From the NCBI GenBank assembly GCA_017412085.1, contig JAFPYS010000014.1, positions 1-62,965 on the forward strand: a stretch of 62,965 nucleotides of DNA. Direction: 5' to 3'. Positions within the stretch are counted from its first letter, which is position 1. Every line of letters begins with the position of its first letter. A program made the translations under genes and the position numbers. The notes under the pieces are model-generated. The model worked only from the letters and a program-made list of their open reading frames with translations, did not search any database and was not told where the DNA came from. Positions 1 to 62,965 of the stretch are shown here, one piece after another. This DNA is from Alphaproteobacteria bacterium. Its GTDB lineage: Bacteria; Pseudomonadota; Alphaproteobacteria; CAAHEQ01; UBA3637.

Positions 1-1088
1 CTTGTCTTACCGACACCGGGAGGACCAATTAAACACAAAATGGATCCCATCACATGGCCGACGCGTTTTTGAACGGCCAAAAATTCCAAAATACGCTCTT
101 TCACTTTTTTAAGACCATAATGATCCTCGTCCAAAACTTGCTCGGCCTTTTTCAGGTATAATTGCAATTCTTTTTGCGCTGTCCATGGCAAAGCAATGAG
201 CCATTCAATATAATTGCGAATAACCCCAGCTTCCGCAGACATGCCTCCCATGATGCGCAAACGTTTAAGTTCGGTCAACGCTTTTTCTGTGGCTTCCTTG
301 GACATGTTGGCGGCTTTTATTTTCTTTTCCAGTTCGCCCAACTCGCTGGCGTCGTCGGCGGAATCTCCCAGCTCTTTTTGAATGGCCTTCATTTGCTCGT
401 TCAAGTAATATTCGCGTTGAGATTTTTCCATTTGTTTTTTAACGCGTTTACGAATATTTTGTTCAACGTTCAAAACCTCGATTTCTTTTTCCATGATGGC
501 AAAAAGAGAGGATAAACGTTCGGTAAGAGAAGTCATTTCCAAAATCTTTTGTTTTTCTTCCACTTTAATGGCCATGTGTGTGGCAACGATATCAGCAAAT
601 TTCGTGGGATTTTTGACGTTTGAAACGGCCGTAATAATTTCAGGGGATACGGCGCCGGATAATTGGACATATTTTTCAAATTGCTCTAAAACAGAGCGGG
701 AAAGGGCGTCTATTTTTGTGGCATCCTCTTCTTTTTCGGGCATGGAAGCGGCATGGGCTTCAAAGAAAGGCTCGCTTTGTGTCCAATCCATAACACGAGC
801 CCTGTCTGTCCCTTCAATCAAAATTTTGATGGTGCCATCTGGTAATTTTAAAAGTTGCAACACATTCGCCAATGTACCAATGCGATACAAATCCCCTGTA
901 TGAGGCGTGTCCATTTGGGCATCCAGTTGAGAAATTAACAGAATCTGTTTTTTTTCAGCCATAGCACTTTCCAAAGCGGCAATAGACTTATCTCGACCGA
1001 CAAACAAAGGAACAACGATATTTGGAAAAATAACAATATCGCGTAATGCCAATACAGGATAGATACCATCTACAGCTTTTTGAATCAT
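1..1088 (-). CDS. lon: Lon ATP-dependent protease, N-terminal part (cut by window edge)
   Basis: Lon is a cytoplasmic AAA+ serine protease that degrades misfolded and regulatory proteins. About 362 codons are visible, from a start at 1088 (MIQKAVDGIYPVLALRDIV) to the Walker A motif GPPGVGKT at the very edge. The N-terminal substrate-binding domain shows the usual LALRDIVIFPNIVVPLFVGR stretch, followed by a charged coiled-coil linker. The ATPase core, the Ser-Lys protease domain and the stop lie outside the window. A -35/-10 pair upstream reads CTTGAC...CATATT, which would suit a heat-shock or housekeeping sigma factor. The identification is secure; completeness cannot be judged here. Confidence 0.96.
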   Translation of the reverse strand, partial: MIQKAVDGIYPVLALRDIVIFPNIVVPLFVGRDKSIAALESAMAEKKQILLISQLDAQMDTPHTGDLYRIGTLANVLQLLKLPDGTIKILIEGTDRARVMDWTQSEPFFEAHAASMPEKEEDATKIDALSRSVLEQFEKYVQLSGAVSPEIITAVSNVKNPTKFADIVATHMAIKVEEKQKILEMTSLTERLSSLFAIMEKEIEVLNVEQNIRKRVKKQMEKSQREYYLNEQMKAIQKELGDSADDASELGELEKKIKAANMSKEATEKALTELKRLRIMGGMSAEAGVIRNYIEWLIALPWTAQKELQLYLKKAEQVLDEDHYGLKKVKERILEFLAVQKRVGHVMGSILCLIGPPGVGKT

Positions 1089-1114
1089 GGATTTACCTTT
1101 CGTTTAATGGTATA

Positions 1115-1143
1115 AATATGTATGTAAACAATGAAAAAGTCAA
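1115..1143 (-). promoter_or_regulatory. Promoter for lon
   Basis: On the minus strand TTGACT (1143-1138) is followed after 17 bp by CATATT (1120-1115), upstream of the lon start at 1088. The first base before the -35 is C, giving CTTGAC, the -35 form favoured by alphaproteobacterial RpoH as well as the housekeeping factor. Which factor is used is inference. Confidence 0.5.
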
Positions 1144-1150
1144 GAGATTG

Positions 1151-1178
1151 TTGACACTTTTTTGGCACATGATATGTT
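1151..1178 (+). promoter_or_regulatory. Promoter for the 34-residue peptide gene
   Basis: TTGACA at 1151-1156, 16-bp spacer, TATGTT at 1173-1178. It is followed by a GGAGGC ribosome site at 1191-1196 and an ATG at 1202. Confidence 0.65.
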
Positions 1179-1201
1179 GAAACTGTTTTGGGAGGCATTA
1201 A

Positions 1202-1306
1202 ATGGAAATTGATGGGGAATGGTTGGTGATCGCATTTATCATCCTTTGCTTTGTGGGCATCACGGTAAGAACACGCGATGAACATGGTAAGAAAAAAGAT
1301 GGATAG
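1202..1306 (+). CDS. 34-residue single-span membrane peptide
   Basis: A very short gene supported by a promoter (1151-1178), a strong GGAGGC ribosome site 5 bp before the ATG, and a clear protein layout. It has a short acidic N-terminus, one hydrophobic span of about 15 residues (WLVIAFIILCFVGITV) and a charged tail (RTRDEHGKKKDG). It resembles the 24-residue peptide encoded 87 bp downstream: both carry an acidic residue, then V-x-A-F-I-I-L and a glycine. I do not recognise the family. Options are a small regulator of a membrane protease or transporter, or a type I toxin-like peptide. The neighbour lon is a protease gene but is divergently transcribed, so a link is only a guess. Confidence 0.62.
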   Translation: MEIDGEWLVIAFIILCFVGITVRTRDEHGKKKDG

Positions 1307-1339
1307 GCGCACTAGGCGGCGTTAGAAAGACAGCAGGTG

Positions 1340-1368
1340 TTGACAATTTACTGAAAATGTTGTATAAT
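1340..1368 (+). promoter_or_regulatory. Consensus promoter for the 24-residue peptide gene
   Basis: TTGACA (1340-1345), 17-bp spacer, TATAAT (1363-1368): a perfect match to the sigma-70 consensus at both boxes and in spacing. The only plus-strand gene it can serve is the 24-codon frame at 1394, because the next gene is convergent. Confidence 0.85.
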
Positions 1369-1393
1369 TACGCTGTTTTTTTAGAGGTGTAAC

Positions 1394-1468
1394 ATGATGT
1401 CCTTAGATGATCTTTTTGTATCTGCCTTTATTATTCTTGTCTGTATGGGCGTGTTTAACGGCAAATAA
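1394..1468 (+). CDS. 24-residue single-span membrane peptide
   Basis: Driven by a perfect consensus promoter and preceded by AGAGGTG, this frame encodes MMSLDDLFVSAFIILVCMGV followed by FNGK. It is essentially one hydrophobic helix with two aspartates before it and a lysine at the end. The core aligns with the 34-residue peptide just upstream (V-x-A-F-I-I-L...G), so the two look like paralogues. Its stop codon abuts the stop of the convergent gene at 1469. The start could be either of two adjacent ATGs. The function is unknown; the strong promoter suggests the product is abundant or that the RNA itself matters. Confidence 0.6.
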   Translation: MMSLDDLFVSAFIILVCMGVFNGK

Positions 1469-2188
1469 TTACTTTTTTGTCAGACGCTTGGGTTGATTTC
1501 CTGTATCTTCAAATAACAGTGCTGTTTTATCCGATATAATCTGATCTAATAATTGCTGAGGGGAGTACCCTTGTTCCAATTGTTTTTGAATGACTTGATC
1601 AGTTAGGGATTTTAATGCAATTTCTTTTACTTTTTGTTGTTCTTGAATTTTCTTGGCCAATTTATCTTCCATAAAACGGCGATAAAAACGAGCAAACTCG
1701 TAAACAGGATGACCGCCCCTGGCATAAGTTGTAAGGCCTTGCATATAAGTTTTTCGATCCATCAATGCATGAATGCCATCTCCATTAATGTCGCGATATA
1801 AGATCCAATCATCGATGACTTCTGGGATCATGGATTGTTGGACGAGATCTGGTCTGATTGAGCCGAAATCAATAACTTTATTACCATGTGTTCCTTGGAT
1901 AATTTTGATTTGATCCTCAAAAAACTTTTGTGCCTCATTCCCATGACGCTGAGGATCCAGCAAAGAGCATGTTGTCAACAATGCAACAAGTGCCAATTTC
2001 AACTCATCATTTACTTTGTACATCATTTTTGCGGGGAATTGGCGCACTTCTGGATCATATTCCGCTTGATGAATGGCAAAATCATTCAACAATGAAACAA
2101 GTCGCATCTGCGCATTGGTCAAAGGCACGGACGTCATCAATTGTTTCGCTTGAGATTGATGTTTTGCTTGCGGTAAATTTAATGACAT
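1469..2188 (-). CDS. Conserved-looking protein of unknown function with one EF-hand-like loop
   Basis: A 239-residue protein that I cannot assign to a family. It begins with a Gln-rich segment, has a hydrophobic helix near residues 63-76 (ELKLALVALLTTCSLL) and ends in a long charged helical region of about residues 170-225. Around residue 135 the stretch DINGDGIHALMD fits a 12-residue calcium-binding EF-hand loop (D-x-N-x-D-G-x5-D), but only one loop is visible. No classic signal peptide is seen. It starts 9 bp after clpX and probably shares its transcript, so it may have a role in proteolysis or stress, though this rests on position alone. Confidence 0.8.
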   Translation of the reverse strand: MSLNLPQAKHQSQAKQLMTSVPLTNAQMRLVSLLNDFAIHQAEYDPEVRQFPAKMMYKVNDELKLALVALLTTCSLLDPQRHGNEAQKFFEDQIKIIQGTHGNKVIDFGSIRPDLVQQSMIPEVIDDWILYRDINGDGIHALMDRKTYMQGLTTYARGGHPVYEFARFYRRFMEDKLAKKIQEQQKVKEIALKSLTDQVIQKQLEQGYSPQQLLDQIISDKTALLFEDTGNQPKRLTKK

Positions 2189-2197
2189 GTTTTCCCC

Positions 2198-3481
2198 TTA
2201 TGCAGATGCGGCTTCTTTTCCATAAACCAATTTAGGATCTGCGCCCCCATTAACGACCTTTTCGTCGATAACAACTTGTTGAAGGTTTTTCATGTCAGGC
2301 AGTTGGTACATTAAATCCAGTAACAATCCTTCCATGATTGCGCGCAAACCACGAGCGCCTGTTTTGCGCTTTAGTGCCTGTTTGGCGATGGCGGTGCACG
2401 CAGAATCTGTGATATTTAAATCCACGCCTTCCATTTTGAACAACGTTTGATATTGCTTAATTAAAGCATTTTTGGGTTCTTTTAAAATGCGCACAAGGGC
2501 GGTCTCATCTAAATCTTGCAGCGTCACGTGTACAGGAAGACGCCCGATGAATTCGGGAATAAGTCCATATTTTAACAAATCATCTGGCTCTAATTTATCC
2601 AACATAACACTTGAATTCTTTTGCTCTTTTGTTTTAACATCCGCACCAAAACCGACAGAGTACGCGGCATCACGATGAGCGATGACTTTTTCCAACCCAT
2701 CAAAAGCGCCACCACAGATAAACAAGATATTTTGTGTGTTGACCTTAATATATTCTTGATTGGGGTGTTTGCGTCCGCCCTGTGGTGGTAAACTGGCCAC
2801 AGTTCCTTCCATCATTTTCAACAAAGCTTGTTGAACGCCTTCACCAGAAACATCGCGTGTGATGGATGGGCCATCTGCTTTGCGCGAAATTTTATCAATT
2901 TCATCGATGTAAATAATACCGCGTTCGGCCTTTGCAACGTCATAGTTTGCAGCTTGCAACAGTTTTAAAACAACATTTTCGACGTCTTCGCCGACATATC
3001 CGGCTTCTGTTAGTGTGGTAGCATCCGCAATGGCAAAAGGAACATCCAAAGTTTTAGCCAAGGTTTTTGCCAATAATGTTTTACCGCATCCAGTTGGTCC
3101 GACCAATAAAATATTTGATTTTTCCAACTCAACATCGTTTTCTTTGCCAAGGTTATTCAGGCGTTTATAGTGGTTATAAACGGCCACGGACAGGACTTTT
3201 TTTGCCTTTTCTTGTCCAATAACATAAGTATCCAAAAAATCATTCAATTCTTTTGGCGTTTTAAGCTTCGCTTCATTTGTTCCTGGAAGCTCCATCTGTT
3301 GTTGAAGGACTTTTTGTTCTTCATTGATAATGTCTTGACACAGGCCAATACACTCATCACAAATGAAAATCGTTTCCAATTTGCCATCTTCCGTACGGAC
3401 AGATTTGCCAGCAATCAATTTTTTAACTTCATTTTGACTTTTACCGCAAAAAGAACAATGTAAAATTTTGTCGTCGCTCAT
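2198..3481 (-). CDS. clpX: ClpX, ATPase subunit of the ClpXP protease
   Basis: ClpX unfolds tagged substrates and feeds them to ClpP in the cytoplasm. The 427-residue protein has the usual length. An N-terminal zinc-binding domain contains CSFCGKS and FICDEC. Walker A is GPTGCGKT, Walker B is IIYIDEID, the GYVGEDVE pore-loop region is present, and the C-terminal small domain includes [18 protein letters not shown]. The start follows an AAGGAG site. clpP is not next to it here; instead an unknown gene follows on the same strand after 9 bp. A promoter lies at 3501-3529. Confidence 0.98.
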
Positions 3482-3500
3482 GAAAACTCCTTATGTAAAC

Positions 3501-3529
3501 AGAATAGCATAACTTTTCCCAAAACGCAA
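3501..3529 (-). promoter_or_regulatory. Promoter for clpX
   Basis: Minus strand TTGCGT (3529-3524), 17-bp spacer, TATTCT (3506-3501), then an AAGGAG ribosome site and the clpX ATG at 3481. Confidence 0.55.
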
Positions 3530-3557
3530 TCTTTTTTCATTTGAAAAGGAAATAATG

Positions 3558-3585
3558 TTGACAGAAAATAAAAGTGCGGTATAAT
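3558..3585 (+). promoter_or_regulatory. Promoter for the unknown gene at 3610
   Basis: TTGACA (3558-3563), 16-bp spacer, TATAAT (3580-3585). The AAGGAGGTG ribosome site follows at about 3599, so the leader is very short. Confidence 0.75.
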
Positions 3586-3609
3586 ATTTATGTAACCAAG
3601 GAGGTGCCC

Positions 3610-4287
3610 ATGTTCCTGAACCATTGGTTGAAGAAGAAAAAAGAAATGCGTTTGGCCGCGTTAAAGGCTGATGCCTTGATAAAAATGAACAGAGCGGATC
3701 GGGCAAGTAAGAATGATATTGGGGCTGTAAAAAGTGCTTGTGAAGCGGTGTTGCGTGCTTTGCGGGCAGGGGTTGTTCTAAACCCGAAGGACCGCTTGTT
3801 TAAACGCTTTTTAGAGCGCAGGTGGGATACAGAAATGATGGCGGTCTGTGATACGATGAAAAATCCAATGACAAAGTTGGGACACTTTGCATTTTGGTCT
3901 GTTTTAGCAACAGCTGGCGCCTTTGTTGGTGGCCCGTGGGGCGTTGTTGTCGGCTTGGGTGGATCGGCAGGTTTAAGTTTTGGATTTGAGAAATTGAAGG
4001 CTATTCCGAAACAATATAATCGCGGTTTATACGCGGTGTTTTATGATGACATTAAAAGACGCAAGTCAACGACGCAAGAACTTCAAGAAAAAGAACAACA
4101 GAGCGCACCAATGAAGGAGTTGACGAAGGAAAAGACGGTTAATTCCAAAAAAGACTTGGAAAAATTGGCTGCTCTGGGCCAGATTATTGAGCGAGGTCGG
4201 CGTGCTTTGAAGTATCGTCCTGTTCGGTCTCGAGCCCACCGGTTGATGGCAAGATTCTTAGGGCGTTCTGGCCACGATGCGGCTTAA
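3610..4287 (+). CDS. Basic protein of unknown function with a glycine-rich hydrophobic segment
   Basis: I chose the ATG at 3610 because an ideal AAGGAGGTG site precedes it; an in-frame ATG at 3574 lies inside the promoter. The product is 225 residues and strongly basic (KKKKEMR at the start, RRGRALK- and SRAHR-type stretches at the end). Around residues 90-125 there is a Gly/Ala-rich hydrophobic stretch (AFVGGPWGVVVGLGGSAGLS) that could insert in a membrane or form a glycine-zipper helix. A Lys/Glu-rich helical region follows. I do not recognise the family. It has its own promoter and stands alone. Confidence 0.8.
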   Translation: MFLNHWLKKKKEMRLAALKADALIKMNRADRASKNDIGAVKSACEAVLRALRAGVVLNPKDRLFKRFLERRWDTEMMAVCDTMKNPMTKLGHFAFWSVLATAGAFVGGPWGVVVGLGGSAGLSFGFEKLKAIPKQYNRGLYAVFYDDIKRRKSTTQELQEKEQQSAPMKELTKEKTVNSKKDLEKLAALGQIIERGRRALKYRPVRSRAHRLMARFLGRSGHDAA

Positions 4288-4293
4288 AACGTA

Positions 4294-4845
4294 TCATTCA
4301 CCCGTAAAGTAAGATGATTTTGTGTTCTTCTTCATGTGGCGTTTCCGTTTAACACGACGCATGGCCTGATAGAATGTCCATACGCACAATGTAACATCCA
4401 TTAAAGCAGATGGGTACGCTTGAATATAAAAATCATGAATCAACCATAAAGATAAGTTGACGATGAGGGAATATCGCATTTGTTGGTCATTTTTTGCCCA
4501 ATACATGGATATGGTATAACCTGTAAATGCGGCAATAGGAAATAAACCAAATATTCCTCGATTGTTGACATATAATCCTATCGACACGCCAATGACTATT
4601 AGCAATAGTGTCATGAATTTGGTTAATCCATATTTACATGCTAAGATGTTGCGCGTTATACATAAAATGCTGGTTGAAGCACTGGAATAACTGCGCAAGA
4701 CCAAGCTGGCTAACAATCCAAACACAGAATCCCATATTTGCCACCAGATTAGGTTCGTTTTGTCTTTTTTTACAACGGATATAGCAATGCAAATGGCACA
4801 GCATAACGATAAAAAATTACCAACAATCAAATAGGTCGGGATCAT
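4294..4845 (-). CDS. YgjV-like inner-membrane protein
   Basis: The start at 4845 is chosen because AAAAGGAG lies just upstream; longer frames run into the divergent promoter region. The 183-residue product is almost wholly hydrophobic, with about six membrane segments starting at IPTYLIVGNFLSLCCAICIA. The pattern of kinked short helices, a tryptophan-rich loop (NLIWWQIWDSVFGLL) and a central GIFGLFPIAAFTGYTISMYW segment resembles the YgjV family of unknown function. The gene at 19373 looks like a distant member of the same family. The C-terminus is basic (RRVKRKRHMKKN). A promoter is visible at 4866-4894. Confidence 0.72.
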   Translation of the reverse strand: MIPTYLIVGNFLSLCCAICIAISVVKKDKTNLIWWQIWDSVFGLLASLVLRSYSSASTSILCITRNILACKYGLTKFMTLLLIVIGVSIGLYVNNRGIFGLFPIAAFTGYTISMYWAKNDQQMRYSLIVNLSLWLIHDFYIQAYPSALMDVTLCVWTFYQAMRRVKRKRHMKKNTKSSYFTGE

Positions 4846-4865
4846 AAAAACTCCTTTTGACGGGA

Positions 4866-4894
4866 AGTGTACATGAAAAACATAACATAGTAAA
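4866..4894 (-). promoter_or_regulatory. Promoter for the YgjV-like gene
   Basis: Minus strand TTTACT (4894-4889), 17-bp spacer, TACACT (4871-4866), upstream of the start at 4845. Confidence 0.5.
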
Positions 4895-4927
4895 GATTTT
4901 TTTAGAGGGTGCATGGTGGTTTTTCCC

Positions 4928-4956
4928 TTGCATTTATTTTGATAAATTATTAGAAT
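4928..4956 (+). promoter_or_regulatory. Promoter for the patatin-like gene
   Basis: TTGCAT (4928-4933), 17-bp spacer, TAGAAT (4951-4956), about 24 bp before the ATG at 4980. It is divergent from the promoter at 4866-4894. Confidence 0.55.
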
Positions 4957-4979
4957 ATGTCGGGTAAAAGGAAACGAAA

Positions 4980-5843
4980 ATGCCGGGGAAAACAACATTA
5001 ATACTTGAAGGTGGTGCAATGAGAGGCCTGTATTCTGCGGGCGTTCTGGATGTTTTTATGAAGAACAACATCAATGTTGATGCCGTATATGGTGTGTCCG
5101 CCGGCGCTTTGTTCGGTTTAAATTATAAATCCCGTCAAATCGGCCGCGCCTTGCGATATAACCTGAAATATGTGAATAACAAACATTATATGGGTTTATA
5201 TTCATTGATGACGACAGGTAATATTATGAACAAGGATTTTTGCTTCAACAAACTTGTTTATGAATTAGATAAGCTTGATTTTGAAACATATAAAAACACG
5301 CCGGTTGATTTTTATGCTGTTGTCACGAATTTAGAAACAGGCAAGCCTGAATATATCAAGATTGATGATGCTGAGAAAGATATGGAATATTTCCGGGCTT
5401 CGGGCTCTATGCCCTTTGTATCCAAACCAATTAAAATCAAGGGCAAATTTTATTTGGATGGAGGAATAAGCGATCCAGTTCCGTTGGAGAAAGTTCTTGA
5501 AACAAAGCCGGGGAAAATTATTGTGGTGCTGACAAGGCCGGCAGGATATAGAAAGAAAAATTTACATCTTCATGCCCTTTACAAGCTGTTTTACGGGAAG
5601 TTCCCCAAATTTGTGGAAACAGGAAGCAATCGTTACAAAACATATAATAAGACAATGGATTTAATTGAAAAGTACGAGGCAGAAAAGAAAATTATTGTGC
5701 TGCGCCCCTCCAAATTCATAAAGATCAAAAGAACAGAAAAAGACACGGCAAAATTGCAAAGCATATATGACTTGGGTGTTTCGGATTGTAGGAAGAAACT
5801 TGATCAAATCAAGAAATTCCTTCGGGTCAAAAAGAAGAAATAA
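4980..5843 (+). CDS. Patatin-like phospholipase
   Basis: A 287-residue serine hydrolase of the patatin fold, which cleaves acyl esters of phospholipids or related lipids. The oxyanion-hole segment LEGGAMRGLYSAG is at residues 9-21. The nucleophile is Ser40 in GVSAG, and the second catalytic residue is Asp160 in the DGG motif (FYLDGGISDP). The C-terminus is very basic (KKFLRVKKKK), perhaps for contact with acidic membrane lipids. The layout resembles the YjjU branch of bacterial patatins. No signal peptide is seen. Its stop overlaps the ATG of a truncated tag gene (TAATG), which suggests the two were once an operon. Confidence 0.93.
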   Translation: MPGKTTLILEGGAMRGLYSAGVLDVFMKNNINVDAVYGVSAGALFGLNYKSRQIGRALRYNLKYVNNKHYMGLYSLMTTGNIMNKDFCFNKLVYELDKLDFETYKNTPVDFYAVVTNLETGKPEYIKIDDAEKDMEYFRASGSMPFVSKPIKIKGKFYLDGGISDPVPLEKVLETKPGKIIVVLTRPAGYRKKNLHLHALYKLFYGKFPKFVETGSNRYKTYNKTMDLIEKYEAEKKIIVLRPSKFIKIKRTEKDTAKLQSIYDLGVSDCRKKLDQIKKFLRVKKKK

Positions 5844-5965
5844 TGTCATACTGTAATTGGGAACATACATCGGAATTAAACAGAAAATACCACGATACCG
5901 AGTGGGGTATTCCTTTGCATGACGATCGAGGGCAGTTTGAATATCTGATATTTTTTGATATCTAA
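5843..5965 (+). pseudogene. tag: Truncated DNA-3-methyladenine glycosylase I
   Basis: A 40-codon frame overlapping the patatin stop encodes MSYCNWEHTSELNRKYHDTE and then WGIPLHDDRGQFEYL before IFFDI and a stop. Tag proteins begin just this way, with a zinc-ligand Cys (CxW), YHDxEWG and a D-x-x-x-F-E-x-L helix. A functional Tag is about 190 residues, and everything after the FExL helix is missing here, including the catalytic pocket and the C-terminal zinc ligands. The break falls at about 5950-5965, where a block of inverted repeats and cassette-like modules begins. The simplest reading is a gene truncated by insertion of that block. Confidence 0.85.
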
Positions 5966-5981
5966 TTTTCGCGAGATTCTC

Positions 5982-6023
5982 TGTAGCCCAGAGGTGTGGC
6001 CCCAACTGTAGCCCTGGGCTACA
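5982..6023. repeat. Inverted repeat at the left edge of the accessory block
   Basis: TGTAGCCCAG (5982-5991) and its exact reverse complement CTGGGCTACA (6014-6023) form a hairpin with a 22-bp loop. A second GC-rich hairpin (AGCTCCCC...GGGGCT) lies at about 6025-6044. These resemble REP-type palindromes. They sit immediately after the break in tag. Confidence 0.6.
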
Positions 6024-6083
6024 CAGCTCCCCTCCAAAGGGGCTCCAAAAAACGTCGTAAAAACAGGACATAATTTTTCTTAA

Positions 6084-6151
6084 TGGTGCGGGCTGCTTTG
6101 CGCTTATCGGACCCAAATTTCGGAGGAATTAAAAGCAAAATTACAAAAAAT
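6084..6151. repeat. Head module H1 of the tRNA-Thr-linked array
   Basis: A 68-bp sequence starting TGGTGCGGGCTG, repeated at 6745-6812 with about seven differences and no gaps. Read on the minus strand it ends in GCCCGCACCA and contains GGTCCGATAA, reminiscent of the T-loop and CCA end of tRNA-Thr (GAGTCCGATTC...GGCACCA). Read on the plus strand it gives an open frame in which changes are mostly synonymous or conservative. It lies directly before cargo gene 1. Confidence 0.75.
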
Positions 6152-6155
6152 ACAG

Positions 6156-6184
6156 TTGTAATCCATTAAACTTTTTGATATTCT
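6156..6184 (+). promoter_or_regulatory. Promoter for the lipoprotein cargo gene
   Basis: TTGTAA (6156-6161), 17-bp spacer, TATTCT (6179-6184), just downstream of head module H1 and about 20 bp before the start codon. Confidence 0.45.
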
Positions 6185-6204
6185 CTGAAGAGAGAGGTAT
6201 GTTT

Positions 6205-6603
6205 ATGAAAAAATTATTTGTAGTAATATTTGCAATTTTATTAGTGGGATGTGCAACACAAAATATACCAGGAATAGATAGCTATGAAGAAATAACTATG
6301 CCGATCTCAAAAAAAGAAGGTAATATCATTGTAAAGCGTGATAAAGGATTGATGGGAATAGCACTTGGTGCAGATCTTTATATCGACAATAACTTTATTG
6401 CAAGTTTGGGCTCGGGAAATTTTGTTCGTTTTAAACTTGATAAAGGTTCTCATTTTGTTTCAATTTCATCAGGAAAAGGAACTAATCTTGGTACTGCTTT
6501 TGAACGAACATTTCGACTAGATATCACAGATGATACGGTGAGAACTCTCCGTATATTTCCTATGCCTGGTCAAGGTATGATAATAGAAGAAACAATGAAT
6601 TAA
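6205..6603 (+). CDS. Small lipoprotein, DUF2846-like (array cargo 1)
   Basis: The ATG at 6205 is preferred because GAGAGG lies 7 bp upstream; ATGs at 6175 and 6199 fit less well. The 132-residue product starts MKKLFVVIFAILLVGCATQ, a lipoprotein signal with lipobox LVGC, so it should be anchored to a membrane after cleavage. The mature part is predicted all-beta: a GLMGIALGADLYIDNNFIAS stretch, then GNFVRFKLDKGSHFVSISS. This resembles the DUF2846/PEGA-type carbohydrate- or wall-facing domain, a weak match made by eye. It lies between modules H1 and T1 and is more AT-rich than the flanking core genes. Confidence 0.8.
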   Translation: MKKLFVVIFAILLVGCATQNIPGIDSYEEITMPISKKEGNIIVKRDKGLMGIALGADLYIDNNFIASLGSGNFVRFKLDKGSHFVSISSGKGTNLGTAFERTFRLDITDDTVRTLRIFPMPGQGMIIEETMN

Positions 6604-6633
6604 TATGCATTATTGATATTGAAAATATTTTAT

Positions 6634-6744
6634 GAGTCCGACAATTGGCGAATTTTGGCGATTTTTTGCAATCGGACTATCGGACTCGGCGAAACGCTTG
6701 CGGTTAAAAGAAAAAGCCCTCATTTGATTGAGGGCTTTGAAACA
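6634..6744. repeat. Tail module T1 of the tRNA-Thr-linked array
   Basis: A 111-bp module with a same-length copy at 7338-7448, about three-quarters identical by eye without gaps. It opens with an inverted repeat (GAGTCCGA 6634-6641, TCGGACTC 6680-6687). It ends with a hairpin (6713-6738) that reads as a T-tailed terminator on the minus strand. Head module H2 starts at the very next base. In the second copy the next base is the CCA end of tRNA-Thr, so T1 looks like a displaced tRNA 3' flank. Confidence 0.8.
6713..6738 (-). terminator. Orphan tRNA-type terminator in T1
   Basis: On the minus strand AAAGCCCTCA...TGAGGGCTTT is followed by TTC and T-rich sequence, matching the terminator behind tRNA-Thr at 7417-7442. 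No minus-strand gene precedes it, which makes it an orphan copy. Confidence 0.65.
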
Positions 6745-6812
6745 TGGTGCGGGCTGCTTTGCGATTATCGGACCAAAATCACAGAAGATTTAAAAGCAAA
6801 ATTACAAAAATA
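6745..6812. repeat. Head module H2 of the tRNA-Thr-linked array
   Basis: Second copy of the 68-bp head module, abutting T1 exactly. Compared with H1 there are about seven substitutions, which in the plus-strand frame encode A/D, Q/K, S/T and E/D exchanges plus two silent changes. It precedes the DUF805 cargo gene. Confidence 0.75.
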
Positions 6813-6878
6813 TATTGACTTAATTTTCTGATTTATGTAAACATATATATGTGTTTAGTCTAAACGAAAGGAATTATA

Positions 6879-7283
6879 ATGAATTTAAATAAGCTTATAT
6901 CCGGTAGAATGAATAGGGCGCCATTTGTGGGATATTTCTTCTTAATTCTCGCTGCAAGAATTGCTTTAGGTTGGGTTGTTCTGATGAATTTTAAGACCTT
7001 CATGAACAGCTCGGCGTTACTTTGGGCAACAAATCTTATTGATGTTGCTATTTCGTTAGTAGCAGTTTGGGCTCTCATTAAAAGATTACATGATCTAAAT
7101 TGGCCAACAATCTTGGCGTTTATACCTTTTATTTATGCTTTGTTAGGTTTTGATGTATTAGAAACAGAAATTCCTAAACTCATTTTTAAATGGACTATGG
7201 CGGCTCTTATTATTTGTTGTCTTTTCTTGAAAGGCGACAAGGGATCAAATAAGTATGGTCCAGATCCTTTGGAAAAGAAGTAA
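6879..7283 (+). CDS. DUF805 membrane protein (array cargo 2)
   Basis: A 134-residue membrane protein with the hallmarks of DUF805: the N-terminal FSGRxNR-like motif (LISGRMNRAPFVGYF), four hydrophobic segments, a cytoplasmic KRLHDLNWP motif and the C-terminal GSNKYGPDP. The function of the family is not known. The start follows AAAGGAA. Upstream (about 6836-6862) lies a near-palindrome, TAAACATATA/TATGTGTTTA, that could be an operator. A terminator-like hairpin follows at 7301-7324. It is bracketed by modules H2 and T2. Confidence 0.93.
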   Translation: MNLNKLISGRMNRAPFVGYFFLILAARIALGWVVLMNFKTFMNSSALLWATNLIDVAISLVAVWALIKRLHDLNWPTILAFIPFIYALLGFDVLETEIPKLIFKWTMAALIICCLFLKGDKGSNKYGPDPLEKK

Positions 7284-7300
7284 TCCTTGTATTTTTTAAA

Positions 7301-7324
7301 CCTCTACCATTATCTAGGTAGAGG
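7301..7324 (+). terminator. Terminator after the DUF805 gene
   Basis: CCTCTACC, 8-bp loop, GGTAGAGG, then TTATTT, starting 18 bp after the DUF805 stop codon. Confidence 0.7.
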
Positions 7325-7337
7325 TTATTTGATTAAG

Positions 7338-7448
7338 GAGTCCGATAATTGGTGATTTTTGGCGTTTTTCAGACTTGTCATTATCGGACTCAGAAAAATG
7401 CTTGCAAACAAAGTAAAAAGCCCACATTAGATTGAGGGCTTTAATACA
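7338..7448. repeat. Tail module T2 abutting tRNA-Thr
   Basis: Same 111-bp module as T1. Its inverted repeat is better kept: GAGTCCGATAAT (7338-7349) and ATTATCGGACTC (7380-7391), a perfect 12-bp pair with a 30-bp loop. The arms share GAGTCCGAT with the T-arm of the adjacent tRNA-Thr. The module ends one base before the tRNA CCA end. Confidence 0.85.
7417..7442 (-). terminator. Terminator of the tRNA-Val/tRNA-Thr transcript
   Basis: Read on the minus strand, AAAGCCC...GGGCTTT is followed by TTTAC. It starts 7 bp after the tRNA-Thr CCA and is part of module T2. Confidence 0.75.
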
Positions 7449-7523
7449 TGGTGCCGCAGGTGAGAATCGGACTCACGACCCCGTCCTTACCAAGGACGTG
7501 CGCTACCACTACGCTACTGCGGC
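7449..7523 (-). tRNA. tRNA-Thr (anticodon GGT)
   Basis: A 75-nt gene including an encoded CCA. Acceptor stem GCCGCAG pairs with CTGCGGC, discriminator A. Anticodon stem CGTCC/GGACG encloses the loop TTGGTAA, giving anticodon GGT. The T-arm reads GTGAGTCCGATTCTCAC, containing the GAGTCCGAT motif that recurs in the adjacent modules. It is transcribed after tRNA-Val from the promoter at 7639-7667. Confidence 0.96.
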
Positions 7524-7535
7524 AATGGCTCTTTT

Positions 7536-7612
7536 TGGTGGGCGACTACGGATTCGAACCGCAGACCCTATGCGTGTAAAGCATATGCTCTAACCAGCTG
7601 AGCTAGTCGCCC
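7536..7612 (-). tRNA. tRNA-Val (anticodon TAC)
   Basis: A 77-nt gene with encoded CCA. Acceptor GGGCGAC/GTCGCCC; anticodon stem TATGC/GCATA around TTTACAC gives TAC. The T-arm contains the standard GGTTCGAATCC. It is first in a two-tRNA transcript, 12 bp before tRNA-Thr. Confidence 0.97.
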
Positions 7613-7638
7613 ATATCTTCCACAAAAAGAATGGAGCC

Positions 7639-7667
7639 ATTCTAACATGCTTTCGGCGAAAAGTCAA
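7639..7667 (-). promoter_or_regulatory. Promoter for tRNA-Val and tRNA-Thr
   Basis: Minus strand TTGACT (7667-7662), 17-bp spacer, TAGAAT (7644-7639), about 27 bp before the tRNA-Val 5' end. Confidence 0.75.
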
Positions 7668-7709
7668 CAGAAATGTTTAAAGACTTGGGGTGACTTTGTT
7701 TAAAAATGT

Positions 7710-7738
7710 TTGACTTTATTTCAAAAAAAATGTATCCT
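7710..7738 (+). promoter_or_regulatory. Promoter for lysS
   Basis: TTGACT (7710-7715), 17-bp spacer, TATCCT (7733-7738). It is divergent from the tRNA promoter. Confidence 0.55.
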
Positions 7739-7773
7739 ATATTCATTGTTGTTGCCAGATGAAAGGATTGAAG

Positions 7774-9258
7774 ATGGTAGCGGATGAAAATTTAGGACAC
7801 GAACAACGCCAAATTCGGTTGGAAAAGCTGAAAAAATTGGAAGAAAAGGGAATCAATGCTTATCCCCATGAATATAAGCCAACAGCAACGTCTAAATCTT
7901 TATCCGAGAAATATGCTGATTTGGCCCCAGATACACAAACAGAAGACGTGGTGTCTGTGGCAGGGCGTGTGCGTGCTATCCGCAACTCTGGTATGTTCAT
8001 GGATATTTATGATGCAACCGGAAAGGTGCAAATTTATACTTCCAAAGAAAGTTCCGCACCGGATGTGTTGGAAATGCTGGACATGGTGGATATCGGCGAT
8101 ATCATTGGTATTAAGGGGACCGTGCGCCGGACGAAACGTGGTGAGCTTTCCGTCAATACACAAGAAATCAAGATGTTGGCAAAGGCTTTGTTGCCGTTGC
8201 CCGAGAAATTCCATGGTCTCACCGATACAGATACGAAATATCGTCATCGCGAATTGGACATGATTATGAATCCAGAAACGATTGAGACATTTATTAAGCG
8301 CAGCAAGATTTATGAAACTATTCGTCAGCTGTTGATTTCCAAAGGGTGCTATGAGGTTGAAACACCGATTTTGCAGGCGGTGAAGGGGGGCGCGACAGCC
8401 AAACCGTTTATCACGCATCATAACACATTAGATATGGATTTATTCTTACGTGTGGCACCGGAATTGTTCTTAAAGCGTTTGATCGTTGGTGGTATGCCTG
8501 GCGTTTTTGAATTTGCAAAAGATTTCCGTAACGAAGGCATGGATACCAGCCACAACCCAGAATTTACTTGCTTAGAGATGTATCTGCCATATACGGATTA
8601 CAACGATATGGGCGATTTATTTGAAGAGATTGTTCGGACGGCTTGTCAGGCTGTGAATGGGACATTGGAAATTGAATATGATGGTAAGAAATTTGATTTA
8701 TCCAAGCCGTTTGCTCGTGTGACGATGAATGATATGATTAAAGAATACGCGGGCGTGGATTTCTTGGCGATCAAATCAGACGAAGAAGCGCGCGCTGTTT
8801 GCGATAAATTACATGTGGAAGTGGACGACAATGCCGACTGGGGACATTGTATGGCGGCCGTTTTTGAAGCCAAATGTGAGGAACATTTGATCCAGCCAAC
8901 CTTGGTTATGGATCATCCAAAGTCCATGAATCCTTTGTGTAAAACGCATCGCGACGATCCTCGTTTGGTTGAACAATTTGAACCCTATATCAACGGAAAA
9001 GAAATGGGTAATGCCTATACAGAATTAACCAATCCATTGGATCAGTTTGAACGCTTTGAGGCGCAAGTGAAGGCGCGTGAAGCGGGCGATGAGGAAGCCG
9101 ATATGATGGATGAAGATTTTGTGGAAGCTTTGGAACATGGTTTGCCACCCACGGGGGGAATGGGAATTGGCATGGATCGGTTGATCATGTTTTTAACGGG
9201 TAATACATCTATCCGCGATGTTATTACTTTCCCCACAATGCGAAAGTTGAATAAATAA
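7774..9258 (+). CDS. lysS: Lysyl-tRNA synthetase, class II
   Basis: Charges tRNA-Lys with lysine in the cytoplasm. The start at 7774 is preferred because AAAGGA lies 6 bp before it; the upstream in-frame ATG at 7759 has no ribosome site. The protein is about 494 residues. An N-terminal OB-fold anticodon-binding domain (VSVAGRVRAIRNSGMFMDIY) precedes the catalytic core. Class II motif 2 shows FRNEGMDTSHNPEFTCLEMY, and motif 3 is GMGIGMDRLIMFLTG. All expected segments are present at normal length. A small membrane-protein gene, tRNA-Arg and ptsH follow closely. Confidence 0.97.
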   Translation: MVADENLGHEQRQIRLEKLKKLEEKGINAYPHEYKPTATSKSLSEKYADLAPDTQTEDVVSVAGRVRAIRNSGMFMDIYDATGKVQIYTSKESSAPDVLEMLDMVDIGDIIGIKGTVRRTKRGELSVNTQEIKMLAKALLPLPEKFHGLTDTDTKYRHRELDMIMNPETIETFIKRSKIYETIRQLLISKGCYEVETPILQAVKGGATAKPFITHHNTLDMDLFLRVAPELFLKRLIVGGMPGVFEFAKDFRNEGMDTSHNPEFTCLEMYLPYTDYNDMGDLFEEIVRTACQAVNGTLEIEYDGKKFDLSKPFARVTMNDMIKEYAGVDFLAIKSDEEARAVCDKLHVEVDDNADWGHCMAAVFEAKCEEHLIQPTLVMDHPKSMNPLCKTHRDDPRLVEQFEPYINGKEMGNAYTELTNPLDQFERFEAQVKAREAGDEEADMMDEDFVEALEHGLPPTGGMGIGMDRLIMFLTGNTSIRDVITFPTMRKLNK

Positions 9259-9273
9259 CAAAAGGAGAAAAAA

Positions 9274-9543
9274 ATGAAAGAAACATTTAAAAATTTATTG
9301 GATTTAGAAAAACCCGTTTTGACAGAGAAGTTGGCTCCCAAATTGGCACCGTTTGCTAAGTTGATTTATTTTGTGGGATTGGTTTTAATGGCTCTGTTTG
9401 CTATTCGTTTAATTGCGGCTTTGCTAAATGGTGAGAATTTTTCTATTTTCTTATTTGACTTGTTGATGTTAGTGGCGGAATTTGCTGTTGTTCGCATGTT
9501 CTGTGAATATTTGGCCGCTTCTGCACCAAAAGCAAAGAAATAG
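9274..9543 (+). CDS. Small membrane protein, DUF4282-like
   Basis: An 89-residue protein starting 15 bp after lysS behind an AAAGGAG site. After a soluble head of about 28 residues come two hydrophobic helices (LIYFVGLVLMALFAIRLIAAL and FLFDLLMLVAEFAVVRMF), then an Ala/Lys tail. The two-helix layout with an Arg and a Glu at the end of helix two (VVRMFCEYL) resembles DUF4282. The function is unknown and the family call is tentative. It ends 10 bp before tRNA-Arg. Confidence 0.8.
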   Translation: MKETFKNLLDLEKPVLTEKLAPKLAPFAKLIYFVGLVLMALFAIRLIAALLNGENFSIFLFDLLMLVAEFAVVRMFCEYLAASAPKAKK

Positions 9544-9553
9544 GGAGCTGGTT

Positions 9554-9630
<77 letters not shown>

Positions 9631-9645
9631 TTTTTAAGGAAATAC

Positions 9646-9933
9646 ATGACGGATACACAGACAGCGACAAAGCGTGTTAAAATCCAGAATCTAAAAGGTC
9701 TGCATGCGCGGGCGACCGCAACTTTTGTGAAATTGGCAGAAACCTTTCAAAGTGAGATTATGGTGTCTAAGGCCGGTGGAACGCCGATGTCTGGTAAGTC
9801 CATTATGGGGCTTTTGATGTTGGCTGCGCCGTTGGGAGATACTTTAAAAATCACGGCAACAGGGCCAGATGCGGAAAAAGCCGTCACGGCGTTGGCCGAG
9901 TTGGTGCATAATAAGTTTGGTGAAGAGGCGTAA
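9646..9933 (+). CDS. ptsH: HPr-like phosphocarrier protein
   Basis: A 95-residue HPr-fold protein that passes phosphate from enzyme I to EIIA proteins. The active His is His20 in LKGLHARATATFVKLA. The regulatory serine segment is kept (SGKSIMGLLML, Ser52), the site that HprK phosphorylates in Alphaproteobacteria. An AAGGAA site precedes the ATG. No sugar permease gene is nearby, so it may serve a regulatory PTS. It follows tRNA-Arg by 15 bp. Confidence 0.95.
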   Translation: MTDTQTATKRVKIQNLKGLHARATATFVKLAETFQSEIMVSKAGGTPMSGKSIMGLLMLAAPLGDTLKITATGPDAEKAVTALAELVHNKFGEEA

Positions 9934-9940
9934 AAACCTC

Positions 9941-9969
9941 TTGATATTTATTCAAAATTATGATATCAT
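9941..9969 (+). promoter_or_regulatory. Promoter for rplY-pth-rRNA methyltransferase
   Basis: TTGATA (9941-9946), 17-bp spacer, TATCAT (9964-9969). This leaves a leader of about 90 nt before rplY. The leader contains a GGAGGAGG stretch (about 10016) without a following gene, which may be part of an RNA fold. Confidence 0.55.
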
Positions 9970-10063
9970 ACACTTACCGTTTCAAGGTTGAAATGGTCGG
10001 AAGTGATTCACCCCTGGAGGAGGATCTTTCGTTTAACCAATTAAAAATAAAGGATTTTTTACT

Positions 10064-10741
10064 ATGGCTGAACAAATTAAAGCAACAAAACGTGAAAAAG
10101 CCGGCAAGGGGGCCTCTCGGGCGATTCGTCTTAAAGGTTCTATTCCTGCGGTTATTTACGGAGACAAAAAAGCGCCTGAAATGATTTCTATTGAAGAAAA
10201 AGTTTTGGTTGCGGAAATGAGCAAAAAGGGTTTGTGGACCCGTCAATATGAGATTGTAGTGGATGGTGATAAGAACTTGGTGTTGTGCCAAGACATTCAA
10301 AAACACCCAGTGTCCAACCGTCCTATTCATGCTGACTTCTTACGTATTTCTAAAGACTCTGTTTTGACAATGGACATTCCTTTGCACTTCATTGGTGAAG
10401 ATGTGTGTCCTGGTATTAAGAAGGGTGGTGTGTTGAACATCGTGCATCGTACTTTGGAAGTCAAATGTAAAGCGGATGCAATTCCAGAAGAATTTACTGT
10501 GGATTTGTCGTCTGGTGAAATCGGCGATTCTTTCGAAGCATTTGCCGTTCAATTGCCAGCTGGCGTTAAATTAACAGCTCAAGAAGACTTCACTGTGGCC
10601 ACAATCGTGACACCACAAGAAGAAGTGAAGGAAGAAGCTCCTGCTCAAGCGGCTGCTCCTGCGGCGGATGCTGCGGCTGCTGCTCCTGCGGCGGATGCTG
10701 AAGCTGCTCCGGCTGACGAAAAGAAAGAGGAGAAGAAATAA
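10064..10741 (+). CDS. rplY: 50S ribosomal protein L25, CTC form
   Basis: Binds 5S rRNA in the large subunit. The 225-residue protein is the long CTC-type L25: an N-terminal L25 domain (about residues 1-95, with GKGASRAIRLKGSIPAVIYG) and a C-terminal beta domain (about 96-185). A low-complexity tail of Ala, Pro, Asp and Glu then ends in a basic-acidic patch (DEKKEEKK). The tail has a duplicated Ala/Pro block and is probably disordered. Its stop overlaps the pth start (TAATG), a classic L25-pth pairing. Confidence 0.96.
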   Translation: MAEQIKATKREKAGKGASRAIRLKGSIPAVIYGDKKAPEMISIEEKVLVAEMSKKGLWTRQYEIVVDGDKNLVLCQDIQKHPVSNRPIHADFLRISKDSVLTMDIPLHFIGEDVCPGIKKGGVLNIVHRTLEVKCKADAIPEEFTVDLSSGEIGDSFEAFAVQLPAGVKLTAQEDFTVATIVTPQEEVKEEAPAQAAAPAADAAAAAPAADAEAAPADEKKEEKK

Positions 10742-11295
10742 TGAAGGTGTTGGTTGGGCTTGGCAATCCGGGTTCGGACTATGCTATGACCCGCCACAAT
10801 ATGGGATTTCAGGCGGTGGATGCAATTGTCCACCGCTTTTCCTTTAAGGATTGGAAAAAAGACTGCAAGGGTGTTGTGGCGCGGGGTGAAATTGATGGCG
10901 AGAAGGTCGTGGCATTAAAACCACACACCTTTATGAACCTGTCTGGCGAGGCTGTTTTGGCCGCGATGTCCTTTTTTAAAATTAAACCCGAAGATGTTAT
11001 TGTTTTTCATGACGATATGGCTTTGCCTGTGGGCAAGGTGAAAGTGAAAACGGGGGGATCTTCTGCCGGACATAATGGTATTAAAAATATTGACAGCCAC
11101 ATTGGTGCGGATTACATGCGTGTGCGCATTGGGGTAGATCAGGATCGTGCTTCGGATACGGTTGATTATGTGTTGGGAATTCCATCCAAAGAAGATCAAA
11201 AGGTCTTGGCCGAAGTTATGGAAAAAATTGCCGAGAATGTGCCTTTATTGTTAAAGGGCGATGAAAATAATTTTATGAACCGTTTAGTGGGGTAG
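10741..11295 (+). CDS. pth: Peptidyl-tRNA hydrolase
   Basis: Releases peptides from dropped-off peptidyl-tRNA. The 184-residue length is normal. Conserved segments: VGLGNPGSDYAMTRHNMGF with the catalytic His in TRHN, KPHTFMNLSGEAV, HDDMALPVGKVKVKTGGSSAGHNG, and the C-terminal NNFMNRL. Its start overlaps the rplY stop by one base, and the methyltransferase gene follows after 3 bp. Confidence 0.97.
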   Translation: MKVLVGLGNPGSDYAMTRHNMGFQAVDAIVHRFSFKDWKKDCKGVVARGEIDGEKVVALKPHTFMNLSGEAVLAAMSFFKIKPEDVIVFHDDMALPVGKVKVKTGGSSAGHNGIKNIDSHIGADYMRVRIGVDQDRASDTVDYVLGIPSKEDQKVLAEVMEKIAENVPLLLKGDENNFMNRLVG

Positions 11296-11298
11296 TCC

Positions 11299-12375
11299 AT
11301 GACGCCAGAAAGTTTGCAAAAACACGCTGGCATCTTGATGGAACGGATTGAAAAAAAGCCCGTTAAAGCACAAGAATTAATCAATACGTATATTTCAGGC
11401 CACAAACATTTTGATGGCGCGGACAAGCGTGCTTTGTTGGATTTGGTGTGGCGCTGTGTGCGTGCAATGGCGCGCTTGAAATATATGTATCCAAATGAAA
11501 GTTGGGAAGTACGGGTAAAAAGAATTGCTGATTTGCCGGACATGAAAGACGTGCCGGATTATGTGAAATGGGAAGTGCCGGAATGGTTCCCCGCGCATGT
11601 GCCCGAAGCCGAAAAAGAATTGCCGGTATTGTTGGAAAATCCCCCAATTATTTTGCGTGCCATTGGGGACAGGGCTGTGGCGCAGCAAATGTTGCGCGCA
11701 GAAGGTGTTGAAACCGAACCAACTAAGCTGTCGCCCTATGGATTGATTTTGCCGGAATATAAAAACCTGGCGGGAACAAAGGCGTGGAAAGAGGGCTTAA
11801 TTGAAATTCAAGACGAAGGGGCGCAATTGGTGGCCCTTGATATTGGTGTCAAGCCGAACGATACAGTGTTTGATTTTTGCGCTGGGGCGGGTGGTAAATC
11901 GTTGATCTTTGCTCAGATGATGAACAACAAAGGTTTGATTTGGGCGTATGATATTACTACCAAAAAGTTGTTTGAACTTGTCAAACGTGCCACCCGTGCG
12001 CATATAGATATTATCCAAATTCAACCGCAGTTGCCGCCACCCACAAAGCAGTTTGATTATGTTGTGGTGGATGCCCCATGCTCGGGTTGCGGGACGTGGC
12101 GAAGAAGCCCAAATATGCGTTGGCATTTGACGGAAAAACAGTTGCAACATATTACTAAATCGCAAGTCGAGATTTTAAATCGGGCCGAAGCGTATGTGAA
12201 GGACGGAGGGCGGTTGGCCTATATTACCTGTTCGTTGACAATGGATGAAAACGAAGCACAAGTGGAAGCGTTTTTATCGGGTCATCCAAATTACAAAGTT
12301 ATCAAACAAAAGCGTTACTCGCCAGCTAGAACAGGAACCGATGGTTTCTTTTTATGCCTGATGGAAAAAGTATAG
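11299..12375 (+). CDS. RsmB/NOP2-family RNA (cytosine-5) methyltransferase
   Basis: Transfers a methyl group from SAM to C5 of cytosine in RNA, probably 16S rRNA. The 358-residue protein has an N-terminal helical NusB-like or PUA-like region and a Rossmann core. The SAM loop is VFDFCAGAGGKSLI. The two catalytic cysteines are in DAPCSGCGTWRRSPN and YITCSLT. The C-terminus ends in GTDGFFLCLM. The exact target cannot be read from sequence, so I give no symbol. It is third in the rplY-pth operon. Confidence 0.92.
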   Translation: MTPESLQKHAGILMERIEKKPVKAQELINTYISGHKHFDGADKRALLDLVWRCVRAMARLKYMYPNESWEVRVKRIADLPDMKDVPDYVKWEVPEWFPAHVPEAEKELPVLLENPPIILRAIGDRAVAQQMLRAEGVETEPTKLSPYGLILPEYKNLAGTKAWKEGLIEIQDEGAQLVALDIGVKPNDTVFDFCAGAGGKSLIFAQMMNNKGLIWAYDITTKKLFELVKRATRAHIDIIQIQPQLPPPTKQFDYVVVDAPCSGCGTWRRSPNMRWHLTEKQLQHITKSQVEILNRAEAYVKDGGRLAYITCSLTMDENEAQVEAFLSGHPNYKVIKQKRYSPARTGTDGFFLCLMEKV

Positions 12376-12382
12376 AAAAACC

Positions 12383-12411
12383 TTGACATTTATGGGGTAA
12401 AATGATACAAT
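12383..12411 (+). promoter_or_regulatory. Promoter for the unknown exported gene at 12461
   Basis: TTGACA (12383-12388), 17-bp spacer, TACAAT (12406-12411). Confidence 0.7.
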
Positions 12412-12460
12412 ACCGCTCACAAAAGGGTTGTTGGTTGAGGGCAAAACGAAAGGACGCAAA

Positions 12461-12883
12461 ATGATAAACAATAAAAGATCTGGTAGTGCAGCAGCGAGTT
12501 TTATAGTGCTGAGTTTGGGCGTAGTTGCAGCCATTTGGACCGCAGCACTTATTAGTCATGCCCAACAATCCAAAAAGGAAGAAAACAAAAAGATTGCGGA
12601 TGCTGGTAAAAGTGAAGGTGTTTTGATTTCAAAAGGCCGTAAACATTCTTCATGTTTAGATGGTAATAATTATGATAGATGTTTTCTTTTGGACACAGAT
12701 GGAAATACCAATACACCGGAAGTGGCAGTTGTTCAAACGGCTGATTGTGCGGATGATGTAATGGTAGATACTTTGTATAACCAGGCAACCATTGGACAAC
12801 GTGATTCCATTGAAAACTGGGCCAACAGACTGCCCGGACGCCACAAAGCACAAGTTGTGTTATTGAACAACAAAACACGTTAA
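12461..12883 (+). CDS. Small membrane-anchored protein of unknown function
   Basis: The start at 12461 is chosen for the GAAAGGA site upstream. The product is 140 residues. A short basic head (MINNKRSG) is followed by one hydrophobic helix (ASFIVLSLGVVAAIWTAALI) and then a Lys/Glu-rich stretch. The remaining soluble domain of about 85 residues has three cysteines (SSCLDG, DRCFLL, ADCADD) that could form disulfides in the periplasm. I do not recognise the family. It has its own promoter and stands alone between the methyltransferase and ychF. Confidence 0.75.
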   Translation: MINNKRSGSAAASFIVLSLGVVAAIWTAALISHAQQSKKEENKKIADAGKSEGVLISKGRKHSSCLDGNNYDRCFLLDTDGNTNTPEVAVVQTADCADDVMVDTLYNQATIGQRDSIENWANRLPGRHKAQVVLLNNKTR

Positions 12884-12892
12884 AGATAGATA

Positions 12893-12921
12893 TTGACTTT
12901 TGATATCATTTGGCGCATAAT
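12893..12921 (+). promoter_or_regulatory. Promoter for ychF
   Basis: TTGACT (12893-12898), 17-bp spacer, CATAAT (12916-12921), 28 bp before the ATG at 12949. Confidence 0.6.
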
Positions 12922-12948
12922 AGGGCCAAATGGTATCAAGGAGTTTAT

Positions 12949-14049
12949 ATGGGATTTAATTGTGGAATTGTTGGCCTTCCAAACGTTGGAAAATCAACTT
13001 TGTTTAATGCTTTAACGGCGACTGTGAACGCACAGGCGGCGAATTATCCGTTCTGTACGATTGAGCCGAATGTCGGGCGTGTGGCTGTGCCAGACAGCCG
13101 TTTGGATGAATTACAAAAAATTGATAAGGCCGCTAAGATTGTGCCGACTCAGTTGGAATTTGTTGATATTGCAGGCCTTGTGCGTGGGGCCAGCAAAGGC
13201 GAAGGTTTGGGTAACCAATTTTTGGGGAATATTCGCGAGGTGGATGCGATTATTCACGTCTTGCGTTGCTTTGAAAATACCGATATCGTGCATGTGGAAG
13301 GATCCATTGATCCAATCCGCGATGCTGAAACGGTTGATACCGAATTGATGTTGGCGGATTTGGAAAACCTTGAAAAGCGTTTGACGGGTGTTGCGAAAAA
13401 AGCGCAAACAGGCGACAAGGAAGCCAAACAATGGGTGGCTGTGATTGAGCCCGCGTTGGCGTTGTTGAAGGAAGGTAAGCCCGCGCGCTTGGCGATTCCT
13501 GAAGATCCCGAGATGAAAAAGTTATTTAACCAATTATGTTTGCTGACCGCAAAGCCCGTGCTTTATGTGTGTAATGTAGATGAAGCGAGTGCGGCAACGG
13601 GCAACGAGTTTTCAAAGCGTGTTGCCGAGATGGCCGAAAAGCAAGGCAACACGTCTGTTGTGATTTCTGCCAATATTGAACAAGAAATTGCGCAGTTACC
13701 GCTTGAGGAACAACCCGAATTTTTGGCTACACTTGGGTTAGAAGAAACGGGACTTTCGCGTATCATTAAGGCGGGTTATAAATTGCTTGGACTGGAAACG
13801 TTTTTTACCTCTGGCCCACAAGAATCGCATGCCTGGACAATGCGCAAAGGGACTTTGGCACCGCAAGCCGCAGGTATTATTCATACAGACTTTGAGCGGG
13901 GTTTCATCCGTGCGGAAGTGATTTCATATAATGATTATGTGGCCGATCATGGCGAAAGTGGAGCACGTGAAAAAGGGCACTTGCGTCAGGAAGGAAAAAG
14001 TTATATAATGCAAGACGGAGATGTTGTGCATTTCTTGTTTAATGTCTAG
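12949..14049 (+). CDS. ychF: YchF, Obg-family ribosome-binding ATPase
   Basis: A 366-residue P-loop protein that binds the 70S ribosome and hydrolyses ATP. The start at 12949 is set by AAGGAG just upstream. Motifs: G1 GLPNVGKSTLFNALT, G2/G3 region with DIAGLVRGASKGEGLG, a coiled-coil insertion around residues 130-200, and an altered G4 (NVDE instead of NKxD), which explains ATP preference in this family. A C-terminal TGS domain includes SGPQESHAWTMRKGT and ends in DGDVVHFLFNV. The bacteriohemerythrin gene follows after 13 bp. Confidence 0.97.
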   Translation: MGFNCGIVGLPNVGKSTLFNALTATVNAQAANYPFCTIEPNVGRVAVPDSRLDELQKIDKAAKIVPTQLEFVDIAGLVRGASKGEGLGNQFLGNIREVDAIIHVLRCFENTDIVHVEGSIDPIRDAETVDTELMLADLENLEKRLTGVAKKAQTGDKEAKQWVAVIEPALALLKEGKPARLAIPEDPEMKKLFNQLCLLTAKPVLYVCNVDEASAATGNEFSKRVAEMAEKQGNTSVVISANIEQEIAQLPLEEQPEFLATLGLEETGLSRIIKAGYKLLGLETFFTSGPQESHAWTMRKGTLAPQAAGIIHTDFERGFIRAEVISYNDYVADHGESGAREKGHLRQEGKSYIMQDGDVVHFLFNV

Positions 14050-14062
14050 ATAAGGGGGGCAA

Positions 14063-14500
14063 ATGCCAATTGTAGCGTGGCGCGAGCAGATGAGTTTGGA
14101 TTATCCACCTTTGGATGATGAACACAAGGCTTTTTTGGATGTTATTAATAATGCTAGTATGGATTTAAGCCGCCATGAGCTGGACAATATGCCTCAAATG
14201 TTTGAAGCGTGTTATGATTATGTGCGCAACCATTTTTCGGCGGAAGAAGATGTGATGGAACGCGTTAATTTCCCAGATATTATGGCGCACATCCAGGCCC
14301 ATCAACAATTTATTAAAAATATCGCGGAATTTCGTCAGGCGTATGAAAATGCAACAACCCGCGGCAAGAAATTGGATTTAGCACAAAAAACAATCGCTTT
14401 CTTATCCGTTTGGTTTATCGGACATGTGATCAGCCGCGACAAGATGTTAAAGCCATACCTTGTTCGTTTGCGCAATTTGCCGCCGCGGATGGATTATTAA
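14063..14500 (+). CDS. Bacteriohemerythrin, single-domain oxygen- or iron-binding protein
   Basis: A 145-residue four-helix hemerythrin with a full di-iron ligand set: His21 (DDEHKAFL), His57 and Glu61 (HFSAEE), His76 and His80 (HIQAHQQF), His121 and Asp126 (GHVISRD). Such proteins bind O2 or store and sense iron or oxygen in the cytoplasm. There is no fused signalling domain. It follows ychF by 13 bp behind a GGGGGGC-type purine-rich region and may be co-transcribed. The family is certain; the physiological role is not. Confidence 0.94.
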   Translation: MPIVAWREQMSLDYPPLDDEHKAFLDVINNASMDLSRHELDNMPQMFEACYDYVRNHFSAEEDVMERVNFPDIMAHIQAHQQFIKNIAEFRQAYENATTRGKKLDLAQKTIAFLSVWFIGHVISRDKMLKPYLVRLRNLPPRMDY

Positions 14501-14501
14501 T

Positions 14502-15074
14502 TTACGAAAATTGCTGAGGAATTGGTTTGTGATGCGCAGTATAAAATCTGCGGATGCGTCTCAACATCCTGCGCCGCGCCAAAAATGGAATAACATATTC
14601 CAATTTCAGTGTTGACCATGAATTGTTCCTGTTAAGGCTTTTGGTATCCACAAAATAAAGGTAATGACGTTTCTTGTGTGTTTTGATCAGGAAATTTTCG
14701 TCATTGAAATCATAAAACCACAGTTGATATTTTAACAGGCGAGAAAAGAAGTCGTCAAATTGAGACATGATGTCTTGTGATAAAGGCTTTTGTTGCTTCA
14801 GCCAATCCTTTAAACGAGGTGACAAACGATTATTATCATCGTAAATCAGGTCTGTTGTAAGGCCAAGTCCTTTGTTTGTTTTTACCAACTTATAATAACG
14901 GGGTACATAAGCACCAATTGTTTTTTTGAACAATTCATTATTTTTAATTTCTTTTTGCAATAAAGAGCTATGCTTTTTATTCAAAGCAACCTTGACACAT
15001 AATTTATTATGCAATGGATGGTAATAACAAGCGCGCACGCGACCGTGCGAAATCAGATCTTTTAAATAAAGCAT
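14502..15074 (-). CDS. YrbL-like protein with kinase-like fold
   Basis: A 190-residue basic protein resembling the PhoP-regulated YrbL family, whose fold is related to protein and lipopolysaccharide kinases. Visible features are an N-terminal beta region (HPLHNKLCVKVAL with the ATP-lysine-like K), a helix, and the late FYDFNDENFLIK segment, similar to a kinase HxDxxxxN loop. YFVDTKSLNR is DFG-like. The C-terminus is strongly basic (RRRMLRRIRRFY). Substrate and activity are unknown. Its start overlaps the stop of der by one base, and it ends 1 bp from the convergent hemerythrin gene. Confidence 0.7.
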   Translation of the reverse strand: MLYLKDLISHGRVRACYYHPLHNKLCVKVALNKKHSSLLQKEIKNNELFKKTIGAYVPRYYKLVKTNKGLGLTTDLIYDDNNRLSPRLKDWLKQQKPLSQDIMSQFDDFFSRLLKYQLWFYDFNDENFLIKTHKKRHYLYFVDTKSLNRNNSWSTLKLEYVIPFLARRRMLRRIRRFYTAHHKPIPQQFS

Positions 15075-16417
15075 TACTTTTTCTTCCTGGTTAATTTGTT
15101 TTCAAATGGATTTTCTCGCTTCCTTAAGTGGATGCGAATTGGAACCCCTTCAATGCCAAAAGTTTGTCGCAACCCATTAGAGACATAGCGCATATAGGAA
15201 TCGGGCAAGCTGTCTGGATTGGATGTAAAGATGACAAATGTGGGGGGGCGTGTATTGACCTGTGTCATATATTTCATAGGAACACGATGTCCATTGCGGG
15301 CAAGAGGTGTTGGGTGAGCCTGTTTTAATTCATCAAGGAAAGTGTTAAGTTTGTGTGTTGGGATGCGTTTGTTCCACAAATCATACATGTGAAAAACTTG
15401 TTCCATCAATTTGTCCAGGGCAAAACCATTTTTGGCTGAAATTGGAACAACGGGAATGTTTTTCACCTGTTGAAGAGATTCGGTCATTCTTGCCTTTAAT
15501 TCTTTTAAAACCGCTTGTTGATTGTCTGTGTTGTCCCATTTGTTGAGTGCAATCACAAGAGCGCGGCCTTCTTGCAAGACGGTTCCAGCAATGGCTAAAT
15601 CTTGACGTTCCAGTGGTTGATGGGCATCTAAAACCAAGATGACAACCTCGGCAAAGTCGATTACATTTTTTGTTTCTTGTTCACAGATACGTTCTAATTC
15701 ATCATCTATTTTTCCGTATTTGCGCAGTCCAGCAGTATCTGTTAATAAGATCTTTTTGTCTTTCCATGTCCATGGCACAGTGATGGCGTCACGTGTAACA
15801 CCCGCTTCTGGGCCCGTTAGTAAACGATTTTGTTTGAGAAATTGATTAATCAAAGTGGATTTGCCGACATTGGGGCGGCCAACAATAGCCAAATGTAAGG
15901 GCCTTACCTTTTCTGCTTCTTGCGCTGTTTCGGTTGGACACAGAGGCTTTAAAGCTTGAATCAATTCTTTAATCCCCAAGTTATGTTCTGCAGAAACGGG
16001 ATAAGGGGTACCAAGTCCCAAGCGATAAAATTCGCCCAGCATCTGTGTTTGCTTTTCACCTTCACATTTGTTTACCACCAAAAAAGTGGGTTTTCCAATT
16101 TTCTTTAATTGTTTGGCAAGTTTGGTATCTAACGCGTTGAGCTCAGTTCTGCCATCTGTGATCATTAAAACAATATCGGCCTCTGCTATGGCCAGTTCTG
16201 TTTGCTGCCACATGGCTTTTGCAAGTGAAGACGTATCTTCCAGTCCCGCGGTATCAACCAAACGCACAGGGGCGCCATCTAAGGTTGTTTCAGCTTCTTT
16301 CCGGTCACGGGTAACACCCGGGCGATCATGTACAATAGCGATGCGTTTATGGCATAGCTTATTGAACAGTGTGGACTTTCCAACATTTGTGCGACCGACC
16401 AAAGCAATTGTTTTCAT
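15074..16417 (-). CDS. der: Der (EngA), double GTPase for 50S assembly
   Basis: A 447-residue protein with two GTPase domains followed by a KH-like domain, needed for large-subunit maturation. Domain 1: GRTNVGKSTLFNKL, DTAGLED, NKCE. Domain 2 (from about residue 175): GRPNVGKSTLINQF, DTAGLRKYGK, NKWD. The C-terminal KH-like part has PPTFVIFTSNPDSLPDSYMR and GVPIRIHLRKRENPF. It is third in the yfgM-bamB-der-yrbL series; this order is common in Proteobacteria. Confidence 0.98.
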   Translation of the reverse strand: MKTIALVGRTNVGKSTLFNKLCHKRIAIVHDRPGVTRDRKEAETTLDGAPVRLVDTAGLEDTSSLAKAMWQQTELAIAEADIVLMITDGRTELNALDTKLAKQLKKIGKPTFLVVNKCEGEKQTQMLGEFYRLGLGTPYPVSAEHNLGIKELIQALKPLCPTETAQEAEKVRPLHLAIVGRPNVGKSTLINQFLKQNRLLTGPEAGVTRDAITVPWTWKDKKILLTDTAGLRKYGKIDDELERICEQETKNVIDFAEVVILVLDAHQPLERQDLAIAGTVLQEGRALVIALNKWDNTDNQQAVLKELKARMTESLQQVKNIPVVPISAKNGFALDKLMEQVFHMYDLWNKRIPTHKLNTFLDELKQAHPTPLARNGHRVPMKYMTQVNTRPPTFVIFTSNPDSLPDSYMRYVSNGLRQTFGIEGVPIRIHLRKRENPFENKLTRKKK

Positions 16418-16426
16418 AAAATCCTC

Positions 16427-17650
16427 TTAATAAACTGTCAGATTTGTTTTCTTATCCATTAGAATTAAATGACCATCTTTTGCAATAGGAAGCGCGTTCG
16501 TATCATATTTTTCGGCATGCACCTGGCTGCCCGTTTCAGGGTTGATATAAACCATATTCTCTCCATCAGAAAGAACCAGCTCACCATTTATCAGTGATAA
16601 GCTTTGCCACGTATGATCTTCCGATTTATACGTTTTCAACCAGAATGCTTTTCCTGTTTTTTTATCCAAAGCAACCAATTCGTTTTGTGATGTTAACATG
16701 AACAAGGTATTGCCGCTAAGAACTGGTGTCACAATCGATCCAAAGTTGACGCTCCACTTTGTTTCGCCCGTCTTTAAAGCGTAGGCGCCGCTGAAATTTG
16801 CATGACCTGTTAAATAAACAGTTCCGCCTTCAATGATTGGGGCTGCAACAATTTGTGGCACTTCTGTCAAATCCTGGGGACGATTTCCAACCATCATCTG
16901 AATCCACAACAAAAGACCAGAATCGGCATCAAATCCCATGACTTCACCCGTAGCAAATGGAACAACAATAGTGTTGCCGGATTTTGCCACTGGGGCCATA
17001 TTGGTTAATAAAGTTTGAGGTTTTGTTGTTTGATAACGCCAGATTTCAGCGCCAGTTTTTGTTGATAAAACGATAAATTGGTCATGGGCCGTGATCAGGT
17101 ATAAAGTGTTCTTATCTGCTTGAAGAGGAGCACGTGTTGTCACAGCAAAATCTTTTTGCCACAACTGATTGCCATCTTCATCAAAGGCGGTTAACAAGCC
17201 GTCTGTAGAAAGAGCAAAGATCTTGTGATCAATATAGGTAAGGCTTAACCCAGTCTTATTTTCAGCAATTTTGTTTTGCCAAACAATCTCACCATCGGCA
17301 AATTTTAACTTCGTCAATTCATAGGCGCCATCCAAAGTATATATATAATCACCAACGACCAGTGGTGTCGGTAATAACCGATTTGGATCTGTTGCTTTAC
17401 CAATTTTCTTTCTCCATGTTTTAGAATTGGAATCAACGACTAAATTCGGTTGTTTGTTTTGCTTGTCGAAAAAGGGAGCAGACCATTCGGATGTTTTTTG
17501 AGCCTCGTCCACTTTAACGGAACCTTGTGCCAACACAGGAACTTTGGCCACAAACACAGGGATGCGTCCTTCCTTTGGTGCATACCTTTTATCATCGGAA
17601 CAAGCAACAAGTAAAGTACAACATAATAAAAGAGTAATGATTTTTTTCAT
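16427..17650 (-). CDS. bamB: BamB, outer-membrane assembly lipoprotein
   Basis: A PQQ/WD40-like beta-propeller lipoprotein of the BAM complex, which helps insert outer-membrane proteins. The start at 17650 gives a clean lipoprotein signal (MKKIITLLLCCTLLVACSD, lipobox LVAC) directly after the yfgM stop; an ATG at 17665 would add five residues. The 407-residue length fits an eight-bladed propeller, with repeated WxxxF-type and LDxKTGKxxW blade motifs such as ALDKKTGKAFWLK. It lies between yfgM and der, the usual context. Confidence 0.93.
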   Translation of the reverse strand: MKKIITLLLCCTLLVACSDDKRYAPKEGRIPVFVAKVPVLAQGSVKVDEAQKTSEWSAPFFDKQNKQPNLVVDSNSKTWRKKIGKATDPNRLLPTPLVVGDYIYTLDGAYELTKLKFADGEIVWQNKIAENKTGLSLTYIDHKIFALSTDGLLTAFDEDGNQLWQKDFAVTTRAPLQADKNTLYLITAHDQFIVLSTKTGAEIWRYQTTKPQTLLTNMAPVAKSGNTIVVPFATGEVMGFDADSGLLLWIQMMVGNRPQDLTEVPQIVAAPIIEGGTVYLTGHANFSGAYALKTGETKWSVNFGSIVTPVLSGNTLFMLTSQNELVALDKKTGKAFWLKTYKSEDHTWQSLSLINGELVLSDGENMVYINPETGSQVHAEKYDTNALPIAKDGHLILMDKKTNLTVY

Positions 17651-17651
17651 G

Positions 17652-18338
17652 TTACTTGCTTTCAATTATTTGAGATAAGGCCTTCAAACGCACTTGAACT
17701 GTTTCAGATAAATTAGGTAAAGCCAATGCTTTTTTCAACATATTCTGGGCGTCTTGTGTTTTGTTGTCACGCAAATATAAAACCGCAGCCAACTCTGCCG
17801 CCATTCCAACAAAAGCAGGATTGTCCAAGAATGGTTGAAGTTGTTGCAATAATGTCTTTGTATCTGCGGTATCCACTTGGTGGCCAACGTAGGAAAGCGT
17901 CGCAATCGCGCGCAAAGATTCTGGAGCATCCGAATCCATTAAAGTTTTAAATTCTTTTAAAGCTGTCTCTGTGTCGTTTTGACGTGCCGCCAAGCCAGCG
18001 AGCTCCAACCGTGCCAAGTGCTTATAACCTGTACGACCATTTTGTGCCAACTGCATCAAAGCCGGCTTTGCTTCCTCGGGCTTTTGTGCAAAAATTTGAA
18101 CAACGGCATTTTCGAAGATGTCAGATTCCGCCAAACGTACCTTCATGCGCCAGGATTGATAAAGCTGAATGCCGGCTGTTGCCCCCAAAATCAGGATAAC
18201 AAGAGCATAAACAAGCCAACGATATTTTTTCCAAAAACGATTAAGGCGTTCTTGTTGTAAATCCTCGTCTACTTCCAATTCAAAGGCTTGCTCTTGGTAT
18301 TTTTTGCAATTTTCGCAATCTTTTTTTTGTTTAACCAT
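17652..18338 (-). CDS. YfgM-like membrane-anchored TPR protein
   Basis: A 228-residue type II membrane protein. The cytoplasmic head includes a CENCKKY motif with two cysteines. One transmembrane helix lies at about residues 40-60 (WLVYALVILILGATAGIQLY). The periplasmic part is built from TPR-like helices (AGLAARQNDTETALKEF, AAVLYLRDNKTQDAQNMLKKAL). YfgM proteins sit with the Sec translocon and periplasmic chaperones. The next gene is bamB, the normal neighbour. A promoter lies at 18359-18387. Confidence 0.88.
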   Translation of the reverse strand: MVKQKKDCENCKKYQEQAFELEVDEDLQQERLNRFWKKYRWLVYALVILILGATAGIQLYQSWRMKVRLAESDIFENAVVQIFAQKPEEAKPALMQLAQNGRTGYKHLARLELAGLAARQNDTETALKEFKTLMDSDAPESLRAIATLSYVGHQVDTADTKTLLQQLQPFLDNPAFVGMAAELAAVLYLRDNKTQDAQNMLKKALALPNLSETVQVRLKALSQIIESK

Positions 18339-18358
18339 GGTTTTCTCCTTTTTTGACT

Positions 18359-18387
18359 ATTCTAACGAAAAAGTACGCATTTGTCCA
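18359..18387 (-). promoter_or_regulatory. Promoter for yfgM-bamB-der-yrbL
   Basis: Minus strand TGGACA (18387-18382), 17-bp spacer, TAGAAT (18364-18359), about 20 bp before the yfgM start. Confidence 0.6.
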
Positions 18388-18391
18388 TAGT

Positions 18392-19168
18392 TTATTTTTC
18401 TTTTTTCGGAAAAAGAGCAAACAAGGGAAGAGCGATCCATGAGGGAAGGCAAGATCCTATCCACGCGGCAAATATCATAATCGCGGGAAAGCCAATCAGG
18501 GCGGGTGCTCGATTCAAACGTTTGTGAATAATGCGGGCTGCTTTATCGGCTTTCATCAAAAATGGCATGTAAAAGCGATTTTTATCCGTCAGCGGTGTTT
18601 CAATGAAGCCGGGGCAAATGGTTGTAATATGAATGCCTTTTGGTTTTTGTTGTCCGTATAAAGCCTCGCCTAAAGCTTTGACGGCGGATTTGCTGGCAGA
18701 ATAGGCTGGACAGCTGGCCATTCCGCGGTAACCAGCCAACGAAGCAATCAAAGCAATATGACCTTTGTGACGCTTTTTCATCAGCTCCAATGCCGGCAAA
18801 ACGGTATTCAGCGTGCCAAAAATGTTGGTTGTCATAATTTTCCGGGTAGCTTCGCTGTTTTCGGGCATGCCGATGACGCCGGCTGAAACGCCAGCGTTGG
18901 CGATAACCAGATCTAGTGGCGTGCGTTTAAAGGCTTGTTGGATGGCTTTTGTAGTGGCCTTCTGGTCGGTTGTGTCGAAAATATAGGTAAAGACTTTGGC
19001 GCCTTTTTTTCGACAGGCCGCGGCGGTTTGATTTAATCGTTCTTTGTTGCGCCCCGCCAAATGCAGAACACGTTTTGAATTGGCATACTCAGCGGCCAAA
19101 TGGGCGCCCAAACCACTGGAAGCCCCTGTGATAAAAACTGATTTTGGTTCTACTTTTTTGAAAAACAT
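18392..19168 (-). CDS. Short-chain dehydrogenase/reductase
   Basis: A 258-residue Rossmann oxidoreductase. The start at 19168 is set by AAGGAGT upstream. NAD(P) loop TGASSGLGAHLA, structural NAG motif (ANAGVSAG), and catalytic Ser-Tyr-Lys in ASLAGYRGMASCPAYSASKSA. The C-terminus carries a hydrophobic stretch (IMIFAAWIGSCLPSWIALPLFALF) that may anchor it to the membrane, as in the DltE/YqjQ-like SDRs. The substrate is unknown. It diverges from the tRNA-Leu promoter. Confidence 0.9.
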   Translation of the reverse strand: MFFKKVEPKSVFITGASSGLGAHLAAEYANSKRVLHLAGRNKERLNQTAAACRKKGAKVFTYIFDTTDQKATTKAIQQAFKRTPLDLVIANAGVSAGVIGMPENSEATRKIMTTNIFGTLNTVLPALELMKKRHKGHIALIASLAGYRGMASCPAYSASKSAVKALGEALYGQQKPKGIHITTICPGFIETPLTDKNRFYMPFLMKADKAARIIHKRLNRAPALIGFPAIMIFAAWIGSCLPSWIALPLFALFPKKEK

Positions 19169-19179
19169 GAAAAAACTCC

Positions 19180-19208
19180 TTGACAATAAAATTGTAATGC
19201 GCTATAAT
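19180..19208 (+). promoter_or_regulatory. Consensus promoter for tRNA-Leu
   Basis: TTGACA (19180-19185), 17-bp spacer, TATAAT (19203-19208): perfect consensus, about 20 bp before the tRNA. Confidence 0.9.
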
Positions 19209-19228
19209 GCCGTTTGTCAACAAAAAAA

Positions 19229-19315
19229 GCCTCCATGGCGGAATTGGTAGACGCGGCAGACTCAAAATCTGCTCTTAGCAATAGGGTGCTGGTTCAAGTC
19301 CGGCTGGAGGTACCA
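19229..19315 (+). tRNA. tRNA-Leu (anticodon CAA)
   Basis: An 87-nt class II tRNA with a long variable arm and encoded CCA. Acceptor GCCTCCA/TGGAGGT; anticodon stem GCAGA/TCTGC with loop CTCAAAA gives CAA, reading TTG. The T-arm has GGTTCAAGTCC. Its CCA end and terminator form module R0, partly repeated at 19893 and 20747. Confidence 0.96.
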
Positions 19316-19350
19316 AAAATCGCAACCACCGTTTCAAAGGTGGTTTTTTC
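19312..19350 (+). terminator. Terminator of tRNA-Leu (module R0)
   Basis: Directly after the tRNA 3' end, AACCACC, loop GTTTCAAA, GGTGGTT then TTTTC. The segment from ACCA to the hairpin is repeated behind each of the next two genes. Confidence 0.85.
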
Positions 19351-19372
19351 TTTAGATATCAAAATAGGATAG

Positions 19373-19873
19373 ATGATGATTTTATTAGGATACGCTCTTA
19401 CTGCTTTAAACTATCTTTTGCGTTGTGTGGGCCGTTTTATGTACCACAAAAAGGATATGTTATTAATTGACTTGTTAGCAGAAATACTGACAATTTGTGC
19501 TTTATATTGTCTTGGCTCGATAAGTGGTACACTGTCTTTTGCTGTTGAATTCTTGGTTTTAATCGCCGCTAATATCAAAGAACGCCTACATGCAAAGTGG
19601 ACATTGCTTTATATTCTTTTCCAGATATTGTACACTTTGATACCAATTTATACGTATCAAGGGGTGTCTTCTATTTTAGTGTTTGTAACAGCATCCATTG
19701 CATTATGCAGCACATGGTGGCTTGTTCCTCAAAAAATGAGGTTGCTCGGATGTTTCAACTGCACAGTATTTCTTATTTATCAAATCAGCATCAAAAACTG
19801 GGCGGGGCTTTTGGAGATTTTTATTGTGCTCAGCAATTTCATTTCTTATCTGAAATATCGTCACAGGAAATAG
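19373..19873 (+). CDS. YgjV-like membrane protein (tRNA-Leu cargo 1)
   Basis: A 166-residue integral membrane protein with about six hydrophobic segments, starting MMILLGYALTALNYLL. The second half, with YLKYR at the end, a tryptophan pair and a GLLEIFIVLSNFISYL helix, follows the YgjV pattern. The more N-terminal gene at 4294 is a likely relative. Two start ATGs are adjacent, and AGGA lies 5-8 bp upstream. The function is unknown. It lies between copies R0 and R1 of the tRNA-Leu end/terminator module, which suggests it was acquired as a unit. Confidence 0.78.
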   Translation: MMILLGYALTALNYLLRCVGRFMYHKKDMLLIDLLAEILTICALYCLGSISGTLSFAVEFLVLIAANIKERLHAKWTLLYILFQILYTLIPIYTYQGVSSILVFVTASIALCSTWWLVPQKMRLLGCFNCTVFLIYQISIKNWAGLLEIFIVLSNFISYLKYRHRK

Positions 19874-19892
19874 GAGATGTTAAGCGTGCTGT

Positions 19893-19935
19893 ACCAAATT
19901 CCATAACCACCATTCCAAAGGTGGTTTTTTTATTT
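19893..19935 (+). repeat. Module R1: copy of the tRNA-Leu end and terminator
   Basis: Starts ACCAAATTCCATAACCACC (19893-19911) and continues into a hairpin with GGTGG and a run of seven T. It matches R0 (ACCAAAAATCGCAACCACC + hairpin) and shares 19 identical bases with R2. It works as a plausible terminator of the gene before it. Confidence 0.8.
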
Positions 19936-20030
19936 CCTAAATCAGTTTAAGTCCAATGAATCGTTGAATTGTAAAAGTAGTTGCATTTTGTAGAACAATG
20001 AAATATTATGAAAACGCCGGAGTTGGAGTT

Positions 20031-20729
20031 ATGTTTGAAAAATTACATGGAACTATTTTTTTTATAGTTTTTATTTGTGCCATTTGTTGGGCAGTATGTT
20101 TCCCTCTGCTTTTGTGTTTGGCGGAACTTGTGGTTGTGGTGGCCAGCACGTGTGATAAATGTATTTTTAAAAAAAATCATAAGAAATTGACTGCTTGCCG
20201 AAAATATTTAAAGAAGTATAGAACAGACAAGGAAAAGGTATATGAAGTAGCGTTGTACCGGTTGGCAATGATAGGAAGATATTTTTTCCCATACGTACTG
20301 GTGCTTATCACCTGGTTAGAGTTTGATTTAATAATTAATTTGTTTAATTATTCCACCATCGAATCAAATGAATTGTTTTTCTTTTTCTTAATGATACTAT
20401 TGCTAATAGTTGTTACTTTTGCTGTAATTACGGCTGGTTTGTTGCTTAACGAAAGACTGCGACTTTATACTAATCCTGCGAAAAAGTATGAACCGATGGA
20501 TAGGTTAATGTATTTAGTTTCTTTTGCCTTATTTTGCGGGGAAATTTATCGATCTTGCCAAGATGAATATAGTATTTTTAATGGGTTATTTACGTATATC
20601 GTAAAAGATATTCAAAATATATCAGCAAGTTCTTTGTTGTTTTCTGTTGTGGGAATTCTAGGAATAAGTTATGCGCACTATAAAGTGTTTCAATTATGTA
20701 AAGCTTGCGTGAAAAAGAAAGCAGCTTGA
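20031..20729 (+). CDS. Membrane protein of unknown function (tRNA-Leu cargo 2)
   Basis: The start at 20031 is preferred because GGAGTTGGAG precedes it; an ATG at 19998 would add 11 residues. The product is 232 residues with hydrophobic segments at about residues 8-38, 82-102, 115-140, 160-175 and 205-220. A cytoplasmic Lys/Cys-rich loop (CDKCIFKKNHKKLTACRKYL) holds three cysteines, and the tail (CKACVKKK) holds two more. I do not recognise a family. It is AT-rich and flanked by modules R1 and R2. Confidence 0.75.
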   Translation: MFEKLHGTIFFIVFICAICWAVCFPLLLCLAELVVVVASTCDKCIFKKNHKKLTACRKYLKKYRTDKEKVYEVALYRLAMIGRYFFPYVLVLITWLEFDLIINLFNYSTIESNELFFFFLMILLLIVVTFAVITAGLLLNERLRLYTNPAKKYEPMDRLMYLVSFALFCGEIYRSCQDEYSIFNGLFTYIVKDIQNISASSLLFSVVGILGISYAHYKVFQLCKACVKKKAA

Positions 20730-20746
20730 GTTTGTTAAGATGACCC

Positions 20747-20780
20747 ACCAAATTCCATAACCACCGATTGGAAGGTGTTT
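20747..20780 (+). repeat. Module R2: second copy of the tRNA-Leu end/terminator
   Basis: ACCAAATTCCATAACCACC at 20747-20765 is identical over 19 bp to R1. The hairpin that follows (CACC...GGTG, then TTTTTCC) is a degenerate version of the R0/R1 terminator. Confidence 0.75.
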
Positions 20781-20784
20781 TTCC

Positions 20785-20812
20785 TTGACATTTTATTGTA
20801 TTGGGTTAGGAT
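20785..20812 (+). promoter_or_regulatory. Promoter for the flavodoxin-like gene
   Basis: TTGACA (20785-20790), 16-bp spacer, TAGGAT (20807-20812), right after module R2. Confidence 0.6.
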
Positions 20813-20839
20813 GAAATTGTACCGAAGGAAGGAGTTTAT

Positions 20840-21355
20840 ATGAAAGTTTTAGTTTTAAATGGTAGCCCAACTGTGGACGGCAATACTGTTGCTCTTGTAA
20901 ATGCTTTTAAAGAGGGTGCTGAATCCAAGGGACATGAAGTGAGTGTTATAAATGTGGCCCATAAGAAGATAAATGGATGTATGTCATGTAATTATTGCCA
21001 CACGCAAGGAAATGGCCGTTGTGTCCAACAAGACGATATGCAGGAAATTTATCCCTATCTTCAAGAAGCAGAGATGATTGTGTTTGCGTCTCCAATTTAT
21101 TATTTTACAATGTCGGCGCAATTGGAAGCGGTTATACAACGTTTTTATGCCATTAATCATCCGGCAAACGCAAAGTACAGTGCGTTATTATTATCTTCAC
21201 ATTCGCCAGATGTATATAATGGAGCTGTTGAGCAATATAAAGGCATGGTTGCATACATGGGAATCATGGATAAGGGTATTATAACCGCGGATGCTTCCAC
21301 AAACAAAACGCCAGCAAAATTGGCTGAAGTTAAGGCTTGGGGTGCCAGTTTATAG
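20840..21355 (+). CDS. Flavodoxin-like NAD(P)H-dependent FMN reductase, iron-sulfur type
   Basis: A 171-residue FMN-binding protein. The phosphate loop LNGSPTVDGNTVALV near the N-terminus and SPIYYFTMSAQLEAVIQRF in the middle are typical of the NADPH-dependent FMN reductase family. Cysteines at GCMSCNYCHTQGNGRC could bind an Fe-S cluster, as in archaeal and clostridial iron-sulfur flavoproteins. The C-terminal helix is short for this group. The start follows AAGGAAGGAG. It ends 3 bp from the convergent recombinase gene and lies just outside the R-module block. Confidence 0.9.
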   Translation: MKVLVLNGSPTVDGNTVALVNAFKEGAESKGHEVSVINVAHKKINGCMSCNYCHTQGNGRCVQQDDMQEIYPYLQEAEMIVFASPIYYFTMSAQLEAVIQRFYAINHPANAKYSALLLSSHSPDVYNGAVEQYKGMVAYMGIMDKGIITADASTNKTPAKLAEVKAWGASL

Positions 21356-21358
21356 AAC

Positions 21359-21958
21359 TTAAGTCAATCCATTGCGTTTTAAAAATCGACTGACGGTAAT
21401 GGGTTGTACATCAAAAAGCTTGGCAATCTCTGTTTTGGAAATACCTTGGCTGCGCAAGTGTATGATACGTTGTGCATTTGCTGCCAGTTTTAGCTTTTTT
21501 GATTGAGTTCCAAAGGGGCGGCCCAATTTGTAGCCATGTGCTCTCATGTTGTCTAAGGACATTTTTGTTCGTTGACTGATTAAATTCCTTTCAATTTGGG
21601 CGGACAAGCCAAAAGCAAAGGCAAGTACTTGAGATTGAATATCATTGCCGAGTTTATAATTTTCTTTAATGGTCCATACCTGACAGTTTTTGGAAAGACA
21701 AGTTTGTAAAATGCTCATGACTTCCATTAAGCTTCTGCCCAGGCGGGAAATTTCTGTGGCAATTAAGATATCTCCTTCTTGAAGGTTTTTCAATAAAGAT
21801 CCTAATGCTCGTTTGTTTAGTGGAATGCGCGAAGAGATTGTTTCATTGATCCACTTGTCAACTTGAATGTGTTGTTTTTGTGTGTATTCTGTTATCTCAA
21901 ATTGTTGATGAGAAACAGATTGTTTGTCTGTGCTGACGCGTATATAACCGTAAATCAT
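21359..21958 (-). CDS. Serine recombinase of the resolvase/invertase family
   Basis: A 199-residue site-specific recombinase. The catalytic domain starts MIYGYIRVSTDKQSVSHQ, with nucleophile Ser9 and Arg7, and includes the conserved EISRLGRSLMEVM. A long E helix (QVLAFAFGLSAQIERNLISQRTK) follows. A C-terminal helix-turn-helix (SKTEIAKLFDVQPITVSRFLKRN) should bind the crossover site. The size is that of Hin/Pin-type invertases or resolvases. No phage or transposon partner is visible. Its position beside the tRNA-Leu cassette-like block makes it a candidate, unproven, for moving those units. Confidence 0.95.
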   Translation of the reverse strand: MIYGYIRVSTDKQSVSHQQFEITEYTQKQHIQVDKWINETISSRIPLNKRALGSLLKNLQEGDILIATEISRLGRSLMEVMSILQTCLSKNCQVWTIKENYKLGNDIQSQVLAFAFGLSAQIERNLISQRTKMSLDNMRAHGYKLGRPFGTQSKKLKLAANAQRIIHLRSQGISKTEIAKLFDVQPITVSRFLKRNGLT

Positions 21959-22074
21959 CTTTTCTCCTTTTCATAAATTGATGTACATATTATGATACGA
22001 TAAAACGAATTTGTTCGTTTGGAGATTTAAAATCAAAACTTGATTACCTATAAAAAGAGGCTAAAAAATATGTT

Positions 22075-23853
22075 TTACTTTAATTTGTTTCTTTTGTTGA
22101 ATTGTGCATTATACAAGGTAGCATAAGCACCGTTTTGAGCCAGCAATTGTTCGTGTGTTCCTTGCTCAACAATTTCACCTTCGTTAAGAACGACAATTTG
22201 ATCTGCATTTTGAATTGTGGACAAACGGTGAGCAATCACTAACACGGTTCTGTCTTTCATTAGGTTGTTGATTGCTTGCTGAACAATACCCTCAGACTTG
22301 TTGTCCAAAGCAGAGGTTGCTTCGTCCAAAATAACGATAGGGGCATTTTTTAGGAAGGCCCGCGCAATGGCAACGCGCTGTCTTTGCCCGCCAGAAAGCA
22401 GGGCACCATGTTCGCCGATATTTGTGTCCAAACCATCCTCTAAGTCATTTACAAAATCGTCCAGACAGGCTGCTTTTATGGCGCGTTGGATTTCTTGTTC
22501 TGTGGCATTAAATTTCCCCAAAAGGATGTTGTCACGGATGGTTCCGGAAAACAAGAAGTTATCTTGGAAGACGATGGCGATGTTTTGACGTAAAGAATAC
22601 AAAGTCAGATCTCGAATATTTATTCCATCAATTGTAATCATCCCTTCTGTGGTGTCATAAAAACGTGGAATTAGATTGGTAATAGTACTTTTTCCACCGC
22701 CAGAATTGCCGACAAACGCAATAGTTTTGCCCTTCGGGATGGTTAAGTTAATATGCTTCAAAACGAAGGTTTCTGGCTTATAGGCAAAGGATACGTCGTG
22801 GAAAACAATATTCTTTTTTAAGGTTTTTAGATCAATCGCATTCTTGTTGTCAGTAATGGGCACTTTATAATCCAAAATCTCAAAAATTCGTTCAATGGCC
22901 ATAAAGGACAGTTGGACTTGGGTGAAGTTCTTCCCAATATTTTTGATGGGTGTGTATAACATTAACATGGATGTCAAAAAGGCCACAAAATCACCTGCGG
23001 TAATTTGCTTTGAGGTAATTAGATAGGAACCATACCAGATGGCGCCGGCGATACCAATTGAAACAACAATATGCATCATGGGAGATAGCCAAGCGGTGCG
23101 TTGAGTGTTTTTAATGCCTAATTTAAAGCCTTGACGTAGGATTTCGTTGAATTGACGATGTTTGTGTTCCTGAAGATTGTAAGCAGCAATCGTCTTAGAT
23201 CCGGCATGGGTTTCATTAAAAACAGTAAAGCCCGCAGCACCTACTTCAACGGATTTTTTGACAATATCTTTAATGCGCCGTCTGACGGTTGCCAATGGCC
23301 ATAAGGCTCCCCCCAAGACGATGATGGCTATGATGGCGAGTTGCCATGATGTGTAAAATAAAACGCACACCAATGTAATCGAGGAAAATATACGCGTGGT
23401 AAATGTTTTTAGGTTGGATAGTAAACCAGCACACGCAATGCTTGGATCTGTATTGAAACGTTGAACCAAATCTCCCGACGAGTTGTGATCAAAAAATGTT
23501 TGATCCATCTCCATCAATTTTTTATACATTTTGCGTTGCAATTCTTGTGTAATCTTTCCGCCCGTCCAAGTGTTTAAGTAGGCGGATGCATATTCAAGAA
23601 GTGATTGGATAAGTGTAAAACCGATGATCAAAATAGGAATGATGTATAAAGGTAAATTCCATGGTGTGGCACCGTTTTGCTCAATGACAATGGTATCCAT
23701 AAATGGTTTTAATGCCAAGGCAATGACGGCGTCCAAAGATCCAATAGGAATTGTTATCAAAATACTTAATAAAGCGCGAAACCAAAATGGACGCACGAAG
23801 GGCCATATACGCTTGTAATTAACAATGAAATGCATATTCTTAATTTTTGACAT
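22075..23853 (-). CDS. msbA: MsbA-like lipid exporter, ABC half-transporter
   Basis: A 592-residue protein with an N-terminal six-helix membrane domain (about residues 20-310) and a C-terminal ATPase. Walker A is GNSGGGKST, the signature is [17 protein letters not shown] and Walker B is PIVILDEATSALDNKSE. Length and layout match MsbA, which flips lipid A precursors across the inner membrane as a homodimer. Related half-transporters export other substrates, so the symbol is likely but not certain. A -35/-10 pair (TTGCGC, 17 bp, TACAAT) lies just upstream of the start. Confidence 0.88.
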   Translation of the reverse strand: MSKIKNMHFIVNYKRIWPFVRPFWFRALLSILITIPIGSLDAVIALALKPFMDTIVIEQNGATPWNLPLYIIPILIIGFTLIQSLLEYASAYLNTWTGGKITQELQRKMYKKLMEMDQTFFDHNSSGDLVQRFNTDPSIACAGLLSNLKTFTTRIFSSITLVCVLFYTSWQLAIIAIIVLGGALWPLATVRRRIKDIVKKSVEVGAAGFTVFNETHAGSKTIAAYNLQEHKHRQFNEILRQGFKLGIKNTQRTAWLSPMMHIVVSIGIAGAIWYGSYLITSKQITAGDFVAFLTSMLMLYTPIKNIGKNFTQVQLSFMAIERIFEILDYKVPITDNKNAIDLKTLKKNIVFHDVSFAYKPETFVLKHINLTIPKGKTIAFVGNSGGGKSTITNLIPRFYDTTEGMITIDGINIRDLTLYSLRQNIAIVFQDNFLFSGTIRDNILLGKFNATEQEIQRAIKAACLDDFVNDLEDGLDTNIGEHGALLSGGQRQRVAIARAFLKNAPIVILDEATSALDNKSEGIVQQAINNLMKDRTVLVIAHRLSTIQNADQIVVLNEGEIVEQGTHEQLLAQNGAYATLYNAQFNKRNKLK

Positions 23854-23894
23854 GTCGTTATTGTATCAAGGTCTTATATAAAGCGCAAGTATTT

Positions 23895-25541
23895 TTATGC
23901 TTCTTCTTCGGGGAAGTTTTCAGAGGTTCCCTCTGACCGGGTCAAAGGTTTGACTTTTTCAATTTTTGCACCGGCAAACAATTTTTCAATCTCAGCAACA
24001 GTTGGATCTTGTTTAAGTTTTCCAATAAGTTGTTGCTTTGAGGCTTCCTTTTGTTCTTTTAAGGAAGGCTGTCCGCCTGTTTTCTCGGTCTTTAATGTCC
24101 AATTCGATCCTGTTTGATCTCGCAAAAATTTGATCAAATTTGCAGAAAATGTTCCAGGTGTGTTGGGCGCAAGAACGCACGTGATTGTATTGTTTTTAAT
24201 TTCTATTGGTCGGACAAAATTTTCTATGTTGAAGGCCAACATACGTTCCCCTTTATTGCGAGCTAGATCAGCAACTTCTTTGATGTTTTGGAAAATTGGA
24301 GCGGCGGGTTGTTCGTCAGCTTTTCCTGGTGTCGCGATTTCTGATAGAACAGGGGGTGTGATTTCTGATTTTACAGGTGCGCTTTCAACGTTTTTTTTTA
24401 CTTCTGTTAACAACTGTTCTGGACCGGGAATGTCCGATAGATATGCCATCCGAATCATTAACATTTCGGTCGCTTGGAAAGGTAAATCAGCGTTGCGTAC
24501 CTCTTGAATACCTTTAAGTAAGAGTTGCCAGTTCGCAGTCAAGGCATGCATGGTTGCGGCTTTAGATATTTCTTTTAACGTTTTTTGTTCGTTTTCTGTG
24601 AAGCCATCCAAGAAAGTTGTTTTGGGTACGACTTTTAAACATGTGAGTTTGTAGGTTAAATCCAACATATCTTGGACTAAATTTAAAGCATCAGCCCCAG
24701 CTTGATACTGTGTTTTTAATAGGTCAAAAACTTTGGGCATATCTGCGTTCAAGACGGACTTATAAAGATCTAGCAAGACGCTTTTGTCAGCGATGCCAAG
24801 CATTTGGCGCACATCCTCAACCGAGGGGTTGTTGGGAAGTTGGGTAATGGCCTGATCCAATAACGAGAGGGAATCACGCACAGATCCATCGCCAGCTTTT
24901 GCAATTAAATAAAGGACTTCTCGCGAAAAATTCTTTTTTTCTTTTTTACAAATTTTTTCTAAATAATCGGTCAACGTATCTGGTTCAATTCTCTTTAAAT
25001 CAAAGCGTTGGCAACGCGATAAAATTGTCAAGGGGACTTTGCGGATTTCAGTTGTGGCAAAAATAAATTTCACACGTTCTGGTGGTTCCTCTAATGTCTT
25101 CAAAAGGGCGTTAAAGGCCTGTTTCGAAAGCATGTGAACTTCATCGATAATATAGATTTTATACCTGGCAGAAACGGGATTATATTTTGCGCCTTCAATA
25201 ATCTCCCGGACATTATCAACACCGGTGTTGCTGGCCGCGTCAATTTCAATGACGTCTATGTGTGCGTCATTAGCAATATCAAGGCAGTGTTTGCACTTGC
25301 CACAGGGGTTGGGTGTCATGCCGCCTTTGCCGTCTTCACCAATACAGTTTAATCCTTTGGCAATAATACGGGCAGAGGTTGTTTTGCCGACACCACGGAT
25401 ACCTGTTAAAATATAGGCTTGAGCCAAACGATTTTGTTTGATAGCATTTGTAATGGTGCGTACCAAAGCCTCTTGCCCAATCAAGTCATCAAAGACTTGA
25501 GGACGATATTTGCGTGCAAGAACTTGAGAATTGCCGGCCAT
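23895..25541 (-). CDS. dnaX: DNA polymerase III subunits tau and gamma
   Basis: The clamp-loader ATPase, 548 residues as tau. Walker A GIRGVGKTTSARI, a zinc-binding module with four cysteines (LNCIGED, NPCGKCKHC), Walker B region IYIIDEVHML and sensor 1 FATTEIRKVP are all present. Domain III ends at about residue 365. At codons 381-384 the mRNA has a run of nine A (24399-24391 on this strand). A shift into the -1 frame gives two residues and then a TGA at 24387-24385, yielding a gamma-like form of 385 residues. The SRP RNA gene lies directly upstream and may share its promoter. Confidence 0.96.
   Translation of the reverse strand: MAGNSQVLARKYRPQVFDDLIGQEALVRTITNAIKQNRLAQAYILTGIRGVGKTTSARIIAKGLNCIGEDGKGGMTPNPCGKCKHCLDIANDAHIDVIEIDAASNTGVDNVREIIEGAKYNPVSARYKIYIIDEVHMLSKQAFNALLKTLEEPPERVKFIFATTEIRKVPLTILSRCQRFDLKRIEPDTLTDYLEKICKKEKKNFSREVLYLIAKAGDGSVRDSLSLLDQAITQLPNNPSVEDVRQMLGIADKSVLLDLYKSVLNADMPKVFDLLKTQYQAGADALNLVQDMLDLTYKLTCLKVVPKTTFLDGFTENEQKTLKEISKAATMHALTANWQLLLKGIQEVRNADLPFQATEMLMIRMAYLSDIPGPEQLLTEVKKNVESAPVKSEITPPVLSEIATPGKADEQPAAPIFQNIKEVADLARNKGERMLAFNIENFVRPIEIKNNTITCVLAPNTPGTFSANLIKFLRDQTGSNWTLKTEKTGGQPSLKEQKEASKQQLIGKLKQDPTVAEIEKLFAGAKIEKVKPLTRSEGTSENFPEEEA
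24391..24399 (-). promoter_or_regulatory. Nine-A slippage site in dnaX
   Basis: GTA is followed by nine A and CGTTGA in the mRNA. In frame 0 this reads V-K-K-N-V; one base back or an extra A gives K-K-K-R-stop. The position, just after the ATPase and domain III, is where gamma ends in species that make both forms. Confidence 0.65.
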
Positions 25542-25562
25542 TAATTGTTCCCCTGGTTATTA

Positions 25563-25656
25563 AAGGTGGAAAGGCATGACCCGTGAAACAAAGGCTGGGC
25601 TGCTTTCTTCCGAACCTGACCCGCTGTCCCAAGGACAACGTCCACGCCCTTCCGCC
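25563..25656 (-). ncRNA. ffs: SRP RNA (4.5S RNA)
   Basis: The minus strand holds the conserved SRP helix-8 motif: GGTCAGGTTCGGAAGAAAGC and AGCC, framed by complementary arms (GGCGGAAGGGCG near 25656 and GCCTTTCCACC near 25565) that fold into one long hairpin. It is about 94 nt, the small 4.5S type. It pairs with Ffh to target membrane proteins. Its promoter is at 25661-25689, and dnaX follows 22 bp downstream, a common arrangement. The exact ends are estimated from the stem. Confidence 0.92.
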
Positions 25657-25660
25657 CCAT

Positions 25661-25689
25661 ATTCTACGAAAATGGGCAGCAAAAGTCAA
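25661..25689 (-). promoter_or_regulatory. Promoter for the SRP RNA (and probably dnaX)
   Basis: Minus strand TTGACT (25689-25684), 17-bp spacer, TAGAAT (25666-25661), placing the start of transcription about 7 bp on, at the first base of the RNA stem. Confidence 0.8.
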
Positions 25690-25697
25690 GATAAAAA

Positions 25698-26663
25698 TTA
25701 TTCAGATTTGACGGGGCGTTGGAACAAGGTTTCAATTTCTTTTTTGGGATCTGCGCCCTCATATACCACGTGATATAAAGCAGTACACAAAGGGATCTCC
25801 AGTTTGTCGCGCAAGTCATAAACGGCTTTTAATGTTGGAACACCTTCGGCCAGTTTTTCAAATTTTTCACCTTTGGCTAAAGCTTCGCCATAGGCCCGGT
25901 TGTGGCTGTGTGGTGAAAATAAGGTCGCTTCATAATCGCCCAAATGTGCCAACCCATAAGCGGTTTTTGGTTGCCCGCCAAAATATTCAATAATGCGTCC
26001 AACTTCCACGGGGCCGCGTGCCATCAAAGACCCTTTTAAAGCGGTCCATCCCATACCATCCAAGATGCCGGCCATCACGCCCACAACGTTTTTCAAAGCT
26101 GCGGCAACTTCGTTGCCAATTAAATCAGTACCATAGTATGATCGAATAAGATTACTGTTCATATAATCAGCGATTTCAAATTTGGCTTCATCTGACGCGG
26201 AGCTGACAACAACGCAACTTGGGATGCCTTTTAAGTAATCTTGTGGATGACCAGGACCACCCAAAACGGCCACTTGAACGTCTGGTTCGTGGATTTCTTC
26301 AGCAAAAATTTGAGTCATACGTTTGCCGCTGGATGCTTCCAATCCCTTCATGGCTAATAGGAATTTCTTACCTTTTAAATCATAACTCGCCATTTGTTTG
26401 CACAAGTCACGGAAACATTGACACCCAATAGACACAATAATGAAATCATTTTTCAAAACTTCACCCATATCCGTGGTATAGGAAACACCTTCTGGCATTT
26501 GACAATAACCATTATTACCTGTCTTAATTAAGGATTCATAGGCTGGATCACCGGGCACTCCTAAAAAAAGAACATTTGATTTTTTATATGTTGCACAATA
26601 CCAACCCAAAAAACCACCCCAACGGCCACAACCAATTACAGACACTTTTGAAAAATCAGTCAT
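25698..26663 (-). CDS. gpsA: NAD(P)-dependent glycerol-3-phosphate dehydrogenase
   Basis: Makes sn-glycerol 3-phosphate from dihydroxyacetone phosphate for phospholipid synthesis. The 321-residue length is usual. The Rossmann loop is VIGCGRWGGFLG; ALKNVVGVMAGILDGMGW holds the catalytic lysine region, and LGDYEATLFSPHSHNRAYG is the conserved phosphate-binding segment (usually GLGDLxxTCxSxxSRNxxxG, here with changes). The start follows AAAGGAG. A promoter (TTGTCT, 17 bp, TACGAT) is visible at 26686-26714. Confidence 0.92.
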   Translation of the reverse strand: MTDFSKVSVIGCGRWGGFLGWYCATYKKSNVLFLGVPGDPAYESLIKTGNNGYCQMPEGVSYTTDMGEVLKNDFIIVSIGCQCFRDLCKQMASYDLKGKKFLLAMKGLEASSGKRMTQIFAEEIHEPDVQVAVLGGPGHPQDYLKGIPSCVVVSSASDEAKFEIADYMNSNLIRSYYGTDLIGNEVAAALKNVVGVMAGILDGMGWTALKGSLMARGPVEVGRIIEYFGGQPKTAYGLAHLGDYEATLFSPHSHNRAYGEALAKGEKFEKLAEGVPTLKAVYDLRDKLEIPLCTALYHVVYEGADPKKEIETLFQRPVKSE

Positions 26664-26685
26664 ATGAACTCCTTTGTTGTCGGGT

Positions 26686-26714
26686 ATCGTAGCACACTTT
26701 TAAACAAAAGACAA
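26686..26714 (-). promoter_or_regulatory. Promoter for gpsA
   Basis: Minus strand TTGTCT (26714-26709), 17-bp spacer, TACGAT (26691-26686). Confidence 0.5.
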
Positions 26715-26719
26715 GGGGG

Positions 26720-27502
26720 TTATTTTAAAGTATGAAAAGCGGTTTGAACAACTTTAGTCATATTGTTATGTGTTGAATTTTTATTTGGCGTAAAATAAGC
26801 TAAATATTCAATATTGCCGCTGCCACCAGTGATAGGAGAAAAGGTTATATTTTGAAGATAAAAGCCATTATTTGAAAAATCCGTAATAACTTTTTTAAGA
26901 ACCTGTTCATGTACTTTTTTATCCTTTATGACGCCGTGAAACTTATCAGCAATTTCTTTGCCACACTCAAATTGTGGTTTAATTAAACAGATTAGGGCTT
27001 CAAGTTTTGGCATTTCCTTCAGTTTTGAAATCATTTTTGTTACAGAAATGAACGATACATCCGATACGGCAATGGTACAATCGGCGATTTTATCAAGTTG
27101 GATTGTGCGAAAATCCGTTTGTTCATAAACAGTAACAGCGGGCTTTTTTCGAAGGTTGGGAGCAAGCTGATCTTTTCCCACGTCAACGGCAACAACCGCT
27201 TTCGCGCCGTGTTGTAGGGTACAATCTGTAAATCCCCCTGTGGAAGAACCGATATCTAAAACGGTTTTTCCTGTTAAATCAACATGAAATTCTTGCAGTG
27301 CTTTTTCCAGTTTTAAGCCGCCGCGTGATACATAAGGACAAACGGTTCCCCGTATTTCCAATTGGTCCGGTTCTTGGATATCTTGACTTGGTTTGGTAAC
27401 AGGATTGCCTTTGTAAAAAACAAGCCCCGCTTCAATGGCGGTTTTTGCCTTCGTGCGTGTATCAGCCAGGTTTTGTTGAACAAGGGCAAGATCTGATCGC
27501 AT
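26720..27502 (-). CDS. tlyA: TlyA-family 2'-O-ribose rRNA methyltransferase
   Basis: A 260-residue protein; the start at 27502 follows AAAGGAAATCAC. An N-terminal S4 RNA-binding domain (about residues 1-60, with ARTKAKTAIEAG-like spacing and VSRGGLKLEKAL) leads into an FtsJ-like SAM domain. Motif I is VLDIGSSTGGFTDC, and DVSFIS and LIKPQFECG (catalytic Lys) follow. In Mycobacterium, TlyA methylates 16S and 23S rRNA; the target here is inferred. It starts 10 bp after polA and is probably co-transcribed with it. Confidence 0.9.
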   Translation of the reverse strand: MRSDLALVQQNLADTRTKAKTAIEAGLVFYKGNPVTKPSQDIQEPDQLEIRGTVCPYVSRGGLKLEKALQEFHVDLTGKTVLDIGSSTGGFTDCTLQHGAKAVVAVDVGKDQLAPNLRKKPAVTVYEQTDFRTIQLDKIADCTIAVSDVSFISVTKMISKLKEMPKLEALICLIKPQFECGKEIADKFHGVIKDKKVHEQVLKKVITDFSNNGFYLQNITFSPITGGSGNIEYLAYFTPNKNSTHNNMTKVVQTAFHTLK

Positions 27503-27512
27503 GTGATTTCCT

Positions 27513-30233
27513 TTAGTGTGCGTCTTTCCAGTTGTCGCCAATACCCACCTCAGCAATAAGTGGCAGAGATAATCCAATAACTTGTTCCATGGCTTGTTTG
27601 ATAAGCTTGGCTGTTGTTTGCACATCTTTATCGGCAACTTCTAGCACCAGTTCATCATGTACCTGTAAAAGCAATGTCGCATCCAAATTTGCTTGTTTCA
27701 ATGCTTTATCGACGCGGATCATGGCCATTTTGATGATGTCGGCAGCGCCTCCCTGTATCGGCGCATTAATGGCAGCCCGCAAGGCAAAAGATTTGGTGGC
27801 TCTGTTATCTAATCCAGGAATATAGACTTTGCGTCCAAACGGGGTTGAAACATAACCATTGGCCTCGACAAATTGCTCCGTGTTTGTCATATACTGCTTA
27901 ATTTCGGGATATTCGGTAAAGTATGAATCAATATAGGCTTTTGCTTCACCCCTTGAAATTCCAAGATTGGCGGCCAGACCAAAAGCAGAAATGCCATAAA
28001 TAATACCAAAATTAATGGCTTTTGCACGGCGACGTTGATCGGGAGTGACTTGTTCAAGGGGGATATGAAGCACCTGACTGGCGGTGCGCGCATGAATATC
28101 CTCTCCATTAAGGAAGGATTCTTTTAATTTTACGACGTTTGCTACTTCGGCGACCAAGCGCAATTCAATTTGGGAATAATCTGCGGACAGGATTTTATAC
28201 CCTTTTTTAGCAACAAAGACACGGCGGATTTCTTTGCCTTCATCCGTGCGAATGGGAATATTTTGCAAATTGGGATCTGAACTTGCCAAACGGCCTGTAT
28301 TGGTGGAAGTCAAAGAAAAAGTGGTGTGAATTCGCGGATCTTTTTGGGCGCGTTCAATCAGGGCGTCTATATAGGTAGATTTTAACTTTGCGATGGATCG
28401 ATATTGTAAAACTAATTTTGCCAAAGCGTCGTCTTGTTCTGCTAGATTTTCTAATGCCTTAACATCTGTTATCCAGTGGCCATTTGCACCACGTTTACCG
28501 CCTGAAAGACCGCGTTTTTCATATAAAATAACACCCAATTGCGCTGGAGAATTGACGTTAAATTCCTCGTTTGCTTCTGTGTAAATTTGCTGTGTCAATT
28601 GGTTAAGACGTTCCGAAAAACGGGCATCAAGTTGTTGGAGAGTAGGTAAATCAACCAGAATGCCGTTTTCTTCCATGTGATAGAGGATTGGGATCAGGGG
28701 GGCATCAATATCTTGATAAATTTCAAAGGCTTTGGTTGTTTTTATTTTTTCAAGAAGAATTAGATAAAGCCTTAAAATCATATCGGCTCTCTCGGCCATA
28801 TAAGCGGTTGCCTTTTCTGGTGCTAGAGCTGTAAAATCGATTTGTGCCTTACCTGTTCCAATCACAGATTCCAAAGAAGGTAAAGCTTGATTTAAATGTA
28901 ATTGAGCTAAGGATTCCAAAGTATTTTCATGGCGCATGCCATCCAAGTTGTAGCTCATTAACTCGACATCGGCCAATGGTGTCAGGTCAAAGGCTCCCAA
29001 AAGTTTAGTCAAAAGATGCCAATCATTTTTAATGTTGTGCCCAATTTTTAAAATTGTTTTGTCTTCTAAAATTGTTTTTAAAGGGGAAAGAAGCACTGGT
29101 GTATCTGCCTTTGCAGGTTCGGCGGCGGCAAATAAATCTGTTGCAATGGCGGATTTTGTTTGCAATGTTAATGGAATATAACAAGCGCATCCAGATTCGG
29201 AAGCTAAAGCAATTCCTTCAATGGATAATTTGTCTTTTTCTGCGGTCTTAATGGCAATGGACAACTTTGTTTTAACTTGCTTTAACCACTCTCGCAGCTC
29301 GGATTCAGATTGAATGGCACGATAAGCAATGGTTGTTGGTTCTGTTACAACAGGTGTGGCGGCACAAGAGGTTGTTGCCTTTACCTTTTTTATAAGGCTT
29401 TGAAAACCGTTTTGTAATAAAAAGGAAGTAAGTTTTTGAGAATCATAAGGCTTGGCTTGAAATACAGAAAAGTCTTTATTTACAGGTGCATTCTTGTCCA
29501 AAGATACTAATTTTTCCGAGATTAGAATTTGTTCTTTATCACGGATTAAACCCTCACGGCGTTTCGCTTGAGGAATTTCATCCAAATGATCTAACAGATT
29601 GTGCAAAGAACCATATTTTTGAATAAGTTCTGCGGCTGTTTTGGGGCCAACACCATTGGCGCCCGGGATGTTATCCGTGCTGTCTCCCATTAAAGATTGT
29701 ACGTCTACCACTTTGTCTGGGGTGACCCCAAATTTGTTTTGCACATCCACCACAGACAGCGTTTTTTTCTTCATAGGATCGTATAAAGCAACCCGATCTG
29801 TCATTAATTGCATCAAATCTTTATCGGCAGAAATAACGGTGGTGTGCCATCCCGCTTGGGTTGCCAAATGGGCGTAGGTTGCAATTAAATCGTCGGCTTC
29901 ATATCCTTCCATTTCAAGCCAAGGGACATTTAAAGCGTCACAAGCCGCACGGATTAGGGGAAACTGAGGAATTAGTTCTTCGGGTGTTTCACGACGATTG
30001 GCTTTATATTCTGGATAAATTTTGTTCCTGAAATTTTGACGCTTGGCATCAAAAATAACAACTATATGGGCGCACCCATTTTCCTGAATCAGGTTCATCA
30101 TCATATTCGTAAAACCATAGACGGCATTGACGGGAGTGCCATCGGGACGGTTCATTGGGGGAAGCGCATAAAATGCTCGGAAGATATAACCCGAGCCATC
30201 AACTAAGCAAAGAGTTTTGTTTTTTTGCATCAT
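27513..30233 (-). CDS. polA: DNA polymerase I, with degenerate proofreading domain
   Basis: 906 residues with three domains. The 5'-3' nuclease (about 1-290) keeps DAKRQNFR, the Asp-rich EGYEADDLIATYA and SADKDLMQL, and the helix-hairpin-helix. The polymerase domain (about 530-906) is complete: SADYSQIELRLVAE (motif A), RRRAKAINFGIIYG (motif B), LLQVHDELVLE (motif C). In the middle domain the usual FDTET reads IAIKTAEK near residue 325, and YxxxD reads YMAER near 479, so two or more metal ligands are lost; HNIKND is kept. Proofreading is therefore probably inactive. Its ATG overlaps the gcrA stop. Confidence 0.97.
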   Translation of the reverse strand: MMQKNKTLCLVDGSGYIFRAFYALPPMNRPDGTPVNAVYGFTNMMMNLIQENGCAHIVVIFDAKRQNFRNKIYPEYKANRRETPEELIPQFPLIRAACDALNVPWLEMEGYEADDLIATYAHLATQAGWHTTVISADKDLMQLMTDRVALYDPMKKKTLSVVDVQNKFGVTPDKVVDVQSLMGDSTDNIPGANGVGPKTAAELIQKYGSLHNLLDHLDEIPQAKRREGLIRDKEQILISEKLVSLDKNAPVNKDFSVFQAKPYDSQKLTSFLLQNGFQSLIKKVKATTSCAATPVVTEPTTIAYRAIQSESELREWLKQVKTKLSIAIKTAEKDKLSIEGIALASESGCACYIPLTLQTKSAIATDLFAAAEPAKADTPVLLSPLKTILEDKTILKIGHNIKNDWHLLTKLLGAFDLTPLADVELMSYNLDGMRHENTLESLAQLHLNQALPSLESVIGTGKAQIDFTALAPEKATAYMAERADMILRLYLILLEKIKTTKAFEIYQDIDAPLIPILYHMEENGILVDLPTLQQLDARFSERLNQLTQQIYTEANEEFNVNSPAQLGVILYEKRGLSGGKRGANGHWITDVKALENLAEQDDALAKLVLQYRSIAKLKSTYIDALIERAQKDPRIHTTFSLTSTNTGRLASSDPNLQNIPIRTDEGKEIRRVFVAKKGYKILSADYSQIELRLVAEVANVVKLKESFLNGEDIHARTASQVLHIPLEQVTPDQRRRAKAINFGIIYGISAFGLAANLGISRGEAKAYIDSYFTEYPEIKQYMTNTEQFVEANGYVSTPFGRKVYIPGLDNRATKSFALRAAINAPIQGGAADIIKMAMIRVDKALKQANLDATLLLQVHDELVLEVADKDVQTTAKLIKQAMEQVIGLSLPLIAEVGIGDNWKDAH

Positions 30234-30610
30234 TCATCATCTGCCGTTGTGTCTTTTGAAGTACCGGCATAGGCCATGGCACAATGCTCAGCACAATAAG
30301 GTTTTCCCATCACAGTATTTTTACCACAGAAATGAAAATCTTCATCGGTCGGGTCGCCAATTGGCCAGCGGCATGTATTTAATTTGAGTTCCATGATGCC
30401 AATACGTTCGGGTTTCTTTGCCACGACTTTAACTTTTTTGACAACGGTGGCTTTCTTAATTGGAGAAGGTCTGTTTTCAAGGTTTAAGCGGTGTACCTTG
30501 CCAATGACAGAGTTCTTGGATAAGCCTAATTTTTTTGCAATTTCAGCTGTTGTAGCGCCTTTTAGCCATAATTTCTTTAAGTTCTTGATTTTATCATCGG
30601 TCCAAACCAT
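30230..30610 (-). CDS. gcrA: GcrA-type cell-cycle regulator
   Basis: A 126-residue DNA-binding protein of the alphaproteobacterial GcrA family, which works with sigma-70 and DNA methylation to time the cell cycle. The N-terminus is diagnostic: MVWTDDKIKNLKKLWLKGAT with a helix-turn-helix (AEIAKKLGLSKNSVIGKVHR). The C-terminal part has the conserved CRWPIGDP motif and a Cys/His cluster (FCGKN, YCAEHCAMAY). It is shorter than Caulobacter GcrA (173 residues), with a reduced middle linker. A strong promoter lies at 30636-30664, and polA overlaps its stop by four bases. Confidence 0.95.
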   Translation of the reverse strand: MVWTDDKIKNLKKLWLKGATTAEIAKKLGLSKNSVIGKVHRLNLENRPSPIKKATVVKKVKVVAKKPERIGIMELKLNTCRWPIGDPTDEDFHFCGKNTVMGKPYCAEHCAMAYAGTSKDTTADDE

Positions 30611-30635
30611 TTTTTACTCCTTCGAAAGATAACTT

Positions 30636-30664
30636 ATTATAGCTATTTTTTTGATAAAAGTCAA
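30636..30664 (-). promoter_or_regulatory. Promoter for gcrA-polA-tlyA
   Basis: Minus strand TTGACT (30664-30659), 17-bp spacer, TATAAT (30641-30636), 26 bp before the gcrA ATG. The leader carries AAGGAG. Confidence 0.85.
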
Positions 30665-31132
30665 TTACTTTGTCTGTTGTATCAAAGTTTCTTCTGAGAT
30701 GGTGCCAGGGGTTACAATTGTATCTTGTAACATTGCGCCAACACGATGCCAATCATTTTCTTTGGGCTGTTTTGGCCAAATATCTGGATCCAATAGAGGA
30801 TAGAATTTTGCTGGCATATCGTCCAAATATTCATTGGCAAACTTTTGCATTTGAGGGGCAATTTTCGTTGGTTTTTTCCCTTTCCAAATGGCAATTTGCG
30901 GGTGTGTCACAATTTTTTTAGAAATGTTATGAGATTCAAAAAGAGCGGGATAAATATATACACGTTTATCAAAAGGAACTTGAAGTAAAGCTTTTAACAG
31001 ATTGTCTTGGATCTCTAAAACTTGCAATTGGTTTTTATAGTTTTCTTCCAACAAATCAACTGTTTCCATTTGCTCTTGTGCAAACAGGATTGTGGGCATT
31101 AATGCCGCAGCTAATAAAAGTATCTTTTTCAT
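30665..31132 (-). CDS. Exported protein of unknown function
   Basis: A 155-residue protein with a clear cleavable signal (MKKILLLAAALMPTILFAQE, cut after FAQ or FA). The mature part has a helical Glu/Gln-rich start (METVDLLEENYKNQLQVLEI) and a Trp/Pro-containing middle (DPDIWPKQPKEND). No cysteines are seen and no family is recognised. It starts 2 bp after the membrane-protein gene at 31135 and so is probably its operon partner. Confidence 0.8.
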   Translation of the reverse strand: MKKILLLAAALMPTILFAQEQMETVDLLEENYKNQLQVLEIQDNLLKALLQVPFDKRVYIYPALFESHNISKKIVTHPQIAIWKGKKPTKIAPQMQKFANEYLDDMPAKFYPLLDPDIWPKQPKENDWHRVGAMLQDTIVTPGTISEETLIQQTK

Positions 31133-31134
31133 GA

Positions 31135-32703
31135 TTACCTCCTATATAAATGAGTTTCCTGGGCTACTTTGGGGTTTGTTTTGATTAAATTTTTACGCCA
31201 TTCTTCTTGGTTTTGTACTAAAATAAACAGAGGATAAATTTGCCGAACTTGGTTGGTGGTTAAACCAATAATAATATTTTGATCGCTAAGTTGAGTTAAT
31301 TTTTTGTGCCAATAAATTCTGCGATTGGGATGCAACACAAATACATATAGAAGACCCAAAGCAAAGCAAGAAAAGAGGGTTAATGCTATGTATAAAGCGA
31401 CAGGAAAAGAATCGTTTGCGACGTAAAGGGCTATCATTGTGACAATCAATAAAAACAGCGTTCCCCAAAAAACCTCATATGTGAGGGCGTAAAAATTAGC
31501 AAAAACTGTTTTCCACTTCGTTAGCATGGGCTTGGTTTGTTGTTGCTTTTGTTCGAATATAAGCTTGTCAATTGGCCAACCATTTTGCATTCCGAAATCA
31601 ATTAATTGCTGCCATTTGGATTGAGTTAATGTAGTGCCCATCTGGTGTGCCAGACATAATGTGTTGTGTGGATATTTTATTTTAGGTAAGCGGGCTTTGG
31701 TCAACAGGTGTTTTTCCCACCATGAAAATACAGTCCAATACAAAACGAGTAAAAATAATGTCGTAAGCAGAATCCATGGTAAAATAAATGTTTGTTCTTT
31801 AGCTGGTAAGGAGGTGGGATCAAGTTTTAACTGTAGCTGAATCTGAGCGTATGGTGGAACGACGCGATTAATTGTTATATTAAGATTAGAATGATTATCC
31901 ATTTGTCTTGTATAAACATCCGGAATTTCCATCTGATTTGTTCCAAACAACAATTTACCATCCAAAATGGTTGTGTTATTGGAAAGTAAAATAAGCATCT
32001 TAAATTGTTCAATGGGCCAAATTGAATCGGAGCCAATCAGGGGTAAATTAAACAGATCCCCTTGAAAGGCATTTTCCAAAGTATATTTGAATATCAGATG
32101 GTTGGGACCCATGCGTAACGGAACGGGGGATTTAAAGGATAATGTTTCTTTTTGTTTGACAGCTTCAGTCGTATAAGTTTGTGTGTTTTGTGTGTAATTT
32201 ATTATACTGGCGGATGAATTTGTGGGCAACTGGATTGTGCGTGTCCAATGAGTGTTTTCTTTTGTATTGACCAAAGTCACATGTTCTTCAATCGATATTT
32301 GTGTTTGATTCAAAATTTGAACAATAATCATAAAGTTTGAAATATGGGGGATAAAACCAGACTGGATTTCTTCATGGAAAGGTGATTGAAATGTAAAATT
32401 TTGAATTTGATTTTCGGGGGCTTCTGGCGCAGTATGGGACAGGGTTAAGGTGTCCTTTGTGGCCTCACGAACATTTTTTGTGCCAAAAAGTTTTAGCTGC
32501 AATTCCTCCATATCGTTGGTTGCTTTTTCGGGGGCTTTAACACCTTGAATATATATGGCGGGAGATCCCGTGTATTCTGTTGGTTCGTTTAAGTTAATAA
32601 GATTGGGATTGTCGGGACGGAAAATATTCTCCGTCTGATCTTGAGCTCTTGCGAAACCAAAGATTAACAATAATGCCAAAAGAAATCCCGATTTTTTCAG
32701 CAT
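31135..32703 (-). CDS. Large exported/membrane protein of unknown function
   Basis: The start at 32703 gives a signal peptide (MLKKSGFLLALLLIFGFARA) and overlaps the nth stop by 7 bp. The product is 522 residues. About 300 residues of beta-rich periplasmic sequence are followed by a membrane helix (FILPWILLTTLFLLVLYWTVF), a cytoplasmic basic region of about 80 residues, two more helices (VFWGTLFLLIVTMIALYVA, ALTLFSCFALGLLYVFVLHP) and a short tail. The layout recalls DUF2207 proteins, but I see no decisive motif. It pairs with the exported gene at 30665. Confidence 0.82.
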   Translation of the reverse strand: MLKKSGFLLALLLIFGFARAQDQTENIFRPDNPNLINLNEPTEYTGSPAIYIQGVKAPEKATNDMEELQLKLFGTKNVREATKDTLTLSHTAPEAPENQIQNFTFQSPFHEEIQSGFIPHISNFMIIVQILNQTQISIEEHVTLVNTKENTHWTRTIQLPTNSSASIINYTQNTQTYTTEAVKQKETLSFKSPVPLRMGPNHLIFKYTLENAFQGDLFNLPLIGSDSIWPIEQFKMLILLSNNTTILDGKLLFGTNQMEIPDVYTRQMDNHSNLNITINRVVPPYAQIQLQLKLDPTSLPAKEQTFILPWILLTTLFLLVLYWTVFSWWEKHLLTKARLPKIKYPHNTLCLAHQMGTTLTQSKWQQLIDFGMQNGWPIDKLIFEQKQQQTKPMLTKWKTVFANFYALTYEVFWGTLFLLIVTMIALYVANDSFPVALYIALTLFSCFALGLLYVFVLHPNRRIYWHKKLTQLSDQNIIIGLTTNQVRQIYPLFILVQNQEEWRKNLIKTNPKVAQETHLYRR

Positions 32704-33344
32704 GCTTTTTTCTCCCCAGATATACATATGGTATACATTGGACATTCGTCACATTTCACCTTGCGTGCAGTACAAATATAACGCCCAAGCAAAACTAATG
32801 CAAGCGCAAAATCAGGTTTATATTTTTCTGGCACAATTTGTTCTAATTTCTTTTGCAATTCTTCGGGTGTTTTTGCAAAGGCAATCCCTAATCGATGGCA
32901 TAGACGGAAGACGTGTGTGTCAACGCCAATCCTAGGAGCATGGTACGCAACATTCAAAAACACGCTGGCCGTTTTGTGGCCAATCCCCGGCAGGGTCAAA
33001 AGCGTGTCATAATCCTTGGGCATTTGACCACCAAACTTATCCACAATTACTTGAGCCAATGCCATAATGGATTTTGCTTTGTTGTTGTGATAATTGATAG
33101 AGGTCAGGTAAGAATGCACCTTATCATATCCCATCTTTAACATCGCTTCGGGTGTGTTGGCTGCGGCGAACAAGGCAGGTGCGTGTGTATTCACATTTTT
33201 ATCTGTGCTTTGGGCGGACAAAATGATCGCAACAATTAATTCCCATGTGTTTGTCCATTTAAGTTCACACTTTGGGCTAGGATAGGCCTTTAACAGAGCG
33301 GCGCAAAAGCTTTCCAACTGTTTGCTATCCATTAACTTTTGCAT
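32697..33344 (-). CDS. nth: Endonuclease III
   Basis: A DNA glycosylase/AP lyase for oxidised pyrimidines. The 215-residue protein has the helix-hairpin-helix LPGIGHKTASVFLNVAY with the catalytic Lys, and the catalytic Asp in GVDTHVFRL. The 4Fe-4S cluster site is C-x6-C-x2-C-x5-C near the C-terminus (CTARKVKCDECPMYTIC). AAAGGAA precedes the ATG, which overlaps the ispA stop by one base. It is downstream of ispA and xseB. Confidence 0.97.
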   Translation of the reverse strand: MQKLMDSKQLESFCAALLKAYPSPKCELKWTNTWELIVAIILSAQSTDKNVNTHAPALFAAANTPEAMLKMGYDKVHSYLTSINYHNNKAKSIMALAQVIVDKFGGQMPKDYDTLLTLPGIGHKTASVFLNVAYHAPRIGVDTHVFRLCHRLGIAFAKTPEELQKKLEQIVPEKYKPDFALALVLLGRYICTARKVKCDECPMYTICISGEKKAC

Positions 33345-34231
33345 TAATAATTCCTTTCTAAAATGAAATGGGCAGCCTCTTTCAAAGGAGCAGCGTTATC
33401 GCCCAGGATTGCCAAAGCTTGGTCGGCCTCTGTACCCAAATCTTCTGCTTTTTTGCGCGCATTTTCTAGCCCTAACACGGAGACAAAGGTGGATTTCGTT
33501 TCGATTTTATCTTTACCCAATGTTTTGCCAACGGTGGCACTGTCCCCAACAACATCCAAAATATCATCCGTGATCTGGAACATAAGACCAATACATTTTG
33601 CATAAGTTTTAAGCGCATTTAATTGTCCTTCTGTTGCATGGGCGGCAACAGCGCTGGCGGTTGAAGCAAACATTAAAAGAGCTCCGGTTTTTTTGTCTTG
33701 CAGCATTTCGATTTGTTCAAGATTTAAAGTTTGTTTTTCGCCGATCAAATCAATCATTTGTCCACCCACCATGCCATCTTTGCCGGCCAAATGAGCCAGC
33801 ATTTTGACTAATTGAGCGCGAACATTCCCGTCTGGGTGAGTAGCCTCATCAGCCAACACTTCAAAGGCATTTGTTAAAAGGGCATCACCCGCTAAAATAG
33901 CAGTAGCTTCATCAAATTGAATGTGTGTAGTGGGTTTGCCGCGACGCATGGTGTCGTTATCCATAGCGGGTAAATCATCATGAATCAGCGAATAGGCGTG
34001 TACCATTTCCATCGCGGTAGCGATGTTAACGGCGCTTTGTTCTGGTAAATCAAAAATTTTGGCAGTTGTTAGAATTAAAAATGCTCTGAATGCTTTTCCG
34101 CCTCCGATCGTGGCGTACCGCATTGCTTCCACAACACGTGCGCTTAAATTGTCGGGAAGGGGCAACCATTTTTCCAAATTCTGATCGACAGTTGCGCGGG
34201 CCAGTTTTAATTGTTCCTTAAAGTTGCTCAT
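33344..34231 (-). CDS. ispA: Polyprenyl (probably farnesyl) diphosphate synthase
   Basis: Condenses isopentenyl diphosphate with allylic diphosphates. The start at 34231 follows GGAGG at a good distance. The 295-residue protein has the first Asp-rich motif in HDDLPAMDND and the second in ITDDILDVVGD, with GGKAFRAFLILTTA before the first. The residues before the first motif (MVHAYSLIH) fit the short-chain FPP/GPP class. It sits between xseB (14-bp overlap) and nth. A dxs gene is not present next to it. Confidence 0.94.
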   Translation of the reverse strand: MSNFKEQLKLARATVDQNLEKWLPLPDNLSARVVEAMRYATIGGGKAFRAFLILTTAKIFDLPEQSAVNIATAMEMVHAYSLIHDDLPAMDNDTMRRGKPTTHIQFDEATAILAGDALLTNAFEVLADEATHPDGNVRAQLVKMLAHLAGKDGMVGGQMIDLIGEKQTLNLEQIEMLQDKKTGALLMFASTASAVAAHATEGQLNALKTYAKCIGLMFQITDDILDVVGDSATVGKTLGKDKIETKSTFVSVLGLENARKKAEDLGTEADQALAILGDNAAPLKEAAHFILERNY

Positions 34232-34448
34232 CCAACGCCTCCGTGCCAACGGGTTTGCCATCTTTTAGGGTTAATTTTTCAATTTTCATTTCTGCGGTTT
34301 TTAATTTTTCTTCACAGATTTTCTTTAATTCCATACCGTGTTCATAGGTCTTGATAGCTTCTTCAAGTGGAATCTGTCCATTTTCCAACTTGCGAACAAT
34401 TTCATCCAGTTCGGTCATAGCTTGTTCAAATGTTATTTTTTGCGGCAT
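34218..34448 (-). CDS. xseB: Exonuclease VII small subunit
   Basis: A 76-residue protein with the XseB pattern: ITFEQAMTELDEIVRKLENG, then PLEEAIKTYEHGMELKKICE, a two-helix coiled coil that binds XseA. The start at 34448 follows AAAAGGAG; longer frames overlap the Cys/His-rich gene. It overlaps the upstream gene by 23 bp and ispA by 14 bp, so translation is probably coupled. Confidence 0.95.
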   Translation of the reverse strand: MPQKITFEQAMTELDEIVRKLENGQIPLEEAIKTYEHGMELKKICEEKLKTAEMKIEKLTLKDGKPVGTEALDEQL

Positions 34449-34854
34449 GTTTTTTCTCCTTTTGACAGCACTTCTTTTTATTTTCTTTGTGGCAGCAGCC
34501 TTCTTCATGATGATGTTTGCAACAGCATTTATCCTCGTGGTGATGATGACAACAAGTGTGCTCAGCTTTTGGGCTTTCACCTTTGATGCCGAATTTTGCC
34601 TTGATTTCTGCTTCCCGGATGGCTAAATTATTCATAATATCCCAAACATCCTCTCGAATTTGAAAGATATTTTGTACTTCACGCACATCATTAGTAGTCT
34701 CTTCTTGCTCTTGCAACAGTTCCATCATTTGTTCTTGAACGGCAAAAGCTTTTTCTTGAATCAATCTTATTTCTTGAGGTAACACCTTTTCTTCTGCTGC
34801 ACTTTTTGACAGAGCCAAAAGCTGCCTTGTTAAATCTTGTAATGTCTTTTCCAT
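34426..34854 (-). CDS. Coiled-coil protein with a His/Cys-rich metal-binding tail
   Basis: 142 residues. The first 90 or so form long helices (LTRQLLALSKSAAEEKVLPQ and LQEQEETTNDVREVQNIF). The last 45 residues are packed with potential metal ligands: CCHHHHEDKCCCKHHHEEG, then CCHKENKKKCCQKEKKH. About eight cysteines and ten histidines suggest binding of Zn, Cu or Ni, or storage of metal. I do not recognise the family. The gene leads the xseB-ispA-nth operon from a promoter at 34879-34907, back to back with the TolC-type export operon. Confidence 0.78.
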   Translation of the reverse strand: MEKTLQDLTRQLLALSKSAAEEKVLPQEIRLIQEKAFAVQEQMMELLQEQEETTNDVREVQNIFQIREDVWDIMNNLAIREAEIKAKFGIKGESPKAEHTCCHHHHEDKCCCKHHHEEGCCHKENKKKCCQKEKKHAAKNNI

Positions 34855-34878
34855 GATTACTCCTTATCTTGTTTCATT

Positions 34879-34907
34879 AGTGTACAAAATTATTTTTCAC
34901 TTGACAA
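34879..34907 (-). promoter_or_regulatory. Promoter for the His/Cys-xseB-ispA-nth operon, sharing its -35 with a divergent promoter
   Basis: Minus strand TTGTCA (34907-34902), 17-bp spacer, TACACT (34884-34879). The -35 overlaps the plus-strand TTGACA (34901-34906) because the sequence is near-palindromic. Confidence 0.6.
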
Positions 34908-34929
34908 GTTTTTTTTAATGATTTACTTT
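34901..34929 (+). promoter_or_regulatory. Promoter for the TolC-MacAB type operon
   Basis: TTGACA (34901-34906), 17-bp spacer, TACTTT (34924-34929), a weaker -10. It shares its -35 with the divergent promoter. Confidence 0.5.
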
Positions 34930-34947
34930 TGGGGAAAAGGAGACACC

Positions 34948-36288
34948 ATGAAACGGGTTGCCGAAACTATTTTTTTTATTTGTTTTGCCTGTGTTGCGCA
35001 AGCAAAATTGGATCCGTTTTCTGTGTATCAGTTGAAAGCTCCAGAAAATTGTGTGGACAAGACATTGGATAAAGAGCAAATTGGCTTGCCTGAGCTCATT
35101 CAGATGGGAATTTGTACAAATCCGTCATTAAATCGGGAATATATGTCTGTAAAGGCCAGTGAGGCGGCGGTTGGGCAGTCTAAATCGGAATACCTGCCAT
35201 CTGTAACAGCCTCAGGTTCAGCATCTGTTTCTGGTAATAAAATTGAAAAAGGAAAGTACGATAAAAATTATCCTTATTCTGGTAATATTGGTCTGGATTG
35301 GTTATTGTTTGATTTCGGTGGACGCAGTGCTCGGCTGGAAAAAATGAAGGCATATTTGCAATCGGCGGAATTTAATTACAATGCTCAGTTGCAACAAACA
35401 ATTTTATCCATCAATAATGCTTACCTAAACTTGTTGGGGGCCAAAGAAGTGTTGACAAGTGCAAAGGACAGTGAAAAGTCATATAAAAAAGCTTATGAAG
35501 AGTCTCGTCGACGCTTTGATTTGGGCTTGGTTGCGTTAAGTGATAAATTGTTGGCCAAGACAAGTTATGAGCAATCAAAACTGGCGACCATTAAGGCGGA
35601 AAATTCTGTGAAACAAGCTCAAGGTAATTTGGCGACGTTATTAAATCTGTCTCCAAATACATCGTTTAACTTAATGACGCCCCCTAAAGACAAAGATATC
35701 ACAAAGCTTGAAACATCCGATACAGTTGAACAGATGATGGAATTGGCCTTGGCTCAACGACCGGAATTACAAAGTAAGATGAGTGATGTGACAGCGGCAA
35801 AAGAAAATATTACGGCCGTTCGTTCGACCACTTTACCAAGTGTTTCTGCTTCGGGCAGTGCGGGGTATGGAGATACATGGCGTAAATCCAATCCATACCA
35901 AGTATCTACATCGGCGGGGTTGCGCTTAAGTGTTCCTTTGTTTACGGGATTTTCTGACACCTATAAAGTTGCGGCGGCTGAATATCAATATCGGCAGGCA
36001 CAATATGGTCTTAAAGAAACACAAAATAGCATTCGCAATGAAGTTTGGGCGGCTTATCAGGATTATCAAACGGCGACAGAGGCATATAAGATTTCAAAAG
36101 CTGTGCTTGATTCGGCAAAAGAAAATGAACGTGTGGCAATGAAATCGTATGAAGTGGGACGCGGTGATATTTTGAATTTATTGACAGCGACATCCCAAAT
36201 GTCGGATGCGCGTCAAGGTTTTGTAAATGCATTTTATTCGGTATTAATTAGTAAGGCAAATTTATATCGGGCCATTGGGAGGTTCTAA
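34948..36288 (+). CDS. TolC-like outer-membrane efflux channel
   Basis: A 446-residue member of the outer-membrane efflux protein family. The start at 34948 follows AAAAGGAG and gives a signal peptide (MKRVAETIFFICFACVAQA). Two repeats of long helices with beta strands are seen, the halves beginning near LPELIQMGICTNPSLNRE and MMELALAQRPELQSK. Strand-turn motifs such as GNIGLDWLLFDFGGR and STSAGLRLSVPLFTGF are typical. It leads an operon with an adaptor, an ATPase and a permease, and is the exit duct of that system. Confidence 0.94.
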   Translation: MKRVAETIFFICFACVAQAKLDPFSVYQLKAPENCVDKTLDKEQIGLPELIQMGICTNPSLNREYMSVKASEAAVGQSKSEYLPSVTASGSASVSGNKIEKGKYDKNYPYSGNIGLDWLLFDFGGRSARLEKMKAYLQSAEFNYNAQLQQTILSINNAYLNLLGAKEVLTSAKDSEKSYKKAYEESRRRFDLGLVALSDKLLAKTSYEQSKLATIKAENSVKQAQGNLATLLNLSPNTSFNLMTPPKDKDITKLETSDTVEQMMELALAQRPELQSKMSDVTAAKENITAVRSTTLPSVSASGSAGYGDTWRKSNPYQVSTSAGLRLSVPLFTGFSDTYKVAAAEYQYRQAQYGLKETQNSIRNEVWAAYQDYQTATEAYKISKAVLDSAKENERVAMKSYEVGRGDILNLLTATSQMSDARQGFVNAFYSVLISKANLYRAIGRF

Positions 36289-37416
36289 ATGAAAAAAGGA
36301 TTAGTTATTACGGGCGTTGCGATTGTTGCGTTGGCTGTGGGTTGGTATTTATTAAAACCCAAAAGCCGAGAATCTTTTACAGCAAAAGATTTTGATATGG
36401 CAACTGTGACAAAAGGATCTGTGGCACACGTGGTAACGGCATCCGGTAAAATCCAGCCCATCAATAAAGTGTCCGTGGGAACACAAGTTTCCGGAATTAT
36501 TGAACAAGTCCTTGTGGATTACAATGACGAGGTAAAAGAAGACCAAGTGTTGGCGCGTTTGGATACTTCTGTGCTGCAAGAAAATTTGAATGATGCCAAA
36601 GCAAGACTGGACTTGGCCATTTCGAAGAAGAAAATTTCCGACCTGAATTATGAACGGTTAAATAAGCTTTACAAAGATAAGTTAATTTCAAAAGCGAACT
36701 TAGAGGAAGCGGAAATTGATCTAGAAACAGCTAAGGCCAATGTACTTAGTTCTCAGGCGGATTATAACAAGGCCGAACGTAACTTTGGTTATGCAACGAT
36801 TACGTCGCCCGTTTCTGGAACGGTTATTTCTAAGGAGGTTGAGCAAGGTCAAACTGTTGCAGCCAGTCTTTCCACACCAACATTATTTACAATCGCGGAA
36901 GATCTGACAAAAATGCAAATTGAGGCAAACATTGCGGAAGCCGATATCGGTGTCATTAAATCAGATATGCCAGTCAGTTTTACGGTGGATGCTTATCCAA
37001 ATGATAAATTTAATGGAAAGGTGCAACAGATTCGTTTGTCTCCAACCGAGGAATCTAATGTGGTTATGTACACGGTGGTAATTGAAGTGGATAATTCTTC
37101 GCGCAAGTTATTGCCAGGCATGACGGCCAGCGTTTCTATTGAGGTGGAACGTGCTGAGGATGTGCCATTGCTGCCGGCGATGGTGTTGCAATTTAAACCA
37201 TCAGCAGCGCTTAGAAAAACGACGGATGAGGTACCTAATCCAGACATGATGAAAAATGAAGATGTTGTCTATCAGTTTAAAAATGGACGGTTAAAACCAA
37301 TCGTGATTACAAAGGGGATTTCTGATATGGCGAATATTGAAATTAAGGCGGGTCTAGAAGAAGGCGATCAAGTTATTTTAGAGGCTTCAAGTGGAAAACG
37401 GCGCGGACGTAAATGA
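36289..37416 (+). CDS. macA: MacA-like periplasmic adaptor
   Basis: A 375-residue HlyD/RND-type adaptor. An N-terminal membrane anchor (LVITGVAIVALAVGWYLL) is followed by the lipoyl half (VSVGTQVSGIIEQVLVDYND), a helical hairpin (about residues 95-160), the second lipoyl half (ATITSPVSGTVISKEVEQG), a beta barrel and a membrane-proximal domain (GLEEGDQVILEAS). It links the inner-membrane MacB-type pump to the TolC channel. Its stop overlaps the ATPase start by 4 bp. Confidence 0.94.
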   Translation: MKKGLVITGVAIVALAVGWYLLKPKSRESFTAKDFDMATVTKGSVAHVVTASGKIQPINKVSVGTQVSGIIEQVLVDYNDEVKEDQVLARLDTSVLQENLNDAKARLDLAISKKKISDLNYERLNKLYKDKLISKANLEEAEIDLETAKANVLSSQADYNKAERNFGYATITSPVSGTVISKEVEQGQTVAASLSTPTLFTIAEDLTKMQIEANIAEADIGVIKSDMPVSFTVDAYPNDKFNGKVQQIRLSPTEESNVVMYTVVIEVDNSSRKLLPGMTASVSIEVERAEDVPLLPAMVLQFKPSAALRKTTDEVPNPDMMKNEDVVYQFKNGRLKPIVITKGISDMANIEIKAGLEEGDQVILEASSGKRRGRK

Positions 37417-38123
37417 GTGAAAAACCAGTTGTCATAGAAGTAAAAGATTTATGCAAGACCTACTTCATGGATGGTGGGGCCAGCCAGGTTGTTCTTAAGC
37501 ATATTGATTTTAAAATTTATGAAGGCGAATTTGTTGCGATTATGGGGCATTCTGGATCAGGTAAATCAACCTTGATGAATACTTTGGGATGTTTGGACAG
37601 GCCAACCAGTGGCGAATATTATTTAGCCGGAGAACCGGTTGCTAAAAGAACAGATAAAGAATTGGCGATTATTCGCGGACAAAAAATTGGGTTTGTTTTT
37701 CAAAATTTTAACTTAATGATGAAAAGATCGATTGTGGATAACGTATGTATGCCATTAATTTATCAAGGGATTAGCGAATCCGAACGTCGCACGCGGGCGC
37801 TGGAGATGCTGAAGGTTGTTGGATTGGATGGCTATGGTGATCGCTTGCCGACTCAAATTTCGGGTGGTATGCAACAACGTGTCGCAATTGCCCGCGCGCT
37901 GATTAATAATCCCAAGATTATTTTTGCGGACGAACCAACGGGAAATTTGGATTCCACTACATCAGATGAAATTATGAATTTGTTTACCGAATTGAATAAA
38001 AAAGGGATTACAATTGTATTGGTTACACATGAAGACGATGTTGCAAATTATGCAAAAAGAATGATTAAAATATCAGATGGACAAGTGGAATATGATGGTC
38101 CAAGAAAGGAGTATCACGCATGA
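37413..38123 (+). CDS. ABC transporter ATPase, MacB/LolD type
   Basis: 236 residues. Walker [13 protein letters not shown], signature [14 protein letters not shown], Walker [14 protein letters not shown] and switch His in LVTHEDD. In E. coli the MacB ATPase and permease are one chain; here they are separate genes, the permease following with a 4-bp overlap. Together with MacA and TolC it should energise export of peptides, macrolides or lipids across the envelope. Confidence 0.95.
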
Positions 38124-39337
38124 TTTTTCAAATTTTACGTGAAGCGTGGATTTCCATTTCTGCTTATAAAATGAGGACATTTTTGACGATGTTGGGTATT
38201 GTGATTGGTGTGGCGTCCGTTGTGTTGATGGTTGCAGCAGGTCAAACCGTGAGTAATGAAATTACGAAAACGTTTGATTCTATGGGAACAAATTTGATTA
38301 TTTTGGCGCCGGCCGAAACGGTCAGTGGTGGTGTTCGTGGTGGTCGTGGTCGCCCCAGTATTACCTTTAAAGATGTTGAAGCATTGAAATCCTTAAAGGA
38401 TGTAGAAACAACTTCGTATGTTGTGAATACTGCAGTGCAAGCTGTGTATGGATCAAATAACTATGGTGTGAGTGTGTATGGGACAAATCCGGATTATTTA
38501 ACGGTCGGAAATTGGGAAATTGACACAGGTGTAGCCTTTACGGAAAAGGATGTAAAAGCGGGAAAACCGTACATTATTATCGGACAAACCATCGTAAACG
38601 AGTTGTTTGGATTGCAAAATCCGATAGGAAAAGTTTTGCGATTAAAAGGCCAACCCTTTACGGTGATCGGTACTTTAAAATCAAAGGGAGATAATTTAAT
38701 GGGGCAGGATCAAGATAATATCATTTTGATGCCAGCCACGACTTTGCGTCAACGTTTACGCGGTTCTAATCGCCCTCAGTACACGGATATTGCATTTGTG
38801 AAAGTGACAGAGGAAAACAAGATGGAATCTGTATCAAAGCGGATAGAATATTTGTTGCGTTCAAGGCATTATCTAAAGGAAGGGATGGAGAATGATTTCT
38901 CAATTCATTTGATGACAGAGATGGTGGAAAAAGTACAAAATGTTGGTTTTATTTTATCATTACTTTTGTCCGCAATTGCTTCTATTTCTTTGGTAGTCGG
39001 GTCTATTGGTATTATGAACATGATGTTGGTTTCTGTGACAGAACGGACGCGTGAAATTGGTACGCGCAAAGCCTTGGGCGCGCCAAATCGTTGGATTATG
39101 TTTCAATTTTTGGCAGAATCTATCATTATTTCGTTTATGGGCAGTTTTGTGGGGATGGTTTTGGGGGTTGTTTTGTCTCAAATAGCGGGAAAAGTGTTGG
39201 ATAAACAGGTTCCAATTTCAATCTGGAGTGTTGTGATTTCGGCTTCTGTAGCTATTTTTGTTGGTGTCATATCCGGTATTATGCCAGCCAGAAAAGCTAT
39301 GAAGCTCGATCCAATTGAAGCTTTGCGTTATCAATAA
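38120..39337 (+). CDS. MacB-type ABC permease
   Basis: 405 residues, the FtsX/MacB fold. A first helix with the family motif MRTFLTMLGIVIGVASVVLM is followed by a large periplasmic domain (about residues 45-275) and three C-terminal helices (GFILSLLLSAIASISLVVGS, FMGSFVGMVLGVVLSQIAG, ISASVAIFVGVISGIMPA). It includes MNMMLVSVTERTREIGTRKA and ends in KLDPIEALRYQ. Such permeases act by mechanotransmission rather than a classical channel. It is the last gene of the export operon. Confidence 0.95.
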   Translation: MIFQILREAWISISAYKMRTFLTMLGIVIGVASVVLMVAAGQTVSNEITKTFDSMGTNLIILAPAETVSGGVRGGRGRPSITFKDVEALKSLKDVETTSYVVNTAVQAVYGSNNYGVSVYGTNPDYLTVGNWEIDTGVAFTEKDVKAGKPYIIIGQTIVNELFGLQNPIGKVLRLKGQPFTVIGTLKSKGDNLMGQDQDNIILMPATTLRQRLRGSNRPQYTDIAFVKVTEENKMESVSKRIEYLLRSRHYLKEGMENDFSIHLMTEMVEKVQNVGFILSLLLSAIASISLVVGSIGIMNMMLVSVTERTREIGTRKALGAPNRWIMFQFLAESIIISFMGSFVGMVLGVVLSQIAGKVLDKQVPISIWSVVISASVAIFVGVISGIMPARKAMKLDPIEALRYQ

Positions 39338-39341
39338 ATGC

Positions 39342-39370
39342 TTGACAAGTTTTTTTAAAATTTTTATATT
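39342..39370 (+). promoter_or_regulatory. Promoter for the SGNH hydrolase gene
   Basis: TTGACA (39342-39347), 17-bp spacer, TATATT (39365-39370). Confidence 0.75.
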
Positions 39371-39394
39371 AAATGCCGTATCAAAGGAGTTATC

Positions 39395-40039
39395 ATGAAG
39401 AAAATTTTAGTTTTATTTGCCGTGTTAGTGTTTAGTTTTTCGGCGTTGGCGCGACCTGTTAAGTTAATGGTGTATGGTGACAGTTTGAGCGTTGGACATC
39501 ATTTGGCGGCAGAAGATTCTTTTTGGGCAAAGTTGGAGGTCGCATTAAAAAAAGATGGTTATGATGTCAAGGTATTGAATTACAGCAAAAGTGGAGAAAC
39601 GACGACGGGCGCATTACATAAGGTCCGTGGCGCATTACAGCAAGATCCGGATGCAATAATTTTACAATTAGGAAGCAACGATATGTTTCAAAAATTCCCT
39701 TTAAAAAGAACGACAGATAATTTACAAAAATTGATTACGACTTTTCATGAAGTTGGTATCCCGGTTTTATTAGTTGGCATGGAAGTTCCTTTAACAGAAA
39801 CGCCAGAATATCGTGCGGGAACACGTCAAATGTACGCTGATTTGGCTTTGGAAAATGAGTTGTTGCTATATCCTTTCTTTATGGATGGTTTGTGGAAAGA
39901 AGATGGAACGCCTATTGGTGAAGAGTATTTCTTATCGGACAAAATGCATCCAAGCGCTAAGGGGGTAGATGTAATGGTTAAACGAATTGTGCCAGTTGTT
40001 AAACAATTTTTACAAGAAGATGTTCTAAGTGAAAATTAG
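39395..40039 (+). CDS. Exported SGNH (GDSL) lysophospholipase/esterase
   Basis: A 214-residue TesA-like hydrolase with a signal peptide (MKKILVLFAVLVFSFSALA). Block I is VYGDSLSVGHHL (nucleophile Ser), block III LQLGSNDMFQ, and block V SDKMHPSAKG with the catalytic Asp and His. It should act on acyl esters, thioesters or lysophospholipids in the periplasm. The next gene, a membrane-bound phosphoesterase, follows after 12 bp. Confidence 0.94.
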   Translation: MKKILVLFAVLVFSFSALARPVKLMVYGDSLSVGHHLAAEDSFWAKLEVALKKDGYDVKVLNYSKSGETTTGALHKVRGALQQDPDAIILQLGSNDMFQKFPLKRTTDNLQKLITTFHEVGIPVLLVGMEVPLTETPEYRAGTRQMYADLALENELLLYPFFMDGLWKEDGTPIGEEYFLSDKMHPSAKGVDVMVKRIVPVVKQFLQEDVLSEN

Positions 40040-40051
40040 GTTAGTCTTAAA

Positions 40052-41050
40052 ATGGTAAAAAAGATTTTACGAATTTTGGGTTTGTGTGTTATGGCTTGTG
40101 CCATTTTGGTATTTGCCATGCGTGGCATGATTGGTATTTCTTTTTTGATGGGAGATAAGAATTTTTATCCTCCAGCCGGTCGGATTGTATCCCCAGAGAC
40201 ATCGTCATTTAACTTTACAATTTTATCTGATACGGGGAGTCAAAACAAAACGCTGGAACGATTAATTTTGGATGCGCGATACCGAACAGAACCAGAGTTT
40301 ATGTTGCATTTGGGTGATTTAATTGTATATCGCAATATTGAACATCTGTACTGGATGTTGGATGAAGTGAATGATAAATTAGAAGGCATACCCATGTATT
40401 TTATTCCAGGAAATCATGACGTTAAAAAGAAAACGGGTGTGGACAAAACGATTTATTCGCGTGTGCTAGGTCCCCTGTATTATTGGTTTGGATATGGTAA
40501 TACGCTTTTTGTTGGACTTGATTCTTCGACAGAAGAGATTGATGACGCGCAGTGGGCTTTTTTTGAACAGGTGATGACGAAAATTCGGCCAAAGTTTAAA
40601 CATGTTGTTTTATTTACTCATGTGCCACCAGTGGTGCCGGAAGGAGATCATCCTCATACCTTAAAACCCGAACATGCGGCGAAAATGGCTAAGATGTTAA
40701 AAAAATACCCGGTTAGTGTTATTTTTTCGGGGCATTTGCATTATTATTCAGAACAAAACTTTAACGACATTCCTGTTTATACGGTGCCACCATCCGGACA
40801 ATATTTTGCTGGTCCAATTTGTAAATATGGTTATTTAAATGTCACGGTGGATAAAAAAGGAATCCATGTGGAAAATATTTACAGTGACGAAAAGAAAAGA
40901 TCTGAATTTTGGGAAATTTTATTTGTTGATTTGGTGATGACGGATAAGATCCGCTGGATTGCTGGGGGTGTTTTATTGGGTGGTTTTTTGATTTGGTTGT
41001 TTGGACAACGATGGTTTCGGATTCCTTTAACAAAACGAAAAAAGAATTGA
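40052..41050 (+). CDS. Membrane-anchored metallophosphoesterase
   Basis: 332 residues. An N-terminal helix (LGLCVMACAILVFAMRGMIG) and a C-terminal helix (WIAGGVLLGGFLIWLFG) place the catalytic domain between two membrane spans. Metal ligands appear in ILSDTG, HLGDLIVYR, GNHD, THVPP and FSGHLHYY; the first DxH is changed to DTG, as in some members. The substrate is unknown; a lipid or nucleotide phosphoester is possible given the neighbouring esterase. The start has no strong ribosome site. Confidence 0.88.
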   Translation: MVKKILRILGLCVMACAILVFAMRGMIGISFLMGDKNFYPPAGRIVSPETSSFNFTILSDTGSQNKTLERLILDARYRTEPEFMLHLGDLIVYRNIEHLYWMLDEVNDKLEGIPMYFIPGNHDVKKKTGVDKTIYSRVLGPLYYWFGYGNTLFVGLDSSTEEIDDAQWAFFEQVMTKIRPKFKHVVLFTHVPPVVPEGDHPHTLKPEHAAKMAKMLKKYPVSVIFSGHLHYYSEQNFNDIPVYTVPPSGQYFAGPICKYGYLNVTVDKKGIHVENIYSDEKKRSEFWEILFVDLVMTDKIRWIAGGVLLGGFLIWLFGQRWFRIPLTKRKKN

Positions 41051-41075
41051 CGCTGTTTGATGGATGTGTTATACT
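41047..41075 (+). promoter_or_regulatory. Promoter for fabG
   Basis: TTGACG (41047-41052), 17-bp spacer, TATACT (41070-41075), 25 bp before the fabG ATG. It overlaps the stop of the phosphoesterase gene. Confidence 0.65.
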
Positions 41076-41099
41076 TTCCTCATAACAAAAGGAGAAAAG

Positions 41100-41837
41100 A
41101 TGTTTGATTTAACAGGTAAAACGGCGTTGATTACAGGGGCAACGGGGGGTATTGGGCGTGCGATTGCCAAGACATTGCATGCACAAGGCGCTACAGTGGC
41201 TTTAACAGATATGAATTTGGATACATTGAAAGCATTCCAAGCTGAATTGGGGGATCGTGTTTTTGTGTATGAGGCCAATATCTCAGATGGTGAAGCGGCC
41301 AAAAAATTGGTAGAAGATGCCGAAAAAGACATGGGGAAAATTGATATTTTGGTTAACAATGCTGGGATCAATCGCGATACATTGGCAATGCGTATGTCGG
41401 ATGAGCAATGGGATTCAGTGTTGGCGGTGAATTTGACGGCCGGTTTTAAGTTGGCACGTGCGGCAATGGTGGGCATGATGAAGCGTCGGTTTGGACGAAT
41501 TATCTCGATGGCGTCGATTGTTGGTGTTATTGGGAATGCAGGACAGGCCAATTATGCGGCTAGTAAGGGCGGCCTGATCGCGATGAGTAAATCCATTGCC
41601 AATGAGTTGGCTGGACGCGGAGTTACCGCGAATTGTATTGCGCCAGGCTTTATTGAGACACCGATGACGGCAGGGTTGCCAGAAGAGGTAAAAAAAGCAA
41701 TGTTGGATCGCGTGCCGATGAAACGGATGGGGCAACCACAAGATATTGCTAATGTTGTAGCGTTTTTAGCATCAGAGGAGGCCAGTTATATTACGGGTCA
41801 AACGATCAATGTAAATGGGGGTATGTTGATGCTTTAA
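41100..41837 (+). CDS. fabG: 3-oxoacyl-ACP reductase
   Basis: The NADPH-dependent ketoreductase of fatty acid elongation. The start at 41100 follows AAAGGAG. The 245-residue protein has TGATGGIGRAIAK, NNAGINRD, the catalytic Ser-Tyr-Lys set in ISMASIVG and YAASKGG, and the C-terminal YITGQTINVNGGM. acpP and fabF follow, so the identity as FabG is safe by both sequence and context. Confidence 0.97.
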   Translation: MFDLTGKTALITGATGGIGRAIAKTLHAQGATVALTDMNLDTLKAFQAELGDRVFVYEANISDGEAAKKLVEDAEKDMGKIDILVNNAGINRDTLAMRMSDEQWDSVLAVNLTAGFKLARAAMVGMMKRRFGRIISMASIVGVIGNAGQANYAASKGGLIAMSKSIANELAGRGVTANCIAPGFIETPMTAGLPEEVKKAMLDRVPMKRMGQPQDIANVVAFLASEEASYITGQTINVNGGMLML

Positions 41838-41846
41838 AAAAAATAC

Positions 41847-41875
41847 TTGCATCGGAACTTTTTTTGTGCTAGTGT
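41847..41875 (+). promoter_or_regulatory. Possible promoter for acpP
   Basis: TTGCAT (41847-41852), 17-bp spacer, TAGTGT (41870-41875). The match to consensus is moderate; it would allow separate, higher expression of acyl carrier protein. Confidence 0.4.
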
Positions 41876-41927
41876 AAGTATGTTTTCGTCCGAATGTGGA
41901 CTGATTAATTAAACAAAAGGAAAGAAA

Positions 41928-42170
41928 ATGACAGAAAATACAATTGCTGAACGCGTGAAAAAAATTATTGTGGATCACTTGGGCGTTGATGTGGCCAAAG
42001 TGCAAGACAATGCCAGCTTCATTGATGATCTGGGCGCTGATAGCTTGGATACAGTGGAATTAGTCATGGCTTTTGAAGAAGAATTTGGCTGTTCCATTCC
42101 AGATGATGCGGCGGAAAAGATTCGCACGGTCAAAGATGCTATTGACTTCATTGAAAAACAACAGGCCTAA
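41928..42170 (+). CDS. acpP: Acyl carrier protein
   Basis: An 80-residue acidic protein that carries growing acyl chains. The phosphopantetheine serine is Ser39 in [14 protein letters not shown], and the remaining helices ([28 protein letters not shown]) are standard. The start follows AAAGGAAAG. It lies between fabG and fabF. Confidence 0.98.
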
Positions 42171-42195
42171 TTTAAGGACTGTTTTTTAGTTTTAT

Positions 42196-42243
42196 AAAGA
42201 CGTTTTAAGATTGTGCTTGTTGGCTGACCTTGAAGCGTCTTTT
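42196..42243 (+). promoter_or_regulatory. Hairpin between acpP and fabF, possible attenuator
   Basis: AAAGACG (42196-42202) pairs with CGTCTTT (42236-42242) across a 33-bp loop; inner bases TTTTAAG and CTTGAAG could extend the stem imperfectly. It lies just before the fabF ribosome site. It may lower read-through from acpP into fabF, but the long loop makes this uncertain. Confidence 0.35.
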
Positions 42244-42261
42244 CTAAATAAAGGATGGATT

Positions 42262-43506
42262 ATGCGACGTGTTGTTGTGACGGGTTTGGGGGTTGTTTCT
42301 CCACTGGGTAGCGGGGTAAAGGCTAACTGGGAGGCTCTTTCTAATGGGCGTTCGGGAATTCGCACAATTGCAAAATTTGATTCGACAACAATTCCTGTCC
42401 ATATTGACGGTGAAATTCCAGAAGGGACAGAGCCAGGGCAATTGGATTTGAATCGCGTGGCTAGTCCAAAAGAACAGAGACATTTTGATCGGGTTACGTT
42501 GCTAGGATTGGCGGCCGCTGATCAAGCGATGGCGGATTGTGGCTATAAACCTGAGACAGAGAAAGAAAAGGCAAGATTTGGCGTTGTTTTTGGCTCAGGT
42601 CAAGGTGGTGCAGAAAGTTTTAGAACAGGGTGTCATACGGCCCTGGCACATGGTGCGATGAAGATCTCTCCATTTTTTATTCCGTCTATTTTAATCAATC
42701 AAACATCGGGAATGATTTCAATCCGTTATGGATTGGGGGGGCCGAATCAAGCATGTTCGACGGCCTGCGCGACAGGTAATCATGCAATTGGAGATGCCAT
42801 GCGTTTGATCAAGGAAGGTTATGCTGATATGATGTTGGCGGGCAGCTCGGAAGCGGCGTTATTGTTAGAATGCTTGGCAGGTTTTGCTCAATTGCGAGCC
42901 CTTTCTACACACAATGATGAGCCAGAAAAAGCTTCTCGGCCGTGGGATAAGGCTAGAGACGGTTTTGTGATGTCAGAAGGTGCGGGCGCATTGATTTTGG
43001 AAGAATATGAGCATGCGAAAGCTCGTGGGGCGAAGATTTATGGTGAGGTAGTTGGTTATGGGTTATCGGGCGATGCCCATCACATTACTGCACCAGGAGG
43101 AACTGGGGCAGAACGTGCCATTCGTATGGCGTTAGATCGTGCCCAGATGAACCCGGAAGAAATTGATTACATTAATGCGCATGGAACGTCCACGCCGGCG
43201 GGTGACCTCACAGAATTTTTGGCTGTCAAGCAAGTATTTGGGCAAGGAAATACGGCCATGTCTTCTACAAAGTCTATGACAGGGCACATGTTAGGTGCCG
43301 CTGGGTCAGTAGAGGCTGTATATAGCTTACTTGCTTTACAAAATAATGTGATGCCACCGACATTGAATTTAGATAATCCAGAAGAGGAAACAAAAGGCTT
43401 TAATTTGGTGCCGCATACGGCCCAAGAAAAAAATTTACGGACGGTGCTTTCCAATTCATTCGGATTTGGGGGAACGAACGCGTGTTTAATTTTTAAGAAA
43501 GTATAA
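42262..43506 (+). CDS. fabF: 3-oxoacyl-ACP synthase II
   Basis: The condensing enzyme of fatty acid elongation. The start at 42262 follows AAAGGATG; the product is 414 residues. Catalytic Cys is in ACSTACATGNHAIG, and the two His are in YINAHGTSTPAGD and KSMTGHMLGAAG. The C-terminus SNSFGFGGTNACLIFKKV is typical. mltG starts 1 bp after its stop. Confidence 0.97.
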   Translation: MRRVVVTGLGVVSPLGSGVKANWEALSNGRSGIRTIAKFDSTTIPVHIDGEIPEGTEPGQLDLNRVASPKEQRHFDRVTLLGLAAADQAMADCGYKPETEKEKARFGVVFGSGQGGAESFRTGCHTALAHGAMKISPFFIPSILINQTSGMISIRYGLGGPNQACSTACATGNHAIGDAMRLIKEGYADMMLAGSSEAALLLECLAGFAQLRALSTHNDEPEKASRPWDKARDGFVMSEGAGALILEEYEHAKARGAKIYGEVVGYGLSGDAHHITAPGGTGAERAIRMALDRAQMNPEEIDYINAHGTSTPAGDLTEFLAVKQVFGQGNTAMSSTKSMTGHMLGAAGSVEAVYSLLALQNNVMPPTLNLDNPEEETKGFNLVPHTAQEKNLRTVLSNSFGFGGTNACLIFKKV

Positions 43507-43507
43507 A

Positions 43508-44524
43508 ATGCGTCATCGTGTTTTTGTTTATTTTTTAATTTTATTTTTAATCGTTGGTGTGATGGGGGGCAGTGTATTGTCCACCTATCGGCAGTTTGTG
43601 GAGGAAGGACCTCTTGAAGAGCAAACAGAGATTGTGATTGAAGCAGGACGTAGTTTGCGTAAAATTGCAAAACAATTATATCGTGCGGGAATTATAGCAA
43701 GTCCATCTGTTTTTGAAATTGGTGCCAGGGCCAGCGGTTCTTCTATGACAATTAAAGCTGGTGAATACTCCATTCCTAAACGGGCGAGTGCGAAAACTGT
43801 TTTGTCCATTTTAACAAGTGGCAATACCTATATCCGGCGTCTAGTGATACCAGAGGGGTTGACATCTCACCAAATTGTGAAATTGATGGATGGTAAATAT
43901 GGATTGATGGGATTCGTGGACAAGGAACCCAAAAATGGATCGTTAATGCCAGATACGTATTACTATTCTTATGGAGACACAAAAATGGATTTGTTGCGGC
44001 GGATGCAAAATGGAATGCAACGTGCGATCGAGGAATTGTGGGCTGGGCGCGATAAAAATTTGTCTTTTAAAACGCCTCAAGAGGCGGTTGTTATGGCCTC
44101 CATGGTGGAAAAGGAAACGGCAAGAGATGCTGAGCGCGGACACATTGCTTCCGTGTTTCATAATCGTTTAAAAAAGGGAATGAAATTGCAATCAGATCCA
44201 ACGGTTATTTTTGCTTTAACGGGTGGTGTTGAAGAATTGAAACGTAATTTAACATATCGAGATTTACGAACGGAAAGTGGTTATAATACTTATGTTGTAC
44301 CAGGGCTACCAATTGGGCCCATCAGCAACCCGGGGTATGCTGCCTTAAGGGCGGTGTTACATCCGGATAATACAGATGATTTGTATTTTGTTGCGGATGG
44401 TCATGGGGGACATGTTTTTTCAAAGACTTATGCTGACCACGAACGAAAAGTAGCACAGTACCGTGAAGTTTTGAAGGCTCAGAAAAAAACAAAGACAGAA
44501 GAACCTGAAATAAAAAATCAATAA
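43508..44524 (+). CDS. mltG: Endolytic murein transglycosylase MltG
   Basis: Cuts nascent glycan strands in the periplasm and so limits peptidoglycan chain length. 338 residues: N-terminal membrane helix (VYFLILFLIVGVMGGSVLS), a LysM-like domain, then the YceG core. The catalytic Glu lies in ASMVEKETARDAERGHIASV, and NRLKKGMKLQSDPTVIFAL and PGLPIGPISNPGYAALRAVL are conserved. The fabF-mltG order is widespread in Proteobacteria. Confidence 0.97.
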   Translation: MRHRVFVYFLILFLIVGVMGGSVLSTYRQFVEEGPLEEQTEIVIEAGRSLRKIAKQLYRAGIIASPSVFEIGARASGSSMTIKAGEYSIPKRASAKTVLSILTSGNTYIRRLVIPEGLTSHQIVKLMDGKYGLMGFVDKEPKNGSLMPDTYYYSYGDTKMDLLRRMQNGMQRAIEELWAGRDKNLSFKTPQEAVVMASMVEKETARDAERGHIASVFHNRLKKGMKLQSDPTVIFALTGGVEELKRNLTYRDLRTESGYNTYVVPGLPIGPISNPGYAALRAVLHPDNTDDLYFVADGHGGHVFSKTYADHERKVAQYREVLKAQKKTKTEEPEIKNQ

Positions 44525-44577
44525 ACAGTTGCAATTTGGGTTAAAATTGTGTATCTTCAGTACATGGGGGAAAAAAG

Positions 44578-47043
44578 ATGACACGATCAGTACAAAAAAA
44601 AGAGAAAGTAATTACTGCAAAAGAATTGCAAGATCGTATTGAGTGGCACATTAAATATTCATTATCAAAACGTGTGTGTGAAGCCCATAAAAGTCACTTA
44701 TTGGCGGCGTTATCTATGGCTGTTCGCGATTTTTGTATTGATCAAATGTTTGAAACAGCGGCCCGTCATAAGAAAAAGGCCAAAAAAAGGATGTATTATT
44801 TGTCCATGGAATATTTGTTGGGACGCTTGCTATCCAACAATTTAATTAATTTTAAAATCATGGATCTGTTGAAAGATATTCATTTGGATAATCCTATTCC
44901 ATTGGAAAGCTTGTTGGATGAGGAGTGTGATCCGGCGCTTGGTAATGGTGGGCTTGGACGCTTAGCAGCTTGTATTTTAGATTCTGTAGCGACAAAGGGA
45001 TATGCGGCCTATGGATATGGAATCAATTATCAGTTTGGTTTATTTAAACAATATTTTGAAAACGGATATCAAAAAGAGCGGGCAGATTCTTGGTTAGATA
45101 CGCAATCACCATGGCAAATTGAACGCGCAGACAGGATTTGTTTGGTAAAATTAAAAGGGCGAATTGTCTATGAGGATAAGGATGGTGTCAGATTACCGCG
45201 TTGGGTTGATACAAGCCAGATCATGGGTGTTCCTTTTGATATGCCTATTGTTGGGTATGGTGGGAAGACGGTGAATTACCTGCGTTTGTATGCGGCAAAA
45301 TCCAGCCATACATTGGATATTGAGTTATTTAATAAGGGTGGTTATGTACCGGCTGTTGAAGAAAATATCAAAGTCGAAACAATTTCTAAGGTGCTGTATC
45401 CATCGGATGAAGTTGCTGAGGGTAAAGAATTGCGGCTCATTCAACAATATTTCTTTGTGTCTTGTGTGTTGCAGGATATTTTGCGGCGCTTTAGTGAAGA
45501 AAAAGTGCCTTTGGAGGAGTTGCCGAACAAAGTTGTTTTACAATTGAATGATACTCATCCAAGCTTGGCAATCGTAGAATTGATGCGTATTTTGTTGGAT
45601 GTGTATCAATTAGATTGGGACAAAGCCTTTGATATTACGTCTCGCTGTATGGCGTATACTAACCATACATTGCTGCCAGAAGCTTTGGAAAAATGGCCTG
45701 TTGCTTTGTTTGAAAAATATTTGCCCCGCCACTTGTTGATTATTTATGAAATCAATGAATGGTTGATGCGGCAGGTGCGGGATAAATATCCCGGCGATGA
45801 TGGTAAATTGTCTCGGATGAGTTTGATTGAAGAAGGGATGGAAAAACAGGTTCGGATGGCGAATTTGGCGGTTGTAGGTTCTTTTTCCGTTAATGGTGTG
45901 GCGAAGATTCATACTGAACTTTTGAAGCATAATTTAATGCCAGATTTTTATGAAATGTGGCCCAAGAAATTTAATAACAAAACAAACGGAGTAACGCCAC
46001 GGCGTTGGCTGTTGTTGGCGGACCCAGAATTATCTTCATTTATTACAAAACATATTGGAGATAAATGGATTACGCACCTAGAAGAATTGAGAAAATTGGA
46101 AAAATTTGCAAACGATGATAAAGTATTAAAAGAAATTAATGCAATTCAATTAAGGGAAAAGGAGAGATTAGCTCAATACATTTCAGATGTTATAGGGCTA
46201 AAGGTCAATCCCCACGCATTGTTTGATTGTCAAGTGAAACGAATTCACGAGTATAAGAGACAGCTTTTAAACGTTTTGCATATTATGCATCAATACTTTT
46301 CTATTGTTGAAGATGGTTGTAAATTGCCGTGTCCGCGTGTTTATATTTTTTCAGGAAAAGCCGCACCAGGGTACAAATTTGCAAAGTTGATCATTAAGTT
46401 AATTAACAATGTGGCCAAAGTTATAAATTCGGATAAACGTGTGAAGGATCAAATCAAAGTTGTTTATATTCCGGATTACAAAGTTTCTATTGCCGAGTTA
46501 GTAATGCCCGCCGCAGATGTCAGTGAGCAAATTTCGACAGCGGGATTTGAGGCCTCTGGAACGGGGAATATGAAATTAACGATGAATGGGGCTTTGACTG
46601 TCGGAACATTAGATGGGGCAAATGTGGAAATTTTAGATGCTGTTGGTCGCGAGAACTTCTATCTGTTTGGATTAACGTCTGAAGAGGTGCAAGAACGCCA
46701 TCAAAATAATTCTCATTATCCATGGGATTTTTATAACAATGATCCACGGATAAAACGTGTGATGGACAGTCTGACAGATGGTACATGGACGCCGGATGAG
46801 GATAAAAATTTATTCATGGATATTTTTCAAAATATCATGTTCAGAGATTATTATTTGATATTGGCTGATTTTGCATCTTATGTATCTATTCAGGAAACCA
46901 TTGGTCGTGATTTTAATAATCGTCGAAGTTGGGCACATAAATCATTGTTGAATACAGCTCGTTCTGGGTATTTCTCTATAGATAGAACCGTTGAAGATTA
47001 TGCCCGCGACATTTGGCATATGAAACCAACAATCGGAGAATAA
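44578..47043 (+). CDS. glgP: Glycogen/maltodextrin phosphorylase
   Basis: Releases glucose 1-phosphate from alpha-1,4-glucans using PLP. 821 residues, the usual size. The N-terminal regions contain ALGNGGLGRLAACILDSVAT and YGINYQFGLFKQ. The PLP-lysine segment is TAGFEASGTGNMKLTMNGAL followed by TVGTLDGANVEI. No glycogen synthesis gene (glgA, glgB, glgC) is adjacent. trmB starts 1 bp after its stop. Glycogen and maltodextrin enzymes cannot be told apart here. Confidence 0.96.
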   Translation: MTRSVQKKEKVITAKELQDRIEWHIKYSLSKRVCEAHKSHLLAALSMAVRDFCIDQMFETAARHKKKAKKRMYYLSMEYLLGRLLSNNLINFKIMDLLKDIHLDNPIPLESLLDEECDPALGNGGLGRLAACILDSVATKGYAAYGYGINYQFGLFKQYFENGYQKERADSWLDTQSPWQIERADRICLVKLKGRIVYEDKDGVRLPRWVDTSQIMGVPFDMPIVGYGGKTVNYLRLYAAKSSHTLDIELFNKGGYVPAVEENIKVETISKVLYPSDEVAEGKELRLIQQYFFVSCVLQDILRRFSEEKVPLEELPNKVVLQLNDTHPSLAIVELMRILLDVYQLDWDKAFDITSRCMAYTNHTLLPEALEKWPVALFEKYLPRHLLIIYEINEWLMRQVRDKYPGDDGKLSRMSLIEEGMEKQVRMANLAVVGSFSVNGVAKIHTELLKHNLMPDFYEMWPKKFNNKTNGVTPRRWLLLADPELSSFITKHIGDKWITHLEELRKLEKFANDDKVLKEINAIQLREKERLAQYISDVIGLKVNPHALFDCQVKRIHEYKRQLLNVLHIMHQYFSIVEDGCKLPCPRVYIFSGKAAPGYKFAKLIIKLINNVAKVINSDKRVKDQIKVVYIPDYKVSIAELVMPAADVSEQISTAGFEASGTGNMKLTMNGALTVGTLDGANVEILDAVGRENFYLFGLTSEEVQERHQNNSHYPWDFYNNDPRIKRVMDSLTDGTWTPDEDKNLFMDIFQNIMFRDYYLILADFASYVSIQETIGRDFNNRRSWAHKSLLNTARSGYFSIDRTVEDYARDIWHMKPTIGE

Positions 47044-47044
47044 T

Positions 47045-47761
47045 ATGGACACAATGCTGAGGTTTTTCGGTCGCAGAAAAGGCAAGACAATTGGCGCTTC
47101 ACGGGAACGTTTGATGCAAGAATTGTTACCCAAAATCCAACTTAAATTGCCGTCCAAAGGCAAAATAAAAATGAACAAGCTGTTTCCGATTGACACCAAA
47201 GAAATGTGGTTAGAGATTGGTTTTGGTGGCGGGGAGCATATGGCAGAGCTTGCTAAAATGTATCCCAATGTTGGGTTTATTGGGGCGGAACCATTCTTGA
47301 ATGGTGTTTCTTCTTTATTGGCACATTTAAATGGATCCCATCGTTTTCCGAAGGACGAGACGGGTTTGGAAGCAGGTCGCGTGGATAATGTGCGGGTTTG
47401 GCCGGATGATGTTCGTTTGGTGTTTCCACATTTGTCGGATGGTTGTTTTGAGCGTATTTTTGTTCTCTATCCTGATCCTTGGCCAAAGGCCAGACATGCA
47501 GAGCGGCGTTTTATTAATCAAAACAACTTGCCTGAACTTTATCGATTGCTTAGTCCAACAGGGTGCTTGTATGTGGCAACTGATGTTGTTGGATACGCGG
47601 AGTGGGTAAAGGAACAGATGAAGATTTTTAAGAAGTTTTCTTTAAAAAATAAAGACTTGATCCAGGCGCCACAAGATTGGGTTCCAACGCGTTATGAACA
47701 AAAGGGAATTCAGGCTGGTCGACAACCAATTTATTTTGTTTTTTTCAAAAAAAGTGCTTGA
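47045..47761 (+). CDS. trmB: tRNA (guanine-N7-)-methyltransferase
   Basis: Makes m7G46 in tRNA. 238 residues with an N-terminal basic extension (RRKGKTIGASRERLMQ), SAM motif WLEIGFGGGEHMAELA, GAEPFLNGVSSLL, the signature FVLYPDPWPKARHAERRFI and the C-terminal TRYEQKGIQAGRQPIYF. All family motifs are kept. It is translated directly after glgP. Confidence 0.97.
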   Translation: MDTMLRFFGRRKGKTIGASRERLMQELLPKIQLKLPSKGKIKMNKLFPIDTKEMWLEIGFGGGEHMAELAKMYPNVGFIGAEPFLNGVSSLLAHLNGSHRFPKDETGLEAGRVDNVRVWPDDVRLVFPHLSDGCFERIFVLYPDPWPKARHAERRFINQNNLPELYRLLSPTGCLYVATDVVGYAEWVKEQMKIFKKFSLKNKDLIQAPQDWVPTRYEQKGIQAGRQPIYFVFFKKSA

Positions 47762-47828
47762 CGGAAAGAAAAAAACTGGTTAAGCTGAAATTACAGGGTT
47801 TTGATAAACTAAAACATGGGAGAAAAAT

Positions 47829-48134
47829 ATGAATTATAAGACAGTCAATATAAAAGATGGTGTTGAGGTTCAATTGAGTGGTTCTTTTACGTTCCGTGAT
47901 CACGATACATTTTTTGAAGTGGTGTCTATGATTAAAACAGGGTATAATAAAAAAATGGTTTTCAACTTTTCTGATTGTGATTTTTTGGATTCTGCCGCCT
48001 TAGGAATGTTGGTTATTGCACACGATGAAGCCGCGGCAAAAGAAGTGGCGTTGACAATCAAGGGCGCAAAGGGAAAAGTGAAAGATGTGTTGTATGCGGC
48101 ACGTTTTGATACGTTATATGATTTTGAGGATTAG
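47829..48134 (+). CDS. STAS-domain protein (anti-sigma factor antagonist-like)
   Basis: A 101-residue single STAS domain. The phosphorylatable serine motif is DFLDSAALGMLVIA, with Ser55 at the position phosphorylated in SpoIIAA/RsbV. The rest (EVQLSGSFTFRDHDTFFEVV and VALTIKGAKGKVKDVLYAA) matches the fold. In Alphaproteobacteria such proteins take part in partner-switching or stress signalling. No kinase or phosphatase gene is nearby, so the pathway is unknown. The start follows GGGAGAAA. Confidence 0.92.
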   Translation: MNYKTVNIKDGVEVQLSGSFTFRDHDTFFEVVSMIKTGYNKKMVFNFSDCDFLDSAALGMLVIAHDEAAAKEVALTIKGAKGKVKDVLYAARFDTLYDFED

Positions 48135-48150
48135 TTTTTAAGGAGTGAGT

Positions 48151-48864
48151 ATGACCTATAAATTGCCGACGAAGGAACAGCTACAGGCTGTTGATTTATC
48201 TTGGAAGCGTTATTTATTTCCCGCCATTCATAAAGAAGGTGTGAAGATTTTAGTTTGTATGGTGATATTCTTTTGGGTTTTGGCTTTATTGTGGAGCGGG
48301 GTGTGGTTTATTGGAATCCCTGTGCTTGTTTTTTCCTATTACTTTTTCCGCAACCCGGATCGGTATACACCAGAAGGTGACAACCTGATTATTTCGCCGG
48401 CCGATGGTATTGTAAGTAACATTAAGGAGATGGTGCCACCGAAGGCTTTGGGTTTGGGAAATGAAAAGTTGATCCGTATCAGTATTTTTATGAGTGTTTT
48501 TTCTGTGCATGTTAATCGTGCGCCGGTGACAGGTGAGGTTACCCACTTGGAATATGTTCCTGGAAAGTTGGTATCTGTGGCGGACAAAGACAGTGAGGAT
48601 AATGAACGTCAGTTGATTGGAATGAAAACAAAAAATGGTGAAAAAATTGGTTTTGTTCAGATTGCCGGTCTGATTGCTCGTCGTATTTATTGCCCATTGA
48701 AAATTGGAGACAAATTGAAGGCCGGAGAAGTTTTTGGGATGATTCGTTTTGGATCTCGTTTGGATGTGTTTTTGCCCAAAGGCGTTGTTCCTAAAATTTT
48801 ATTGGGACAAGTGGCTGTTGCAGGTGAAACGATTTTAGCAGAATTGAAGGAAAAACGTAAATGA
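48151..48864 (+). CDS. psd: Phosphatidylserine decarboxylase
   Basis: Converts phosphatidylserine to phosphatidylethanolamine at the inner membrane. The ATG at 48151 sits 5 bp after AAGGAG; a GTG six bases earlier is in frame. The 237-residue protein is the short PSD type: two membrane-touching helices (ILVCMVIFFWVLALLWSGVW), the Asp of SPADG (85), the His of FSVHVNR (120) and the cleavage site FGS (Ser202), where self-cleavage makes the pyruvoyl group. pssA overlaps its stop by 4 bp. Confidence 0.95.
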   Translation: MTYKLPTKEQLQAVDLSWKRYLFPAIHKEGVKILVCMVIFFWVLALLWSGVWFIGIPVLVFSYYFFRNPDRYTPEGDNLIISPADGIVSNIKEMVPPKALGLGNEKLIRISIFMSVFSVHVNRAPVTGEVTHLEYVPGKLVSVADKDSEDNERQLIGMKTKNGEKIGFVQIAGLIARRIYCPLKIGDKLKAGEVFGMIRFGSRLDVFLPKGVVPKILLGQVAVAGETILAELKEKRK

Positions 48865-49637
48865 CAGAAACAATTAAACCTTTATTTCCGAATGCAGTGA
48901 CAATGATGGCGCTGGCCTTTGGTGTATCGTCTATCAATATGGCTTTGTGGGGAAATTGGCAGATGGCTGTTATGTTTATATTTTTTGCCGGTTTCTTTGA
49001 TTTTATGGATGGCAAAGTTGCTCGGATATTGGGTGTATCCAGTCGTTTTGGCGCAGAGTTGGATTCTTTATCTGATTTTGTTAGCTTTGGTGTTGCGCCT
49101 GGTTTTTTGATGTACAATTGGACAATGAACAGCGCAATGCGTGCGGAGGCGTTAAGAGATATTGCTTATCGGCCGGATGCCGTTGGTGTTTACTGGGCTG
49201 TTGTGTTGTTTTTGGCTGTGTGTTGTGCCTCTCGTTTAGCTCGTTTTAACAGTATGTTGGATGAAAAGCAACCGAAATATTGGGAACATTTTTTCATGGG
49301 AGTGCCTGCGCCAGCTGGAGCGGGATTGGCCCTGTATCCTTTAATTTTATGGTTAGCGTTTAGGGGAGAAATTGATTTCTTTCGTTGCCCATTGTTTGCC
49401 GGTTTCTTTGTTATTTTTGCGGGGGTAATGATGGCTAGTCGCGTGCCTACAATTTGTTTAAAACACCTACATTTAAACAAAACGGTACGTTCTATTGTTG
49501 GATTTGTGTTCTTGGCGTTTATTGCGGGTCTTGTAGCTTCGCCATGGATGACTTTAAGTTTGTTGGGCGTAACATATATTCTTTCTATTCCAGTGTCTAT
49601 TTATGTGTTTTTAATGTTTAAACGGCAAGCCAGATGA
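48861..49637 (+). CDS. pssA: Phosphatidylserine synthase
   Basis: CDP-diacylglycerol-serine O-phosphatidyltransferase, the step before Psd. 258 residues, about eight membrane helices. The CDP-alcohol phosphotransferase motif is complete: DFMDGKVARILGVSSRFGAE followed by LDSLSDFVSFG, with the three Asp and the Gly of D-G-x2-A-R-x8-G-x3-D-x3-D. The psd-pssA operon is typical for Proteobacteria that use phosphatidylethanolamine. Confidence 0.96.
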   Translation: MTETIKPLFPNAVTMMALAFGVSSINMALWGNWQMAVMFIFFAGFFDFMDGKVARILGVSSRFGAELDSLSDFVSFGVAPGFLMYNWTMNSAMRAEALRDIAYRPDAVGVYWAVVLFLAVCCASRLARFNSMLDEKQPKYWEHFFMGVPAPAGAGLALYPLILWLAFRGEIDFFRCPLFAGFFVIFAGVMMASRVPTICLKHLHLNKTVRSIVGFVFLAFIAGLVASPWMTLSLLGVTYILSIPVSIYVFLMFKRQAR

Positions 49638-49656
49638 TTTGTGATAGGGGGAGAAC

Positions 49657-50409
49657 ATGAAAAAGTTGTTATTGATATTATTGTTGGGGGTTTCTTGTGT
49701 TTCTTTTGCTTCAGTGGTTCCAACAGAGACAACAACGTTAAGAAAGCCAGGCATGATTCGTACCGATGCAACAAAGCGTAAACGTCTTGTGACGAGGAAG
49801 GTATTAAGCGATGAAGTTGGTTCTGGTTTTGTTAAGGATCTACAACGTTACAATGGTATTTTAACTGTGGAGAACGTACAATCTATTGAAAATATGAGCC
49901 GATTGATGCAAGATGATCCCACAGGACTTATGAAAACTTTTGGTTTTGATGTAGAAAAGGCGGGGATTGAGATTGATCGAAGGAAGATGGGAACAGATGA
50001 AATGGTTGGGACCTACATTAGAACGCCCAAAACGGACGATCCGGCCGAAAAGATGGCGGCTTTACGGGTTCCAGAACTGACGGGTAGCTTTGCCACTACA
50101 CAGGCTTCAAAAGAACAGCTTAAAGCAATGCATGCTCAGGCTTTAAAGCAAATAGAAGAAATTGGGCATCAACATTTGGGACAAAAGCGAGTTTCTGTTC
50201 AAATGCCGTTGACGGTTGAGGATGTGAAAAAAATGGAAATCAATCCTCATTCATTACCAAAAGATTGGGAAAAAGTGTTGCAAGAGAGCGAAGAAAATCA
50301 AAAACGTGCAAAGGAGATGGGCGCTGTGTCGACGTCTGAAGCTCGGGCTCGCTTTGAGGCGTCTTTAAAACAAAACGAACAAGTAACATCGAAACAGCCG
50401 AAGAAATGA
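49657..50409 (+). CDS. Exported protein of unknown function
   Basis: 250 residues with a signal peptide (MKKLLLILLLGVSCVSFAS). The mature protein is hydrophilic and helix-rich (KEQLKAMHAQALKQIEEIG and EESEENQKRAKEMG-like stretches), with several Met, Lys and Thr and no cysteines. A loop with the sequence MSRLMQDDPTGLMKTFGFDV precedes it. I recognise no family. It starts after GGGGGAG and its stop overlaps the trmJ start by 4 bp. Confidence 0.8.
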   Translation: MKKLLLILLLGVSCVSFASVVPTETTTLRKPGMIRTDATKRKRLVTRKVLSDEVGSGFVKDLQRYNGILTVENVQSIENMSRLMQDDPTGLMKTFGFDVEKAGIEIDRRKMGTDEMVGTYIRTPKTDDPAEKMAALRVPELTGSFATTQASKEQLKAMHAQALKQIEEIGHQHLGQKRVSVQMPLTVEDVKKMEINPHSLPKDWEKVLQESEENQKRAKEMGAVSTSEARARFEASLKQNEQVTSKQPKK

Positions 50410-51170
50410 AGAAAGTTGCCTTTGCTGATCAAGGGGGGCCAATTATCATTTTAGTGCGACCACAATTGGCTGAAAACGTTGGAATGGTCGCGCGCGCCAT
50501 GATGAATTGTGGCCTATCAAAGTTGCGCCTTGTTTGTCCCCGAGAAAATTGGTTGGGTAAAAGGGCCGTATCTGCCTCATCGGGTGCGGCCGTTGTTTTG
50601 GAGCAAGCAAAAGTCTATGATTCGTTAAATGAGGCGTTGTCTGATATAAATGTTGCTTTTGCAACAACTGCACGTGTTAGAGATATGATAAAACGGCTGA
50701 TAGGACCCATTATTGCGACACAAAAAACAAGCGCTTACTTGCAAAAAGGAGAGAAGGTTGCTTGGGTTTTTGGTCCAGAACGTACTGGGTTGGAAAATAG
50801 TGATCTCAGCTTGTCTGATGCTTTGGTTCAAATCCCATTAAATCCGGCGCATAGTTCTTTAAATCTATCGCAAGCTGTTTTAATTATGGGGTATCATTGG
50901 TGGACACGATCCTTTAAAGATCAAGAAACTTTATCCACCGGGCAATCCATTGCCGCAACAAAACAACAATTGGGTTTATTTTTGAATCATATGGACGAAG
51001 TTTTGGAAGAAAAAGGATATTACACATTTAAAGAAAAAAAAGAAAGAATGCGTCGTAATTTACATAATATCTTTGAAAGAAATGGACTGACGGATTCAGA
51101 ATTAAGGACATTATATAATGTTTTAGATATTTTGTGTCCCAAAAAGAAAAAAACGCTTGCGAAAAAGTAA
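50406..51170 (+). CDS. trmJ: SpoU-family RNA methyltransferase, TrmJ-like
   Basis: A 254-residue SPOUT enzyme. IILVRPQLAENVGMVARAMM is the conserved start of the TrmJ group, which 2'-O-methylates position 32 of tRNAs. The knot motifs VAWVFGPERTGLENSDLSLS and IPLNPAHSSLNLSQAV are complete, and a C-terminal helical extension follows. The family is sure; the exact tRNA targets are inferred from relatives. Confidence 0.92.
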   Translation: MKKVAFADQGGPIIILVRPQLAENVGMVARAMMNCGLSKLRLVCPRENWLGKRAVSASSGAAVVLEQAKVYDSLNEALSDINVAFATTARVRDMIKRLIGPIIATQKTSAYLQKGEKVAWVFGPERTGLENSDLSLSDALVQIPLNPAHSSLNLSQAVLIMGYHWWTRSFKDQETLSTGQSIAATKQQLGLFLNHMDEVLEEKGYYTFKEKKERMRRNLHNIFERNGLTDSELRTLYNVLDILCPKKKKTLAKK

Positions 51171-51204
51171 AAATACTTTTACAATGACGAAAAAGGGAGT
51201 GTAA

Positions 51205-52902
51205 ATGTTTTATTTGGTTTCTTTTTTGACACTGTTGGCTGGCTTGTTGATCTATATGATGGATCCGGTGCCGACGTCTACTCGTCGAGATTTGGATGTG
51301 TATACGGCAGAAGCATATGTGAATGCATTTTTGGTTCAGCACCAAGCGGCGCGTGATTATATGTATCAATGGTTGGGGCGGGTATTCCCATATAATAATA
51401 TCGTGCAACAGTATGATGGAACGGATTTTCAGTTTTCCGTTTCCAGTCCTAACCCAAAGGCAATATCGTTGCCAGCAAAGGGACTGGAGGCACTGTTGCC
51501 ACCACAGGTGACATCCGAACAGTACGCAGAACCTAATGGAAATGATATTGTAGATCTCGGGTATCTTAAATTTAAAGATGCTCTTATTCCTGGAGTGAAT
51601 GCAGGAAGTTATTTGTCTGCTTTGATTTGTTTGGACAACAATAATACTCTTACTCCTTGTTATTCCTACGAATGTGAAGAGAGTGGAAGATATGAAAATA
51701 CGTGTGAGATAGACAGTGTTTTAAGCATAAGTTTTGCAAACAACGTAAAGCCTTATGTGATTACATATTCCATCAATGATCCGGCTGAGAACCCACAATG
51801 GTGGGACAAACATGGAAATGTCAAGCCAATAAGAAATGAGTTATGGCGTAGTGCAATGGCTAATCGAGCTCATTCCGGTTATAACTGTGGTTTTTTAACC
51901 AAAGGCAATTGGAAGAAGAAACTGGGAAAATATGAACATGTAGAGTATGACGGTAGTGTTCCTAGTAATTACTGTATCGATAATGGTAATCGGTGTATGC
52001 GTGTATTGCCCAGTGGTATCGAGAATTTTTTAAAAAAAGTTGTTTATGTGCGTGATAATAGTATTAGTCGTGATGATATTAATCTTGATAGTGTTTTTGT
52101 TTGTATGAGCGAAGTTAAGAATCCGTATATTCCCGCTCCTACAATTCATTTTGATGCAATTGATTCTTTAGCGTACGGAGGTGGATGTGGTGTGCAAGGG
52201 CTTGGACCACACTATCTGCCATTAAGCTCGCCCCTTGAGGGTAAATGGTATTCTGTGACAAGACCAAATCGGACTATAAGTGGTGTTAGCTGGTATTACA
52301 ATAGAGCAGAAGGAAGTACTCGTGACGTAGCAAGGGCAAGCATGAATGGAATTGAGATGCCTTTTACGTATGGGGATTTGCAGCCAGGGAATTCAACTTT
52401 GATTGTGGTGGTGGATCAGGGAACGCCAAGTACACTGGGGGCTGGACCAAATAATGGTGCTTATATAGGACCTATTGATTCGAGTACTAGTGAAGCGAAA
52501 GGAGCTTATGCGCTTTCATGGTACAACGGGAATTGGTATTTTTTGAAGCATGGGGAACATCCAGATACGTCGTCGCCAATCAGCGGGGGCGGAGCAGATG
52601 TATATAATGGTGGCATGCATACATACGCGGTTGTTTGGGACAACGATCCGGACGATAATACGAAATACAGATTATTGCTGTATGTGAATGGATGTTTGAA
52701 TAAAACACTCTCTATGAATAAGAACGATGATCTTTCCACAGCGAATACTCAAAAGGTTGTTATTGGGCAAATATCAGATCAAGGACCGGGTGTTGCGAGT
52801 GTGCGTTATTATAATACCGCCTTGGATGCGGTGGAGATTTACAAGAACTTTAAGGTGGATAGCCGGCGTTACGGCATTTCTGCCCCAGTATGTACGAACT
52901 AA
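51205..52902 (+). CDS. Large surface protein with a LamG-like domain
   Basis: 565 residues. The N-terminus is a membrane helix (FYLVSFLTLLAGLLIYMMDP) without the prepilin E5 motif. Residues 20-310 are an unknown Cys-containing region (CYSYECEESGRYENTCEID, CIDNGNRCMRV) and about 315-560 a concanavalin-like LamG domain: HTYAVVWDNDPDDNTKYRLL, VNGCLNKTLSM, and ASVRYYNTALDAVEIYKNF. LamG domains bind sugars or proteins, so adhesion is likely. It lies 11 bp before a prepilin gene with a strong ribosome site, probably one operon. Confidence 0.85.
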   Translation: MFYLVSFLTLLAGLLIYMMDPVPTSTRRDLDVYTAEAYVNAFLVQHQAARDYMYQWLGRVFPYNNIVQQYDGTDFQFSVSSPNPKAISLPAKGLEALLPPQVTSEQYAEPNGNDIVDLGYLKFKDALIPGVNAGSYLSALICLDNNNTLTPCYSYECEESGRYENTCEIDSVLSISFANNVKPYVITYSINDPAENPQWWDKHGNVKPIRNELWRSAMANRAHSGYNCGFLTKGNWKKKLGKYEHVEYDGSVPSNYCIDNGNRCMRVLPSGIENFLKKVVYVRDNSISRDDINLDSVFVCMSEVKNPYIPAPTIHFDAIDSLAYGGGCGVQGLGPHYLPLSSPLEGKWYSVTRPNRTISGVSWYYNRAEGSTRDVARASMNGIEMPFTYGDLQPGNSTLIVVVDQGTPSTLGAGPNNGAYIGPIDSSTSEAKGAYALSWYNGNWYFLKHGEHPDTSSPISGGGADVYNGGMHTYAVVWDNDPDDNTKYRLLLYVNGCLNKTLSMNKNDDLSTANTQKVVIGQISDQGPGVASVRYYNTALDAVEIYKNFKVDSRRYGISAPVCTN

Positions 52903-52913
52903 AGGAGGAAAAG

Positions 52914-54752
52914 ATGAAAAAGAAATTAGGAAAAAGGGGAATGGAATCAGGCGCCATTATGTTGGAAGTTGTGGCCGTTTTAAGCTTGATGGGCTTAATG
53001 GGCACAATGTTGTTCCGACAAATGTATTTGCGTAACCAGGAATTACACAATATTCAAATGGCAACGGAAATTCGTGTGGTAAAGGAAGCTTTTGCGGCGT
53101 GGATTCAAGCCAGAAAATCAACTCTTACTTCTTCATATCCTGCCGCTATGGGGGGGGCTACACCTGGATTGGCTACTATTACTGGAGATGCAGTTGACAG
53201 TCATAGCACGGGTATTTGTTCATTTTTGCCGGCCGGATATTTTTCAAGTTCCGATCCCACACATGATTGTGAGTTGTCTTCAAATTATTCATTTAAATTG
53301 AGCTGTTATAACCGTGGGCTAGGCGGATCAGAAGTGGAAACATGTTATGGTATTGTTGTTCCAATATCTAGTGTTGTTTTGCCAGATGGTGGTGAAGGCA
53401 GCACATGGAATTTCCGTCGTGCTGCGCGGGTGGCGATGTTGATTGGGGCCGACGGTGGCGTTTATGGGCCGAACATAACAATGGATGGTGCTGATGAGGT
53501 GATTTCTGGTGCTGTTGGCACATGGACATTGGACGCGGATGATATTATTGATAGTGGTAGTATTCCAACTTATGTGGCTTTGACTGGGACGGATGTGTTT
53601 CAACCAGAGATTGATCTGCCTTCCATGAAAGTCAGTTTGCCGTCTGATTGGTCGCTGGTTTTGAATAATGCTACAGCTTATGGAGCTTTTTCCGCCGGTG
53701 GTTCAAATGGATGCTATACAGCCCTAGGACAACGAACTGTTACAATGGATATGGATGCAGTTGGAGCGGCCGCTGGGAATATTAGCTCTGATAATATAAT
53801 AGCTCCATCATCGGCGTCAGCTAATAATTGTCGTCCGGCCTTTTATGTGGAAAACGCGGGATCTACCACGGATTCACATGGAAAGACTGTGCCAACTGGA
53901 AATGTGTATGTTTTGAATGATCTGCATGTTGGTCGTGATTATGAAAATGAAGATTCGGCAATGCGGTTTGATAAAGATGGCATGATTGTGTTTGAAAGGG
54001 CAAAGGTAGAAGATCCTCAAACCGGTACAACAGGTACTGCGGCGGAAATCAATTATGTTTTGGATCCCAAATATACGTCTGTTATGAATGATATTAAGGT
54101 GATGAGCCGCGGTGGAGCCAGACTTTCTGATATCTTGCCGAATTATATTTTGAAGGACATGACACCATTGACTTCAAGTCCTCCTTCTCCCTGGAATCAT
54201 AGTGCTGGTGTTTGGTCGCGTACGATTGCAAAGGGCTATTGTCCCGAAAGTTATCGGTTGGCAATTGTGATTCATCCAACAAAGACGGATCCTCAAAAGA
54301 AGACGGCAGAGTTGGAAAAGACAACGGGTACGATTGGGACTGAGAGTGTGGTAACGGATGTGACCTTAGATGGATCTGCATCGACAAAGGTTGGAGATGT
54401 AGTGACGGATGTCTATCCAGAGGCGATCTATATTGGAGAAACATCTCCAGGTACCGACGCAAAAACGATTTATGAAGACAACACAAAACCGGCTGCTCAA
54501 AACTATTATGTTGCTTTTGGTTATATTGATAAAAGTGATTCAAATAAATTTAAGGTTAGTACGGCTACAGAAGGTGTTGCCTATGTGTATTGTGTGTTTG
54601 ATGGAGAACAGACAAGTGGTAAGCCATTTTATAACAAATTGCCGACGAAGACCCGTGTGGGGGATATGACCAATGCAGAAGTTGAAGACCTGACCGAGGT
54701 AGAATGCCGAACCTATGGTGGTACGTGGAACGGCACCAAGTGTACAAAATAG
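52914..54752 (+). CDS. Long type IV prepilin-like protein, PilV-like
   Basis: 612 residues; the start at 52914 follows AAAGGAGG. The N-terminus is a class III signal: basic leader KKKLGKRGMESG, then AIMLEVVAVLSLMG with Glu at +5, as prepilin peptidase and methyltransferase require. A helix and a long region of beta-rich, Thr/Asp-rich sequence follow. The C-terminus ends with EVECRTYGGTWNGTKCTK. The size recalls PilV-type tip adhesins of IncI pili rather than a major pilin. No pilus assembly genes are visible nearby, so the machine must be elsewhere. Confidence 0.85.
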   Translation: MKKKLGKRGMESGAIMLEVVAVLSLMGLMGTMLFRQMYLRNQELHNIQMATEIRVVKEAFAAWIQARKSTLTSSYPAAMGGATPGLATITGDAVDSHSTGICSFLPAGYFSSSDPTHDCELSSNYSFKLSCYNRGLGGSEVETCYGIVVPISSVVLPDGGEGSTWNFRRAARVAMLIGADGGVYGPNITMDGADEVISGAVGTWTLDADDIIDSGSIPTYVALTGTDVFQPEIDLPSMKVSLPSDWSLVLNNATAYGAFSAGGSNGCYTALGQRTVTMDMDAVGAAAGNISSDNIIAPSSASANNCRPAFYVENAGSTTDSHGKTVPTGNVYVLNDLHVGRDYENEDSAMRFDKDGMIVFERAKVEDPQTGTTGTAAEINYVLDPKYTSVMNDIKVMSRGGARLSDILPNYILKDMTPLTSSPPSPWNHSAGVWSRTIAKGYCPESYRLAIVIHPTKTDPQKKTAELEKTTGTIGTESVVTDVTLDGSASTKVGDVVTDVYPEAIYIGETSPGTDAKTIYEDNTKPAAQNYYVAFGYIDKSDSNKFKVSTATEGVAYVYCVFDGEQTSGKPFYNKLPTKTRVGDMTNAEVEDLTEVECRTYGGTWNGTKCTK

Positions 54753-54760
54753 CAGGATGA

Positions 54761-54789
54761 AAAAGGAGCGTTGAAAGACGCTCCTTTTT
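54761..54789. terminator. Bidirectional terminator between the pilin-like gene and ftsH
   Basis: AAAAGGAGCGT, loop TGAAAG, ACGCTCCTTTT then more T on the plus strand. On the minus strand the same stem ends in five T. It serves both converging genes. Confidence 0.85.
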
Positions 54790-54805
54790 TTATGCTTTGT
54801 TTCTT

Positions 54806-56680
54806 TTATTCTTTCACTTCTGGAACTGTTAAGCGAGGCTTTTTTAAGGTTATTTTTTTCTCATCTTGACGGATCTTTTTGCCTTTCAAAAGAGCATTTA
54901 CTTCGTCGCCGGACAAAGTTTCATATTCAATAAGCCCTTTGGCCAAGGTATCCAATTCCTTTTTATGCTGACGCAAGATATCTTGTGTCCGACGATAGGA
55001 AGTTTGCACCAACGTGCTGATGGCTTTATCCACCTGCAGGGCGGTATTGTCAGCCATGTTTTTGCGTTTGGCAATGCTATATCCCAAAAAGACATCGCTT
55101 TCTGGTTCTTCAAAAGCGATTGGGCCCAGTGGGCTCATTCCCCACTCCGTCACCATACGGCGAGCAATTGTCGTGGCTACTTGGATATCATTGCTGGCGC
55201 CCGTAGATACCTTTTCTTTGCCTAGGATCATTTCTTCTGCAACGCGGCCAGCAAACAAAATGCTTAGACGGCTTTGTAAATACGTTTTGCTTTGCGAATA
55301 TTTATCTTTTTCGGGCAATTGCATGGTTACACCTAAAGCACGTCCACGTGGGATAATGGTGACTTTATGCAAAGGATCAGATTCGGGCAGGTGAAGCGAC
55401 ACAATAGCGTGTCCTGCTTCATGGTAAGCTGTCATGCGTTTTTCCTTTTCGTCCATAATCAAGCTGCGACGCTCTGTACCCATCATGACCTTATCTTTGG
55501 CATCTTCAAAATCGCCCATGGTAACCATAGTTTTATTACGACGAGCAGCAAGCAAGGCGGCCTCGTTTACCAAGTTCGCCAAATCTGCACCAGAAAAGCC
55601 CGGTGTACCGCGTGCCAAGATATCCAAGCGGACATTAGGTGCCAATGGTACTTTGCGTACATGAACCTTTAAAATCTCTTCACGGCCCTTTACATCTGGA
55701 TTATTGACAACCACTTGACGGTCAAAGCGGCCAGGACGCAACAAGGCTGGGTCCAACACGTCTGGACGGTTTGTTGCGGCCATCAAAATAATACCGCTGT
55801 TTGTTTCGAAGCCATCCATTTCGACAAGCAATTGGTTTAAAGTTTGTTCGCGTTCATCATTACCGCCGCCAAGACCAGCGCCGCGATGGCGACCAACCGC
55901 GTCAATTTCGTCCATAAACACGATACAAGGACATGTTTTTTTTGCTTGCTCAAACATATCACGGACACGGGAAGCACCAACGCCCACAAACATTTCCACA
56001 AAATCTGAGCCAGAGATAGAATAAAATGGTACACCGGCTTCACCTGCAATCGCTTTTGCAAGAAGGGTTTTACCAGTTCCTGGAGGGCCAACTAACAACA
56101 CGCCTTTAGGGATTTTACCGCCTAAGCGTTGAAATTTTGCTGGTGCCTTTAAAAACTCAACGATCTCTTGTAATTCTTGCTTTGCTTCTTCAATACCGGC
56201 GACATCTTTAAAAGTCACAGAATCTTTGCCTGTTAAAAGCCGAGCCTTTGATTTGCCAAAGCTTAAAGCCTTTCCGTTGCTGGCAGCCATTTGGCGCATC
56301 ATGATAATCCAGAAGAATAAAAAGAACAACATTGGCAACCAACCAAGCAAAGCGCTCAACCACCCTTCAGAATCCTTTTCTTCTGGTTCGGCGCTGATGG
56401 TTACTTTATTCTTCTCCAATAACTCAACAATTTGGGCGTTGTTTGGGACATAAGTTTTAAATTTTGTAGCGTCTTTGCGTGTGCCAAGGATCTGTTGCCC
56501 CTGCATTTTAACGGAATATACTTCACCCGCATTTACTTTCTCAACAAATTCAGAATAAGGAATATCGTCTGATTTTGGAGTGTCTTCTGGAGAATAGGTC
56601 ATCTGTGACACGGCAAATACAGCTATGAATAAAACAATCCAAATCAACAAACTATTGCCGAATCCTTTAAATTTTTTCAT
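54806..56680 (-). CDS. ftsH: FtsH, membrane AAA+ zinc protease
   Basis: 624 residues. The N-terminal part has two membrane helices ([20 protein letters not shown] and [20 protein letters not shown]) around a periplasmic domain. The ATPase has Walker [14 protein letters not shown], pore loop [17 protein letters not shown] and SRH GRFDRQV. The protease has the HEAGH zinc site in [10 protein letters not shown] and further ligands in LFAGRVAEE. It degrades membrane and short-lived regulatory proteins. It lies after tilS, overlapping by 4 bp, the common tilS-ftsH pairing. Confidence 0.98.
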
Positions 56681-57912
56681 TCATTATCCTTTCGTTCACT
56701 TTGTTTAATCATAAGAATGGGTGCTTTGTCTTTATAGTCCAATTTCACATTTTTTTCAAGTTCTTTTTCGCCGTGGATATAGATGGTTTTATAACCTTTT
56801 GGAAGTTTTAAAAAGGTACGTTGGATAAGATAGGGGATGTTTGCTAGACGCGGTTTAGGGGCACAAGGTTCGGCAATAAAGGATTTATTTGTCCAAACAA
56901 GTAGAGCCCCCCACTTAATCCATGTGCGTTCAGGAAGATTTGTTTTTTGAAGTTGTTTTAACTCGGGTGCGATAAAGATGGTTTTATGACTGTTGACCCA
57001 CTGACAACCAGCCAATGTGGCGTGTTTTGGCAAGTTAATGGCAATGTTTTCAATGCTCTCCAAAGAAATAACTTTATCCTTTTGTGCAAAAGTTTTTAAC
57101 AGGTCGGATACAACGCGAACGCGAATCTCTTCGGGGGCGCGCATAAAAAGTTTTTCATCAATGGCAACAAAGCCATAGGGTGACCTTTTGACGTGATGTT
57201 GAATAAAATCCTGCACATAAAAATCTAAAGCATTTTTGGCGCGTTGAAGCCGCTGAATGGATTTGGAAAGATGATCCGTTGTAAGCCCCAATGAATCCAG
57301 TTGCTTTTGTGCTTGGCGCCAACGGACACGTTCGTAGGTTGTATCTTTGTTCATGGGGTCATTAACCCAATAAATATGGTGTTTGGTTAATTGTTGCGTG
57401 ATTTCTTTTTTTGTGAGGCCTAAAAGGGGACGGGCAATTAAGATATTTTGTCTTGATGTTGTATCGCCCATAGCACATAGGCCATCCAATCCGCTGCCAC
57501 GGGCAAGACGAGCCCAGAAGGTTTCTGCCTGATCTTGTTGATGGTGGGCCAAGAACAGGACGTGGGCATTGGTTTCTTTGCAAAAATCAAATAAAAGCTG
57601 ATATCTTTTCTCACGTGCGCGTTCTTCAATTCTTGTTTTTGGCTTTGGCCCATCCCACGTCAGAATAACGTGATCAATTTTATACTTTTCCAATTGTCGG
57701 TGGACTTTAATTGCTTCTTGATGTGATTCTTTTCTTAACCCATGATCAACAGTAATGGCAATGATCTTTTTTTTATGCTTTTGAGCCCATTGAGATAGCA
57801 AAAGGGTTAAGTAAAGGCTATCCGCACCTCCGGAAACGGCCACAACAAACGGCCCCTTAAGAGAAGAGAATTGATTAAAGCGTGTTAAAACTTGTGTTGG
57901 AATTACGAACAT
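56677..57912 (-). CDS. tilS: tRNA(Ile)-lysidine synthase
   Basis: Adds lysine to C34 of tRNA-Ile(CAU). 411 residues. The PP-loop is [28 protein letters not shown] and [19 protein letters not shown] follow, and [22 protein letters not shown] completes the N-terminal domain. The C-terminal part (about 220-400) is the variable substrate domain. It overlaps cpoB by 10 bp and ftsH by 4 bp. Confidence 0.96.
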
Positions 57913-58613
57913 TTATTCTTCTTCGCTTCTTCGGCTGCACGTTGTTTTAAAGCGTTTGACGCTGTTGGATATTCGTTTGGCAAAGCAATGAAAGCAGTAC
58001 AGGCCTCTGTTTTTTGATTTAAAGAAATCATGGATAGACCCATTTTTAACAGAGCATCTGGGGCTTTTGTGGATTTGGGATATTTTGCAAAAACATCGGC
58101 GAATTGTCCAACAGCTTTTTCAAATTGTTGTTGAGCATAATACGTTTCACCAAGCCAATAAATTGCATTTGGTCTGAGTTCCGAGTTTTCAAAATCTTTT
58201 ATGAAAGACAAGAACTGTTCTTCCGCATTTTTATAATCATTTTTTTGAAGCAGGTTGTAGGCGTAATCGTAACGGTCTTTATCCGATGTTTTATCAATAA
58301 TAACCGCGGGCTTGTTTTCGAGCTCTGTCACACGAAAAGTCAGGTCTTGTGTTGTTCGTTCCAGCTTTTCTTCTGTTTGTTTTAAACGATATTCCGTTTG
58401 TTCAAGGCGTTCTGTAAAATCCCGAAGGGCTTTTTTTTGCTCTTCCACAAGTGTATAAAGGTCATCCAACGTTCCTGTTGCGGCACGTGGTTCAGATAAA
58501 ATTTCTTCTTGCGGCGCGGGGTCTGGTTGCTCCAGAGGGATTTCCTCCACGATTAGGTCTTGAGCCATCAATGGTGTGCAAAATAAAAAAGATAAGAACA
58601 GATATTTTTTCAT
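57903..58613 (-). CDS. cpoB: CpoB (YbgF), Tol-Pal associated TPR protein
   Basis: 236 residues, periplasmic. Signal peptide MKKYLFLSFLFCTPLMA; a coiled coil (about 50-95: LYTLVEEQKKALRDFTERLE) for trimerisation; then TPR repeats (YDYAYNLLQKNDYKNAEEQF, AIYWLGETYYAQQQFEKAV, PDALLKMGLSMISLNQKTEA). CpoB links Tol-Pal with septal peptidoglycan synthesis. A terminator lies between it and pal (58635-58661), and tilS follows with a 10-bp overlap. Confidence 0.95.
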   Translation of the reverse strand: MKKYLFLSFLFCTPLMAQDLIVEEIPLEQPDPAPQEEILSEPRAATGTLDDLYTLVEEQKKALRDFTERLEQTEYRLKQTEEKLERTTQDLTFRVTELENKPAVIIDKTSDKDRYDYAYNLLQKNDYKNAEEQFLSFIKDFENSELRPNAIYWLGETYYAQQQFEKAVGQFADVFAKYPKSTKAPDALLKMGLSMISLNQKTEACTAFIALPNEYPTASNALKQRAAEEAKKNKCS

Positions 58614-58634
58614 GTTTTCCCTCCGTGAATAAAA

Positions 58635-58661
58635 ACCTTCCTTGCATTATACAAGGAAGGT
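58635..58661 (-). terminator. Terminator after pal
   Basis: Minus strand ACCTTCCTTG, loop TATAATG, CAAGGAAGGT, then TTTTATTC: a 10-bp perfect stem with T-run between pal and cpoB. Confidence 0.85.
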
Positions 58662-58681
58662 AAAAACTTTACAAGTATTTT

Positions 58682-59173
58682 TTAATAAGCAACTGTTGTT
58701 GCGTTTCTGTTTTTCGCCCAAGCTTCTTCATCAGAGCCCAAAACAACGGGTTTATCCTTACCATAAGAGATGGTACGGATACGATCTGCGGAAATGCCTT
58801 GCGCAATCAAGTAACTACGCGCTGCATTAGCACGTTGATCGCCCAATGCAAGGTTATATTCACGTGTACCACGTTCGTCGCAGCGACCTTCAATGACAAT
58901 CAAGGCCTTTGGATTGTCCTTTAGCCATTCAGCTTGGGAACGAAGTGTTGCCTTTGCTTGTGAGTCCAAACCGGAATCATTAAAGCTAAAATACACAACA
59001 TCATAGCCTGTCTGCTGTAATTTTTTCGTTAGTGCTGTTGCGGACAAGCTTGTCACATCAATATCGTCTTGCCATCCACCGTTGACATCACCATACAATT
59101 CAGCGCCATCTTGGGTGCTGGAACAGGCAACCAACAATAAAGCAGAGGCGGTTAACACTAATAATTTTTTCAT
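58682..59173 (-). CDS. pal: Pal, peptidoglycan-associated lipoprotein
   Basis: 163 residues. Lipoprotein signal MKKLLVLTASALLLVACSS with lipobox LVAC. The OmpA-like domain (about 60-160) has YFSFNDSGLDSQAKATL, then ALIVIEGRCDERGTREYNLA and the binding residues LGDQRANAARSYL. It ties the outer membrane to the cell wall in the Tol-Pal system. tolQRAB are not in this window; upstream are two unusual lipoproteins, downstream cpoB. Confidence 0.97.
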   Translation of the reverse strand: MKKLLVLTASALLLVACSSTQDGAELYGDVNGGWQDDIDVTSLSATALTKKLQQTGYDVVYFSFNDSGLDSQAKATLRSQAEWLKDNPKALIVIEGRCDERGTREYNLALGDQRANAARSYLIAQGISADRIRTISYGKDKPVVLGSDEEAWAKNRNATTVAY

Positions 59174-59185
59174 GCTTTAATTTCC

Positions 59186-59500
59186 TTATTTTTGATAGCA
59201 ATGTGTGCAAGGATCATTTGGGTCCTTACATGGGCAAGTTGGTGTCACCACTTTCACAACGTGCTTTTGGCGATTTTGTTGCCACCAAGTTGTTTTTGGA
59301 GCAGGTTGTTGCACAACAACTGGTTGTACCTGCACAGGTTGCGGAGCTGGTTGGACATAAATTGGTTTTGGTTCTGGTTTTTCAGCTCTTACTGGTTCCC
59401 AATATGTTTCTGTTTGAACAAAATCAGGTTCATCTGGATCGTGTGGAACACACGCAGCTGCCAATAAACCTAAAGCTAAAATCGGTAATAATTTATACAT
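59186..59500 (-). CDS. Pro/Gln/Val-rich lipoprotein with C-terminal CPC motif (short form)
   Basis: 104 residues. Signal MYKLLPILALGLLAAACVPH has lipobox LAAC. A Pro/Val/Gln-rich linker (PIYVQPAPQPVQVQPVVVQQ) is followed by a Lys/His patch and the C-terminal motif PTCPCKDPNDPCTHCYQK. The upstream lipoprotein (59521-60105) ends in a near-identical motif (PTCPCADPNDPCPQCYDK), so the two share a module. Four cysteines in C-P-C...C...C spacing could bind metal or form disulfides. No known family is recognised. It starts 12 bp upstream of pal, in the same transcript. Confidence 0.82.
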   Translation of the reverse strand: MYKLLPILALGLLAAACVPHDPDEPDFVQTETYWEPVRAEKPEPKPIYVQPAPQPVQVQPVVVQQPAPKTTWWQQNRQKHVVKVVTPTCPCKDPNDPCTHCYQK

Positions 59501-59520
59501 TTTAGTTCCTTTCGTTAAAA

Positions 59521-60105
59521 TTATTTATCATAACATTGTGGGCATGGATCATTAGGATCCGCGCACGGACATGTTGGTTTCACTTCAACGGGTGCAGTCC
59601 AAGTTTGTACAGGTTGTTGGACAACGACGGGTTGTGGTGCTTCTTGTTGTACAAAAATCACCTCTGGTGTTGGAGGAGGAAGCGTTTCCTCAACAGTTTG
59701 AATCACAGTCTGTTGTGGTTCAAATTTCTTCTGACACACAGTCTCAACAGAATTTGTTTGAGAAACCGTTGTTGGCGCAGCCCATTCATATTCTGCCGGC
59801 GCAGGAATTGGTTTTAAACCACATGCAAGGTTGGTTTGTTGCGCTTGTTGATGGTTAATAACAGCAACAGGACGACCGTCTTGCATGTTCTGGGTCGTAT
59901 ATGTTGCTGGTGAATTCAAGTTATACGTATTCATCAAGCAGTTTTTGTAAGCTTCATGATCGCGGACAAAAGTACATCCACTGACTTGGTGACGAGCATC
60001 AATGTTTGCTTCACGTTTTGCCGCAGCTTTATCCATGTCGGTTTCAAAGCCCATCGTACAAGCAGAAACAGCCAATGCTCCAAAAATAATTAACGCCTTC
60101 TTCAT
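59521..60105 (-). CDS. Pro/Gln/Val-rich lipoprotein with C-terminal CPC motif (long form)
   Basis: 194 residues. Lipoprotein signal MKKALIIFGALAVSACTMG with lipobox VSAC. The middle holds an unknown domain (about 25-115, with CTFVRDHEAYKNCLMNTYNL, two Cys that may pair), then a PQP/VVVQQ linker, then the C-terminal motif PTCPCADPNDPCPQCYDK. It is the first gene of the pal transcript, from a promoter at 60145-60173. It is perhaps an outer-membrane partner of Pal; this is position-based inference. Confidence 0.82.
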   Translation of the reverse strand: MKKALIIFGALAVSACTMGFETDMDKAAAKREANIDARHQVSGCTFVRDHEAYKNCLMNTYNLNSPATYTTQNMQDGRPVAVINHQQAQQTNLACGLKPIPAPAEYEWAAPTTVSQTNSVETVCQKKFEPQQTVIQTVEETLPPPTPEVIFVQQEAPQPVVVQQPVQTWTAPVEVKPTCPCADPNDPCPQCYDK

Positions 60106-60144
60106 TTAGTTCTCCTTTGGGTTAGAATGGTCCCTATCACAAGC

Positions 60145-60173
60145 AGTGTAAACAGTTTTTTTTTGAATTGCAA
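60145..60173 (-). promoter_or_regulatory. Promoter for the lipoprotein-pal operon
   Basis: Minus strand TTGCAA (60173-60168), 17-bp spacer, TACACT (60150-60145), about 40 bp before the ATG at 60105. Confidence 0.6.
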
Positions 60174-60214
60174 CACTTTTTTTAATTTTTTTTTAGAAAA
60201 TATTGAATAAATTT

Positions 60215-61138
60215 TTAAAAAGAGCGTGGATTTCCGGTTGGATCTAGCCAATTTTCGGCAAAATTTGATAACTCCTTGTTGTTTTTATGAGGTAAAACGA
60301 TATTAAAATGCACCATGCAATCTCCTTTACCACCGACACCCTTTCCTTTAAGGCGCAAAGTTTTTTCTGCGTCTGTATAGGGGGGGACTTTAACGGCTAC
60401 AGCACCGCTGGGCAATGGGATGGTAACGGTCGTTCCCAAAATGGCCTCTTTAAGAGTAATGGGCACCTTGACAATTAAATTGTTTCCTTCTCTTTTAAAA
60501 ATATTGCTAGATTGAATATGCACTTTGATTAAAGCGTCGCCACCGTTATGGCCTTGCCCTCTGAGCCGCAAGATACCACCTTCATCAACACCTGCCGGTA
60601 CACGCATTTTAATTTGTTTGTTATCCAGGCTGACAGTTGTTTCGCCGCCAGTGATGGAAAGATTAAAGGGAATATTAAGGTCATATTGAACATCTTGTGC
60701 TTGAGGATAGGCCCGAGTTCTGGGGCCCCGAGAACCCATGCCGAACAAATCTGCAAAATCAAACCCACGTGCTCCACCCATACCGCCGAACATGGCAGCC
60801 AAATCTTCCGGATTTATGTTTGTATACGTAGTGTTGCCTTGGCGATAAGTTCTGCCGCCACCAAAACCACCAAATCCAGCGCCGCCACGATCGTAAGCGC
60901 CAGCACCAAAAGGAGTCGGATTGCCATTGTCGTCAATTTCACCGGCATCATAACGCGCGCGCTTGGACTTATCAGATAAGATTTCGTAAGCTTTTGAGAC
61001 AGATTTAAACTTTTCTTGGGCTTTGGTGTCAGGATTAACGTCGGGATGTAATGTCTTGGCCATTTTGTGATAAGCTTTTTTAATTTCACTGTCACTAGCG
61101 CCTTTTGAAACACCTAATAAGTCATATAAGTTTGCCAT
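60215..61138 (-). CDS. DnaJ-like co-chaperone without zinc finger (CbpA type)
   Basis: 307 residues. J domain (1-65) with YHKMAKTLHPDVNPDTKAQE and HPD intact, so it should stimulate DnaK. A Gly/Phe-rich linker follows (GAGAYDRGGAGFGGFGGGRT), then two beta-rich client-binding domains (KMRVPAGVDEGGILRLRGQG, AVKVPPYTDAEKTLRLKGKG). The zinc-binding CxxCxGxG repeats of DnaJ are absent, as in CbpA/DnaJB forms. The start follows AAAGGAG. It diverges from the cation exporter gene. Confidence 0.94.
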   Translation of the reverse strand: MANLYDLLGVSKGASDSEIKKAYHKMAKTLHPDVNPDTKAQEKFKSVSKAYEILSDKSKRARYDAGEIDDNGNPTPFGAGAYDRGGAGFGGFGGGRTYRQGNTTYTNINPEDLAAMFGGMGGARGFDFADLFGMGSRGPRTRAYPQAQDVQYDLNIPFNLSITGGETTVSLDNKQIKMRVPAGVDEGGILRLRGQGHNGGDALIKVHIQSSNIFKREGNNLIVKVPITLKEAILGTTVTIPLPSGAVAVKVPPYTDAEKTLRLKGKGVGGKGDCMVHFNIVLPHKNNKELSNFAENWLDPTGNPRSF

Positions 61139-61233
61139 TTTTTAAGCTCCTTTTAACATACTATTATATAATATAGAATGATTTTTTAAAAAAGCTATGG
61201 CAAAAATAAAAAAAATGTTATAATCTTTTCATT

Positions 61234-62142
61234 ATGAATGAGAAAAAACGAAACAGATTGATGATTTTGGCGGGCCTTGGGTCTTTGATAACGACATGTT
61301 TTTTGTTGATTATCAAGGCGATAGCTTTTGTTGGCACGGGGTCTGTGGCTATTTTATCTGGTTTGTTTGATTCGGTCCAAGATTTTATGACTTCTATGAT
61401 TAATATGGTGGCGGTGCATCAAGCGGTTCAGCCGGCAGATAAAGCCCACCGTTTCGGCCATGGAAAAGCGCAGGGGATTGGTGGTTTGTTGCAGGCATTT
61501 ATTATTTCTGTGTCGGCCGTTTTGTTGTTCGTTGAATCAATATTGCATTTATTGCGTTCGGAGTCAGTACAACGCATTGGTTTGGGTATATGGGTAACAC
61601 TGATTGCAATTGCATTAACGGGGATATTGGTTGTGTTTCAAAATTACGTCATTCGCGAAACAAAAGCCTTGTCTATTAAAGCCGATCGGGCACATTATGC
61701 GGGTGATACATTAATGAATATTGGCATCTTGATTTCATTATTGATGTCGCATTATTTAAGCTGGACATGGGTGGATGGTGTTTTTGGTATTGTGGTGGCC
61801 TTTTATTTGTTGTACACCGTTTGGGGAATAATGCAAGAAGCGTGTGCCATGTTGATGGACAAGGAATTGTCTGTGGAAATTCGTGATGAAATCCGGGAAT
61901 TAGCTTTGTCGGTACCGTTAGTGAAAAATGTGTCCTCTTTGCGCACGCGGGAAGGGGGGAATAAACGATTTGTCCAATTTAACGTACAGTTTGATGGTCG
62001 CGTTAGTTTGCAGAAAACGCATGATCAATTGGATGAGATAGAAAGGGTGATTCGTGCAAAATACCCAGAGATGGAAGTCATTATTCATGCGGAACCATTT
62101 GACCCCGCCAAACAAAAGAAAGGGAAAAAATGTCGTGTTTAA
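61234..62142 (+). CDS. Cation diffusion facilitator (FieF/CDF type)
   Basis: 302 residues, six membrane helices and a cytoplasmic C-terminal domain. Metal ligands: DSVQD in helix II, FGHGKAQG in the loop after helix III, and HYAGD in helix V. The C-terminal domain has SLRTREGGNKRFVQFNVQF and ends at FDPAKQKKGKKC. Exports Zn, Fe or Mn in exchange for protons; which metal cannot be read. A TATAAT at 61219-61224 lies just upstream of the start, with a weak -35. Confidence 0.94.
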   Translation: MNEKKRNRLMILAGLGSLITTCFLLIIKAIAFVGTGSVAILSGLFDSVQDFMTSMINMVAVHQAVQPADKAHRFGHGKAQGIGGLLQAFIISVSAVLLFVESILHLLRSESVQRIGLGIWVTLIAIALTGILVVFQNYVIRETKALSIKADRAHYAGDTLMNIGILISLLMSHYLSWTWVDGVFGIVVAFYLLYTVWGIMQEACAMLMDKELSVEIRDEIRELALSVPLVKNVSSLRTREGGNKRFVQFNVQFDGRVSLQKTHDQLDEIERVIRAKYPEMEVIIHAEPFDPAKQKKGKKCRV

Positions 62143-62417
62143 GATCATATGTTAAAATTAAAAAGAAGCAAGAAGAGACGGACAATGTTGGATTGATTTT
62201 TGCTCTTGCGATTGTGGCCTGTTTGTTTTTTGCAGGCCATACGATGGTTGCCAAGATGGGGCGGCTTCGTGGGTCGTTAAGAAAAAGGATTGGAGCTTTG
62301 TTTGAACGTCAAGCTGTTCAAAACGGAAAGAATATTCTTGCGGATGACGCCACTCACACAACGCTGGAAAACATCGGCAATGCCGTTGATATTAATGATG
62401 ATCAAGAAAGAGATTAA
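62130..62417 (+). CDS. Small membrane protein of unknown function
   Basis: 95 residues, overlapping the cation exporter by 13 bp. A Lys-rich head (SYVKIKKKQEETDN) precedes one membrane helix (VGLIFALAIVACLFFAGHTM), then a basic patch (GRLRGSLRKRIG) and an acidic tail (DINDDQERD). No family is recognised. It is translated with the exporter and may be its partner, by position only. Confidence 0.7.
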   Translation: MSCLRSYVKIKKKQEETDNVGLIFALAIVACLFFAGHTMVAKMGRLRGSLRKRIGALFERQAVQNGKNILADDATHTTLENIGNAVDINDDQERD

Positions 62418-62423
62418 AAAAAA

Positions 62424-62447
62424 CTCTCTGACCCTGAGGTCAGAGAG
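62424..62447 (-). terminator. Terminator of the prepilin gene
   Basis: CTCTCTGACC and GGTCAGAGAG form a 10-bp perfect stem with a 4-bp loop. On the minus strand it ends in eight T. It separates the prepilin gene from the convergent small membrane gene. Confidence 0.88.
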
Positions 62448-62469
62448 AATGAAGTTATTTTAAATAAAT

Positions 62470-62892
62470 TTATTTAAAAACAATATCGCTTGTGCCGTTT
62501 TGACATCCACCCTCGGAATAGATTGTTTGGGTCGTTGTTGTGCCGACTTTTTTAACAATTTCTTCACATATTTCGTTGCTACTGGCGGTAAACATTATAT
62601 AAACCGCACTGGATGCACTTGGATAATTCGCATATAATGACGTAGCTCCTCCAGGAAGTGGTGTGTTTGCATCCAAGCCAAAAGCTGTATTATAAGATAA
62701 TGAAGAGACAGGAGGTTGTTTTGTTTGTGTATGTATTGCCAGCATAGATGCGGCATTTATGATTTCATTAGCCTTATAATTTTTCATCGCCATTGTGTAG
62801 CCAGCGATACCACCAACGGATAATACACCGATAATGGCTAACACACCCAACATTTCGACCATTGAACGGCCGGATTCATTTTTCAATTTCAT
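62470..62892 (-). CDS. Type IV prepilin-like protein
   Basis: 140 residues; the start at 62892 follows AAAGGAATT. A class III signal: MKLKNESG then RSMVEMLGVLAIIGVLSVGG, with Glu at +5 after the Gly cleavage site. The remainder is a short pilin body with a disulfide pair (EICEEIV and GGCQNG). MVEMLGVLAIIG is a form I associate with uncultured gut Alphaproteobacteria. No secretion or pilus assembly genes are visible. The leader holds a GGGAGGA/TCCTCCC hairpin at 62914-62935. Confidence 0.9.
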   Translation of the reverse strand: MKLKNESGRSMVEMLGVLAIIGVLSVGGIAGYTMAMKNYKANEIINAASMLAIHTQTKQPPVSSLSYNTAFGLDANTPLPGGATSLYANYPSASSAVYIMFTASSNEICEEIVKKVGTTTTQTIYSEGGCQNGTSDIVFK

Positions 62893-62965
62893 TTTAATTC
62901 CTTTCAAATGCAAGGGAGGATGTAGTCTTCCTCCCCGCCTTTGTTAACAAACTTTTTCAGACTAC
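62893..62965. other. Leader of the prepilin gene, cut by the window edge
   Basis: Contains a perfect 7-bp hairpin (GGGAGGA 62914-62920, TCCTCCC 62929-62935) and the palindrome TTTGTTAACAAA (62940-62951). A GTAGTC/GACTAC pair (62922-62927, 62960-62965) brackets the latter. No promoter can be assigned inside the window. Confidence 0.4.

Follow-up and report, generated by a model that had tools for sequence, protein, structure and literature searches.

Candidate single-gene cassettes stacked at the 3' ends of tRNA genes in uncultured gut Alphaproteobacteria

Two short genes, each enclosed by the same pair of repeated ends, lie directly behind a tRNA-Thr gene in the window, the 62,965-bp stretch of an uncultured alphaproteobacterial genome that was analyzed, raising the question of how such small units came to be placed there. 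A repeat search and ARAGORN confirmed to the base the arrangement read by the initial annotation, in which two families of direct repeats, H and T, follow the order H1, gene, T1, H2, gene, T2, tRNA, with both T copies terminating in the junction CA/TGGTGC. The T pair was recovered at 6629-6750 and 7333-7454 (76% identical, gapless, spacing 704) and the H pair at 6083-6149 and 6744-6810 (90% identity over 67 bp, spacing 661). Unit 1 (661 bp) consists of H1 (6084-6151, plus strand), a gene for a small lipoprotein (6199-6603, plus strand, within the open reading frame [ORF] 6175-6603, whose weak resemblance to DUF2846 is below threshold) and T1 (6634-6744, plus strand). Unit 2 (704 bp) consists of H2 (6745-6812, plus strand), a gene for a DUF805 membrane protein (6879-7283, plus strand, E 8.8e-14) and T2 (7338-7448, plus strand). 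Together the tandem units occupy 1,365 bp, and the last base of T2, 7448, is flush with the CCA end of tRNA-Thr(ggt), which occupies 7449-7523 on the minus strand. The only Rfam matches above threshold in the window were two tRNAs.

Comparison of the tRNA-Thr locus among relatives bore out the early proposal that units had entered repeatedly at a site resembling a tRNA 3' end. In genome G010, tRNA-Thr is directly followed by the flank that lies to the left of H1 in the window (5966-6083, 118 bp, no strand assigned; aligned to L048 of G010), and the 1,365 bp are absent. When positions 5966-6083 were joined to 7449-7640, the product aligned to G010 through the junction with a score of 208, compared with 67 and 157 for stretches that retained units. 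In addition, about 9 of 18 arrays had, on the tRNA strand and on the far side of their outermost H, a hairpin of the old tRNA terminator kind. At the tRNA-Phe locus, three species carried three different inserts and no clean empty site was found; when an empty tRNA-Thr site was sought in genus g3, the only matches were in G033 itself. These alignments demonstrate, at the level of DNA sequence, insertion of units flush with tRNA 3' ends, the tRNA being left intact.

The array had also been described as beginning where the gene tag is cut off. The tag ORF is indeed cut, after about 40 codons; direct adjacency did not hold, as the 118 bp of left flank intervene and contain the old tRNA-Thr 3' flank and terminator region (about 6048-6083). 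TGTAGCC-type repeats at about 5979-6027 within this flank adjoin the cut tag and appear to be a remnant of an older integrase-type element. Repeats of this type were likewise seen downstream of tRNA-Thr at L048:4190-4624 and L043:6356-6400, where they are apparently also integrase-element remains.

The six bases common to both junctions coincided with the 3'-terminal hexamer of the target tRNA gene (7449-7454 in the window). This hexamer was TGGTGC at tRNA-Thr, tRNA-Phe and tRNA-Arg(ccg), TGGAGC at tRNA-Gly(ccc), TGGTGG at tRNA-Lys(ctt) and TGGCTG in an array near tRNA-Gln(ttg), and the bases just inside it were not fixed. The hexamer that leads H deviates in some copies (for example, TGGTAC in the unit at tRNA-Phe), as would a displaced copy free of selection. 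Each insertion had been thought to regenerate CCA together with a terminator. The terminator part of this proposal stands, and the hairpin of T2 (7417-7442) is now the predicted terminator of tRNA-Thr; regeneration of CCA is not needed, since the crossover falls within this terminal hexamer. In a survey of about 32 tRNA species, tRNA-Thr(cgt) and some tRNA-Phe genes shared the T-loop TCCGATT of the target tRNA-Thr(ggt), and units with the AGTCCGAT motif sat mostly at tRNAs with this T-loop, tRNA-Arg(ccg) and tRNA-Gly(ccc) being the exceptions. Units at tRNA-Lys and tRNA-Met carried AGTTCGA/CGAACT motifs, and the T-loops of those tRNAs read TTCGA. We read this pattern, from small numbers in related lineages, as suggesting that site and target are co-adapted.

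T is composed of AGTCCGATA and ATCGGACT, a pair that spans 52 bp in nearly all copies, followed by a spacer, a hairpin bordered by runs of A and T, and xACA; in most sites, 55-58 bp separate the end of the right motif from CCA. In T1 the pair is AGTCCGACA (6635-6643) and ATCGGACTATCGGACT (6671-6686), followed by the predicted terminator hairpin (6713-6738), and in T2 it lies at 7339-7390 with the 52-bp span. H begins with the hexamer and carries ATCGGAC 22 bases in. A promoter-like pair, scored by consensus matches, was present at the inner end of H in 24 of 38 copies, mostly at a fixed place and with a 17-bp spacer; the commonest form was TTGTAA plus 17 bp. In unit 1 this putative promoter occupies 6156-6184 on the plus strand, with a -35 element TTGTAA at 6156-6161 and a -10 element at about 6177-6184. 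Several H copies that lacked the pair adjoined cargo in the opposite orientation. H usually carries this putative promoter, and T a putative terminator. The start of H, TGGTGCGGGC, compared with the reverse complement of the end of T, TGTTTTAAAGCCC, revealed no terminal inverted repeats, and the T/H junction of a joined form would read TTTAAAACA followed by TGGTGCGGGC. The halves of T appeared to be shuffled among copies. The inverted repeat within T was perfect or near-perfect; its covariation did not exceed that of shuffles, many pairs never varied, and flanking pair positions broke without compensation. At L053:7876-8079, L054:7441-7644, L045:3466-3668 and L141:9556-9750, T was longer, with palindromes (GGGACCGCCTACGGCGTCC and similar) in a stretch of about 90 additional bases that lies between the two motifs.

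When related genomes were searched for T and H, as the initial annotation had envisaged, 20 of 58 (the window's own genome and relatives, E ≤ 0.001) matched the T1-H2 region, and the paired T motif was found in 19 of 43 family genomes, compared with zero for a reversed control pattern. The repeats are therefore not attributable to chance. Matches to the peptide encoded by H were found in 20 of the 43 family genomes at E values up to 1. A scan for the H pattern in one genome per species of bacteria and archaea picked out 19 stretches from uncultured gut Alphaproteobacteria, along with three isolated matches in Lactobacillus and Variovorax that are probably due to chance. The H pattern had no match in viral contigs; the T motif had nine, which were judged to be at about chance level after the motif region was viewed. 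Phage and plasmid collections contained no match to the T1-H2 junction. Within the range searched, the predicted cassettes are confined to a single family of uncultured Alphaproteobacteria from the gut.

Arrays were then mapped with H and T profile models built on fetched loci, in genomes that were mostly draft assemblies, one per species. Units occurred singly, in pairs or in longer arrays with different cargo, in the recurring order old flank, H-cargo-T, H-cargo-T and so on to the tRNA. Unit size ranged from 0.7 to 4 kb, and most units held one gene. The anchor was tRNA-Thr(ggt) in many genomes, and tRNA-Thr(cgt), tRNA-Phe, tRNA-Arg(ccg) and tRNA-Gly(ccc) were also used; diverged versions of T were found at tRNA-Lys(ctt), tRNA-Met(cat) and others. 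The window's own genome (a 967-kb draft) contained one further unit, composed of H, two small ORFs and T and abutting tRNA-Phe. Cargo was patchy in its occurrence rather than fixed, and the junction rule was kept. Some T copies abutted a ~19-bp tRNA-Thr fragment left by other elements rather than a whole tRNA. Gene-free inserts of about 150-170 bp that end in a terminator and are bounded by a 19-bp tRNA-Thr 3' fragment were observed at L044:7453-7623, L060:191-357 and L045:919-1064. Two diverged arrays were seen at L144:5580-10315, each with a junction hexamer of its own: TGGTGG for the array at tRNA-Lys(ctt) and TGGCTG for that near tRNA-Gln(ttg).

Individual units were shared between species. 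The DUF805 unit of the window and that of G006 were 93.6% identical over 670 bp, with 98% identity in the cargo DNA, compared with 76% for lysS. This unit stands at tRNA-Thr(ggt) in the window and, alone, at tRNA-Thr(cgt) in G006; it was present in 2 of 43 genomes, and the lipoprotein cargo of unit 1 was present in the window's genome only. A different lipoprotein unit was 92.7% identical between G007 (genus g1) and G033 (genus g3) in a comparison restricted to the unit. Homology between these two genomes extended from the first base of H to six bases past T, corresponding to the shared hexamer. Aligned in this way, the units give clear evidence of spread both between species and between tRNA sites.

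The initial annotation had noted units without an integrase, and this was upheld by a Pfam scan of about 30 cargo ORFs, in which neither a recombinase nor a transposase was found. No full element with the same H and T ends was present in the 43 family genomes, and a recombinase whose sites match the motifs was likewise not found, the ~590-aa integrases examined having no ATCGGACT repeats beside their own tRNA. Tyrosine recombinases were present in every genome of the integrase search and were very few in several carrier genomes, so that a helper may be absent from present hosts. The PF00589 matches listed in relatives lay away from the arrays, with the exception of G002:C52, adjoining a 603-aa integrase of another element. 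The layout of T, with CCA, terminator and motif repeats, was the same as that at tRNA-adjacent ~590-aa integrase elements of the same family. Because the shared segment is six bases long and matches the target, and because the layout resembles that of these integrase elements, a helper acting in trans would most likely be a tyrosine recombinase. Tyrosine recombinases of ~590 aa were observed beside many different tRNA genes (L092, L096, L097, L099 and L213-L241), and most of those with the tRNA in view displayed CCA, a terminator and three direct repeats (TGTAACAC, TGGGACAC, CTACAGCA). A direct helper role for these tRNA-adjacent integrases is unsupported; the layout is the same and the repeat motifs (TGTAACAC, TGGGACAC) differ.

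The inner half of H was coding-like in the frame of its initial TGG, reading WCGLLCxYRTQIxEELKEKLQKIQL and a stop, as judged from 6084-6158 aligned with 31 copies. Synonymous changes made up a share of 0.455 of the single-codon differences, compared with a mean of 0.186 and a maximum of 0.376 in 400 column permutations. The stop of the peptide overlaps the -35 element TTGTAA, and by eye the diverged H at tRNA-Lys is open in the same frame to a stop. T gave no clear coding signal. Among matches with E below 0.001 in the 43 family genomes, no open frame longer than 80 aa was found that could represent a parental gene. The integrase gene dsiB of Dehalococcoides contains an att repeat (PMC3146451). 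By analogy, and speculatively, H may be a relic of the 3' end of a gene carried by an autonomous ancestor.

Taken together, the units are probably small site-specific mobile gene cassettes that lack a recombinase of their own and are moved by one supplied in trans. The free form, presumably circular, would join T to H and so create an attP of about 180 bp, comprising the paired ATCGGACT-type motifs and terminator of T, the TGGTGC overlap, and H, which would contribute a further ATCGGACT motif and, as a rule, a promoter. A trans-supplied recombinase, most likely of the tyrosine class, would recombine attP with an attB formed by the last bases of the tRNA gene. The tRNA would stay intact, T would become its new 3' flank and terminator, and the old flank would be displaced beyond H. 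The junction on the T side would remain a usable attB, and later cassettes would stack at the tRNA-proximal end. As promoter and terminator are usually carried by the cassette, its gene would be expressible wherever it landed. Several observations weigh against this explanation: a recombinase with matching sites was not found, neither a circular form nor excision was seen in draft genomes sampled one per species, and units riding on larger elements could account for the transfer.

An alternative view is that the units are leftovers of the CIME (cis-mobilizable element) type: integrative elements that have lost integrase and transfer genes, were stacked passively at one tRNA and moved only with larger neighbors. 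Accretion in tandem of att-flanked, integrase-less DNA at a tRNA 3' end is classic for CIMEs (PMC5704250), remnants of older integrase-type elements are present at this tRNA-Thr, and the coding signal in H may stem from the end of a gene since lost. The DUF805 unit, however, stands alone at a different tRNA in another species, and repeated random deletion would not be expected to leave units so small, with a common promoter and terminator and entirely different cargo; we regard this view as unlikely, if the most credible of the alternatives. A DDE transposase making a six-base target duplication is the chief mechanistic rival to a tyrosine recombinase, and would make the units nonautonomous Tn7-like or MITE-like transposons that target tRNA ends. 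Tn7-like elements choose fixed sites near genes. The flanking hexamer is the target's own last six bases and the end motifs are repeated, as transposase-binding sites would be, but H and T are not terminal inverted repeats, the bases inside the hexamer are variable and no unit scanned held a transposase. This reading appears quite improbable.

Still less probable, in our judgment, is movement of the integron kind, in which the inverted repeat of T would fold from a single strand into an attC-like hairpin for an integron-type integrase. One-by-one assembly of gene cassettes is the integron hallmark, and single-gene cassettes in arrays with one recombination site each, together with the near-perfect inverted repeat, would fit. 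The lack of covariation above shuffles, in a repeat many of whose pairs never vary, and the uncompensated breaks in flanking pairs tend to argue against such folding; the cassettes' own promoter and the lack of an integrase in the units examined also speak against this reading. The least credible proposal is that segmental duplication or homologous recombination made both units without site-specific movement. H and T are repeated and could recombine, and the halves of T seem shuffled, yet cargo differs in nearly every unit and one junction rule holds at several unrelated tRNAs. As a sole cause, this process is ruled out by the empty site and the cross-species units.

It is, to our minds, about as likely as not that the cassettes form a system of gene exchange of their own. 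Such a system would consist of single-gene cassettes that bring their own expression signals, dock at tRNA 3' ends and are mobilized entirely in trans; they would have diverged into subfamilies, each matching, in its overlap hexamer and paired motif, the acceptor end of the target tRNA and often its T-loop. A literature search returned no matching description of the same system. The units have attL/attR-like ends at a tRNA gene and no integrase or transfer genes. According to PMC5704250, which cites Pavlovic 2004 and Bellanger 2011 on CIMEs and on tandem accretion at tRNA genes, CIMEs likewise lack integrase and transfer genes, keep att ends and stack in tandem at tRNA 3' ends. As described there, they are decayed ICEs or IMEs, whereas the units here are 0.7-4 kb, mostly with one gene, have conserved 68- and 111-bp ends with promoter and terminator, and include single units common to different species and several tRNA anchors. 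Att-flanked, integrase-less accretion at a tRNA is thus the known CIME pattern; the small cassettes with putative promoter and terminator, their varied cargo, the sharing of single units and the several anchors set the present units apart and resemble integrons in use.

Other known systems overlap in part. Integron cassettes share single-gene units, varied cargo, arrays fixed at one end and a recombinase outside the cassette. They are usually promoterless, whereas a promoter-like pair occurs here without a sign of attC-type folding; the anchors here are several tRNAs per lineage, no integron integrase platform was found, and none lay beside the arrays as judged by general PF00589 matches rather than intI-specific models. 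Tycheposons of Prochlorococcus carry cargo, insert at tRNA genes, encode a tyrosine recombinase and are larger. The present units share the tRNA insertion and cargo and lack the recombinase and the size; of the features of autonomous tRNA-targeting elements, they display 3'-end insertion with an intact tRNA and no recombinase of their own in about 30 cargo ORFs. The pdif (XerC/D) modules of Acinetobacter, as described for example in PMC12907356, also have flanking recombination sites and no recombinase of their own. Those modules occur on plasmids and chromosomes at dif-like sites, whereas the present units lie at tRNA ends with no dif-like pattern by eye. The ssrA islands of Dehalococcoides (PMC3146451) are likewise tandem, with displaced 3' copies of the RNA gene and some members without integration genes; they differ in being larger, with a 20-bp direct repeat and, in many, the serine recombinase DsiB, compared with the six-base repeat and no recombinase here.

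If correct, the cassette explanation would give bacteria with small genomes (about 1-1.8 Mb) a second route for collecting single genes without a resident integrase. It predicts circular T/H junctions and hexamer-specific integration, and it points to a helper recombinase. The rule of T motif, terminator, TGG hexamer and H would allow arrays to be found in metagenomes.

The genes carried by the cassettes were diverse. Pfam matches among the cargo ORFs included GNAT, ABC transporter, glycosyl hydrolase 3, glycosyltransferase 2, radical SAM/SPASM, methyltransferase, serine hydrolase, DUF805, GDYXXLXY and TPR, and many ORFs had no match; one cargo set pairs radical SAM with methyltransferase. PADLOC returned nothing for ten cargo proteins. 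By eye, the cargo sets at L270:4829-6383 and L267:2886-4688 resemble a DNA methyltransferase accompanied by a partner gene and an OLD-like ATPase of a defense type, so some cassettes may carry defense genes. At L268:3914-5172, one cargo gene was tandemly duplicated, with a full-length and a truncated copy on either side of a T-H junction.
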